Origin: Bacteroidota bacterium
GTDB lineage: Bacteria; Bacteroidota; Bacteroidia; Bacteroidales; WCHB1-69
DNA length: 44,200 nt
Assembly (NCBI GenBank): GCA_029570835.1
Contig: JAKPTX010000092.1
Span: 1 to 44,200, forward strand
Direction: 5' to 3'
The notes beneath the pieces were generated by a model that was given only the letters and a program-made list of their open reading frames with translations, ran no database searches and was not told where the DNA came from. The translations under genes were made by a program, and so were the position numbers. Every line of letters begins with the position of its first letter. Position 1 is the stretch's first letter. Shown in pieces: positions 1 through 44,200 of this stretch.

Positions 1-902
1 AATCGTCCGCACAGTTCCGGAATCAATCCGAAGTTTTTCAAATCTTGTGCAGTGAGGTACTTCAGAAGTTCATTTTTATCAACAATCTTATTTTTTTGGT
101 TGTATCCAATGGGATTGGTGTTCACCCTTTCTGAAATGATATGTTCAATGCTGTTGAAAGCACCACTGGCGATAAAGAGAATGTTTTTGGTATTGACCAC
201 GGTGAATTTTTGTTCAGGGTGTTTTCTTCCTCCTTCCGGGGGTACATTGACCTCGGCACCTTCCAACAGTTTGAGCAGAGACTGTTGTACGCCTTCTCCC
301 GATACATCTCTGGTGATCGATGGATTTCCTCCCCCTTTTCTTGCTACTTTATCAATCTCGTCAATAAAAACAATACCACGCTCCGCTTTATCTACATCGT
401 AATTCGCAGCCTGAAGGAGTCGTGTGAGAATACTTTCAACATCCTCCCCAACATAGCCGGCTTCGGTGAAAACGGTGGCATCCGCGATACAGAAAGGAAC
501 TTCGAGCAGTTTGGCAATCGTTTGTGCGATCAATGTCTTACCTGTTCCGGTTTCTCCCACCAAAATGATATTGGATTTATCCAATTCAATCTCCTCATCC
601 TTTTTTTGCGTGTGCATCAACCGTTTGTAGTGGTTATAAACAGCTACGGAAATCACTTTTTTTGCATCCTCTTGTCCGATAACGTACTCGTCCAGTCTGG
701 CTTTGATCTCTTTGGGTTTGATCAGTTTGATTGTAAACGGCTTCTTTTTTCGGGGTTTAGCGTAGTTTTCTTCACTCACAATCTCCATTGCTCTTTCTAC
801 GCAATGCTCGCAGATTGCAGCATCAATACCATGCAGAAGGAGCGTATCATTATCGATCTCCATACCGCAGAAACTACAAAATTTCACCCCTTTTTTGGCC
901 AT
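1..902 (-). CDS. clpX: ATP-dependent Clp protease ATP-binding subunit ClpX (3' end outside window)
   Basis: AAA+ unfoldase that recognises and unfolds substrates and threads them into the ClpP chamber in the cytoplasm. About 300 N-terminal residues lie in the window; the family is usually about 410-420 residues, so the C-terminal part is cut off by the window edge. Seen: a four-Cys zinc-binding domain (Cys9, Cys12, Cys31, Cys34), Walker A GETGTGKT at about 116-123, the GYVGED pore loop at about 149-154 and Walker B VFIDEID near 178-184. The start ATG (902-900) shares its A with the TAA stop of clpP (TAATG), so translation is probably coupled. It is the last visible gene of tig-clpP-clpX and is read from the tig promoter. 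The reading frame is open from the left edge, so no frameshift is visible. Confidence 0.97.
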
Positions 903-1576
903 TATTTTTTATTTTGGATTAAAACATCATCAATCATCCCATACTCTTTAGCTTCGGAGGCAATCATCCAGTAATCACGGTCACTGTCTTGCCACACTTG
1001 CTCGTAGCTTTTACCGGTATGTTCTGCGATAATTTCGTACAATTCTTTTTTCAATTTTTGAATTTCTCTGGCTTCAATTTCGATATCGGATGCTTGTCCC
1101 TGAACACCTCCCATAGGTTGGTGGATCATCACTCTGGAGTGCTTGAGAGCATAACGTTTATCCTTTGCACCGGCACAAAGCAGTACAGCAGCCATAGAAG
1201 CTGCAATACCTGTACAGATTGTAGAGATTTCCGGTTTGAGATACTGCATGGTGTCGTATATCCCTAACCCGGCATAGACGCTACCACCGGGAGAGTTGAT
1301 GTAGATCTGGATATCACGATCAGAATCTTGCGACTCTAAAAAAAGTAATTGCGCCTGGATAATGTTGGCTACATCATCCAAAATAGGAACACCCAAGAAG
1401 ATAATGCGATCTTTCATCAATCGGGAAAAAACATCCAATTGCGTAATATTCATGGGACGCTCTTCAATAATGTAAGGTGTAATGTAGTTTTTCCACATCG
1501 ACTCATAGCGATGTAATTTTAAACTACTTATTCCCTGATGCTTCAGAGCATATTTTCTAAATTCGTTACTATTCAT
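902..1576 (-). CDS. clpP: ATP-dependent Clp protease proteolytic subunit ClpP
   Basis: Serine peptidase forming the double-heptamer chamber that degrades proteins delivered by ClpX. 224 residues, slightly longer than the E. coli enzyme because of an N-terminal extension of about 25 residues. The catalytic triad is visible as Ser127 (in GIAASMAA), His152 (in RVMIHQP) and Asp201 (in SDRDYWM), with the same 25- and 49-residue spacings as E. coli Ser98/His123/Asp172. The oligomerisation segment [10 protein letters not shown] is at 91-100. The start overlaps the end of tig by 8 bp and the stop overlaps the clpX start by one base, so the three genes form one coupled operon. Confidence 0.97.
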
Positions 1577-3080
1577 CTTTTTTGGTTTTTGGGGTTTTCT
1601 TTGCTTTGGTTTCTGCGGCTTTCTCTTCAGTCTCTTCTTTTTTTACAGTGTTTTTCGTTTTTACTGTTTTCTCAGCCTTTCCAGTTTTCTTTTCTGCTTT
1701 AGTTTCTTTAGACTCTTCAATTTTTGTAGTAGCGGCTTCCTCTTTTTGTTGATATTTATCACCCATATATTTGTAGTAATCCTCTAAGTTTCCTTCAATA
1801 ATATTTAGGGTAACTATTTCTTTCACTGCCTCAATCACTTTGTTGTTGAAAAGCTGGTCATAAACTTGTCTTGCTGCTGTTTTATCTTCCAGTTGTTTTT
1901 TAGCTAATTCAGTCAAACGATCACTTACTTCTTCTCTGTTGAAATATCTAAAATAGTTGTTGTAGAGGAAATCTTCAATATGTTGTTGCATATCTTCTTG
2001 AGTAACGTTCACTCCGTGATCAGTAGCAATCTTACTTTCAATCAATTCCCACTTGAAAGAGTTGATATATTTAGGAAAATCTCTTTCAATATCCTCATCA
2101 CTCATTTTCTCTTTGCTATTTGTTTTGATGAAATATTTTAAGTGCTCTTCAGGAAACTGAATTGAAACTGCCTTAATTAATTCTCCTGCCATCTCTTCAA
2201 AGAAGTATTGATCTACATAACCTTGAGTTTGGTTTGCGTAGGAAATTGCCATCTCTTTTCTGAAATCTTCTTCGCTGTTAATTTCGATTCCTGGTAGTGC
2301 TTCTTTAAAAAACTCTTCATTTAATTCAGCAGGCAATCTTCTGCTAATCGATTTAATCTGAATAGTTTGAACATACTCTTCAACTCCTGCAAATTCAGTT
2401 TTATCCAGTTTTAGGGTGTTTAAGAATTGTTCTTCTGAAGTGAAATAACTTCTTAGATTCACATTTTCTAAAACATCATTGATCTTTTTATTCATGAGGC
2501 TCTCTTGAGCAGCTTCAGTCAATGTTGAGAGTATGAAAGAGTACTCTTTTTCTTCATCTCCGCTGATGAGAATGGTGATATGGTCATCTTTTTCTTCAAT
2601 GGTGTCTGGAGAGCTCATGGTTCCCAATTCCATTTGTTTGCCGTACACCAAATCGTTGATATCTTTTTCAGAAGCTGTCATTTGGAAATAGTCAATCGCC
2701 GGAATCTCACTGTAGTTGAGTTCAAATTGAGGATATTTTACCAGGTCAAAAACATAAGTAAAATTACCTTCATCGGTTATGTCAAGTGAGGACTCCTTGT
2801 CCATAAGGGCAGGGGAGAAGATATACTCGATTTTTTCTTCCTGAACGATTCTAAAAAGCTCTTCGTGAGCAGTTTCGAATGCTTTTTCAACAATGAGTTC
2901 TCTTTCAAATATTTTTTTGATCAAATCCATGGGGACATGTCCAACTCTAAAACCAGGCATCTGGTGTGTTCTGCGCAGTTTTTTTAATTCACTGTTTACT
3001 TTTTCTGCATAATCCTCTTTAACGACTTCGATCGAAAATTTATGAATTAAGGGGTCATTACTCTCGTGTTTAACGTTCAT
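1569..3080 (-). CDS. tig: Trigger factor, ribosome-associated chaperone
   Basis: Chaperone that binds at the ribosome exit tunnel and shields nascent chains. 503 residues. The ribosome-binding signature GFRVGHVP (GFRxGxxP) is near residues 43-50. A weakly conserved PPIase-like middle domain and a long helical C-terminal domain follow, as usual for divergent Bacteroidota trigger factors. The last 55-60 residues are a low-complexity Lys/Glu/Thr/Ala tail (repeated KAEK, TKN, KKEE and TKAKK elements), which goes beyond the usual family end. The gene heads tig-clpP-clpX and overlaps clpP by 8 bp. A canonical phylum promoter is just upstream. The family call is firm; the role of the tail is unknown. 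Confidence 0.93.
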   Translation of the reverse strand: MNVKHESNDPLIHKFSIEVVKEDYAEKVNSELKKLRRTHQMPGFRVGHVPMDLIKKIFERELIVEKAFETAHEELFRIVQEEKIEYIFSPALMDKESSLDITDEGNFTYVFDLVKYPQFELNYSEIPAIDYFQMTASEKDINDLVYGKQMELGTMSSPDTIEEKDDHITILISGDEEKEYSFILSTLTEAAQESLMNKKINDVLENVNLRSYFTSEEQFLNTLKLDKTEFAGVEEYVQTIQIKSISRRLPAELNEEFFKEALPGIEINSEEDFRKEMAISYANQTQGYVDQYFFEEMAGELIKAVSIQFPEEHLKYFIKTNSKEKMSDEDIERDFPKYINSFKWELIESKIATDHGVNVTQEDMQQHIEDFLYNNYFRYFNREEVSDRLTELAKKQLEDKTAARQVYDQLFNNKVIEAVKEIVTLNIIEGNLEDYYKYMGDKYQQKEEAATTKIEESKETKAEKKTGKAEKTVKTKNTVKKEETEEKAAETKAKKTPKTKKDE

Positions 3081-3126
3081 TCTTTTATGTTTTTAAAGTT
3101 TACAATACTATTCTTAAATTGGGTTG

Positions 3127-3157
3127 CAAAAGTACAAAATATATTTGGGATTTACAA
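3127..3157 (-). promoter_or_regulatory. Bacteroidota-type promoter of tig-clpP-clpX
   Basis: On the minus strand a -33 TTG (3157-3155) is followed after 20 nt by TACTTTTG (3134-3127), matching the TAnnTTTG -7 element of Bacteroidota primary sigma factors. It lies about 47 nt upstream of the tig ATG and is the only plausible promoter seen for the operon. Confidence 0.75.
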
Positions 3158-3218
3158 GATGAAAATGAGATTGCACCAAATAGCTTAAAAAGAGCAAAAT
3201 CTTTTCACTATCAGGATT

Positions 3219-6200
3219 TTAATTCTGGATTAAAAAGTGCAATCTGTTGAGGATATTGACCTTACTGACTCCGGAATCAAAGTCGAGATACAAGAGGTTA
3301 GCTTGAGGATAGCGTTGCTTGATTTTATGCTCCATCCCTTTACCGATAACGTGGTTGGCGATACATCCGAAAGGTTGCAGACAGATTACATCGTTGACAC
3401 CTTTTTTGATAAACCCCACAATTTCGGAAGGAATCAACCAACCTTCTCCAAACTGGTGATTCAGATTGAGAATCTCTTCTCCCATTGCAGCTGCTTCCCG
3501 AATGGAATCTCCCGGAGTGTAGTATCGGAACTGCTTCTTAACCTTTTCCATTTTTTCAATGTAGTGATTACTCAAAAGTTCCGCGATCGCTTCTCCCCAG
3601 TAGAGTCCTTTTGTTTCCGCAATAAACTCTTTGCGTTGTACTTCTCCATTGATAAAAGCTTGTATCATAAACTCCAACATAGGAGGAATTCTCACCTCAA
3701 TATGGTTTTCAATCAACCAATCGATAATGTAGTATTGCGCAAAACTGTTGTATTTCAGATAGATTTCGCCCACTATGCCTACTGTTTTGGGATTAGGATA
3801 GGCAATCGGTACCTGATTGAATTCGGCAATCGCATCTTCCAATAGTTTGAATAACTTCCTGGACTCTTTTTTTTCCAATAGATCAATGGCTAATTTTATG
3901 TATTTGTCTTTGAGTGCTTTAGATTGTGTTCCATCCTCTTCTTTGGAAACGGTTGCGTAGTAAATCTCCGATAATGCATCGGCAAAGAGGAGTGTAATAA
4001 AGGTAGGTTTGAGGATTTTTAACCAGGGCACATCAAAGCCGGGCTGTTCGTTGAAGGTTCCATCCGGCATTCCCAATCCGATGAGTGGAACATCGTGGAA
4101 TCCAATCTGATCCATCGCTCTTTTAATCAGTGAGAGGTAGTTGGTTGCCCTGCACTGTCCACCCGTTTGTGTGATCCCGATTGCAATTTTGTCCCGATCA
4201 TACTTTCCGCTTTGGAGCGCTTTGATGATATCTCCTACAACGAGGGTAGCAGGATAACACACTTCATTGTGCGCATATTTTAATCCTGTTTGGATAGATT
4301 CTTGATCTGAGGGCGGGAGATTCTCAAAATTAAATCCAACTTGTTTAGCAAGAGTGGGTGCAAAGCTAGAGTAAAATTCTGAAAACCAAGGAAATAAAAT
4401 GGTTCTTCCCCGGTCCTCTATTTCGAAAAGTGCACGTTGCTCTGTTGGTTTTGCTTTCTTTTGAACAGTTGTTTGTTGCTGTTTTCGTTTTAATGTAATC
4501 GATTCTACAAAAGAGCGGAGTCGAAGTTTGATAGAGCCGGGAGTAGCAATCTCATCGATACGGATCCAGGCGTAGGAGATTCTTCGTGACGCTGCAAACA
4601 GCTTCAATTCATTCATAATGATGGTATCCAAACCGCAACCAAAGGAGTTGAGTTGCACAAAACCAACCTCAAAAGGTTGTTTTGATACCCATTCCATTGC
4701 CTGCAAAATACGGTTGGGATATTCCCACTGCGATATGGTGTAGTAACGTGAAAAATCCACTCCCGAACTCTCCTTGGTAATCTGTTCGTTGATCACATAC
4801 ACCCCTAAATCAGTCAAAATGTGTGACACTTTTTGGTGTATCAACGGGTCAATATGGTAAGGGTGTCCCGCGACCATAATGATCGGTTTTCCCGCCTTGT
4901 TAGCCTTTTCTACAATCTTTTTGTTGGCTTCTGCAACGTTATGATTGTACCGTTTCTGCTCTTCTATAGCCCGTTGGAATGCCTTTTGAGTCTCTGATTT
5001 GGAGATACCCAATTGCTTGAGATATCTGCGACACGCTTTATAGAGCAGCTTTTCAGAATCCATATTGAAAGGGATATTGTCGATGGAGGGAGTACTGTCA
5101 TTCCCCCCTTTTTTTATTGATCCTTGAAGAACCTCAGGATAACCACTCACAATAGGACAATTGAAACTGTTGGTACTCTCATCGAACTGCTTGTTTTCGT
5201 AGATCACCATCGGGATAAAGATGCGGTCCACGCCCTTTTCAACCAGATTCACCAGATGCCCGTGTGAAAGTTTAGCAGGAAAGCAGATATTATCCGCCAT
5301 AATCGCACCGGTTCCCTTTTTGTACAACTCCTGCGTACTCTCGTCGGAAGTGATAACCTCCAGACCCACCACAGTAAACAGTGTATGCCAGAAAGGATAA
5401 TTTTCGTACATATTGAGGATGAGCGGCAATCCAATTTTGATTTTTTTGGCATCTTTGGAACTCTTTTTCGGCTTTATCCGATCCATTAGATACTGATATT
5501 GGATATCGAAAATGTTCTCACCTTTACTCTTTGCTGCAGGGTTATTGGTAAAAATTTTCTCGCATTTATTCCCCGTATAGCACTGATTTCCATTTTCAAA
5601 ATGATACTGTGTAATCACACACTGATTGGTGCAACCGTGACAAGTAAACAGCTTGATTTTGGGTTTCGGCTGTGTAATAGTAGTTTCCAGGTCAAAGCCG
5701 GATTGGTACTCCGGATGATCTTGAAAGTACTGAAAAGCGTGCAATGCAGCACCATAAGCGCCCATCAGTTCAGGCATGTTTGAAGATGTAATATCTTGAC
5801 CTGTAAGGAGTTCTAAGCTTCTGGAAACAGCATCGTTCTTAAATGTTCCTCCCTGCACAACAATGTGATCTCCCAACTCTTCCACAGATTGTAAGTGCAG
5901 AACTTTATAGAGACAGTTTTTGATGACAGAGTATGCCAATCCTGCAGATAAATCACCCACTGTTGCCCCTTCACGCAGCGCTTGTTTTACTTTGGAGTTC
6001 ATAAAAACGGTACAACGGGAGCCTAAATCGTAGGGGCGTTGCGATTGTGTACCCAACAGCGCAAACTCTTCAACCGGGTAGCCCAAAGTTTGTGCAAATC
6101 CTTCAATAAATGTACCACAACCGGAGGAGCAGGCTTCATTCACGGCAATATTGATGATTTTTCCGTCCTGTACCGTCATCGCCTTCATATCCTGTCCACC

Positions 6201-7475
6201 AATATCCAGCACAAAAGTAACCTCCGGATCCAGATATTGAGCAGCTTTCAAGTGCGCCACTGTTTCTACCAAACCCAGGTCGATACCAAGCCCTTTTTGA
6301 ATCCATTCTTCTCCATAACCGGTCACCGCACTGCAACTGATTTTCAGCGTTCGGTTGCTCTTATCTAGTTGATTTTTAAGTTTTTCCAACTCTATAAGTA
6401 TCGTTTTCAGCGGATCGCCATTATTGGGTTTATAAGAATGAAAAACAATCTCGGAATTTTCATTGAGCAGCACTATTTTACTGGTTGTAGAGCCCGAATC
6501 TATCCCTAAAAAGAGCTGTTCCGAACTTTCAAATTCTCCCTTTTTGAGTTCAAATTTTTTGCGTTGCTCTTTCCACTCCTTATACTCTTCATTATTATTA
6601 AAGAGTGGTTTGAGTTGAGAATTAAAATCAGGGGGGGGCGAAATCATCGCTACTCGCTCAATCAACGCTGTGATAGGAATAGCTTCCACTCCGGGATCAA
6701 CCATGTATGCGGTGCCGTGGGCAGTAAAGGTATCCCCACGTTCCGGAATGATCAGATCTTCGATAGAGCAATCCAATGCTTTGGCAAAACTGTGTCTGAG
6801 GAAGGGAATAAAGGTAAAAGGACCGCCGGTCAGCAATATCGGTGTCTCAATCTGAGCTCCGCGCCCCAGACTGTTCAGGGTTTGTTGAGCGATGGCTTCA
6901 AAGATGGAAGCTGATATATCGGGTTTGCTAATATTTCTACTAATCAGGTTTTGCAAGTCGGTTTTAGCAAAAACGCCACAGCGGGAAGCGATAGGGTAGA
7001 GCTGCTGATGTTCGAATGCCCATTGGTTGAGTTGTTCGATGGAGGCGTTCATTAAGGTCGCCATCTGATCGATATATGCGCCGGTTCCTCCGGCACAGTT
7101 TCCATTCATGCGGATATCCAGCCTCTTTTGCTCATCAATCAGCACTAATTTGGCATCCTCTCCACCAATGTCAAAAATAGAACGCAGATTGGGATACAGT
7201 TTTTCTCCCCAACGGGAAGCCGCAATTACCTCCTGAATAAACTGCATTTCAGTTGCTTCAGCGATACCCATGCCGGCAGAACCCGTAAATGCCACCTGGA
7301 AAAGAGTATCAGGGAAATGACGATTGATTTCCATTAATAGATCGACTAGAGTATCTGTTACTTTAGTGTTATGACGTTCATAGCCTGAAAGCAGTGCCTT
7401 GAAGGCGCTGTCGGTTACTACATATTTAATTGTTGTTGATCCAATGTCGATTCCTAACCTGGCAATCTCTCTCAC
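3219..7475 (-). CDS. Giant fused 2-hydroxyacyl-CoA dehydratase activase-like protein (two BcrAD/BadFG domains, DUF2229 and HgdB-like region)
   Basis: 1418-residue fusion. Two ASKHA-type activator domains are in tandem. The first (about 1-265) has the phosphate loop GIDIGSTTIK and iron-sulfur Cys127 (NGNCAGGTG) and Cys166 (ASRCGVFA). The second (about 322-582) has GIDSGSTTSK and Cys449/Cys453 (NEACSSGCG) and Cys488 (GSRCTVF). A Cys cluster follows at 612, 615, 619, 632 and 638, then regions like DUF2229 and the HgdB dehydratase family with further conserved Cys (NICFPA, EVCYPA, GGQCRA, PFGCIA). Family knowledge: small activators drive ATP-dependent low-potential electron transfer to dehydratases; the large fusions are common in anaerobes and their substrate is not established. 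It probably makes an ATP-driven low-potential reductant. It has its own -7 element and no partner genes nearby. A run of eight C encodes PPP at 280-282. Confidence 0.88.
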   Translation of the reverse strand: MREIARLGIDIGSTTIKYVVTDSAFKALLSGYERHNTKVTDTLVDLLMEINRHFPDTLFQVAFTGSAGMGIAEATEMQFIQEVIAASRWGEKLYPNLRSIFDIGGEDAKLVLIDEQKRLDIRMNGNCAGGTGAYIDQMATLMNASIEQLNQWAFEHQQLYPIASRCGVFAKTDLQNLISRNISKPDISASIFEAIAQQTLNSLGRGAQIETPILLTGGPFTFIPFLRHSFAKALDCSIEDLIIPERGDTFTAHGTAYMVDPGVEAIPITALIERVAMISPPPDFNSQLKPLFNNNEEYKEWKEQRKKFELKKGEFESSEQLFLGIDSGSTTSKIVLLNENSEIVFHSYKPNNGDPLKTILIELEKLKNQLDKSNRTLKISCSAVTGYGEEWIQKGLGIDLGLVETVAHLKAAQYLDPEVTFVLDIGGQDMKAMTVQDGKIINIAVNEACSSGCGTFIEGFAQTLGYPVEEFALLGTQSQRPYDLGSRCTVFMNSKVKQALREGATVGDLSAGLAYSVIKNCLYKVLHLQSVEELGDHIVVQGGTFKNDAVSRSLELLTGQDITSSNMPELMGAYGAALHAFQYFQDHPEYQSGFDLETTITQPKPKIKLFTCHGCTNQCVITQYHFENGNQCYTGNKCEKIFTNNPAAKSKGENIFDIQYQYLMDRIKPKKSSKDAKKIKIGLPLILNMYENYPFWHTLFTVVGLEVITSDESTQELYKKGTGAIMADNICFPAKLSHGHLVNLVEKGVDRIFIPMVIYENKQFDESTNSFNCPIVSGYPEVLQGSIKKGGNDSTPSIDNIPFNMDSEKLLYKACRRYLKQLGISKSETQKAFQRAIEEQKRYNHNVAEANKKIVEKANKAGKPIIMVAGHPYHIDPLIHQKVSHILTDLGVYVINEQITKESSGVDFSRYYTISQWEYPNRILQAMEWVSKQPFEVGFVQLNSFGCGLDTIIMNELKLFAASRRISYAWIRIDEIATPGSIKLRLRSFVESITLKRKQQQTTVQKKAKPTEQRALFEIEDRGRTILFPWFSEFYSSFAPTLAKQVGFNFENLPPSDQESIQTGLKYAHNEVCYPATLVVGDIIKALQSGKYDRDKIAIGITQTGGQCRATNYLSLIKRAMDQIGFHDVPLIGLGMPDGTFNEQPGFDVPWLKILKPTFITLLFADALSEIYYATVSKEEDGTQSKALKDKYIKLAIDLLEKKESRKLFKLLEDAIAEFNQVPIAYPNPKTVGIVGEIYLKYNSFAQYYIIDWLIENHIEVRIPPMLEFMIQAFINGEVQRKEFIAETKGLYWGEAIAELLSNHYIEKMEKVKKQFRYYTPGDSIREAAAMGEEILNLNHQFGEGWLIPSEIVGFIKKGVNDVICLQPFGCIANHVIGKGMEHKIKQRYPQANLLYLDFDSGVSKVNILNRLHFLIQN

Positions 7476-7520
7476 TTACACCTCTTTTCCGTTTTCAAAG
7501 TTTACTTTTAAATGAACCTG

Positions 7521-7528
7521 CAAAATTA
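7521..7528 (-). promoter_or_regulatory. -7 element upstream of the giant activase gene
   Basis: TAATTTTG on the minus strand, about 45 nt before the ATG at 7475, fits TAnnTTTG. There is no clear TTG at the -33 distance, only T-rich sequence, so the call rests on the -7 box. Confidence 0.5.
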
Positions 7529-7561
7529 ACTAAAAAAAAGATTATTGTTAAAAAAAATGAA

Positions 7562-7600
7562 TAAAAAAGAATCCAAACTGTTTTGATCAATTTGGATTCT
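7562..7600 (-). terminator. Rho-independent terminator after the Cys/His repeat gene
   Basis: A 10-bp perfect inverted repeat (AGAATCCAAA at 7568-7577 and TTTGGATTCT at 7591-7600) with a 13-nt loop. Read on the minus strand it is followed directly by TTTTTTAT, the expected U tract. It lies 31 bp past the stop of the 147-residue gene and separates it from the activase transcript. Confidence 0.8.
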
Positions 7601-7631
7601 GTGTGGTTTTTAACAAGTCTTTTAAATATGA

Positions 7632-8075
7632 CTATTTTATTATTAATTTAGATTGACCTTCTCTTTTTTGGGTTCCGTCACATTTCTTGCCATCTTTGTG
7701 TTGACCGTCACATTTTTTTCCATCTTTTTGTCCTTGACATTTATGTCCTTCTTTGTGTTGTCCTTGACATTTGTGCCCATCTTTGTGTTGTCCTTGACAT
7801 TTGTGTCCATCTTTGTGTTGACCATCACATTTTTTTCCATCTTTTTGTCCTTGACATTTATGTCCATGTCCATGTCTGTGTTCTTGACATTTGTGTCCAT
7901 CTTTATGCTTACCTTGACACTCATGCTCTTTTTTAACGGTTTCAGCCTTCTTTGCAGGTTCTTTTTTTACTTCTTTCTTAACTTCTTTTTTAACAGGATT
8001 TTGTGCTGCTACATATTGAGTTTGTAGCCCAAAGGTAAAGAGGCTTACCATTAATAATAGAATCAGTTTTTTCAT
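7632..8075 (-). CDS. Secreted Cys/His/Lys-rich tandem-repeat protein
   Basis: 147 residues, family not recognised. A signal peptide (MKKLILLLMV... to about AAQ at 25) indicates export. A KKEVKKEVKKEPAKK linker is followed by nine Cys-containing units (Cys at 53, 63, 74, 83, 93, 103, 113, 122, 132), mostly 10 residues each of the form CQGQHKDGHK, with 9-residue CQGQKDGKK variants and one His-dense unit (EHRHGHGHK). The tail is REGQSKLIIK. Regular Cys and His spacing suggests metal binding or redox buffering in the periplasm, but this is inference; no lipobox is present. A strong terminator follows. No TAnnTTTG promoter was found upstream, so expression may need another sigma factor. It is very basic. 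Repeats at protein and DNA level agree, so the frame is the real one. Confidence 0.8.
   Translation of the reverse strand: MKKLILLLMVSLFTFGLQTQYVAAQNPVKKEVKKEVKKEPAKKAETVKKEHECQGKHKDGHKCQEHRHGHGHKCQGQKDGKKCDGQHKDGHKCQGQHKDGHKCQGQHKEGHKCQGQKDGKKCDGQHKDGKKCDGTQKREGQSKLIIK
7668..7919 (-). repeat. Approximately 30-bp tandem repeat array inside the Cys/His gene
   Basis: Units of 30 bp (some 27 or 33) encode the CQGQHKDGHK repeats. Neighbouring units at about 7740-7830 are nearly identical in DNA, showing recent unit duplication. All length changes are multiples of three, so the frame is kept. Confidence 0.85.
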
Positions 8076-8208
8076 AATTTTTTAATTTGTTTATTGAATT
8101 GATATTATTAATATTACCATACATCGACTTTGACACTTTAAAACTAGAAAAGTTAAATCAAAATAAAAAAAAATGCAAAAAAGTTTTTAAATTGGTAAAA
8201 TTTCACTT

Positions 8209-8838
8209 TTAGAAAGCAACTCCGGCACTCACTGAAAATGCATCTAAATTGACTGTACTAGATCTAATACCATAATCATAACTTGTTTTTACAAATAGTA
8301 GATTTTGCATTTCATATCCCATTGTGCAGTAAAGTTCTACATCATCATTTATTTTGTAGGAGATTCCCAATTCGGGATTTAAGCAGAGTCCCATAGGAAG
8401 GAGCCCTTTGCTTGTTATGGAGCTATAACCTATTCCTATAGAGAAGTAGGGAGCTAAACTACTTTGTAACATTCGAGCTCTAAAATGGAGGTACAGAGGG
8501 AATAGAAAAAGATCTGCGTCATAATAATAACGCACTCCAACTCCCACACCGGCAGAGATATAAGAATTAAAATAATAGCTTTGTCCCAAATTGAGTTTAA
8601 TACGGTTGATATTTTCTCCAAACAATTGGTATTGGTACCCGACCTCAACCATGATTTGAAATCTGCGCTTCCGGTTTATATTTTCAACCTGATTAGGGGA
8701 TGCAATGGATGAGCCTTGATTCTCATTACTTTGCTCCTGGTTTATGTTTTGACCGTACGAGATCACGATAGTGAACACTAACAGAATGAGTAGAAAGCAT
8801 TTTTTCACCAATTGGGGTAAATTATAAATCTTTAGCAT
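8209..8838 (-). CDS. Outer-membrane beta-barrel protein, paralog 1
   Basis: 209 residues with an N-terminal signal peptide (cleavage probably near SYG-QN, about 30) and alternating beta strands rich in Gly and aromatics (VEVGYQYQL, AGVGVGVRYYY, PYFSIGIGYSS, ELGISYKIND). It ends in Phe, as barrels do. It is clearly homologous to the next gene at 8908-9567: the two share the ENQGSSI segment after the signal peptide, the VGYQYQ strand, the PYFSIG-GY strand and GYEMQN. The specific function is unknown; small OmpW/PorT-like barrels of this type are common in Bacteroidota. It has its own -7 element. Confidence 0.8.
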   Translation of the reverse strand: MLKIYNLPQLVKKCFLLILLVFTIVISYGQNINQEQSNENQGSSIASPNQVENINRKRRFQIMVEVGYQYQLFGENINRIKLNLGQSYYFNSYISAGVGVGVRYYYDADLFLFPLYLHFRARMLQSSLAPYFSIGIGYSSITSKGLLPMGLCLNPELGISYKINDDVELYCTMGYEMQNLLFVKTSYDYGIRSSTVNLDAFSVSAGVAF

Positions 8839-8872
8839 AATAGTAGGGATTTGTTAAAGATAATTGAACCCT

Positions 8873-8880
8873 CAAAGATA
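8873..8880 (-). promoter_or_regulatory. -7 element of barrel paralog 1
   Basis: TATCTTTG on the minus strand about 35 nt before the ATG at 8838. The leader resembles that of paralog 2 (both contain GGATTTGTTAAA near the start codon in plus-strand reading). There is no exact TTG at -33. Confidence 0.6.
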
Positions 8881-8907
8881 ATATCTTTTTTAATATAAAC
8901 TCTAATT

Positions 8908-9567
8908 TTAGAAGGCAATTCCAAAGCTGGTTGAGAATGCACCTAAATTGTACACTATCGGACGTGTATGTACGGTAGGAAATATAAAGTTATAATTGAC
9001 ATAGTCAATTTCTCCACCGGCAACATTTTGCATCTCATATCCAAATGTGAGATGAAGTTCAATTTTTTCGTTAATTCTGTATGATAACCCGAACTCAGGA
9101 TTTAAAGAGAGTCCCAAAAGAGCGGGTCCCTCACTTGTCAAGAAGGTGTAACCCACTCCAATTGAAAAATAGGGAGAAAACTTACTTTCTAAGAGTCGAG
9201 CTCTAAAGTTGTAAGTTAGAGGGAATAGAAAATTATCATGATTATGATAATAACGTACTCCAAGACCCACACCCATAGACATATAAGAGTTAAATTGATA
9301 GTTCCCTGCAATATTGAATTTAACACGATTTATGTTTGTAAAAAATGGTTCGAATTGGTATTGGTATCCAACATCGACTACGAGTCTAAATCCACGTCTA
9401 ACGCTTGTATTTTCAATTAGATTAGGGGTCGTTATTGATGAACCTTGATTCTCACTATTTTGCTTCTGGTTTACAGTTCGACCATACGAGATAATCACAG
9501 TAGAAATAAATAGTGAGAGTAGAAAATATTTTTTCAATGATCCGGCTAAATTGTTAATCTTTTTCAT
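8908..9567 (-). CDS. Outer-membrane beta-barrel protein, paralog 2
   Basis: 219 residues, a tandem paralog of the 209-residue protein downstream. Signal peptide to about residue 30 (IISYG), a variable ENQGSSITTPN linker, then strands VVDVGYQYQF, MGVGLGVRYYH, PYFSIGVGYTF, EFGLSYRINE and LTFGYEMQN, ending GIAF. It has extra residues near EPFFTNINR and in the last loop (VNYNFIFPTVHTRP) compared with its paralog, as expected for surface loops. The 69-bp gap contains a separate promoter for the next copy, so the duplicated unit includes promoter plus gene. Confidence 0.8.
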   Translation of the reverse strand: MKKINNLAGSLKKYFLLSLFISTVIISYGRTVNQKQNSENQGSSITTPNLIENTSVRRGFRLVVDVGYQYQFEPFFTNINRVKFNIAGNYQFNSYMSMGVGLGVRYYHNHDNFLFPLTYNFRARLLESKFSPYFSIGVGYTFLTSEGPALLGLSLNPEFGLSYRINEKIELHLTFGYEMQNVAGGEIDYVNYNFIFPTVHTRPIVYNLGAFSTSFGIAF

Positions 9568-9602
9568 AGTGGTATGGATTTGTTAAAAAATAATTGTACT
9601 TT

Positions 9603-9633
9603 CAAATATAATCTCTTTTTTTGAATTAAACAA
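9603..9633 (-). promoter_or_regulatory. Bacteroidota-type promoter of barrel paralog 2
   Basis: Minus strand: TTG (9633-9631), 20 nt, then TATATTTG (9610-9603), a full match to the phylum consensus, 36 nt before the ATG. Confidence 0.75.
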
Positions 9634-9900
9634 TCAAAACCAAATTTTAACATATTTTTTGTATTAATTGATTTTCAGTAGGTTATCTATTTGTTTCTAA
9701 ATTTGATCTGATTCGATTTGTTAAAATTTAAATTTTTATGGGAAAATATGGGTGAAATTTTAGCAAAGTATCATTGTTTTAATGTTAAATTTAGTCTGTA
9801 AAATGTGGTTTTTTTTAAAATAATATTAAAAATAGGAATCAGGAATCTAAAAGTTAGATTACATAGATTTGTTTTTATATGGAAGTATAAAAAAATAGAG
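9634..9900. other. AT-rich divergent intergenic region
   Basis: The 369-bp gap 9568-9936 separates divergent genes. Apart from the two promoter boxes at its edges it is very AT-rich, with poly-T stretches and no open frame, hairpin with a U tract, tRNA or riboswitch motif that I can recognise. Confidence 0.6.
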
Positions 9901-9908
9901 TATTTTTG
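9901..9908 (+). promoter_or_regulatory. -7 element of the GT-C gene
   Basis: TATTTTTG followed by CA, 29 nt before the ATG at 9937. It fits TAnnTTTG; a TTG lies too far upstream (9869-9871) to be a good -33 box. Confidence 0.55.
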
Positions 9909-9936
9909 CAAACTAAACTAAGAGTTTAGCAGTTAA

Positions 9937-11403
9937 ATGAAAAAAATCAATCTCGATCAACAAAAAGGCATGCCTTATATCTATCTTGTAGTGGGATGTC
10001 TGGTTTTTGCTTATGTTTTGGTAAGGGCTATCCTTTTGGATATTACTTTTGATGAATCCTGGACAGTGAGAGATTTTGTTTCTCAAACACTCTTCAATGT
10101 ATTACGCTACACTCCATGTGATGCCAATAATCATCTTCTCAATACACTGTTAATCAAGTTTTTCTACTCTTTTTTACCTCATACTGTGTTTGTTGCTCGA
10201 ATTCCCAATGTTGTGGCTTCGATTTTATATATTTTCTTTGCCTACAAAATCTGTCGGAAATTTTGTTCGGAACCGATTGCATTTTTTAGCTTTATTATCC
10301 TTTTAGTTAATCCCTTTTTGTTAGACTTTTTCAGTCAAGCCAGAGGTTATGGCTTATCATTGGGTTTCCAAATGGGATCGCTCTACTATTTTTTGTTATA
10401 CGTGAGAGATGCTCACCTGAAGGATTTGATCAAGATGTTCTCTTTTTCATTCTTTAGTGTGCTGTCGATTTTTGTTATGATCAATTTCTTTATAGCAGAA
10501 ATCTGTATTGTTTTCTTGTTGTCCATATTGAAACCGGTACATTATAAACCGAAGGCAAATATCATAGTGGTTTCTACTTTCTCTATTCTTTTGGCTTTGG
10601 TTATTTATATTCCTATTACCAGACTGCTTGAATCCAATTCGCTATATCACGGAGGAAGAACTAGTTTTTATCACGATTCTTTAGCCTCATTAATGGAATT
10701 GTCTCTTTATCAACAATCTATGAGCAGTGGGGTCTTCACAGTATTAAATGTCTTTTTAATCGTAGTGGGTGCTGTGATAGTTCTCTCTTTTTTGCATAAA
10801 CAAAAATGGATATCTCCTAAAAATGCAGCTGTATTGATTTTGTTTTTATCTGTTTTGGCAGTCATTATGCAATACTATCTATTGGGGACTTTATATCTTT
10901 TAGATCGTGCTGCGCTCTATTTTTATCCGTTATTCATAATCGCTTTTGCATTATCACTAAACGAAGTGAGGTTTGTTTACGTAAAAAACATATTGATTGT
11001 TATTGTCTGTTTGGCTTTTTGTTTTAATTTTTTCAAAAATGCCAATTTAAATAAAACAGCATTGTTCTATTTTGAAGCACATACCAGAGATCTTCTGGGA
11101 TTAATTAACCAGGATGGAAAAGATCAGCAGAAAGTGATGAAAATTGATTATTCATGGCCTTTTGAGTCAGGTATTCAATATTATGTTATTGAAAAGAAGC
11201 ACTATCCCTATGTTGAGTCAATTCACAATCGACATGATCGCTCGGAGGTCAACCCAGATTTTGATTACTATATTTATTTAAGTAATTCTCTGGCACGTGC
11301 CTGTTACTGGGCGCAGTATGAAACGATTTTAAAACAGCGGGATTCACTAATTTTGTATAAAAGCTATCCCAAAGAGGGAGTCATGATTTTTAAACGGAAA
11401 TAG
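9937..11403 (+). CDS. Polytopic membrane glycosyltransferase of the GT-C / PMT type
   Basis: 488 residues with about 11-12 hydrophobic segments. The first periplasmic loop has the acidic motif TFDESW (about 36-41), the place where GT-C enzymes carry their catalytic Asp/Glu. A HLLNTLLIKFFY helix follows, then a SQARGYGLSL segment like the SxxARGY motif of PMT/GT39-type transferases. The C-terminal region of about 110 residues is soluble and periplasmic. It likely transfers a sugar from a lipid-linked donor to an envelope acceptor. It starts after an AT-rich gap with its own -7 element and is followed closely by a TolC-like gene. Donor and acceptor cannot be deduced. Confidence 0.72.
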   Translation: MKKINLDQQKGMPYIYLVVGCLVFAYVLVRAILLDITFDESWTVRDFVSQTLFNVLRYTPCDANNHLLNTLLIKFFYSFLPHTVFVARIPNVVASILYIFFAYKICRKFCSEPIAFFSFIILLVNPFLLDFFSQARGYGLSLGFQMGSLYYFLLYVRDAHLKDLIKMFSFSFFSVLSIFVMINFFIAEICIVFLLSILKPVHYKPKANIIVVSTFSILLALVIYIPITRLLESNSLYHGGRTSFYHDSLASLMELSLYQQSMSSGVFTVLNVFLIVVGAVIVLSFLHKQKWISPKNAAVLILFLSVLAVIMQYYLLGTLYLLDRAALYFYPLFIIAFALSLNEVRFVYVKNILIVIVCLAFCFNFFKNANLNKTALFYFEAHTRDLLGLINQDGKDQQKVMKIDYSWPFESGIQYYVIEKKHYPYVESIHNRHDRSEVNPDFDYYIYLSNSLARACYWAQYETILKQRDSLILYKSYPKEGVMIFKRK

Positions 11404-11417
11404 TGAATTATTTTTTT

Positions 11418-11425
11418 TATTTTTG
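11418..11425 (+). promoter_or_regulatory. -7 element of the TolC-like gene; also decides its start
   Basis: TATTTTTG, 15 nt past the stop of the GT-C gene and 21 nt before ATG 11447. A TTG codon at 11423, in frame with the gene, lies inside this box, so it cannot be the start if the box is used. Confidence 0.5.
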
Positions 11426-11446
11426 TCAGTTGTAAAAAAAGTAATC

Positions 11447-12709
11447 ATGGGTGTTAGAAAAATCTCTTTTTGGTTCTTGTTCTGGTCTTTTTTCTCTATG
11501 AATCTGTTTGGTCAATCGGTAGTTACACTGGATGATTGTATCAATTGGGCCGTCTCTATTTCATCGGAGAATTTGCAAAAAAATCTGAATGAAGAGCTCT
11601 TAAAGGTCAAATTGCATGATGTTTCTTCTCATATTTTTCCTCATTTGGAATTGTTGGGCTCTCTCAATTACTATTCACATGTTCCTCAATTGCCCTCTCA
11701 GTTAGGATATGCTCCTCTTTCTAAAGATCAATATGCAGCATCTTTAGAGTTTTCGCAAATGCTCTATGATGGTAACCAGTTCTACTACAACCGTCAGTAT
11801 GAAAGAATGATGAATCGTAATGAGTTGCATAAATTAGACCTTTCTCTGAATCGGATTAAAGATCAGGTGATCGATATTTATTTAAACTTATTGATTATCA
11901 ATAAGAAGATTGATCTTTTGGCGATTATTGATGCATCGATAAAAGAGCAATTTGAGAATGCCAAAGTGTTATTGAAAGAGGGGGTGATTTACGGTAACAT
12001 GGTTTCACAATTGGAGTTGGAGATTCTTAAATTGCAACAACAAACCGAGGAGTTGTATGCTATCAGGAGTTCATTAATCCATTCCCTGTGTCTTTTGACC
12101 GGACATAGTTTGACTGAGTCAACCTTCCAAACTCCGGAGTTTCCTGTTTTACAGCGAGATCTTCCTTCTCAACGTTTAGAGTTAGCAATCTTTGAGACAA
12201 CATTAAAGGGGTTGGATTACCAAAAAAAACTTTCTATGTCCAAGAGTTTGCCTAATCTTACTTTTTATGCATCAGGAGGTTATGGTCGTCCCACTTATGA
12301 TCTGTTTGATAACCAATTCAAATGGTATTATCATGTAGGATTACAATTGCGTGTGCCAATTATCTCATGGGCAAAAACAGTCGGAATAGGAGATATTATC
12401 AGCTTGCAGAAAAAGATCGTGGAGCAACAACGTAGTGATTTTGAGAAATATAATCAGATGGCGATTCAAGAAAAGTGGGATGAGATTGCTAAGATTGAGA
12501 AACAACTCCTTCTGGATGAAGCGATTGTCGTAAAGCAGGCAGCGATTACTGAAAGCTTTAAACAACAACTACGGCACGGTGCGATCACTCCTTTTGATTA
12601 TATCAAGCAACAAAACGAAGAGCTACAGTCTCAAATTAATCGCGAAGTACACAAAATGCAACTCCTGAAAGCGGGCTACGAATTAATGGCGTTAAAAGGG
12701 AGATTGTAA
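11447..12709 (+). CDS. TolC-like outer-membrane efflux protein
   Basis: 420 residues. Signal peptide MGVRKISFWFLFWSFFSMNLFGQS, then VTLDDCINWAVSISSENLQ, the typical start of an OEP domain. Two long helical hairpins (EQFENAKVLLKEGVIYGNMVS and ITESFKQQLRHGAITPFDYI), each followed by Leu/Gln-rich helices, show the duplicated TolC fold. Such proteins form the trimeric outer-membrane exit duct for RND, MFS or ABC pumps, but no membrane-fusion protein or pump gene is adjacent, so it must pair with a pump encoded elsewhere. ATG 11447 is preferred over the upstream in-frame TTG because it gives a clean signal peptide and lies behind the -7 box. Confidence 0.88.
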   Translation: MGVRKISFWFLFWSFFSMNLFGQSVVTLDDCINWAVSISSENLQKNLNEELLKVKLHDVSSHIFPHLELLGSLNYYSHVPQLPSQLGYAPLSKDQYAASLEFSQMLYDGNQFYYNRQYERMMNRNELHKLDLSLNRIKDQVIDIYLNLLIINKKIDLLAIIDASIKEQFENAKVLLKEGVIYGNMVSQLELEILKLQQQTEELYAIRSSLIHSLCLLTGHSLTESTFQTPEFPVLQRDLPSQRLELAIFETTLKGLDYQKKLSMSKSLPNLTFYASGGYGRPTYDLFDNQFKWYYHVGLQLRVPIISWAKTVGIGDIISLQKKIVEQQRSDFEKYNQMAIQEKWDEIAKIEKQLLLDEAIVVKQAAITESFKQQLRHGAITPFDYIKQQNEELQSQINREVHKMQLLKAGYELMALKGRL

Positions 12710-12718
12710 AAATAAATT

Positions 12719-12748
12719 TTGTTTATCCAAATTTTTCGACTATCTTTG
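12719..12748 (+). promoter_or_regulatory. Bacteroidota-type promoter of the 266/652-residue gene pair
   Basis: TTG (12719-12721), 19 nt, TATCTTTG (12741-12748), 18 nt before the ATG at 12767: one of the best consensus matches in the window. Confidence 0.78.
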
Positions 12749-12766
12749 TAGCCTAATATTACTAAC

Positions 12767-13567
12767 ATGGCTGCCCGATCTCGATTTGCTTCCCTTTGGG
12801 GGTTCTATTGCTTTTTTATTTCCTTACTTTTAGCAACCCCGCTTCATTCCAATTCATTACCTACATCCAGAGAGTCGCTTCCTTATTGCTACTCTGAGTT
12901 AACCCATTTCCCGGCACTTTTTCCATTGTATCCTCATGTCCGACTGCAATGCGGGGTAGAGAATCGTTATCTGGTACCGGAACTTTCTACACAGTGCTTG
13001 CTCTTTCATCTTCCTGTATCAAAAAACCATTTCATTGTCCAGTTGGAACATTTTGGATATTCCCATTTTGGGTCGATAGAGAGCAGTTTGGGGTATGTTC
13101 GTCAATTTGGGCGCAGTTTCTCCACGTCATTGAAGTTTCACCATCTGTACTATCATGTATCGGGATATGAAAATAAGCAGGGGATTACCTTTTCGCTTTC
13201 GTTTTGGCTGAAATTGAACTCCAAAATGGGAATGGGAGTCGCTTTGTACAATCCGCCGAGGATTCCCTTTTTGGATGCGCAACGAGAACCGATGCCGGTA
13301 TCTTTCCAATGGATAGTGACCTACCAGGTAGCGCAGCGCGTGCTCTTGTCGGCAAAAGTGGTGAAAAAGATTCCGGGGGAGATCGACTTTCAGCTCTCCG
13401 GTTGGGTTACTGCCAAACAGTTCCATTTTATGCAACAGATTTCCTTTCAACAGCTTTCATTGGGCTTTGGATTGGAGTATCGTCGTTTCCTTTTCCTCTT
13501 TAACTTCCAATATCACTATCGTTTGGGGCTTTCTCCCTCTTCGCTGATTACTTACTCAAAGCTCTAA
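12767..13567 (+). CDS. Conserved-looking envelope protein, probable beta-barrel
   Basis: 266 residues, not recognised. An N-terminal hydrophobic segment (SLWGFYCFFISLLLATPLHS) acts as signal peptide. The rest is made of alternating amphipathic strands with many Tyr, Phe, His and Gln (FIVQLEHFGYSHFGS, SLGYVRQFGRSFSTSLKFHH, GLEYRRFLFLFNFQYHYRL), which fits an outer-membrane barrel. It lies one base upstream of the HhH-containing gene, so the two are cotranscribed and probably act together. The proline-rich middle (YNPPRIPFLDAQREPMPV) may be a loop. No catalytic motif is seen. Confidence 0.65.
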   Translation: MAARSRFASLWGFYCFFISLLLATPLHSNSLPTSRESLPYCYSELTHFPALFPLYPHVRLQCGVENRYLVPELSTQCLLFHLPVSKNHFIVQLEHFGYSHFGSIESSLGYVRQFGRSFSTSLKFHHLYYHVSGYENKQGITFSLSFWLKLNSKMGMGVALYNPPRIPFLDAQREPMPVSFQWIVTYQVAQRVLLSAKVVKKIPGEIDFQLSGWVTAKQFHFMQQISFQQLSLGFGLEYRRFLFLFNFQYHYRLGLSPSSLITYSKL

Positions 13568-13568
13568 C

Positions 13569-15527
13569 ATGATGACTCTTTTACTGATACCGCTCAAGTA
13601 TTTTCTGCTCTGCACACTGGCACTCTCCATGGCGCATGCTCTTTATTCCCAGCAAGATAGTGTCCGTAACGACACTGAATGGTCTCCCCCCTTTTTTATT
13701 GATTTAGAAACAGAAAAAATAGATAGTGAGGAAAATCTGGATTTAATGGAGGAACTGATCATACAGGAAGAGGGTACGAAGTGGAATATCAATCAGCTGA
13801 GTCAGGATGTGGCTTTGAATCTATTGCAAATGACTGATTATCAATATTATCATCTACTGAGATATATCGATCAGTTTGGACCTTTGGTAACCATTTATGA
13901 GTTGGCAGCGGTTGAAGGTTTTTCTCAAAAAGAGGTGATGCGTTGGGCTCCTTATTTGGTGGTAGAGCCTCCGAAACCGGAGGGTTCGTCTTGGAAAGGC
14001 TTCTTTAAACGCTCTAAAAATCAGCTGATTATACGTTCCGGAAGGATTTTGGAGGCACAGCAAAAAGAGGATCAGGGTTCACCGGATAAACTTGCTTTCA
14101 AATATAGTTTTGAGACTCTGAATCGTTTTTCGTGGGCATTTTCTGGCGAGAAGGATCCGGGAGAAAAACTATTTAGGGGGGAGCAAAAGCAGGGGTTTGA
14201 TTTCTATTCAGGGCATCTGCAAGTTAAGAATTGGGGTTTGTTGAAAAAGTTGATTTTGGGAGATTATCGCCTGGAGATGGGGCAGGGGCTTGTGCTGGGG
14301 AGTAGCTATTTGCAAGGAAGTGGAATGGGAGTGCGAAAGACGGGCTCAACACTACGAGCTACGGCAGCCATGAATGAAGTGCCTTTGATACGGGGAGTCG
14401 CGCTGGAACTGGGAAACTACCGCTGTTGGGGAACTCTTTTCGGCGGAGAACGGCACAATGCAGAGGGTTTTATGGGCTATTTAGCCGGTGCGGAACTCTA
14501 CTGGCAGACGCGCTTGCTGAGAGTAGGAGCGCGATGGATCTATGCCTGGTATCAACCGCCGATCACGACCGCAGGAAGATGGTATCAACACTTTTATTTT
14601 CAGGGGGAAGAGATCTGGAATGGAAGTGTAGATTATCGCATATTATTGCGAAAATCAACTCTTTTTGGAGAGTTGGCAATCTCTCAAGGAGGAGGAGTGG
14701 GGATGATTCAAGGAGCGATAATTCCATTGCATCCCTTGTTCAAATCTTTGATTATGGTGCGTCATTATGGTTCTAGGTTTCATTCGATAGCAGGCAATGG
14801 ATTCTCTCAAAATTCAGTGTTGCAAAATGAGCAGGGAATCTATTGGGCATCTCAAATTGTGGTGGGTAGGAGTATGGAATGGGAACTTTTTGCAGATCTG
14901 TTCAGAATCAACTGGTTGAAATATCAATTGGATAAGCCGGAACCGCAACTTCATTTGGGAGTATTGGTAAAATGGCAATTGGCGAGATATCACTGGTTGA
15001 CCGTACAATATCGCTACAAAACAAAATCGAGGAATCGGAAAACCGGATTCTACAATGAGATTTATACTCAATATACTCATCGGTTGCGGGTGATTGCCCA
15101 ACTGGAACCCTATACTTTTCTCTCTTTAAAGACGGAATGTAGTTTTTCATGGATAGGAGACCAGATACCTCAGGAGTCATCAAATCCTGTAACACGGGGT
15201 GTGTTGGTTTATCAGGATTTGAAATTGAAGTGGGAAGCCATAAAAATGGAGTGGACTGGAAGGGTGGCATACTTTGATACGGACAGCTACGAGGATCGTT
15301 TGTATGCGTACGAAAATGATCTTTCTTACTATTTTACGATCCAGAGCTACTATAACAAAGGATTTAGATGCTACTTAATCTGGAAATATCAGTGGAAAGC
15401 TTTCCGGTTTCAGTTCCGCATATCCCGCACTATTTTTGATGATAAAGAGGTGATTACCATTGGATTAGATCAGGTGAAAGGGAATCATAAAACGGAAGTA
15501 AAAGGACAAATGATCATAAAATTTTAA
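13569..15527 (+). CDS. Helix-hairpin-helix domain protein with predicted outer-membrane barrel
   Basis: 652 residues. Signal peptide to about residue 27 (MAHALYSQ). A region at about 70-130 (WNINQLS, LLQMTDYQYYHLLRYI, FGPLVTIYELAAVEGFSQKEV) has the paired helix-hairpin-helix form of ComEA-like proteins. From about 150 on the protein is beta-strand rich and ends IIKF, like a barrel. Large HhH-plus-barrel proteins are found across Bacteroidota; their function is not established, and DNA uptake is only a guess from the HhH domain. The start ATG follows the upstream stop by one base; a second ATG (13572) is equally possible. A C6T6 tract near codons 40-43 encodes PPFF. Confidence 0.7.
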   Translation: MMTLLLIPLKYFLLCTLALSMAHALYSQQDSVRNDTEWSPPFFIDLETEKIDSEENLDLMEELIIQEEGTKWNINQLSQDVALNLLQMTDYQYYHLLRYIDQFGPLVTIYELAAVEGFSQKEVMRWAPYLVVEPPKPEGSSWKGFFKRSKNQLIIRSGRILEAQQKEDQGSPDKLAFKYSFETLNRFSWAFSGEKDPGEKLFRGEQKQGFDFYSGHLQVKNWGLLKKLILGDYRLEMGQGLVLGSSYLQGSGMGVRKTGSTLRATAAMNEVPLIRGVALELGNYRCWGTLFGGERHNAEGFMGYLAGAELYWQTRLLRVGARWIYAWYQPPITTAGRWYQHFYFQGEEIWNGSVDYRILLRKSTLFGELAISQGGGVGMIQGAIIPLHPLFKSLIMVRHYGSRFHSIAGNGFSQNSVLQNEQGIYWASQIVVGRSMEWELFADLFRINWLKYQLDKPEPQLHLGVLVKWQLARYHWLTVQYRYKTKSRNRKTGFYNEIYTQYTHRLRVIAQLEPYTFLSLKTECSFSWIGDQIPQESSNPVTRGVLVYQDLKLKWEAIKMEWTGRVAYFDTDSYEDRLYAYENDLSYYFTIQSYYNKGFRCYLIWKYQWKAFRFQFRISRTIFDDKEVITIGLDQVKGNHKTEVKGQMIIKF

Positions 15528-15555
15528 TATTTTAGAAATTTTCAATAAAAAGGTG

Positions 15556-15563
15556 TAATTTTG
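15556..15563 (+). promoter_or_regulatory. -7 element of the TPP-controlled receptor transcript
   Basis: TAATTTTG just upstream of the riboswitch; the transcript would begin around 15569-15571, right at the base of the riboswitch P1 helix. There is no clear TTG at -33. Confidence 0.6.
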
Positions 15564-15572
15564 CTGCGTTAA

Positions 15573-15648
15573 AGAAAGGGGTGCCTGAAAGGCTGAGATC
15601 AGACCCAATGAACCTGATGCAGGTAATGCTGCCGTAGGGAGATTTTCT
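15573..15648 (+). ncRNA. TPP riboswitch (THI element)
   Basis: The conserved THI-box blocks are all present in order: GGGGTGCC, GGCTGAGA (15591-15598), ACCC, GAACCTGAT, GGTAATGC and GTAGGGA. The P1 helix forms from AGAAA (15573-15577) and TTTCT (15644-15648). It sits in the 183-bp leader of the TonB receptor gene, so the receptor should be repressed when thiamin diphosphate is plentiful. No strong terminator hairpin with a U tract is obvious between 15649 and 15710, so control may act on translation or through a weak structure involving ACCCTCTTT (15665-15673). Confidence 0.95.
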
Positions 15649-15710
15649 GACTTCAAATTTATTTTACCCTCTTTCGGTTTTAAGTTTAATAATTTAAAAT
15701 TGTAAGAGTT

Positions 15711-17996
15711 ATGTACTACAAAAAAACAAAGTTTACAAAAAAGTTCATTTTTTTGAGTTTTTACATCAGTGCTATGATGGCAACTGATTTGAGTGCTCAA
15801 TCTTTTCCACAACCCGGTGATACCATCCAAAGAAAACTTAAAGAGGTGGAGATTCAGGGTTCCCTGGGAGAAGCAGTAGAAAATATCTTCTCTTCTACCA
15901 CTATTTCCGGACAAACAGCGCGGGAAAGTAGTCCCAACGGTTCAATTAATCCCATTTTTGATCAGGTTCCATCCATGATTACCACCTCCGATGCCGGAAC
16001 GGGAATCGGTTATACTTACATGAGAATCAGGGGAGTAGATCAAACCCGGATCAACGTAACAATGAATGGTGTCGCCATCAATGATGCGGAGTCGCAAGGT
16101 ACCTGGCTGGTGAATCTGCCCGACTTCGGGACTCACGTTACAGAGTTGAATGTACAACGCGGTGTAGGGAACTCCTCCAACGGATCGGCTGCTTTTGGAG
16201 CTTCGATGAACTTTAAAACCCGGACTCCCGAAACAACTCCTTTTCTCGAGATCTACTCCGGTGTCGGATCATTCAGTACATTCCGGAATACAATTACCGG
16301 AGCTACAGGATATTACAAAGATCGCCTGGCAACTACTTTTTCTTACTCCAACATCTACAGCAAAGGGTATATTCAAAATGCAACCGCCAAGCTGAACTCT
16401 TTTTATCTTTCTTCAGAGTTGAAACTGAATGATCCTCAAAAACAAAGCAAGCGTGATCACACATTGCTCTTTAATCTGCTGACCGGATCAGAAAAAACAG
16501 GGTTGGCATGGAATGGAGTTCCTTCCGATATGCTGGAATCTGACAGAACTTTCAATAGTTGCGGACTCTACACTGAGAATGGCGAAGAGAAACGCTATGA
16601 TAATGAAACCGATAACTACAAACAAACGCATGTGCAGTTTTTCTATCGGATGTTGAATAAACAAACCGGCTATTATTTGAATATCGGGACCCATTTAACT
16701 CGCGGACTGGGTTATTATGAGCAGTTTAAAGTGGAGAGAAAGTTTGCTGATTACGGCTTAACTCCTCCGATTATAGATGGGAATAGAATGAAAAGATCCG
16801 ATTTTATTACTCAGAAATGGTTGGATAATTACTTTTATGGTTTGACGTTCAATACCGGGCAAGCCTATATGATTCAAGGTAATCCTCTGAGAATCAATAT
16901 CAATGGAGCACTCAATTATTATGATGGAGACCACTATGGCAAAATCGTATGGGCAAGATATTCACAAAATATTCCCGAATTGTACGAATGGTATCGGGGA
17001 CATGGTGGTAAATTACAGGCTCACATGGCACTCAATGGAGCTTATCAGATAAAAGGATTTACCTTTTTTGCAGAGATGCAGTATCGTATGCTCGACTACA
17101 AAATTAATGGTATCGATGATGATTTAATCGATGTTGGTCAAAATTATTTATGGCATTTTTTCAATCCTAAAGCCTCTTTAAGCTATCATTGGGGAGATCT
17201 TAGAAAAAGTAGTGCGGAACACACCATCTATTTTTCCTTTGCTATGGCAAACAAGGAACCTACCCGTTCAGATTTGATTGACGCACTGCAAGATAATAAA
17301 CCGCGTCCGGAAACATTGTACGACTTTGAGTTGGGTTATTTGCTTCAAACAGCCAAGGTGCGCTTCAACTTGAATGGATACGGAATGTACTATGACGATC
17401 AGCTGGTATTAACCGGTCAAATCAACGATGTGGGAGCTGCGATGATGAGCAATGTGGATCAAAGTTACCGCATGGGCGTTGAGTTGAATCTGGCGTACAG
17501 TCCGGTTGATTTCTTCCAATGGAAGTGGAACCTGACATGGAGTCAGAATAGGATTCTTAATTATGTTCATTATACTGAGACTTATGATGAAAACTGGGAG
17601 TTTATCGGTGTTACAGCACAAGAATATACCCATACTCCTATCTCTTTTTCTCCCGCACTGGTACTAAATCATGAATTGTTGTTTATACCTTTTAAGAATT
17701 TTAATCTAGGTATAGTAACTAAGGTAGTTAGCAAGCAATATATTGACAATAGGGGGGATGAGAATCATATCTTAAAACCTTATACAGTCACTAATTTGAA
17801 CTTGAGCTACCTCATTCCCAAGATCAAAAAAGTTAATCTTTCGCTCTATTTTAGTGTAAATAACGTTTTCAACACTAAGTACGAAAGCAATGCCTGGTTA
17901 TGGAGAGCCTACGTTGGCAATGAAACCTATTACGAAGATGGTTATTTTCCACAGGCAGGAATTAATGTGTTTGGTGGAGTGAGAATCAGGTTTTAG
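15711..17996 (+). CDS. TonB-dependent outer-membrane receptor, predicted thiamin uptake
   Basis: 761 residues. Signal peptide to about 30 (MATDLSAQS), then an N-terminal plug (about 38-170) with KEVEIQG, the ITTSDAGTGIGYTYMRIRGVDQTRINVTMNG-type core in the usual plug order, and LNVQRGVG. A 22-strand-type barrel rich in Tyr, Asn and Gly follows, ending RIRF. Such receptors import scarce compounds with energy from TonB/ExbBD. The TPP riboswitch directly upstream assigns it to thiamin or a precursor: in Bacteroides a THI-box TonB receptor is known to import thiamin, typically together with PnuT and a thiamin pyrophosphokinase. Those partners are not adjacent here; only a PnuC-family gene at 43417 might serve. 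Substrate is inferred from regulation, not from residues. Confidence 0.88.
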   Translation: MYYKKTKFTKKFIFLSFYISAMMATDLSAQSFPQPGDTIQRKLKEVEIQGSLGEAVENIFSSTTISGQTARESSPNGSINPIFDQVPSMITTSDAGTGIGYTYMRIRGVDQTRINVTMNGVAINDAESQGTWLVNLPDFGTHVTELNVQRGVGNSSNGSAAFGASMNFKTRTPETTPFLEIYSGVGSFSTFRNTITGATGYYKDRLATTFSYSNIYSKGYIQNATAKLNSFYLSSELKLNDPQKQSKRDHTLLFNLLTGSEKTGLAWNGVPSDMLESDRTFNSCGLYTENGEEKRYDNETDNYKQTHVQFFYRMLNKQTGYYLNIGTHLTRGLGYYEQFKVERKFADYGLTPPIIDGNRMKRSDFITQKWLDNYFYGLTFNTGQAYMIQGNPLRININGALNYYDGDHYGKIVWARYSQNIPELYEWYRGHGGKLQAHMALNGAYQIKGFTFFAEMQYRMLDYKINGIDDDLIDVGQNYLWHFFNPKASLSYHWGDLRKSSAEHTIYFSFAMANKEPTRSDLIDALQDNKPRPETLYDFELGYLLQTAKVRFNLNGYGMYYDDQLVLTGQINDVGAAMMSNVDQSYRMGVELNLAYSPVDFFQWKWNLTWSQNRILNYVHYTETYDENWEFIGVTAQEYTHTPISFSPALVLNHELLFIPFKNFNLGIVTKVVSKQYIDNRGDENHILKPYTVTNLNLSYLIPKIKKVNLSLYFSVNNVFNTKYESNAWLWRAYVGNETYYEDGYFPQAGINVFGGVRIRF

Positions 17997-18015
17997 CACC
18001 CTATTCTTTAAATTT

Positions 18016-18034
18016 CTCTCACCACTGGTGCGAG
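18016..18034 (+). terminator. Possible terminator after the TonB receptor
   Basis: CTCTCACC (18016-18023) pairs with GGTGCGAG (18027-18034) with one mismatch and a three-base loop, followed by GTTTTGAG and AT-rich sequence. It lies in the 73-bp gap between convergent genes. The U tract is poor, so this is tentative. Confidence 0.4.
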
Positions 18035-18069
18035 TTTTGAGAATATTTTAATTAAATTTTAATAAAAAA

Positions 18070-19776
18070 TCACCGTACCAACCTCTTTTTCCTGCTAACC
18101 CTATTCCTGATTGTTAGGATAATTTGAAACAATACCAACACTGCGCTGACAACAAGGGCAAAACGCGCTAAATAGTCGCCATGTTTTACATAAAAGGTGA
18201 TTTCATCGTTGGGATATACTGTTTCACGAATCGCAATACGTGTACCGTAAGTGGTTTCCTGTGAACTGTTTCCTAAAGGATCGATAAAGGCGGATATTCC
18301 CGTATTGGCGGAACGAAGCACATATTTCCTGCTTTCAATAGCACGGAGTTTGGAGAGCTCAAAATGTTGTCTGTGTCCGGGAGAAGTGCTCCACCAGGCA
18401 TCGTTGGTGATCACACTCATGATTTGCGCGCCGTTGAGAACAAATTTTCCAAACAGTTCTCCATAAACCGATTCGTAGCAAATGGGAGCCCCAATTTGAA
18501 TCAAAGGATTAGTTCCTGCCAATGGAAATGCACGTTGAAAAGAATCCACACCCAATGATCCGGTGCTGCCACCCAGGTCAATTACAAAATACTCTAAAAA
18601 TCCAAATAGTTTAGGGTAGGGCATCTTTTCTACACCCGGCACCAACCTGCATTTGTGGTAAATTCCTGCCGTTCCTCCTTGATTATAACAAGCAGAAGTG
18701 TTGAAAAGATCATAATAGTAATCGCCTTCAAGATGTCGTGCCGTAGAAGTAGCTTTATAATTGTAGAAATCGGCGGTAGAGAGACCGGCAATCAGATTCA
18801 ACTTGGGATACTGTGCAATCAGAGAATCCAACAATTGAAAGGCATAATATTCATATCTGTTTTTTGGGAAATCATTTTTGAGAAGATTTACAACAGGGAG
18901 GTTGTGAGGAATTGCTGATTCAGAACAAATTAGCAGTTGTGTATTAGGAGTCAAAAGTGGCGAAGCAACCTCAACCAAACGTTGCACATGTTCCAGATTA
19001 TTCATTCCGTACTGTTCATGCCAGGGATCAGTATTCTGCTGTACAATAACAGCTTCGATACCTTGTTCTTTTGGAATTTGATATTTTTTTTGTATGACTT
19101 TAGAAAAAATAGGGGGGAGGATAACCATCGTTGCAGCGGCAATACCCAGCACGATAGCACATCTTTTCGCCGGCTGAATTTCAGTGACCTCTTTACGACT
19201 TTTATGGTAACTAATTAAATTTTTTCCTAATTCATAAAGCAGGATGTTGACCGCAAAAATCCAGATGGTACCTCCGAAAGTTCCGGTATACTCGTACCAT
19301 TGAATCCATCCGGTTTGAGGAGCGAAAACATTTCCTAAATTGAGCCAGGGCCAGGCAAGTTGCCAATTCAAATGCAAATACTCAAAACTACACCAAAATG
19401 AAACCAACGCAATATAGTCGATCCAGGCGGCTTTTTTAATCTTTCGGAACTGATGCCAAAATGAAAAAAGAAAACTCATTAATAATGCATTGAGCGCTAT
19501 TGCAGCAATGGAGCCTACAGAAGTAGAGTACCAGATCCACCAGGTAGTGATCCCGTTCCAAACTAAAAAAGCAGGATAGGAATAAATAAAAGCGTTCCAG
19601 AAATAAAACCTTTCTTTTACTTTAAGCAACTGATCGCTGAGCAATAAAAGGGGAATCCAGGCAATAAAAACAAGCAGGGCATGACCGTAAGGATACCAGG
19701 AAAAAGCAAGCAACAGACCTGCTAAAAGAGAGTAAAACAGGAGTTGTAATACGGGATGTAATTTGGATATTTTCAT
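18070..19776 (-). CDS. lnt: Apolipoprotein N-acyltransferase
   Basis: Inner-membrane enzyme that adds the third acyl chain to lipoproteins. 568 residues: an N-terminal block of about six membrane helices (10-220), a nitrilase-like periplasmic domain (about 238-530) and a final C-terminal helix (about 540-558). The catalytic triad of the carbon-nitrogen hydrolase fold is visible as Glu286 (SESAIPH), Lys375 (YHKCRLVPG) and Cys433 (APICYES). Length fits the family (about 510-570). The start ATG shares one base with the TAA of the upstream GT39-like gene (TAATG), so it is the last gene of dsbD-GT39-lnt. The window encodes several lipoprotein candidates that would be its substrates (LptE, the 46-residue protein). 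Confidence 0.95.
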   Translation of the reverse strand: MKISKLHPVLQLLFYSLLAGLLLAFSWYPYGHALLVFIAWIPLLLLSDQLLKVKERFYFWNAFIYSYPAFLVWNGITTWWIWYSTSVGSIAAIALNALLMSFLFSFWHQFRKIKKAAWIDYIALVSFWCSFEYLHLNWQLAWPWLNLGNVFAPQTGWIQWYEYTGTFGGTIWIFAVNILLYELGKNLISYHKSRKEVTEIQPAKRCAIVLGIAAATMVILPPIFSKVIQKKYQIPKEQGIEAVIVQQNTDPWHEQYGMNNLEHVQRLVEVASPLLTPNTQLLICSESAIPHNLPVVNLLKNDFPKNRYEYYAFQLLDSLIAQYPKLNLIAGLSTADFYNYKATSTARHLEGDYYYDLFNTSACYNQGGTAGIYHKCRLVPGVEKMPYPKLFGFLEYFVIDLGGSTGSLGVDSFQRAFPLAGTNPLIQIGAPICYESVYGELFGKFVLNGAQIMSVITNDAWWSTSPGHRQHFELSKLRAIESRKYVLRSANTGISAFIDPLGNSSQETTYGTRIAIRETVYPNDEITFYVKHGDYLARFALVVSAVLVLFQIILTIRNRVSRKKRLVR

Positions 19777-21419
19777 TATAAATCGTTTAATAATTCAATA
19801 TCAAAGTAGAGTGCATCAGGATCATCCTGACAATAATCGGGAATAGGATGATGGATAAAGTAAACCGGAATAAAACCGGCTTCCTTAACCCGTTGCAAAC
19901 TCTCTTGGGAGGGGGCAAAAGGATAGCAGTCCCGATCGAGATAAAAACAGGCTTCAGAGAAAGTCATATTATAGTACTGTCTCTCATCACCCCTAACATT
20001 AAACAGAATAGCATTTTCAGGGAGTTGATCTTTAATTTTCAATAGTCGGGCTCTGTTTTCAATTTGATCTAGTCTCCACCAAGCCAATGAGGTGTGCATT
20101 TGTCGAATTCTGGTAAAGTTAAACATATACCATGAGATCAAAAAAAGTGCAATGATCTGAATAGCTATTCTAAACTTTGGTTTTGTGATCCAAACGCCGA
20201 TCTTCTCTACAATCCAGTCAATCACAACGCCCAAACTCATAAACCAAATTATGCCCACAATAAAGGGATAAGCAGGCATTTTGGTTGTGGCTATAGAGAA
20301 AAAGAGGTAAACAAAAATGAGCGTGCTGTATAATGTGATTTTGATATTTCGTTTTTTGATTAAAAATCCTATCCGTATCAGACCAGCCAACAAAATAAGA
20401 GCATTGAAAATGAGTGTAACAATTCCCAACTTGTTGCCGGCATCAGAATAACTTATTTTGCTCCCCAAATATAAATAGGGAATTTTTAAAATATGGAAAA
20501 AGAAATCTGTCCGTTGGAACTCAATTTGCTCAAAAAGATGTCTGTTATTGTACTCATACTCATGAAGTGCAGCATCCGGATAGGCAGAAAAGATAAAGAA
20601 TTGCCAAGGTAAAAATACTAATATGGTGATTACCAATGCAGAGAGGTAGTGACTTAAATTCCATTTTTTGAGTCGCCATCCGTAGGTACTCAACAGATAA
20701 ATTCCCCAAGTAAAATAAACCAATAGTCCGGCTAGCCATTTGTTCATAATTGCGCAGCCGGAAAAGAGTCCGATTAAAATAACCCATCCTCTTTTTCTAT
20801 CCGAATAGATATACTCAACAAAACTCCATAATGATGCGGTTACATAGAAAAAGAAAGCTACATCATTGTGATCAATTCCACTTGCACCACTGACTAAATC
20901 GATGAGAAACCATGAAAAAGTGATGGAGAGGGCTGTATAATACCCGATTCTACTGTTGAAGATTCGTTTTGCAATTTGGTAGCCTATTGGAACAGAGAGA
21001 GTTGCCATCAATACACTGGGTAACCGTAAGGCAAACTCATTCACTCCGAATAGTTTCATGGAGAGTGCCATTTGCCACAGAAAGAGGGGTTGTTTATGCA
21101 ACCAAATGTGTGCGCAAGTCCAATTCAAATAGTCGGTTTCCAAAACTAATGGATGATTGTAAAACTTGGGCTCCAAAGGATTAGCAATGCAATTTTTAGC
21201 GACTACAGCATGAAAACGTTCATCCCACAGATTGAGGAAGGGATCCAGTAAAGCTGCAAAAGTGTAAATGGAAAAAGCAGTCAAAGTAAGGAAAAGCAGT
21301 GCCAATCCTTTTTTATCATGCAGGTGAAACCAAATTGAAAAAAAGAGGAAAACCCCACCGGTAGCTAACCAAGCGTACTGGTGAGGTGCAAATCCTAAGA
21401 TGTTAAAAAAAACTGACAT
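19776..21419 (-). CDS. ArnT/GT39-like membrane glycosyltransferase
   Basis: 547 residues with about 11-12 membrane segments. The first periplasmic loop carries LWDERFHAVVAKN, the Asp-Glu motif of PMT_2/ArnT enzymes, followed by NHPLVLETDYLNW and HKQPLFLWQMALSMKLFGVNEFALRLPSVL, a hallmark order of GT39/GT83 transferases (KPPL-type motif, then the RLPS motif). It likely moves a sugar from an undecaprenyl carrier to lipid A or another envelope acceptor. A C-terminal soluble region of about 100 residues ends LLNDL. It lies 3 bp after dsbD and overlaps lnt by one base, so it is in an envelope-maturation operon. Acceptor not determined. Confidence 0.83.
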   Translation of the reverse strand: MSVFFNILGFAPHQYAWLATGGVFLFFSIWFHLHDKKGLALLFLTLTAFSIYTFAALLDPFLNLWDERFHAVVAKNCIANPLEPKFYNHPLVLETDYLNWTCAHIWLHKQPLFLWQMALSMKLFGVNEFALRLPSVLMATLSVPIGYQIAKRIFNSRIGYYTALSITFSWFLIDLVSGASGIDHNDVAFFFYVTASLWSFVEYIYSDRKRGWVILIGLFSGCAIMNKWLAGLLVYFTWGIYLLSTYGWRLKKWNLSHYLSALVITILVFLPWQFFIFSAYPDAALHEYEYNNRHLFEQIEFQRTDFFFHILKIPYLYLGSKISYSDAGNKLGIVTLIFNALILLAGLIRIGFLIKKRNIKITLYSTLIFVYLFFSIATTKMPAYPFIVGIIWFMSLGVVIDWIVEKIGVWITKPKFRIAIQIIALFLISWYMFNFTRIRQMHTSLAWWRLDQIENRARLLKIKDQLPENAILFNVRGDERQYYNMTFSEACFYLDRDCYPFAPSQESLQRVKEAGFIPVYFIHHPIPDYCQDDPDALYFDIELLNDL

Positions 21420-21422
21420 TTT

Positions 21423-23480
21423 TTATTTTAGCCCATGTTTTTTATTATAAGCTGCAATCCCGGACTCCAGAAATTCCAAATATTTATCAGGATCCAACTC
21501 ATATTCCAGTGGTCCAACCAATACGGAACCATCGTGATCCAAGACTAAGTAGCAGGGTTGAGAAGCTTCTTTGTAAATGGTATTTTGGATATACATATTT
21601 TTCCTACCCAGTTTTATGATTTCATTACCGTCAGCATCTTTGATATAATCTTCCGGATTGAGCTCAATCACTTTATCATCCACATAAAGTGCTGCAACTA
21701 CGAACTGTTCCGCAAACATTTTCTTTACCCGTGGATCTTTCCAAACCGCATTTTCAACGTTACGACAATTGACGCAACCATGTCCGGTGAAATCCACAAA
21801 GAGTGGACGTCCTTCAATTTTGGATACGCGTATAGCCTGTTGGTAATCAAAATACCCCTTAATACCGAAAGGCAGTTTTAATTTATCGCCATATTTAGGA
21901 GTTTCAGTCATTTGTTGTTCTTCTCCATCTCCAATAGATGTAAAGCTCAACATTTCAACCTCTTCCCTTACAATTTTGTTTACATCAAAATCTTGTGTGG
22001 TGATAGGAGGTAACCAGCCCGAGATTGCTTTAAGAGGTGCACCCCACATACCCGGAATGAGATAAACTACAAAGGTAAATGTGGCAATAGCAGAGAAAAA
22101 GCGGAACCAGCTTCTTTGAACCGGCATATCATCATCATGAGGGAATTTAATTTTACCCAACAGATAGAAACCCATCAAGGAGAATATTACGATCCATGCA
22201 GCCAAATAAACCTCACGGTCTAGGATTCCCCAGTGGTAAGTTTGATCCGGTACGTTGATGAATTTCAGTGCAAAAGCCAACTCGATGAACGCCAATACCA
22301 CTTTGAGTGTATTCATCCATCCTCCTGATTTTGGTGCTGATTTTAACAAGCCGGGGAAGAAGGCAAACAGGGTGAACGGTACGGCAATACCGAGTGAGAA
22401 TCCCAACATTCCGATAATCGGTTTAATGAAAGAGCCACCGGCAGAACTCAATGCAACAGCACCCGCAATCGGTAGTGTACAAGAGAACGAAACCAGTACT
22501 AAGGTTAAAGCCATAAAAAATACGCCTATGATACCGCCTCTGCTCTCCATTTTGGATGATTTGTTGATCCAGCTGCTGGGTAAAGCAATTTCAAAGTAAC
22601 CAAATAGAGAGATCGCAAAGATGATAAAAATCAAGGCAAACAGCAAGTTAGGAATCCAATGCGTACTGATAATATTCGCAAAATCGGGTCCAAAAATTAA
22701 GGAGAGTCCAATTCCAACAATGATAAAGATCACCACAATAGAAGCTCCGAAAACCAAAGCATAAAATTTAGATTTTTTCTCCATTTTGAGGAAGTAGGAG
22801 ACAGTCATAGGAATCATCGGGAATACACAAGGCATCAATAAACCTGCGAAACCTCCTGCAACTGCTACCAAAAAGAAGAGCCACAAAGATTCTTCTTCCT
22901 CTTTTTCACGCTCAACAGGGGTGAATGATTGCTCACTGGTTGTGTCTGCTTGAACTTGTGCATTTTCGTCAGCAACTGTATTATCTGTAACGGAACTTTC
23001 ATCGGTGACTGAAACTATAAGATTTTCAAAACCCGAAACTTTAAAGATGAAATCACGATCGATAGCCACACATTTGCCATCAATGCAGGCTTGTCCGGAA
23101 AGTTCTCCTTTCAGTTCAAATGGAGTATTGGTTTTAACCTTTATCCTTTGTTTAAACTGAGCAGTTTTTTCGTGGTATTTGGAAGTATCTTTGAATACAG
23201 GATCGTAAGAAACGATCGGTTTTGGTTCATTGATTTTTCCAACCAATTGGTATTGAGGTGAAGGTTTGAATTCAATCACCAATGGCATTTCCATTCCCTT
23301 GTGCACCAGTGCAAATAGATGCCATTTTTCTTTAATTTTGGCATTAAATTGGAGCTCAGCAATGGAGTCATTCAGTTTTTTTACATTAAAATTCCAATTA
23401 ACAGGAAGATCTTGTGCACGGAGTGAGTTGGGTAAAATAAACGCTAACACCGTGATAATTAGCAAGATTCGTTTTCTCAT
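21423..23480 (-). CDS. dsbD: Thiol:disulfide interchange protein DsbD-like
   Basis: Carries electrons from cytoplasmic thioredoxin across the inner membrane to periplasmic thiol systems. 685 residues in the classic three-part layout: a signal peptide and N-terminal periplasmic DsbD-alpha-like domain with Cys132/Cys137 (ACIDGKCV), a linker rich in acidic and Thr/Ser residues (about 158-198), an eight-helix membrane domain with Cys218 (MPCVFPMIP) and Cys334 (SFSCTLPIAG), and a C-terminal thioredoxin-like domain with Cys569/Cys572 (HGCVNCRNVE). All six redox cysteines are present. It heads an operon with the GT39-like gene and lnt. It could support cytochrome c maturation or oxidative repair; no cytochrome genes are near. 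Confidence 0.93.
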   Translation of the reverse strand: MRKRILLIITVLAFILPNSLRAQDLPVNWNFNVKKLNDSIAELQFNAKIKEKWHLFALVHKGMEMPLVIEFKPSPQYQLVGKINEPKPIVSYDPVFKDTSKYHEKTAQFKQRIKVKTNTPFELKGELSGQACIDGKCVAIDRDFIFKVSGFENLIVSVTDESSVTDNTVADENAQVQADTTSEQSFTPVEREKEEEESLWLFFLVAVAGGFAGLLMPCVFPMIPMTVSYFLKMEKKSKFYALVFGASIVVIFIIVGIGLSLIFGPDFANIISTHWIPNLLFALIFIIFAISLFGYFEIALPSSWINKSSKMESRGGIIGVFFMALTLVLVSFSCTLPIAGAVALSSAGGSFIKPIIGMLGFSLGIAVPFTLFAFFPGLLKSAPKSGGWMNTLKVVLAFIELAFALKFINVPDQTYHWGILDREVYLAAWIVIFSLMGFYLLGKIKFPHDDDMPVQRSWFRFFSAIATFTFVVYLIPGMWGAPLKAISGWLPPITTQDFDVNKIVREEVEMLSFTSIGDGEEQQMTETPKYGDKLKLPFGIKGYFDYQQAIRVSKIEGRPLFVDFTGHGCVNCRNVENAVWKDPRVKKMFAEQFVVAALYVDDKVIELNPEDYIKDADGNEIIKLGRKNMYIQNTIYKEASQPCYLVLDHDGSVLVGPLEYELDPDKYLEFLESGIAAYNKKHGLK

Positions 23481-23513
23481 GGTATAATAGTAATTAGTTA
23501 ATTTTCAAACCTG

Positions 23514-23521
23514 CAAATATA
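23514..23521 (-). promoter_or_regulatory. -7 element of dsbD operon
   Basis: TATATTTG then CAGG on the minus strand, 33 nt before the dsbD ATG and within the 55-bp gap after the Omp85-like gene. No TTG at the -33 distance. Confidence 0.55.
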
Positions 23522-23535
23522 TACTTTTTTTCTTT

Positions 23536-25122
23536 TTAAAACATCACGGTGAGTCCAAAATGTATCTTACCGGTTTTAAATGAGATTGGATTTCCTTTTT
23601 GTTTGCCTAACGCATAACTGAATTGAAATAATCCAGCCTTGGTATTGAATGCAATCCCGGCACCAAATCCAAAAGGAAAATCGCGACTGTATTTTCCTTC
23701 TGTTTTTCTCTCATACCAGCCTCCATTAAAGAAAAGGTTGATATAGGATCGTTTTTCGTAAAGATATCTCCACTCAAAATTTCCAAACAGATAACCGCTT
23801 GCCCAAATCGATTGCTCATCAAATCCTTGTAATGTTCGAAATCCTCCCAATCTGAAAAGTTCGTTTTGGTAGATCTGTTCACCCAAGATAAATCCCGTTT
23901 TATATCCAATGACTTGTATCCATTTTTTCCAAAGGGGGAGATAACCTTCACCGCTACTGGAAATGTGGTAGCGTATTGCTTTTGAATTGCTGTAATGTTC
24001 TTTCAGTGTGCCAACAGATCCTTCTACGTCCAGACGGTAGCCCTTACTGGGATTGAAAATGTAGTCAATATCCCGGAGTAGGAGTGAAGCTCCGTACATC
24101 ACCTTAGAATATTCGGGATAAGGTGTGTAGGATTCTGCTTCCTGCTTAGCAGATTTTCCAATACTGCTCGACTCTTCCCAAAGGATTGATGTTTTTACGT
24201 GGTTGTTATTGTTGAAGGTGTAGCGGATACTTCCTCCGAAATTGAGTTTTAGATAGTTGGTGTCCTGTTTGTCCAGTTGAAATAGAGCCTCAATCCCCAA
24301 TGGAGTGGTATAGATATGAGGAAAAATAGTCTGTACATTGAGTAGCTGTGAGCGGGGTTCAGGGGCTCTCCACTCCAGGTAAAGATCTTCACCCACCTGA
24401 ACCCGATTAACCAATCTTAGTTTGAGTTCTCCACTAAATCCAATTTTGCCGGTTTTTTCATTGACTGGAGCAAATCCAATAACCCCGTCTGCCTGACTCA
24501 TTTTTCGTTCATCAAGAAAGAGGTAAAGGAGCGCTTTGTCAGATTGAAACTCAACCCCAAAGGGGGCTGTTTCTTCAGCAAAGGGAATCTCCCGGATCAG
24601 TTTCGGAATTTTTTGAACCACCTTTTCCCGGTATTTCTTTCCCATCTTGTATCTGAAATAGGCTTCCATATAGTGGTGATTCAGTTTGAGGTTTCCCTTA
24701 TTGATGATGGAGTCAAATACTATATATTCCCCTTTGGTGATTCGGGAGGTGAGCCACACGGTATCTTCGAGCAGCTCCATATTAACAATCTCCGCAGAGG
24801 CAAAAGGATACCCCTCGTTTTCAAAATGGAGGATCACTTTAGGTATGAGGAGCTGATAATTTTCCCAGGTGATATGATTGTCCTCCCCCCTTTTTTTTAA
24901 TATCATATTCCACAATAAAATAGAAGTTGAATCAGTTTTAACATATATGGGATAAGATTTCACGTCATAATTGTCAAAAATGCCTGATTTTAATGTGTCA
25001 TTTTGGCAAAAAAGAGATCCACTCACATTGAAAAATAATGAGAAAAACAATGTTAATATACTGATAATTAGAGTTTTAACTTTGCTTTTAATTAGTTTTG
25101 AAAATGGGGTCAAAATGAACAT
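23536..25122 (-). CDS. Omp85/TamA-like outer-membrane assembly or translocation protein
   Basis: 528 residues. A hydrophobic export signal is present near 15-40. A POTRA-like beta-alpha-alpha-beta region (IPKVILHFENEGYPFASAEI, about 88-107) is followed by a second soluble segment, then a beta barrel covering about 210-528 that ends GLTVMF. The loop motif RLGGFRTLQGFDEQSIWASG matches the conserved L6 segment of the Omp85 superfamily, where the usual (V/I)RG(F/Y) is replaced by LQGF. It is too short for BamA (about 800-880) and nearer to TamA or small Bacteroidota D15-type proteins. It diverges from the small lipoprotein gene with directly abutting promoters. An A8G6 tract in the coding strand near codons 75-79 encodes KKRG. 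Confidence 0.8.
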   Translation of the reverse strand: MFILTPFSKLIKSKVKTLIISILTLFFSLFFNVSGSLFCQNDTLKSGIFDNYDVKSYPIYVKTDSTSILLWNMILKKRGEDNHITWENYQLLIPKVILHFENEGYPFASAEIVNMELLEDTVWLTSRITKGEYIVFDSIINKGNLKLNHHYMEAYFRYKMGKKYREKVVQKIPKLIREIPFAEETAPFGVEFQSDKALLYLFLDERKMSQADGVIGFAPVNEKTGKIGFSGELKLRLVNRVQVGEDLYLEWRAPEPRSQLLNVQTIFPHIYTTPLGIEALFQLDKQDTNYLKLNFGGSIRYTFNNNNHVKTSILWEESSSIGKSAKQEAESYTPYPEYSKVMYGASLLLRDIDYIFNPSKGYRLDVEGSVGTLKEHYSNSKAIRYHISSSGEGYLPLWKKWIQVIGYKTGFILGEQIYQNELFRLGGFRTLQGFDEQSIWASGYLFGNFEWRYLYEKRSYINLFFNGGWYERKTEGKYSRDFPFGFGAGIAFNTKAGLFQFSYALGKQKGNPISFKTGKIHFGLTVMF

Positions 25123-25132
25123 TAAATTTATT

Positions 25133-25140
25133 TATCTTTG
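25133..25140 (+). promoter_or_regulatory. -7 element of the small lipoprotein gene
   Basis: TATCTTTG then CA, 22 nt before ATG 25163. It directly abuts the opposing -7 element at 25141-25148. Confidence 0.6.
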
Positions 25141-25148
25141 CAAAATTA
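25141..25148 (-). promoter_or_regulatory. -7 element of the Omp85-like gene
   Basis: TAATTTTG on the minus strand, 18 nt before the ATG at 25122. It touches the plus-strand element at 25133-25140, so the two predicted start sites cross each other. Confidence 0.55.
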
Positions 25149-25162
25149 AATATAAAACGAAA

Positions 25163-25303
25163 ATGAAAAGAAATATTGTAATAATTGGAGCTTTTTTAAT
25201 GGTAGTTTTACTGGTTTCAGCATGTGCAACTCGTCAAAAATGTGCTGCTTACGGTCATTATACATACCATAAAATAGAAAAGGTAGAGGATAATTCACTC
25301 TAA
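25163..25303 (+). CDS. Small lipoprotein, 46 residues
   Basis: Precursor of 46 residues: a basic start (MKRN), a hydrophobic stretch (IVIIGAFLMVVLLV) and a lipobox VSAC with acylated Cys21, leaving a mature peptide of 26 residues with a further Cys (RQKCAAYGHYTYHK). Short lipoproteins of this form are common and mostly uncharacterised in Bacteroidota. The start is chosen at ATG 25163, behind the -7 box; the frame is open further upstream, but that would put the hydrophobic segment in the middle of the protein. It lies 30 bp upstream of the barrel-like gene and is probably cotranscribed with it. Confidence 0.78.
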   Translation: MKRNIVIIGAFLMVVLLVSACATRQKCAAYGHYTYHKIEKVEDNSL

Positions 25304-25333
25304 TTCACTTTTCTTTTGTATTTTGCTTGAATT

Positions 25334-26095
25334 ATGCTTGGTCGGAACAAACTCTTTTTGCTACTGATATTGAATTGGCTCATTTTCCCTCTTTATTCAC
25401 AAGATGCCGGGGAGGTTGAGATTGAGGATATTTATGTTTCCGATCATACTTTTGCTTTTTATGTGAATACCGATGGAGTGGGAGTTGGGTATCAACGTGG
25501 ATGGCATACCCAGTTTGCGGATAAGCATGTGTTAGATATTTCTTTTCTCTACTCTAATCATATTAAGGCCGTTAGAGGTACTAATTTCTCCTATGAAGGG
25601 GCAAGAGCATACAGTTATGGTAAGTTGTATGATCTATTTTTTTTGAGAACGGGTTACACTTATCAGAAGACAGTTTTTAAAAAGCCATATTGGGGGGGAG
25701 TCAGTATCGATTTTAACCTGTCTACCGGTTTTACCTTAGGAATTGGACTGCCTACCTATTTAGAAATTGCTTATTATGCCCCGGGGGGCTATGATATAAT
25801 TCGGGTTACTGAAAGGTATAATCCTGAGATACACGATCTCACCAATATTATAGGAGGAGCCCCTTTTTATGAACGTTTTCATAAATTGGCGTTCAGACCG
25901 GGTGTTTTTGGAAAGGCAGGTTTGGTTTTTGACTTTAGTCAAAGGAGAGACAGGATCAGAGCTTTTGCTGTGGGAGTTCAGTTGGACTCTCTCTTTCCTC
26001 CTCTCCAACAGATGGCTTTTAACGCTCCTACACCGGTCTATTTAGGTGGCTATATCGCTTATCAATTTGGAAGAAAAAAACAGTTATACGAATAA
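25334..26095 (+). CDS. Hypothetical secreted or outer-membrane beta-rich protein
   Basis: 253 residues, family not recognised. Signal peptide MLGRNKLFLLLILNWLIFPLYS then DAGEVEIEDIYVSDHTFAFYVNTDG. The body is beta-rich with Gly/Tyr-dense strands (GVGYQRGWHTQF, FFLRTGYTYQKTVF, FRPGVFGKAGLVFDF, YLGGYIAYQFG), consistent with a barrel of about 10 strands; the last residues KKQLYE would then be periplasmic. It sits between a small lipoprotein gene and glyA. A G7 tract at 25692-25698 and a G6 tract near 25782 lie inside the coding sequence and could be slippage-prone. Confidence 0.65.
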   Translation: MLGRNKLFLLLILNWLIFPLYSQDAGEVEIEDIYVSDHTFAFYVNTDGVGVGYQRGWHTQFADKHVLDISFLYSNHIKAVRGTNFSYEGARAYSYGKLYDLFFLRTGYTYQKTVFKKPYWGGVSIDFNLSTGFTLGIGLPTYLEIAYYAPGGYDIIRVTERYNPEIHDLTNIIGGAPFYERFHKLAFRPGVFGKAGLVFDFSQRRDRIRAFAVGVQLDSLFPPLQQMAFNAPTPVYLGGYIAYQFGRKKQLYE

Positions 26096-26122
26096 AAATT
26101 TTACTTAATTTAAACACAAAAA

Positions 26123-27412
26123 ATGGCAATGAAAAGAGACGAAATTATTTTTGATTTGATTGAGCAGGAACGTGCACGTCAAACCAATGGAATTGAATTG
26201 ATCGCATCTGAAAACTTTGTAACTGACCAGGTAATGGAAGCACAAGGTTCAATTTTAACTAATAAATATGCTGAAGGATATCCGAATAGAAGATATTACG
26301 GTGGTTGTCAGATTGTGGATCAAACAGAACAATTAGCGATTGATCGTGCTAAAGAATTGTTTGGTGCTGAATGGGCTAACGTACAACCTCACTCCGGTGC
26401 ACAAGCGAATATGGCAGTGTTGATGACTTGCTTGAAACCCGGTGATGTATTCATGGGATTGGATTTATCACACGGTGGGCACTTATCACACGGTTCTCCT
26501 GTAAACTCTTCAGGAATTTTATATCGTCAGGTTGCATATACCGTTGATGAGGATACCGGTTTGATCAATTATGACATTATGGAAGAGGTAGCTCTTCGCG
26601 AAAACCCCAAATTGATTATTGGTGGTGCTTCTGCATACTCAAGAGATTGGGATTGGAAAAGAATGAGAGAGATCGCTGATAAAGTTGGTGCTCTTTTAAT
26701 GGGAGATATTGCTCACCCTGCAGGATTGATCGCAAGAGGATTGTTGAATAATCCGATACCTTACTGTCACATTGTAACCACTACTACTCACAAAACACTT
26801 CGTGGACCAAGAGGTGGATTGATTATGATGGGTAAAGATTTTGAAAATCCTTGGGGATTAACAAACAATAAGGGAGAAATAAGAATGATGTCCCAATTGT
26901 TGGATAGTGCCGTATTCCCCGGTGTACAAGGTGGACCACTAGAGCATGTTATCGCTGCTAAAGCGGTGGCATTCAAAGAAGCCCTTTCAGATGAGTACTT
27001 AGAGTATCTGCATCAGGTAAGAAAAAATGCTCAAGCAATGTGTAAAGCATTTGTAGCTAGAGGATATAAAGTAATCAGCGGTGGAACTGATAACCACTTA
27101 ATGTTGATCGACTTAAGAACTAAATTCCCCGATATCACAGGAAGAAAAGTTGAAAATGTTTTGGATCAGGCTCATATTACTATTAATAAAAATATGGTTC
27201 CTTTTGATAGCAGAACTCCTTTCAGTACTTCAGGTATCAGAGTGGGAACACCCGCTGTTACTTCCAGAGGATTAAAAGAGCATGAAATGGAAACCATTGT
27301 TGCCCTTATTGATGAGGTGATTAGCAATATTGACAATGAAGAGGTAATTCAAAGTGTGGCTGAAAGAGTAAAAGCATTTATGTCGCACAGACCATTAAAT
27401 GCCTGGAACTAA
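26123..27412 (+). CDS. glyA: Serine hydroxymethyltransferase
   Basis: PLP enzyme that interconverts serine and glycine while charging tetrahydrofolate with a one-carbon unit. 429 residues, normal length. Seen: ELIASENF at the N-terminus, [17 protein letters not shown] substrate region (115-131), Asp195 and His198 in [10 protein letters not shown] for PLP, and Lys224 in [14 protein letters not shown] as the Schiff-base lysine. Codon use is regular, as for a highly expressed housekeeping gene. Two possible starts (26123 or 26129); the first is used here. It is 27 bp after the barrel-like gene with no clear promoter between. Confidence 0.98.
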
Positions 27413-27448
27413 TCATTAAACTGTCTCAAAATAGAATATTCTCAGATT

Positions 27449-28681
27449 ATGAATTCTGCTGTTCAGGCTGTAAAACAACGTTTTGGAATCATTGGGTTCG
27501 ATCCTATGCTGGATAATGCGATCAATACGGCAATTCAAGTGGCTCCCACCGATCTGTCAGTATTGATTACAGGTGAAAGTGGAGTAGGGAAGGAGAGTTT
27601 TCCTAAAATTATTCATGAGAATAGTCTGAATAAACATGGGCAATATATCGCAGTAAACTGCGGAGCCATTCCGGAAGGAACCATAGATTCCGAGTTGTTT
27701 GGACATGAAAAAGGATCTTTTACAGGTGCTTCTGAGATGAGAAAAGGTTATTTTGAAGTAGCTAATGGGGGAACGATCTTTTTGGATGAAGTGGCTGATC
27801 TTCCATTGGCAACTCAGGTAAGACTACTTCGTGTACTTGAAAATGGTGAGTATATGAGAGTAGGATCATCACAAGTGCTCAAGACAAAAGTGAGAGTGGT
27901 TGCTGCTACCAATGTGAATATTGCTGACCGGATTGCAAGGGGGAAGTTTAGGGAAGATCTGTACTATAGATTAAATACAATCCCTATTCATGTACCTCCC
28001 TTAAGAGAGCGTAAAGATGACATCTACCTTCTTTTTGTCAAATTTGCTTCAGACTTTGCTTTGAAGTATAGAGTTCCGGCCCTTCAGCTAACGGATGATG
28101 CGGTCGCTTTGCTGAAATCATACAGCTGGCCGGGAAATATCAGACAATTGAGGAATGTTACTGAACAGATCTCCATTATTGAAAGTAATCGGTTGATAGA
28201 ACGTGAGGTGTTACAGAAATATCTGGTAGCACCTCAGGTTTCTAATTTTCCGGCTTTAATTCACAATGAAAATGATCCTGCCGTTCCGGGTGTTTTTGAA
28301 CGGGAGATTATCTATAAGTTTTTGACTGATCTCAAAAAAGAGGTTTCAGAGTTAAAGCAGATTGTATCGGAGATGAGTGGTGGAGGCTATTCGAATGTTT
28401 CACAAAGAGCACCTATTGAGTTTTCCGATTATGCTATAGAGAACCACTCTTCCGGTTATACCCTTCCGGAAGTAACACATGAAGTGGAACATGTGGTTGA
28501 GGAAGTAACTGCTGAGGATTCGGTGTTGGATGATGCTCCACTCTCTATTCAGAACGTTGAAAAAGAGTTGATCAGAAGGGCTTTGGAAAAACATGGAAAC
28601 AAACGCAAATTGGCAGCAGAAGAGTTGGGTATATCGGAACGAACATTGTACAGAAAAATCAAAGATTATGGGATATCGTAG
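27449..28681 (+). CDS. Sigma54-dependent transcriptional activator without receiver domain
   Basis: 410 residues: an AAA+ domain from about residue 10 with Walker A GESGVGKE (42-49), the sigma54-contact loop GSFTGAS (89-95; canonical GAFTGA with A to S), Walker B IFLDEVADL and an R-finger region, then a linker of about 100 residues and a Fis-type HTH at 372-408 (KRKLAAEELGISERTLYRKIK). There is no N-terminal receiver, PAS or GAF domain, so activity must be controlled by level or a partner. It lies 36 bp after glyA and overlaps lptE by 14 bp. The order activator-lptE-small gene-secG is a Bacteroidota arrangement. Confidence 0.93.
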   Translation: MNSAVQAVKQRFGIIGFDPMLDNAINTAIQVAPTDLSVLITGESGVGKESFPKIIHENSLNKHGQYIAVNCGAIPEGTIDSELFGHEKGSFTGASEMRKGYFEVANGGTIFLDEVADLPLATQVRLLRVLENGEYMRVGSSQVLKTKVRVVAATNVNIADRIARGKFREDLYYRLNTIPIHVPPLRERKDDIYLLFVKFASDFALKYRVPALQLTDDAVALLKSYSWPGNIRQLRNVTEQISIIESNRLIEREVLQKYLVAPQVSNFPALIHNENDPAVPGVFEREIIYKFLTDLKKEVSELKQIVSEMSGGGYSNVSQRAPIEFSDYAIENHSSGYTLPEVTHEVEHVVEEVTAEDSVLDDAPLSIQNVEKELIRRALEKHGNKRKLAAEELGISERTLYRKIKDYGIS

Positions 28682-29201
28682 AAGAAGAAAATTTTTCTTT
28701 TCCCTGCTGGGAATTTTGATAGTCTCGTTGATTCTTTCTTGCGGGATGCGAATGAGCGTTTCATTGACCGGTGGCAGTGTACATCCTGAAGCTAAAACAG
28801 CTTATGTAGGGGTTTTTCCTAATAATGCTCCCCTGGTAAATCCAACCCTTTCTCAAGAGTTTACCGATGCGGTTAAAGATCGTATCCGGAATCAAACTCC
28901 CTTGATGGTGGTGAATGAACAAAATGCGGACTATACGCTGACAGGAGAGATTATTACCTATTCCATCACACCGGTTGCCATACAAGGCAATGATATGGCT
29001 GCGATGAATCGTCTCACTATTGGAGTACGGGTTCGCTTCACTAACAGATTTGATGAAACGCAAAATTTTGAACAGACTATTTCACGCTATGTAGATTATT
29101 TGAGTTCTTTGAGTTTTACCTCTATTGAAGCGGGATTGGTTGCCCAAATCAATGAAGCGATTAGTGAAGAGATCTTTAATAAAGCCTTTGTTAACTGGTA
29201 A
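28668..29201 (+). CDS. lptE: LptE-family lipoprotein (LPS assembly)
   Basis: 177-residue lipoprotein of the Bacteroidota LptE type, the outer-membrane partner of LptD in LPS insertion. Start ATG 28668 gives MGYRRRRKFFFSLLGILIVSLILSCG in the order expected for a signal peptide, with lipobox LILSC (Cys24). The body has the family pattern AKTAYVGVFPNNAPLVNPTLSQEFTDAVKDRI-like order (conserved VFPN and LVNPTLSQ blocks) and an ADYTLTGEI strand. The start lies inside the 3' end of the sigma54 activator gene (14-bp overlap). An upstream in-frame ATG at 28593 would bury the signal peptide and is rejected. Confidence 0.85.
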   Translation: MGYRRRRKFFFSLLGILIVSLILSCGMRMSVSLTGGSVHPEAKTAYVGVFPNNAPLVNPTLSQEFTDAVKDRIRNQTPLMVVNEQNADYTLTGEIITYSITPVAIQGNDMAAMNRLTIGVRVRFTNRFDETQNFEQTISRYVDYLSSLSFTSIEAGLVAQINEAISEEIFNKAFVNW

Positions 29202-29205
29202 AAGT

Positions 29206-29799
29206 ATGAGTAAATTGATCCATTTTAATTTTTTAAACTATTTTCCCGGTATCTACGGAGACCGCAGTGAGATAGTGAAAAAAATGGAGGATTTACATTA
29301 CCGTTTTCCGGCATCTTCAGTTGTAAATCTCTTCTATCTTAGGATTTTACAGGATTATAAATTGAGAGATTTCGAAAAAAAGAAATCGAAACTACTTCTC
29401 ACCTTACCTCATAGAGCAACACTCCTCAGAATGCAAGTTGATTTACCTAAATTTCAGGATGAAATATTGCAAGGAGTACCCAAAATTAAACCTGCACCAA
29501 CGCAACAACCAACTAAGTCGGATGAGCATCAAGAGATTGACTTGCTGATTACACAATTTACAAAAAATCCTCCGAAAATGATCTTCTCTCCGGAACGCCA
29601 TGATGCTACCATAAATTATGAAACAAATCCGAGTGAAGAGGCTTTTGAACCCATAAGTGAAACATTAGCAAATATTTACGCCGAACAGGGGTATGTTGGG
29701 AAGGCTACAAAAATGTTTAAAAAATTGGGCTTGCTTTTTCCAGAAAAAAGTAGTTATTTTGCAGACCAAATAAAAAGGATTAAAAATAAAGATAATTAA
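29206..29799 (+). CDS. Conserved protein between lptE and secG, TPR-like C-terminus
   Basis: 197 residues from ATG 29206, 4 bp after lptE. No signal peptide, so cytoplasmic or peripheral. The N-terminal half is helical and charged, the middle is Pro/Thr-rich (PKIKPAPTQQPTKSDE), and the C-terminal 40 residues (ETLANIYAEQGYVGKATKMFKKLGLLFPEKSSYFADQI) look like a single tetratricopeptide helix pair. The gene keeps this place in related Bacteroidota operons, but its function is not known to me. An upstream ATG at 29125 overlapping lptE is less likely. Confidence 0.75.
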   Translation: MSKLIHFNFLNYFPGIYGDRSEIVKKMEDLHYRFPASSVVNLFYLRILQDYKLRDFEKKKSKLLLTLPHRATLLRMQVDLPKFQDEILQGVPKIKPAPTQQPTKSDEHQEIDLLITQFTKNPPKMIFSPERHDATINYETNPSEEAFEPISETLANIYAEQGYVGKATKMFKKLGLLFPEKSSYFADQIKRIKNKDN

Positions 29800-29821
29800 T
29801 AAATAAAAACTGACCTATATT

Positions 29822-30109
29822 ATGGTAACTCTACTTGTTATTGTGATTATTTTAGCAAGCCTATTATTGGGCTTCATTATTCTTATTCAAAACTCTAAAG
29901 GAGGTGGTTTAGCTTCCAATTTTGCCGGACAAAACCAGGTGTTGGGTGTTAAACGTACGACGGATTTCTTAGAAAAAGCAACCTGGACTATTGCTGCAGT
30001 GATTATGGTTTTGTGTTTGACTATAGCAATTATCGTAAGAAACGAAGCAAAAAGTTTGAGACCTTCTATTCCGGACACTGAGCAAACTGAAGAAATTCCT
30101 CAGGAGTAA
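29822..30109 (+). CDS. secG: Preprotein translocase subunit SecG
   Basis: 95 residues. First membrane helix [20 protein letters not shown], then the signature [13 protein letters not shown] of SecG, a cytosolic loop ([14 protein letters not shown]) and a second helix ([16 protein letters not shown]). The tail is acidic and Pro/Glu-rich ([14 protein letters not shown]). It assists SecYEA-driven export and is the last gene of the activator-lptE-TPR-secG cluster, 22 bp after the upstream gene. Confidence 0.95.
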
Positions 30110-30166
30110 GAATTGAATGGTTTTTGATGATAGATTCGTCCTCTTCCCATTTTGACTCGATTTATT

Positions 30167-31081
30167 ATGCGAAAGCTGGTTCCTTATTTGGCAATATTCA
30201 TGTCAATGCTGTTTTGGGGATCCTCTTTTGTGTTGACTAAATATTTGCTGGACTCCTTTGCTCCTATTTCGATCATTTTTTTTAGATTATTTCTCTCCTC
30301 TATTATCTTTGTGATAATGGGACTTTTCGTGTATAAGAAAAAGTTTTTTTTACCTCAATCTGTTTGGCTCCTTTTTATTGTCCTCTCTTTGTTTGAGCCG
30401 GTTATCTATTTTGTTTTTGAAACATACAGCTTAAAATGGTCTGACCCTTCCGTGGTTTCTGTGATCATTTCGACTATTCCCCTCTTTATCGCTATTGTCG
30501 CATACTATTTTTTGAAAGAAAAATTGACCCGACTCAACTTTATTGGTGTCGTCATATCTGTGGTAGGGATTTTGATTATGCTTTTCCCCTCTCTAATGAG
30601 TGCCAACATGAATCTTTTGGGGATTCTATTTGCTTTTGGAGCTGTGATTAGCGCTGTTTGTTATAATTATGTATTGCAGAAAATTCCTTCTGAATATCCA
30701 CCTCTGCTGGTCATCACGTGGCAGAATTTGATCGCCTTGGTAGTGTTTACTCCGTTGTTATTCCTAACCAACTCTGATCAAGCATTATCGACTCAATTTC
30801 AAAACCTTTTTGTGCTTTCCAATTTGATTCCGCTCCTTCTCCTGGCTGTTTTCTGTTCCTCTTTTGCTTTTATGTTCTACCTTTATGCATTACGAGCTAT
30901 TGGTACAGCCAGAACCAGCATTTTTTCCAATATGATTCCTGCAGTTACAGCCGTTCTTTCATTTGCATGGTTAAATGAGCAGATTACCTGGAATAAACTA
31001 TTGGGTATCGTTATTGTATTGCTTGGGATCACTTTGGTTCAGATGAGAACAGGAGAACGTAAAGAACCTGTAACTGTTTAG
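30167..31081 (+). CDS. DMT-superfamily (EamA) transporter
   Basis: 304 residues from ATG 30167, ten predicted membrane helices in two EamA repeats. Repeat one begins MSMLFWGSSFVLTKYLLDSFAPISIIFFRL, in the usual order of small residues, and repeat two at about 150 with LLGILFAFGAVISAVCYNYV; the second repeat ends with the AFAWLNEQITWNKLLGIVIVLLGI-like segment typical of the family. Likely exports a metabolite or amino acid; substrate cannot be read from sequence. An in-frame TTG at 30152 would add five residues but is less likely. Convergent features are absent; clpB follows on the same strand. Confidence 0.88.
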   Translation: MRKLVPYLAIFMSMLFWGSSFVLTKYLLDSFAPISIIFFRLFLSSIIFVIMGLFVYKKKFFLPQSVWLLFIVLSLFEPVIYFVFETYSLKWSDPSVVSVIISTIPLFIAIVAYYFLKEKLTRLNFIGVVISVVGILIMLFPSLMSANMNLLGILFAFGAVISAVCYNYVLQKIPSEYPPLLVITWQNLIALVVFTPLLFLTNSDQALSTQFQNLFVLSNLIPLLLLAVFCSSFAFMFYLYALRAIGTARTSIFSNMIPAVTAVLSFAWLNEQITWNKLLGIVIVLLGITLVQMRTGERKEPVTV

Positions 31082-31100
31082 TTTCCCTTTTTTTATTGAC

Positions 31101-31113
31101 TGACAATTTGTCA
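31101..31113. promoter_or_regulatory. Perfect 6+1+6 palindrome upstream of clpB
   Basis: TGACAATTTGTCA, followed by TTTTTA, 68 nt before the clpB ATG and 20 nt after the transporter stop. It may be an operator for clpB, or a very short terminator of the transporter gene. No TAnnTTTG element was found for clpB, so another sigma factor or a regulator is plausible. Confidence 0.35.
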
Positions 31114-31180
31114 TTTTTATGAGATGGCAAACTCTTTGCATCGGTATAGATGTATAACATTTAATAAAGAAAGAAGGAAT

Positions 31181-33787
31181 ATGAATTTTAATAATTTAAC
31201 GCTTAAAACACAAGAGGTTATTGCATTGGCTCAAATGAATGCGTTGAACGAAAAGCATCAACGGATTGACAATTTGCACATCTTGAAAGCGCTGATTAAT
31301 ATAGATCACAATGTGATTCCCTATTTGATCAAAAAAATGGATGCAAATCCCAAAATGATTTCACAAGTAGTCGAAAAACAGTTGGAGTCAATACCTAAAG
31401 GAACCGGGGACGATCTTTTTTTATCAAACTCTTTTCATACTGCACTGCAGAGAGCAGTTGCTTTCAGTCACGAGTTAGGAGATGAGTTTGTTTCTTTGGA
31501 GCATCTTTTTTATGGAGTTTTTATGGCTAACGATGATGCATCCAAAATTTTAAAAGATGCAGGCATTACAGAGAAAAATATCAAATCTGTGATTGAGGAG
31601 ATGAGAAAGGGAAGTAAAGCGACTTCAGAGAGTGCAGAGGATAGCTACAATGCATTGAATAAATATGCAACCAATTTGAATGAGGCTGCCCGTAAGGGTA
31701 AACTGGATCCTGTGATTGGACGGGATGAGGAGATCCGTAGGGTACTTCAAATTTTGTCGAGAAGAACCAAAAACAACCCGATCTTGATTGGAGAGGCGGG
31801 TGTGGGTAAAACTGCCATTGCGGAAGGATTAGCTCATCGTTTGGTAACAGGGGATATCCCTGAAAATTTAAAAACAAAAAAGCTCTATTCTTTGGATATG
31901 GGAGCACTGATTGCCGGTGCGAAGTACAAAGGAGAGTTTGAAGAACGACTCAAGAATGTAATCAATGAGGTGATAGAGTCAGATGGGGAGATTATCCTTT
32001 TTATTGATGAGATCCACACTTTGGTGGGAGCGGGAGCTACCGGTGAAGGAGCTATGGATGCAGCGAATATTTTGAAACCTGCTTTGGCAAGAGGTGATTT
32101 AAGATCGATTGGAGCGACTACACTCAATGAGTATCAGAAGTATTTTGAAAAGGATAAAGCGCTGGAAAGAAGATTTCAACCGGTGAGGATTGAAGAACCG
32201 GATAAATATTCGGCTATCTCTATTTTGAGAGGTTTGAAAGAACGCTACGAAAATCACCATCAGGTGAAGATTTTGGATGAAGCGCTCATCGCGGCTGTTG
32301 AGCTTTCACAAAGGTATATTACCGATCGTTTCTTGCCCGACAAGGCGATCGACCTGATTGATGAGGCAGCTTCTAAATTAAAGCTGGAAATCAACTCCAT
32401 GCCCGAAGAATTGGATGAACTGGAGAGAAAAATCAGACAGTTGGAGATTGAAAAAGAGGCGATTAAGAGCGAAAATGATGAGGCTAAGAACGAGTCACTC
32501 AACAGAACCCTTGCGGAATTGCAAGAGGAAAGAAATAGTCTCTACATGAAGTGGAATGCAGAAAAAGAGGTAGTAGATCAGATTCAAAAGTTGAAAGTAG
32601 ATATCGAACAATATAAGTGGGAAGCAAACGAACAGGAACGTCAAGGGAATTATGGCAGAGTGGCGGAACTGAGATATGGTTTGATCAAATCTGCTGAAAA
32701 TAAAATTGAAGAACTACAAGAAGAATTAAAAGAACTGCAAGTTTCAGGTGCCTTGATTGATGAAGAGGTGGATAGTGAAGATATCGCTGATGTGGTTTCA
32801 CGCTGGACAGGTATTCCGGTAACTAAAATGATGCAGAGTGAGAAGAATAAACTGCTGCATCTGGAGGAGGAGTTACATAAAAGAGTGGTGGGACAAGATG
32901 AGGCGATAACAGCAGTTGCAGATGCTATCAGAAGAAATAAGGCGGGACTTCAGGATCCCAAAAGACCGATTGGTTCTTTTATCTTTATGGGAACTATCGG
33001 AGTTGGGAAGACAGAGCTGGCTAAAGCATTGGCAGAGTACCTGTTCAATACTGAAGAAGCTTTGATTAGATTGGATATGAGTGAGTTTCAGGAAGCACAT
33101 TCCATCTCTAAATTGATTGGTTCTCCTCCCGGATATGTGGGATATGATGAGGGAGGGATGTTGACTGAAAAGATACGTCGTAAAAAGTATGCTGTGGTGC
33201 TGTTTGATGAGATCGAAAAAGCACACCCCGATATCTTTAATACACTATTGCAAGTGTTGGATGATGGTCGATTGACCGACAATAAAGGGAGAACAGCAGA
33301 TTTTAAGAATACGATCATCATTATGACCTCCAATTTGGGATCTCCCATTATTCAGGAGCATTATTCGAACTATACTGAGGAGAACGGAGAAGAGATCTTT
33401 GAAAAGACCAAGGCGGAGGTAACCAACTTATTGAAGAAGACATTACCACCTGAGTTTATCAACAGAATTGATGAAATAGTAATGTTCCAGCCTCTGTCCA
33501 AAAAGGAGATTAAGGAGATTATCAAGTTACAACTCAACGGATTGAATGAATTGCTGGAAGAACAAGGAATTCGTGTAAACTTTTCAAAATATGCACTGGA
33601 TCTGTTGGGAGAATTGGGTTATGATCCTATATATGGTGCCAGACCATTGAAGAGAGTGATTCAAAAGAAAATTTTGAATGAACTTTCTAAGGTGATCCTT
33701 GCAGGCGACTACTCTAAAGATCAAGTGATTCAGATTGACTGTTTCGGGGATGATCAATTCCAGATTTTCTGTGAACCTCAAAAATAA
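31181..33787 (+). CDS. clpB: ATP-dependent disaggregase ClpB
   Basis: AAA+ chaperone that works with DnaK to pull apart protein aggregates. 868 residues from ATG 31181, preceded by the purine-rich AAGAAGGAA, a rare Shine-Dalgarno-like site here. Domains: Clp_N double repeat (about 1-145), AAA-1 with Walker A GEAGVGKT (204-211) and Walker [10 protein letters not shown], a long coiled-coil M-domain (about 400-525) that separates ClpB from ClpA/C, and AAA-2 with Walker A GTIGVGKT (604-611) and [13 protein letters not shown]. In AAA-2 the usual GPT(G/V) start is GTI, which keeps the GxxxxGKT pattern. The upstream ATG at 31124 would add 19 non-conserved residues and is not used. Confidence 0.96.
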
Positions 33788-33813
33788 AAAACTACGTTAG
33801 TGATTTGAAAAGT

Positions 33814-33842
33814 GGGGGAGTCTTTGCATCCCCCCTTTTTTT
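33814..33842 (+). terminator. Rho-independent terminator of clpB
   Basis: GGGGGA (33814-33819) pairs with TCCCCC (33829-33834) around a nine-base loop, followed by T7 (33836-33842). It lies 27 nt after the clpB stop. The right arm and T tract form one of the C6T7 tracts seen several times in this window. Confidence 0.88.
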
Positions 33843-33928
33843 ATTTAATTATAAAAAAGAAAAAAGAATGAAAATATTCAAGTTAACATTTTTTAACACA
33901 AAATAAGGATTCTTATCTAAAATAGTAC

Positions 33929-33936
33929 TATTTTTG
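33929..33936 (+). promoter_or_regulatory. -7 element of gpsA
   Basis: TATTTTTG then CAG, 31 nt before ATG 33967 in the gap after the clpB terminator. No TTG at the -33 distance. The box lies well upstream of ATG 33967, so it supports an N-terminally extended GpsA. Confidence 0.55.
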
Positions 33937-33966
33937 CAGCCTTATTGAAAAGTAATAGGTTTGAGT

Positions 33967-35088
33967 ATGATGAATGAGGAAAAATTGATGGAATTAATTG
34001 AAGAGAAAAAAATAGATCAGAACAATCAGAATGGCAATGAGGAGGCGGAACTTATTGAAACAGAGCGAGTACCCAAAAGAAGAAAGGGAAAAATGAGATA
34101 TCGGGTTGGAATTATCGGTGGGGGAAGTTGGGCGACAGCAATTGCTAAAATTTTATCTGAGAATTTAAAACATATCAATTGGTGGGTGAGAGAACCTGAA
34201 ATTGAGGAGGGAATCTCTAAATATGGGCATAATCCGCTCTATTTGAGCTCGGTTCATTTTAATCATGGGGATGTTAAAATGAATCATAACTTAAAATATG
34301 TGATTACGAAATCGGATTATATTGTGATTGTAACTCCTTCCGCTTTTTTATATGAAACATTTTCAACTCTTCCTAAAGGGGTTTTCAAAAGGAAAAAGAT
34401 TATTTCTGCGGTGAAGGGGATCATCCCGGAAACCAATCAGCTAATTACAGATTATTTTAGAGAGCATTTTGAAGTTCCGCTCTCAAATATGTCCTTAATC
34501 AGTGGTCCTTCCCACGCGGAAGAGATTGCGCAGGAGAGATTGACTTTTCTGACTGCTGCTTCAGCAAATCCTGAATTAGCTGAACTGGTTGCTAAATTTT
34601 TTAAAAGCAGATATGTAAGAACTACCACTTCCAATGATATGATGGGAATTGAACTATCAGTGGTTTTGAAAAATATATATGCTTTAGGAGCAGGAATCTA
34701 TTCCGGATTAGGTTTTGGGGATAACTTCCTGGCTGCCTATATTGCAAATTGTGTCAAAGAAGCGGATGGGTTTGTAAACCACTTATACCCTAAAGCTGAT
34801 CGCAATGGCTCTCTTTCCGTTTATTTGGGAGACCTGTTGGTAACATGCTACTCACCTCACAGTCGAAATAGACTTTTTGGGAAAATGATCGGACAAGGTT
34901 TTTCTGTTCGTACTGCACAAATTGAAATGCAAATGATCGCAGAAGGATATTATGCGCTTCATTGTATTCACCTACTGAGTAAACAAGTGGAGTACCCGCT
35001 TCCTATTGTAGAGACGCTTCACGGTATTTTATACGATAGAAATTCGGTTGCTGTGGAGATGAATCGAATGGCAGAACATTTTTTATAA
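33967..35088 (+). CDS. gpsA: NAD(P)H-dependent glycerol-3-phosphate dehydrogenase
   Basis: Makes sn-glycerol-3-phosphate from dihydroxyacetone phosphate for phospholipid synthesis, in the cytoplasm. The core starts with RVGIIGGGSWATAIAKIL, the dinucleotide-binding loop (GxGxxx pattern), and includes VTPSAFL, ISGPSHAEEIA and VVLKNIYALGAG with the catalytic Lys. From ATG 33967 the protein has 373 residues, with a charged 42-residue extension (MNEEKLMELIEEKKIDQ...RVPKRRKGK) before the core that normal GpsA proteins lack. ATG 34093 (MRYRVGIIGG) would give the standard length. The promoter position favours the long form. The fucosidase gene follows after 10 bp. Confidence 0.92.
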   Translation: MMNEEKLMELIEEKKIDQNNQNGNEEAELIETERVPKRRKGKMRYRVGIIGGGSWATAIAKILSENLKHINWWVREPEIEEGISKYGHNPLYLSSVHFNHGDVKMNHNLKYVITKSDYIVIVTPSAFLYETFSTLPKGVFKRKKIISAVKGIIPETNQLITDYFREHFEVPLSNMSLISGPSHAEEIAQERLTFLTAASANPELAELVAKFFKSRYVRTTTSNDMMGIELSVVLKNIYALGAGIYSGLGFGDNFLAAYIANCVKEADGFVNHLYPKADRNGSLSVYLGDLLVTCYSPHSRNRLFGKMIGQGFSVRTAQIEMQMIAEGYYALHCIHLLSKQVEYPLPIVETLHGILYDRNSVAVEMNRMAEHFL

Positions 35089-35098
35089 TTTTTATATA

Positions 35099-36886
35099 AT
35101 GAAAAGAAGTTTTTTCTTTATTTTTTTATTGATCCCGGTTTGGCTCTTTTCTCAAGTACAACCGAACTGGGAATCGATCCGGGAAAGAGGCTATCCTCAA
35201 TGGTTTGGAGATGCTAAATTGGGTATTTTTATTCACTGGGGACTCTATTCCGTGCCTTCCTATTCCGGTCCGGAACAATATGGCGAGTGGTATTATCGTG
35301 GGTTAATGGTGAATGATACGGCCAGAGTGCAGTTCATGAAAAAGAATTATGGTGAAGATTTTAAATATGAGGATTTTGACAAACTGTTTAAAGCGGAACT
35401 TTTTAATCCTGATGAGTGGGCGCAACTGTTTAAAGATGCCGGAGCAAAATATGTGCTGCTGGTAACTAAACATCATGATGGATATTGTTTGTGGGATTCT
35501 CCTCAAAAGCCTGATTTCAATAGCGTTGTGGGTGGTCCGAAACGCAATATTGTGGAAGAGTTGACTCAGTCAGTAAGAGCTCAAGGATTGAAGATGGGCT
35601 TTTACTACTCTTTGCCTGAATGGCGCAATCCGCTCCACACCTGGTATGTGGATTCTCCGGATTCTATAGGAAATTACGTAGAAAACTATATGATTCCCCA
35701 GTTTAAAGAGTTAATTGGGAGATATAAACCTTCCGTTTTGTTTACGGATGGGGAGTGGCTTAACAGTGCCGAGCAATGGCATGCTGAAGAGTTGATTGCG
35801 TGGTATTACAATACGGTTGGTCCGGAAGCGATTGTTAACGACCGATGGGGGAGTGGTGCCGATTATGGTTATAAAACCCCTGAATACAGCTCCGGAATTT
35901 CTGATACGACCCGTCCCTGGGCGGAGTGTCGTGGTTTAGGTCGTTCTTTTGGATTGAATCGCAATGAACCTTTGTCCAATTACCTTACTTCTGAAGAGTT
36001 GATTCAACATTTTGCCAAGCTGGTCGCTGCCGGTGGAGGGATGACTTTGAACGTTGGTCCCGCAGCAGATGGTCAGATTCCATTGTTGCAACAAGAACGC
36101 TTGCTTGACTTAGGTAATTGGTTGAAAATCAATGGAGAAGCGATTTATGGGTCCAGACCTTACACCCGTTTTTATGAAACCATAGGGCTGGAATTGACAA
36201 GAATCGATCCTCAAATCAACTTCAATTGGGTGAGAAATGCACCGGATAAAGAGATGACTTATGATCATTTTCAGATTCGATGGGAGGGGAAACTGTTGGC
36301 GCCTGTGTCAGGAGAGTATCTCTTTGAAGCTAAGGCGGATGAGTTTATGACACTTTGGATCGACGGGAAGAAGATATTTTCAAATCGGGTATTGGCTGAA
36401 AACTCTGACAGTAATGCTCAGGAAGCTGAGCGTTCTCAAGCCTTAAAAGGTTCTATTCGTCTGGAAAAAGGAAAACAGTACGATATCAAAATTGAATATG
36501 AGGAGAAAACTCACGAAGCTAAGGCGATCCTCTATTGGAGTTATCCCAATCAGGAGAAACAGGTGATTCCTGCTCAATATTTTCAAACTCCGGAGAGTGC
36601 AGGATCGCGACCCGGACTGTTGGGAGTTTACTTTTGTGAAAAGCCCTATATTGCTTACACAACTCAGCCCGGAAAGTTGTATGCCATCACTTTGAAATAT
36701 CCTGATCATCAGTTGGTTCTCCCTGTTGAAAAACCTAAAGAAAATGCAAAAGTTCGATTTTTAGATCTTAAGGGAATGGCATTACCCTGGAAATATGTCA
36801 ACAACCAACTCATTATTGATACCTCCTTGATCCCTTTTTCTGCCATTAAATCGAAAGGTGCTTGGGTTTTTGAGATTGAGATGTAA
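35099..36886 (+). CDS. Secreted GH29 alpha-L-fucosidase with PA14 domain
   Basis: Releases alpha-linked L-fucose from glycans. 595 residues: signal peptide to about residue 19 (LLIPVWLFSQ), a GH29 catalytic barrel (about 22-355) with FGIFIHWGLYS-like FIHWGLYSVPSY, YVLLVTKHHDGYCLW, and the nucleophile Asp217 in VLFTDGEW, then a PA14 carbohydrate-binding-type domain (about 375-498; GEYLFEAKADEFMTLWIDG, YDIKIEYEE) and a short C-terminal beta domain (about 505-595). The site of the acid/base residue is not fixed by motif in this family. It lies 10 bp after gpsA but is functionally separate. No SusC/D pair or other glycan gene is nearby, so it is not part of a classic PUL. Confidence 0.92.
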   Translation: MKRSFFFIFLLIPVWLFSQVQPNWESIRERGYPQWFGDAKLGIFIHWGLYSVPSYSGPEQYGEWYYRGLMVNDTARVQFMKKNYGEDFKYEDFDKLFKAELFNPDEWAQLFKDAGAKYVLLVTKHHDGYCLWDSPQKPDFNSVVGGPKRNIVEELTQSVRAQGLKMGFYYSLPEWRNPLHTWYVDSPDSIGNYVENYMIPQFKELIGRYKPSVLFTDGEWLNSAEQWHAEELIAWYYNTVGPEAIVNDRWGSGADYGYKTPEYSSGISDTTRPWAECRGLGRSFGLNRNEPLSNYLTSEELIQHFAKLVAAGGGMTLNVGPAADGQIPLLQQERLLDLGNWLKINGEAIYGSRPYTRFYETIGLELTRIDPQINFNWVRNAPDKEMTYDHFQIRWEGKLLAPVSGEYLFEAKADEFMTLWIDGKKIFSNRVLAENSDSNAQEAERSQALKGSIRLEKGKQYDIKIEYEEKTHEAKAILYWSYPNQEKQVIPAQYFQTPESAGSRPGLLGVYFCEKPYIAYTTQPGKLYAITLKYPDHQLVLPVEKPKENAKVRFLDLKGMALPWKYVNNQLIIDTSLIPFSAIKSKGAWVFEIEM

Positions 36887-36939
36887 CAAAAAGATAATCT
36901 TTAACGTTATTATTAGTAGAATTTGTAATCTACAACGAT

Positions 36940-37563
36940 ATGAAGTCCAATAGTTTGCGCAAAATTGCGTTTTTATCGCTCCTTTTTATAGGTGTAACTT
37001 ATTCATTATCAGCTTCTTCTCTTTTATTAAATAAAAATAATTGGGGGGGAGATAGAGGGTGGTTCGGTCCTAAAACGTCGCTCCACTTCAATAAAATTTA
37101 CTTCAATGAAAACTTTAGATCCTCATTTGAACCTGGATTCGAGTTAGGATTTTTTTTCAGAATAGGGAAACGTTTCTATTTTCAACCGGAGATCCTTTAT
37201 TCTTTCCGCAGTTTAGATTTTGACCTCATGTTAGATGAGATTCAAACCAATATTCAGGCAAAGAATCATTACCTGATTCTACCTGTTGGAGTAGGAATTA
37301 AAATTCTGAAAGCTCGGGATTTTAACCTCAGAATCTTTGGTGGTGCAAAACTGGGCTATAGAATTTCCACTAACAGTGAGTATGTTGATCAGTTGATGAA
37401 TCCCTTTGAAGTGGGTTATGAAGTAGGTGTCGGTGTCGATCTGTGGCGCTTCACCCTGGATTTTGGCTACAATGCGTTTTACTCTAAACCTGAAAATAAA
37501 GAAATAACCAACAGCATCATTAGTCAATCGGTTTATAATCTGGGAATAGGATTTAAGTTTTGA
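36940..37563 (+). CDS. PorT-like outer-membrane beta-barrel protein
   Basis: 207 residues. Signal peptide to about residue 25 (SLSASS), then eight or so amphipathic strands: FGPKTSLHFNKIYF, FEPGFELGFFFRIG, FYFQPEILYSF, NHYLILPVGVGIKIL, LRIFGGAKLGYRI, EVGYEVGVGVDLWRFTLDFGYNAFY and YNLGIGFKF. Ends in Phe. This is the pattern of the outer membrane protein beta-barrel (PorT-like) family. The stop TGA is also the first three bases of the ATTTCGG heptamer array. It is followed by a T9SS cargo gene. A G7 tract at 37043-37049 lies in the early coding part. Confidence 0.78.
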   Translation: MKSNSLRKIAFLSLLFIGVTYSLSASSLLLNKNNWGGDRGWFGPKTSLHFNKIYFNENFRSSFEPGFELGFFFRIGKRFYFQPEILYSFRSLDFDLMLDEIQTNIQAKNHYLILPVGVGIKILKARDFNLRIFGGAKLGYRISTNSEYVDQLMNPFEVGYEVGVGVDLWRFTLDFGYNAFYSKPENKEITNSIISQSVYNLGIGFKF

Positions 37564-37583
37564 TTTCGGATTTCGGATTTCGG
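37561..37583 (+). repeat. ATTTCGG heptamer array, copy 1
   Basis: TG followed by three ATTTCGG units (23 nt). It begins exactly at the TGA stop of the PorT-like gene. The same 23 nt occur at 44005-44027, there starting at the TGA stop of the PnuC-like gene. Confidence 0.9.
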
Positions 37584-37595
37584 AATGTCGGTTTT

Positions 37596-38483
37596 ATGAA
37601 ACATTTTACATTGTTTTTAGTTTGTTTTTTTGGGTTTCATTTTGGATATACACAATGTAATGCTGATGCGGGAGCGGATATACACAGATGTTCCCCCGAT
37701 TCGGTTGTTCAATTTGGTGGTAATCCTACGGCTATAGGAGGAACACCGCCATATACCTATCTGTGGAGTATGGATCCGATTCCAACTCAACTACAGTCTA
37801 TGCCATTCATATATGCTTCTCACATGCTTGATGATACTACGGCAGCGAATCCCAATTTTATTTATAATGGTAGTTTCCTGGAAGAATCAATAACTTTTTA
37901 TTTAACAGTTACAGATGCTGCCGGTTCTCAAAGTATGGACACAATTCTCTTAACAACCTCTCTTTTTGGAGTACATTTAATAATATATGAATTCACAATT
38001 AATAAGGGAGATTCAGTTTATCTCAATTTTATACCTAATATATGCTGCGGATTTGGGGATTATTCATATGTCTGGTCACCCTCTCACGGATTGAGTGACA
38101 CGACATTAGCAATGGGATTTTGGGCTAAACCGGATACCACTATTGTGTACCATGCTACTGTAACCGATTCAAAAGGATGTCAGAAGTCGGGAGCCCCTTT
38201 TTATTTTATTTTCGTCAATACAGTAGGAATTGATGAACCATCTGAAGATCAGTCTGAACTACTAATTTATCCGAATCCCACATCGGATAATATCTCTCTT
38301 GTTTTCAACAAAGATATTATTGTTAAAGAAATTAAATTGTTGTCTCTCAATGGTATGATATTAAATTCACAAAAGGAGAACCTTGATTTTGTGGAGCTAG
38401 ATCAATTCCCTTCCGGAATCTACATCGTTGAGATCCATTTTATGAATGATCAAATTGTTAGACGGAAAATTGTGAAAATGTAA
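37596..38483 (+). CDS. Secreted protein with PKD/SprB-like domains and T9SS C-terminal sorting domain
   Basis: 295 residues from ATG 37596 (MKHFTLFLVCFFGFHFGYTQ signal peptide). Two Ig/PKD-like beta domains follow: CNADAGADIHRCSPDSVVQFGG, GGTPPYTYLWSMD and TFYLTVTDAAGS, then YSYVWSPSHGLSDTTLA and HATVTDSKGCQ. The last 75 residues (LLIYPNPTSDNISLVF, IKLLSLNGM, FPSGIYIVEI, QIVRRKIVKM) are a type A T9SS C-terminal domain, which directs export across the outer membrane and surface attachment. Cell-surface adhesin or structural role is likely. A TTG codon at 37560, in frame, would translate the heptamer repeat, so the ATG is preferred. Confidence 0.85.
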   Translation: MKHFTLFLVCFFGFHFGYTQCNADAGADIHRCSPDSVVQFGGNPTAIGGTPPYTYLWSMDPIPTQLQSMPFIYASHMLDDTTAANPNFIYNGSFLEESITFYLTVTDAAGSQSMDTILLTTSLFGVHLIIYEFTINKGDSVYLNFIPNICCGFGDYSYVWSPSHGLSDTTLAMGFWAKPDTTIVYHATVTDSKGCQKSGAPFYFIFVNTVGIDEPSEDQSELLIYPNPTSDNISLVFNKDIIVKEIKLLSLNGMILNSQKENLDFVELDQFPSGIYIVEIHFMNDQIVRRKIVKM

Positions 38484-38491
38484 AAATCGTT

Positions 38492-38512
38492 AAAATCTGA
38501 TATGATTTTTTT
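38492..38512 (+). terminator. Weak terminator-like hairpin after the T9SS gene
   Basis: AAAATC (38492-38497) and GATTTT (38504-38509) form a six-bp AT-rich stem with a six-base loop followed by TTT. It is thermodynamically weak; the following repeat island may be the real 3' boundary. Confidence 0.35.
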
Positions 38513-38602
38513 CACAACGTTGTATTAATCTGTTGAATATCAATTACGAATTACGAACCCAAAAAAGTCGAAAGTCGAAATCCGCCTTCCGCCTTTTAAA
38601 TA

Positions 38603-38669
38603 ACCCCGAAGGGGTGGCATTACTATAGCAAAGCGATAACCCAAGAAGTAAGAAGAACCCCAAAGGGGT
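38603..38669. repeat. Two copies of a CCCC-GAA/AAA-GGGG palindromic element
   Basis: ACCCCGAAGGGGT (38603-38615) and ACCCCAAAGGGGT (38657-38669), each followed by TG(A/G)CATTA. A third copy lies at 44180-44192. The first and third share 24 identical nt (38593-38616 and 44170-44193); the second and third share AAGGGGTGACATTAT. An interspersed REP-like family is implied. Confidence 0.8.
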
Positions 38670-38837
38670 GACATTATAATAAATTTGGGCTAAAGCCCTT
38701 GGGTTTCGGGGGGCAATCTTAATCCACGCCCTAAAGAGACGTGGCAATTTATGTAATTGAATGTCAATGAATTATATTCTGAAATAGCTGAATAAAATAA
38801 TTCTAAATTCTAATTTCTAAATTCTAAATTTACGATT

Positions 38838-38865
38838 CGTAATTCGTAATTCGTAATTCGTAATT
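38838..38865 (+). repeat. CGTAATT heptamer array, about four units
   Basis: Four units of the CGTAATT/TAATTCG heptamer preceded by a degenerate ACGATT. The inverse of this heptamer (AATTACG x2) is at the left end of the island. Confidence 0.9.
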
Positions 38866-38870
38866 GAATT

Positions 38871-38923
38871 CCTTCTACCTTCTACCTTCTACCTTCTACC
38901 TTCTACCTTCTACCTTCTACCTT
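38871..38923 (+). repeat. CCTTCTA heptamer array, seven perfect units plus a partial
   Basis: Seven exact CCTTCTA units (38871-38919) followed by CCTT, then CATCTAG. On the minus strand the array is TAGAAGG and lies directly after the TAG stop (38929-38927) of the alanine-dehydrogenase-like gene. It is the longest perfect tandem repeat in the window. Confidence 0.95.
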
Positions 38924-38926
38924 CAT

Positions 38927-39619
38927 CTAGCCCCAGCAAAGGTCCAGCAGGTCTTTCCATGGCACTTGCGCATGGTCGGCAATGAGGGGGTCGCAGATGT
39001 TGCCGTAAAACAGATAGACGGAACTAACCAGCTCAGGATTCCATCGAACACTGTTTTTGAGGTTGTTGGTGTGAGAAAAGATTTGAATCAGAGAAGAGAG
39101 TAGAACTCCTAAGGCGTAGGTTTGATCCTGGAAACTATAGTTGCTATCCAAAATAAAGGGAAGAAAGAGCATCCCATTTCTGTCTTTGTATCGATTCAAG
39201 GCAAGAGCACTGACCTTTAACTTGTACAAAATCTGGGCCATGGTATGATCAATAGAATCCGTTTCAACACAACTTAACAAGATCTGACGTTCTCGCATAA
39301 AAGGAATCTGATCATCCGTGAAAGGAGCGTACTGAATCAAGACTTGTGACTTGCTGATCATGTAGATGGGGTTATCGCATAACTCCACACCTGACTCGGA
39401 AAGCATGAGATCACTGATTTGATAAGGCTTTCCAAAACCACGCTCTACCATGACATGCAAACCGCTCTCTACCAAAATACCCAGTTGTTCCACTGTAATC
39501 AAAAGCGGATCTTCAGGATTTTGGTTCTTTAAAAAACCAATACAATACTGGCAAGTAGAGGAGTCAAGTGTCAACTCTTGGGCAGCAGGGTCAATATAGG
39601 AGTCAGATTGGTTGTACAT
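38927..39619 (-). CDS. Alanine-dehydrogenase-like protein lacking the NAD-binding domain, probable pseudoenzyme
   Basis: 230 residues. Residues about 27-160 resemble the first half of the alanine dehydrogenase/transhydrogenase catalytic domain (ITVEQLGILVESGLHVMVERGFG, then VLIQYAPFTDDQI, QILLSCVETDS, LKVSALALNRYKDRNG). Residues about 166-230 resemble the C-terminal return of the same domain (SSVYLFYGNICDPLIADHAQVPWKDLLDL). The Rossmann domain of about 170 residues that normally sits between them is absent. The catalytic Lys of the LK-AP motif is Gln96, the following active-site His is not present, and the substrate Arg near the N-terminus is replaced. Full-length relatives in Bacteroidota are about 400 residues and are often beside tsaE, as here (15-bp gap). 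The frame is intact, so it may be a maintained non-catalytic protein, or a decaying gene. Comparison is from memory of the family. Confidence 0.75.
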   Translation of the reverse strand: MYNQSDSYIDPAAQELTLDSSTCQYCIGFLKNQNPEDPLLITVEQLGILVESGLHVMVERGFGKPYQISDLMLSESGVELCDNPIYMISKSQVLIQYAPFTDDQIPFMRERQILLSCVETDSIDHTMAQILYKLKVSALALNRYKDRNGMLFLPFILDSNYSFQDQTYALGVLLSSLIQIFSHTNNLKNSVRWNPELVSSVYLFYGNICDPLIADHAQVPWKDLLDLCWG

Positions 39620-39634
39620 ATTTGGGAAGTTAAG

Positions 39635-40057
39635 TTAAGATTCTAAGTAACAGATCACCTCGCGGGTGTCCGGGGATAGTGGAATGATTTTGACTACAAC
39701 ATAGGGAGGTTTTATCAGATGATCAATCTTTTCAGGCCACTCAATAAAACAGTAATGACCGCTCTCAATATAATCATGAATCCCCAGATCGATCACTTCT
39801 TGATCCTTTTCAATACGGTAAAAGTCGAAGTGATATATCGGTTCCTGTTGTTGGGTCCAATATTCGTTGATAATCGCAAAAGTGGGACTGGTAACACCGC
39901 TGACCACGTCCAATTGGTGGCACAATTCCTTGATCAGCGTAGTTTTTCCCGCCCCCATTTCTCCATAAAAAAGATAAACCGATTCCTGAGGATACAATTC
40001 AAGTATCGCTTCGGCGATATCTTCAATATTATCTAATGTAAGTATAAAATTATTCAT
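39635..40057 (-). CDS. tsaE: tRNA threonylcarbamoyladenosine biosynthesis ATPase TsaE
   Basis: P-loop ATPase needed with TsaB, TsaC and TsaD for the t6A modification of tRNAs reading ANN codons. 140 residues from ATG 40057. Walker A is YGEMGAGKTT (31-40), followed by the family blocks SGVTSPTFAIINEY, IYHFDFYRIE, DLGIHDYIESGHYCFIEWPE and a C-terminal strand. The start overlaps the end of the upstream kinase gene by 8 bp. An ATG at 40099 would add 14 residues lying inside the kinase gene and is not conserved in style. Other t6A genes are not in the window. Confidence 0.95.
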   Translation of the reverse strand: MNNFILTLDNIEDIAEAILELYPQESVYLFYGEMGAGKTTLIKELCHQLDVVSGVTSPTFAIINEYWTQQQEPIYHFDFYRIEKDQEVIDLGIHDYIESGHYCFIEWPEKIDHLIKPPYVVVKIIPLSPDTREVICYLES

Positions 40058-40901
40058 GATGTGCAAAGTTAAGCATAATTTGATGAACGGGTTGTGCAAC
40101 TACCTGAACAATCTGCATGTCCAGATTTTGGGCGGCTTGTTTTAGTTGTTCTTGAAAGTGGAAACCGAGTGAACCTACAACATGCCATGCTATAGATTCT
40201 GTTTTGAAATAGCGTTTCTGCTCCTCAAAAAAATGAGTAAAGTTCAGTGTTACAATTTGTTGCACTTCAGGATTGGCAATCTCTTTTTTGAGAAAAAGAG
40301 GAATGGTTGCCATCCACTTTTCCGGTTCAATATCGCGATACAGAAGATGTAATACCCGGGCTTTGTCCACCTCGAATTCACTTTCAAAACGCTCTTTTAA
40401 GGAGTCAGAAAGCACTCCTTTGAGGTAATATTGTAAAAAGAGCTTTCCCAAATAGATTCCTCCTCCTTCGTCGCCCAGCAGATAGCCCAAAGAGGGTACC
40501 AAATTGGTGATTTGCTCTCCGTCGTAATAACAAGCGGCGGAGCCGGTGCCCAAAATAGCGACATATCCCGGCTGATTTCCACACGTGGCATGGCAAGCTC
40601 CCAACAGATCGGAATGAACCGCTACAGTAGCCGTTGGGAAGAGGGGTTGAATGATCTCTTTTATTTTTTCCTGATTATGGAGGGGCATACATCCCGCGCC
40701 ATAGTAGATAATCTGCTCGATAGTCTCGCCCTTTTCTCCTCCAATCGTTGCAGCAAATTGTTTCATGATTCGCTCAATCTGCTTTTTAGAGGTGTAATTG
40801 GCATTGATTCCCTCTAGTTGAAACTGAGTTGTATCACCCTGTGAGTCAACTAAAAGAAATTCCGTTTTGGTAGCGCCACTATCGATAAAAACTCTCATCA
40901 T
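40050..40901 (-). CDS. BadF/BadG/BcrA/BcrD-family sugar kinase-like ATPase (N-acetylglucosamine kinase type)
   Basis: 283 residues, single ASKHA domain. Phosphate-1 loop FIDSGATKTEF (about 5-15), GINANYTS, AVHSDLLGACHATCG, phosphate-2/adenosine region ILGTGSAACYYDG and the GYLLGDEGGGIYLG block are typical of Bacteroidota GlcNAc-kinase-like members. It has no iron-sulfur Cys pair, so it is not an acyl-CoA dehydratase activator despite the family name. Likely salvages an amino sugar from peptidoglycan or glycans in the cytoplasm. It lies 3 bp after nadE and overlaps tsaE. Start at 40901 or at the next ATG (40898). Confidence 0.85.
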   Translation of the reverse strand: MMRVFIDSGATKTEFLLVDSQGDTTQFQLEGINANYTSKKQIERIMKQFAATIGGEKGETIEQIIYYGAGCMPLHNQEKIKEIIQPLFPTATVAVHSDLLGACHATCGNQPGYVAILGTGSAACYYDGEQITNLVPSLGYLLGDEGGGIYLGKLFLQYYLKGVLSDSLKERFESEFEVDKARVLHLLYRDIEPEKWMATIPLFLKKEIANPEVQQIVTLNFTHFFEEQKRYFKTESIAWHVVGSLGFHFQEQLKQAAQNLDMQIVQVVAQPVHQIMLNFAHHE

Positions 40902-40904
40902 ATT

Positions 40905-41735
40905 CTATTTCAGTAGTCTATTCCGTGCTATGGAATAGGGATTTTCTCTCTTGTAGGTAGAGTTTTTGAATTTTTGAATTAAAGGGTGATTCTCCCAGGA
41001 GTTATCACCGGTGAAGTAAGCCTGAAAGATTTGATCTGCCTGATCATAGTTATCTACTCCCAACTGTTCGCAGTCGTGGGAACTGATTCCCAGACCATCA
41101 ATCGGAGTGGCTTCAATACAGGCTTCCAATGCAGCTTTTTGTGCCTCATTGCAGGAAGCCAGAAACTGCTTTGCAACGCGATATACCTCAGTTTTCCACA
41201 AGTGGAATAGGGGAGCGTAGTCGCCCACATCACCGTGCAGAGTCCAGAAACCGGTGAGATACTCGGTATAATTATCGGTGCCAATCACGATGCCTCCCTC
41301 TTTTTGAGCTAAATCGTAGATCATCATCATCCGCATTCTCGCTTTGATATTCCCCAGACGTAAACGGGTCCGCAAACTCTGATCCTCAACGATGATCCAT
41401 TTGCGAAACTCAAAATAGAGCGGTGTCAAATCCAGATGCTCAAACTGAGTACAAAACGCTTCGCCGATTGCAATGGAGCGGGCAATCTCATCCTCCGGAT
41501 TAGTCTCTATGGTGATCGATCTTCCTATCAAAGGAATGCCGTTTTTTTTGCAAACCGGAGCCAAAAGAGCCGCACAGAGTGCACTGTCAATTCCTCCCGA
41601 TACACCCAAGACCAAAGCCTTGAGACGGTATGACTGAATATATTGTTCTACCTCACTTTGAATGGTATCAATCACTCTATCAAGCTGATCGCTCTTTTCA
41701 ATCAATGGGAAATAGGAAGAATCGGGTGTTTTCAT
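40905..41735 (-). CDS. nadE: NAD+ synthase, ammonia-dependent type
   Basis: Amidates deamido-NAD with ATP to give NAD+. 276 residues, no glutaminase domain, so ammonia is the nitrogen source. The ATP-pyrophosphatase loop SGGIDSA is at 46-52; GTDNYTEYLTGFWTLHGDVGDYAPLFHLWKTEVYR (split here by motif: GTDNY, HGDVGDYAPL, WKTEVYRVAK) matches the substrate-binding core; ATPIDGLGISSHDCEQLG follows. It is the first gene of nadE-kinase-tsaE-ald-like, with a -7 box 23 nt upstream. Confidence 0.93.
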   Translation of the reverse strand: MKTPDSSYFPLIEKSDQLDRVIDTIQSEVEQYIQSYRLKALVLGVSGGIDSALCAALLAPVCKKNGIPLIGRSITIETNPEDEIARSIAIGEAFCTQFEHLDLTPLYFEFRKWIIVEDQSLRTRLRLGNIKARMRMMMIYDLAQKEGGIVIGTDNYTEYLTGFWTLHGDVGDYAPLFHLWKTEVYRVAKQFLASCNEAQKAALEACIEATPIDGLGISSHDCEQLGVDNYDQADQIFQAYFTGDNSWENHPLIQKFKNSTYKRENPYSIARNRLLK

Positions 41736-41757
41736 ATTAAATATTCACTTCAATCTG

Positions 41758-41765
41758 CAAAGATA
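41758..41765 (-). promoter_or_regulatory. -7 element of the nadE operon
   Basis: TATCTTTG then CAG on the minus strand, 23 nt before the nadE ATG. It diverges from the transporter promoter 12 bp to the right. No exact -33 TTG. Confidence 0.55.
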
Positions 41766-41777
41766 ATAAATTATCAT

Positions 41778-41785
41778 TAATTTTG
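41778..41785 (+). promoter_or_regulatory. -7 element of the YfcC-like transporter operon
   Basis: TAATTTTG then CGCA, 27 nt before ATG 41813. An in-frame TTG at 41783 lies inside the box and is therefore rejected as a start. Confidence 0.55.
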
Positions 41786-41812
41786 CGCATCATTTCGAAA
41801 AAGACCCAATAT

Positions 41813-43414
41813 ATGATTTCGCTCAAGAAGATTCCTCACACTTTTACCATTGTTTTTGCTCTGATTATTATTTGTGCCGTAGCTACCTGGATAGTTCCCG
41901 GGGGTGCTTACCAACGTGAAATAATCGTTGTGGATGGAGTGGAAAGATCGGTTGTAGATCCTGACACCTTTGAAGAAGTGCCCAACAAACCGCAAACCTG
42001 GCAAATTTTCAGTGCTTTTTACAAAGGATTTGTCCGCACTTCCAATATCATCGTGTTTATCTTTATGATTGGAGGGGCTTTCTGGGTTATGAATCAAACG
42101 GAATCGATTCAGGTGGGTGTTCAGGGTTTTGTGAAGATGTTGGAAAAGTGGGAACATCTCGCCTTTTTGCAGAAGATCGGAGTGAATAACATCGTACTCA
42201 CGATGGTGATTATCCTTTTTAGTCTGTTTGGCGCTATCTTTGGGATGAGTGAAGAGACGATCGCTTTTATTATCATCTTCATTCCGCTCTCCATCTCCAT
42301 GGGGTACGACTCCATTGTCGGGGTTTTGATTTGCTATGTAGCGGCGCATGTGGGCTTTGCGGGAGCTTTGCTCAATCCGTTTACAATTGGGATTGCACAA
42401 GGTTTTTCCGGTTTACCCACCTTCTCCGGGATTGAGTATCGCTTTATTGTTTGGGTTATCCTGACCACGATAACCATTGTCGTAACGCTGTTGTACGCCC
42501 GAAGGGTCAAACGCAACCCCAAAAAGTCGATGATGTACAGTTTGGATCAATATTGGCGCGATCGGATTGTGGATCAGGAGGAGAAAGAGTCCCCTAAGGG
42601 AACGATTGCCTCTTGGGTGGTGTTTGGCATTATTGCAGCAGTGTTTATCTATTGTGCATTCACCATAACTTACACAACGATACATATCGGAAACGGTACA
42701 TATGTCCTCCCCCTATTTCCTGTTCTTGCCGTATTATTCTTAGTATTAGGAGTTTACACACAGTTTCGCTCACTGCACAGCTTTGTCCTTGTCATCTTGC
42801 TTTTCACGATTTTAGTCTTGATTGTCGGGGTGCTGGGCTACCAATGGTATGTGATGGAGATTGCAACACTCTTCTTTGCGATGGGGATTTTAAGCGGTGC
42901 CGCCTTTTCAATGTCGCTCAATACGATTCTAAAAAGCTTTTTGGATGGCTGTAAAGATATTATGAATGCCGCTCTGATTGTAGGGTTGGCTGGCGGGATT
43001 ATCATTATTTTGGAGGATGGACAAGTAGTTGATACACTGCTACATAGTGTGGCTGGTTTGCTACGCGATTCCGGAAGAGTTCCCGCTATCGGCGGCATCT
43101 ACGTCATCCAAAATCTGTTGAATATTCTGATTCCTTCCGGTTCCGCAAAGGCAGCGTTAACGATTCCGATGATGGCGGAGTTTTCCGATATTATTGGCAT
43201 TCACAGACAACTCACCGTGTTGGCGTTCCAGTTTGGAGACGGATTTACCAATATGATTACTCCCACTTCCGGCGTACTCATCGGTGTTTTGGGCGTAGCA
43301 CGGATCCCTTATTCAAAATGGGTGAAATTTATTTTCCCTTTCATTATCATGCTGATTATCATCGGTTTTCTACTCCTTTTACCTCCGCTTTATTTCCCAT
43401 TTAACGGCTTCTAA
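41813..43414 (+). CDS. YfcC/DcuC-family membrane transporter
   Basis: 533 residues from ATG 41813, about 12 membrane helices. Family features: an N-terminal IPHTFTIVFALIIICAVATWIVPGGAY, the FMIGGAFWVMNQT helix, FGMSEETIAFIIIFIPLSISMGYDSIVG, GALLNPFTIGIAQGFSGLP and, near the end, LNILIPSGSAKAALTIPMMAEFSDIIG and FTNMITPTSGVLIGVLGVARI. The SGSAKA and TPTSGV helical hairpins are the substrate sites of ion-transporter-fold carriers. Family members are annotated as C4-dicarboxylate or basic amino acid carriers; substrate here is unknown. Cotranscribed with the PnuC-like gene 2 bp downstream. Confidence 0.9.
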   Translation: MISLKKIPHTFTIVFALIIICAVATWIVPGGAYQREIIVVDGVERSVVDPDTFEEVPNKPQTWQIFSAFYKGFVRTSNIIVFIFMIGGAFWVMNQTESIQVGVQGFVKMLEKWEHLAFLQKIGVNNIVLTMVIILFSLFGAIFGMSEETIAFIIIFIPLSISMGYDSIVGVLICYVAAHVGFAGALLNPFTIGIAQGFSGLPTFSGIEYRFIVWVILTTITIVVTLLYARRVKRNPKKSMMYSLDQYWRDRIVDQEEKESPKGTIASWVVFGIIAAVFIYCAFTITYTTIHIGNGTYVLPLFPVLAVLFLVLGVYTQFRSLHSFVLVILLFTILVLIVGVLGYQWYVMEIATLFFAMGILSGAAFSMSLNTILKSFLDGCKDIMNAALIVGLAGGIIIILEDGQVVDTLLHSVAGLLRDSGRVPAIGGIYVIQNLLNILIPSGSAKAALTIPMMAEFSDIIGIHRQLTVLAFQFGDGFTNMITPTSGVLIGVLGVARIPYSKWVKFIFPFIIMLIIIGFLLLLPPLYFPFNGF

Positions 43415-43416
43415 CT

Positions 43417-44007
43417 GTGGACACCAAAATCATTTTCTCCATTCTCGAAATTCTCGGCGTAATATTTGGGTTGATCTACATTTATTACCAGTACAAGGCG
43501 TCATATAAGCTGTGGATTTACGGCATGATTATGTCGATATGCTACATTTTGGTTTTCCTTCATGCCGAAGTGTACTATTGGGCGGCTTTGAATCTGTATA
43601 ACTTGATTATTCAGTTTTTTTCTATTTGGAATTTAAAAAAAGGGGGGCAGGACACGACTCCCTTGGGGGAACGGGTATCACCCATACCAGTCAAGTATTA
43701 CCCTTTAGTTATCTTAGCCATTGCGATTTTATCGCTCCCCTTGAGTTACATCGCGATACATTATCTTAATTCCCCCATTCCCGTTCCAGAAGCGATTTCG
43801 ACAGCCCTCAGCATTGTCGCCATGGTGATCCTTGCCAGATATTACATCGAACATTGGATTTTATGGATCATCGTAGATATCTTCTACACCGTGTACAACA
43901 TCACCCTGGGATTATACTTCACCTCATTCCTCTACCTGGTTTACACCATCGTCGCGATTATGGGATACATCAAATGGAGGAAGTTAGCAAGGAAGAAGGT
44001 GGAATGA
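43417..44007 (+). CDS. PnuC-family vitamin or nucleoside transporter
   Basis: 196 residues, seven predicted membrane helices. It starts with GTG 43417, 2 bp after the upstream stop. Seen: LEILGVIFGLIYIYYQYK, YKLWIYGMIMSICYILVFLHAEVYYWAALNLYNLIIQFFSIWNL and, in the C-terminal half, WILWIIVDIFYTVYNI (the WxxWxxxD motif of PnuC proteins) and YLVYTIVAIMGYIKWR. Family members carry nicotinamide riboside (PnuC), thiamin (PnuT) or riboflavin. nadE lies divergently 1.6 kb away, which favours nicotinamide riboside; the TPP-controlled receptor 26 kb away would favour thiamin. No riboswitch precedes it. An A7G6 tract encodes KKGG. The TGA stop begins an ATTTCGG repeat. Confidence 0.88.
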   Translation: MDTKIIFSILEILGVIFGLIYIYYQYKASYKLWIYGMIMSICYILVFLHAEVYYWAALNLYNLIIQFFSIWNLKKGGQDTTPLGERVSPIPVKYYPLVILAIAILSLPLSYIAIHYLNSPIPVPEAISTALSIVAMVILARYYIEHWILWIIVDIFYTVYNITLGLYFTSFLYLVYTIVAIMGYIKWRKLARKKVE

Positions 44008-44064
44008 TTTCGGATTTCGGATTTCGGATTTTTTTGAAGGCGGAAGGCGGAAGGCGGAGGGCGG
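44005..44064 (+). repeat. ATTTCGG and AAGGCGG heptamer arrays, copy 2
   Basis: TG plus three ATTTCGG units (44005-44027) starts at the TGA of the PnuC-like gene and repeats the 23 nt at 37561-37583 exactly. After a T run come AAGGCGG x3 and AGGGCGG (44037-44064). The inverse heptamer CCGCCTT x2 is at 38582-38595. Confidence 0.92.
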
Positions 44065-44103
44065 AATGAAATTTCGGAATTAATTAATTATCACGTTTTA
44101 TTT

Positions 44104-44129
44104 TAGAGACGCAAAGCATTGCGTCTCTA
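44104..44129. repeat. Perfect hairpin TAGAGACGCAA-AGCA-TTGCGTCTCTA
   Basis: An 11-bp perfect stem with a four-base loop. GAGACGCAA...TTGCGTCTC hairpins are a recurrent dispersed repeat in some Bacteroidota and cyanobacterial genomes, from general knowledge. It is not followed by a clean U tract, so it is more likely a dispersed repeat than a terminator. Confidence 0.8.
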
Positions 44130-44169
44130 CGGCATAATCCCTTCGAAACATATGACTTGTATTTATCGA

Positions 44170-44200
44170 CTTTTAAATAACCCCGAAGGGGTGACATTAT
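44170..44200. repeat. Third copy of the CCCCGAAGGGG element, cut by the window edge
   Basis: ACCCCGAAGGGGT at 44180-44192 with 24 nt identical to 38593-38616 on its left side and the GTGACATTAT right flank shared with 38668-38677. Confidence 0.85.

Follow-up and report, generated by a model that had tools for sequence, protein, structure and literature searches.

The window, a stretch of 44,200 nucleotides from a Bacteroidota bacterium of the WCHB1-69 lineage, contains a short gene whose product appears to be a conserved, non-catalytic descendant of alanine dehydrogenase (AlaDH) from which the NAD-binding domain has been removed. The protein fails every defining feature of alanine dehydrogenase that we examined, and domain-deleted pseudoenzyme is, judging by its sequence, the most apt description of it. 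We tentatively propose that it is made together with TsaE and works through protein contacts with TsaE or with its complex, a reading that we prefer to the others considered here and hold at somewhat less than even odds. A whole inserted cofactor domain has gone from a two-domain dehydrogenase, and what remains is folded, by prediction, and selected. The loss apparently goes back to a single event; its sequenced descendants number 72 distinct proteins, and full-length relatives live on within the same family.

A substrate-binding domain without its NAD-binding insertion

The gene occupies positions 38927 to 39619 on the minus strand and is an intact frame of 230 codons from ATG to stop; the intact frame and its length had been stated in an earlier, preliminary description of this DNA, which named no strand. 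Residues 42–146 of its product match the AlaDh_PNT_N family (PF05222) with 37.2 bits against a Pfam cut-off of 30.4, and by that cut-off the short protein is a member of the AlaDH/PNT N-domain superfamily. No other Pfam family is found in the 230 residues at E ≤ 1; in particular, the NAD-binding domain PF01262 is absent from the short protein at this threshold. The NCBIfam models for alanine dehydrogenase (TIGR00518; 13.1 bits, cut-off 391.85) and for the transhydrogenase alpha subunit (PRK09424; 23.8 bits, cut-off 383) are not reached.

Sixteen short relatives were aligned (A1) to build a profile, which hits solved alanine dehydrogenases (9unz, 8hye) with a whole-profile E value of 1.4e-17 and does so in two stretches: profile positions 27–153 fall on chain residues 2–126, and positions 168–229 fall on chain residues 309–369. 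Against the solved enzymes the second stretch is weak when taken alone (i-Evalue 0.018), whereas full-length relatives within the family match the C-terminal part more firmly (E 1.4e-8 and 1.8e-8). The NAD-binding domain of the Mycobacterium tuberculosis enzyme is described as comprising residues 129–308 (PMC4691113). In the alignment with full-length relatives, the gap extends over about residues 179–345 of a 407-residue protein, and about 167 reference residues are deleted in the short form. According to the alignments and the profile match, the seam at which the NAD-binding domain is missing lies within residues ~152–170 (39110–39166, minus strand); it had been placed near residues 158–168. 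By alignment, the C-terminal segment that follows (residues 171–230; 38930–39109, minus strand) corresponds to AlaDH residues ~309–371 and includes Cys209 and Cys228. The two-stretch profile match, the alignment gap and the PF05222 score above the cut-off bear out the earlier view that two segments of the AlaDH domain are joined here with no Rossmann domain between them, and there is likewise support for descent of the short form from an AlaDH/PNT protein of two domains that lost the inserted NAD domain.

An AlphaFold2 model computed on A1 is a compact fold with a mean pLDDT of 86.4 and a pTM of 0.82, in which a helix is predicted for residues 163–184, at the seam or just after it. Comparison with the PDB returned the fold match to alanine dehydrogenase that had been anticipated: in the predicted model, the N- and C-terminal segments together build the substrate-domain fold (Z 24.5 to 8hye over 202 residues, rmsd 2.8; Z 24.1 to 2vhx over 203 residues, rmsd 3.0). 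A short protein from another genus gave a similar result (pLDDT 88.7, pTM 0.83; Z 25.6 to 8hye over 203 residues, rmsd 2.5). By prediction, the retained domain is thus complete and folds without the domain that was once inserted in it. The N-terminal tail (residues 1–23; 39551–39619, minus strand), which precedes the start of the solved AlaDHs, has a pLDDT below 50 and is likely disordered. Full-length relatives have at their N-terminus an extension of 27–43 residues ahead of the solved-AlaDH start, with a P-Q-E-E motif (Pro in 46, Gln in 42, Glu in 53 and Glu in 48 of 57 proteins). The extension measures 22–56 residues in the short proteins, and the motif is partly kept there (Gln in 57 and the first Glu in 31 of 72).

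Distribution and descent of the short form

We searched 104 genomes belonging to the window's family with the short profile at E 1e-6; 78 gave matches, of which 75 have the short form and three a full-length gene, and 26 gave no match. The short form is found in genera g1, g2, g4, g7, g9, g11, g13, g14 and g17, a few copies being cut by contig ends. The full-length frames, of 410–411 residues, lie behind tsaE in genomes G007, G016 and G028 (genera g6 and g15), and in six genera no sampled member has a match. The closest relative of the window protein, with 84% identity, comes from its genus-mate G001. Presence of the short form in 75 of the 104 family genomes rules out an assembly artefact or a strain-level deletion, and conservation across the family excludes chance.

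Wider samples of the order and of the phylum matched in 241 of 295 genomes at 1e-8 and in 321 of 395 genomes at 1e-20, respectively. Among the matches listed, those from the order sample outside the family are full length but for three shorter frames, none of them an intact short form, and the phylum sample has no contiguous short match beyond the window's own; weaker short forms might exist outside the family beyond these listed matches. Candidates for independent short forms in G128 and G351 (order) and in G707 (phylum; 255 residues) were not counted because their frames run into a contig end, nor was G132 (order), in which the match is spread over two overlapping frames. Within the family, G068 carries two short copies (L077 and L078) on separate contigs, each behind its own tsaE. 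The second copy may stem from another organism, the listed contamination of this genome being 7%.

In a tree of 47 short and 52 full-length rows over 233 shared columns, a single branch with an SH-aLRT value of 100 parts the short from the full-length proteins; the tree is the product of a quick search with midpoint rooting and rows thinned for redundancy, and the window's branch in it is long. From this tree, the NAD domain was apparently lost once, in a single lineage within one family of Bacteroidales. A TsaE tree, which has few columns and long branches and offers a hint only, separates the full-length (g6, g15), the gene-less (g3, g5, g8, g10) and the short genera from one another, except that gene-less g16 groups with the short ones.

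The dN/dS ratio between the window gene and its G001 counterpart is 0.118 (dN 0.087, dS 0.734). Ratios were computed by the Nei-Gojobori method for 168 pairs at 60–99.5% identity, which share history and are not independent; 13 pairs gave no usable dS, and the other 155 range from 0.020 to 0.260 with a median of 0.114. The 56 pairs with dS below 1 have a median of 0.109. The short form is under purifying selection: it is a maintained protein and no decaying deletion. The preliminary description had suspected more than a simple deletion, and the low ratios (0.118 against G001, median 0.11 over pairs) together with the presence of the short form in 75 of 104 genomes agree with it. It had also considered that related strains might carry a full-length gene at this place while the short copy evolved neutrally. 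The former holds, for a full-length gene lies behind tsaE in three family genomes (g6 and g15); the latter does not, for the short copies are not neutral.

Residues specific to the short clade have become conserved as well. Of the 72 short proteins in one MAFFT alignment, 59 have Cys203, 52 have Cys209, 61 have Cys228, and 47 have all three, whereas the 17 full-length proteins compared carry mainly Leu, Thr and Met at these positions. These clade-specific conserved residues arose after the deletion. The window protein has Leu203, Cys209 and Cys228, and five of the 72 have none of the three cysteines. A number of g11 copies (L016, L090, L095 and L099–L101) have an altered or shortened C-terminus. 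Constraint is possibly relaxing in them.

Active-site positions

We compared active-site positions, in M. tuberculosis numbering and in one MAFFT alignment, between 57 distinct full-length relatives and 72 distinct short proteins. The full-length set is non-random, 40 members having been picked from the listed best matches of the order search and the rest from earlier searches. The short set excludes identical sequences, the incomplete L018 and L102, L031 (a copy of G001) and L133–L135, which are not short forms of the window's family. The Arg15 position is Arg in 57/57 full-length versus 2/72 short proteins, the Lys75 position is Lys in 55/57 versus 60/72, and the His96 position is His in 24/57 versus 1/72; the Asp270 position, Asp in 53/57 full-length proteins, is deleted in 72/72 short ones. 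Mutations are described as showing that His96 and Asp270 are essential in AlaDH (PMC4691113). Because the NAD domain is gone together with Asp270, and because conservation at the Arg15 and His96 positions has been lost, the short protein should not be an NAD-dependent dehydrogenase.

The window protein itself aligns Gln96 (codon 39332–39334, minus strand) with Lys75 and has no His at the His96 position. Replacement of the catalytic Lys and loss of the His had both been reported for this gene, correctly, but they had been read as a joint loss with the domain, which does not hold across the relatives: the Lys is kept in 60 of 72 short proteins, and only 24 of 57 full-length proteins have the His. 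Gln at the Lys75 position occurs in three short proteins, namely those of the window, of G001 and of one g11 genome, and the 12 short proteins without Lys comprise nine from g11, two from g1 (the window's genus) and one from G068. Since it is confined to so few short proteins, the change from Lys to Gln is a local one and no part of the domain-loss event. The His96 position is already not His in 33 of the 57 full-length proteins, a fraction that is no unbiased estimate because most of these were top-scoring matches; catalysis may thus have eroded before the domain was lost. Outside the order, His is present at this position in two of the 11 proteins sampled in other orders of the class, the remaining nine having Gln, and in eight of nine genes from the phylum's other classes. 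Among the AlaDH-like proteins whose genes lie behind tsaE (L019–L030, L136–L181, L188–L207), His96 is often absent, and for many of them the annotation as a dehydrogenase may be wrong.

A gene fixed beside tsaE

Directly upstream of the short gene, across a gap of 15 nt, lies tsaE (39635–40099, minus strand; PF02367, 124.7 bits). As listed, the tsaE frame begins at a TTG that lies within the gene upstream of it, and an ATG at 40057 yields the usual length of about 140 residues. That upstream gene encodes a BadF/BadG-type ATPase (40050–40901, minus strand; PF01869, 33.8 bits) and is preceded by nadE for NAD synthase (40905–41735, minus strand; PF02540, 124.8 bits). The neighbours named previously, tsaE and nadE, are both present, and the BadF-type gene adds to them. 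On the other side, just past the stop codon of the short gene, positions 38798–38924 hold 7-base tandem repeats (CCTTCTA in 7.7, ATTCGTA in 4.4 and AATTCTA in 4.6 copies).

We examined the short-form loci of 73 of the 75 genomes, leaving out G089 and G113. In 72 of the 73, tsaE is immediately upstream; in the remaining one, G081, the contig extends only 90 nt beyond the gene on that side. The orthologs beside tsaE for which a search had been proposed thus exist in numbers, and the gene is fixed at this place, as one would ask of an accessory of TsaE or t6A. The tsaE and short frames overlap or lie at most 30 nt apart in 59 of the 73 genomes, with distances from -62 to 214 nt over all short loci. 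An 852-residue open frame in G111 looked like a fusion of tsaE with the short gene; since an ATG 13 nt past tsaE gives the short gene a start of its own, we read this as an accidental open frame. Downstream genes vary among the 15 short loci compared. Upstream, the BadF-type gene is present in at least 31 and nadE in at least eight of the 73 genomes, both counts being bounded by flank length and by single-sequence searches.

Of the 57 order-set genomes with a full-length gene, 36 have tsaE next to it and 21 show no neighbouring tsaE; outside the order, the two genes adjoin in ten of 11 genomes from the class's other orders and in none of nine from other classes (with flanks of about 1.6 kb or less). 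Since full-length relatives also sit behind tsaE, the link to tsaE predates the domain loss and outlived it. Among family genomes without the gene, 13 of the 17 checked have a strong tsaE, which implies that TsaE does not need the short gene. Four of the 17 are also without a strong tsaE, so part of the absences may reflect missing contigs.

Discussion

How did a protein of this kind come about? It descends from a full-length AlaDH-like protein, whose gene lies behind tsaE in much of the class. By alignment, tree and structure prediction, the inserted Rossmann (NAD-binding) domain was excised, apparently once, between the helices that join both domains, and a self-contained substrate-domain fold was left. 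The short gene is presumably co-transcribed with tsaE, and its product might bind TsaE or a TsaE-containing complex and thereby tune its amount, its oligomeric state or its activity. What points to TsaE is that the gene order outlived the loss of the NAD domain; we draw the contact from this one observation. With moderate confidence, we suggest that the retained domain carries its function through protein contacts, most simply with TsaE or its complex. The binding or scaffold role suggested in the preliminary description stays conjectural. Escherichia coli TsaE (YjeE) is described as an ATPase that is strongly activated by TsaD-TsaB and whose activity tracks its monomeric fraction (PMC4330362); conceivably, then, a binding partner could tune it.

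Several observations count against TsaE as the partner. As described, E. coli TsaE binds TsaD-TsaB with ATP and without such an extra protein (PMC4330362). Operon neighbours can persist for the sake of co-expression without touching each other. Moreover, adjacency to tsaE is missing in 21 of 57 full-length genomes and in all nine outside the class, and tsaE occurs independently of the gene. Because the BadF-type gene is also upstream in at least 31 of the 73 genomes, TsaE is not the sole candidate partner.

Other functions can be imagined for the retained fold. The protein could conceivably be a sensor, with the old substrate domain retaining affinity for alanine, pyruvate or some other small ligand and signalling its presence to a partner: the domain that was kept is, by its predicted fold and by the described architecture of AlaDH (PMC4691113), the substrate-binding one, and 60 of 72 short proteins retain Lys at the Lys75 position. 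Such sensing is unlikely, however, given that Arg15 and His96 are kept in just two and one of the 72, that the window protein has lost the Lys too, and that the other wall of the ligand cleft is described as being formed by the NAD domain (PMC4691113), which is absent here. A new role for the cysteines, as a metal site, a redox switch or a disulfide, would account for their frequency at positions 203, 209 and 228 (59, 52 and 61 of 72, jointly 47) where Leu, Thr and Met predominate in the 17 full-length proteins compared, but we consider it distinctly unlikely, since the window protein has Leu203 and five of the 72 do without any of the three.

We see still less reason to regard the gene as a functionless, slowly decaying remnant that is retained just for lying behind an important gene. 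The 26 of 104 family genomes without a match, including all sampled members of six genera, and the C-terminally shortened copies, mostly of g11, do speak against uniform constraint. Yet part of those absences may be missing contigs, four of the 17 gene-less genomes checked being without a strong tsaE as well, and dN/dS ratios of 0.02–0.26 (median 0.11, 155 usable pairs), frames that are intact across most of the family, and conserved clade-specific residues gained after the deletion make decay very improbable. Finally, the short protein might be one half of a split enzyme whose NAD-binding half is encoded elsewhere, the removed domain being an independent fold and PF01262 matching in 102 of 104 family genomes, 93 of them above the cut-off. 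Nearly all of these matches are weak and partial, for instance in proteins of ~760 residues. Among short-form genomes, only G001 (1.2e-56), G023 (9.2e-22), G113 (8.8e-22) and G066 (2.6e-14) have a match stronger than 1e-10, and each of the four lies in a protein that has both halves itself: a transhydrogenase-like alpha subunit in G001, as read from its translation, and proteins of about 320 residues in the other three. The best match of the window's own genome (8.3e-7) is in a protein whose translation reads as FolD. The PF01262 search of the 104 family genomes found no NAD-half partner common to the short-form genomes, and the short protein does not preserve the catalytic positions, all of which leaves a split enzyme barely credible.

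The short protein can be seen as a natural minimal version that isolates whichever part of the tsaE-linked AlaDH-like proteins is important for the cell. This raises the question of whether many of the alanine-dehydrogenase-like genes of Bacteroidia encode that enzyme at all. We think it rather doubtful, though conceivable, that in much of Bacteroidia the tsaE-linked 'alanine dehydrogenase' is a t6A accessory, which would have lost the His first in many lineages and the NAD domain later in one family while keeping a TsaE-linked function. In the open-licence literature, we found no paper that links alanine dehydrogenase to TsaE/YjeE or to PorX, and none that describes the short protein.

How does the short protein compare with known systems? 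With L-alanine dehydrogenase (M. tuberculosis Rv2780, PDB 2vhx/2voe; also 8hye and 2eez) it shares the substrate-binding domain in both its segments, but it has no NAD domain, does not preserve the Arg15, His96 and Asp270 positions, and adds an N-terminal tail. The full-length tsaE-linked proteins of Bacteroidia (~405 residues) likewise lie behind tsaE, have an N-terminal extension and can be aligned over the retained domain; unlike the short form, they have the NAD domain, Arg15 (57/57) and Asp270 (53/57). The transhydrogenase alpha subunit (PntA domain I) has the same N-domain fold (Z about 20–21), yet it contains the NAD domain, and the short protein falls below the PRK09424 cut-off. The closest named phenomenon that we found is domain atrophy, in which an enzyme likewise undergoes a large natural deletion and the remaining protein is retained, although the term, as described, concerns partial domains: core elements of one domain are lost and functional sites stay mostly untouched (PMC4432964). 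In the short protein, by contrast, the inserted domain has disappeared in its entirety, the second domain remains complete (202 residues aligned), and active-site residues are lost.
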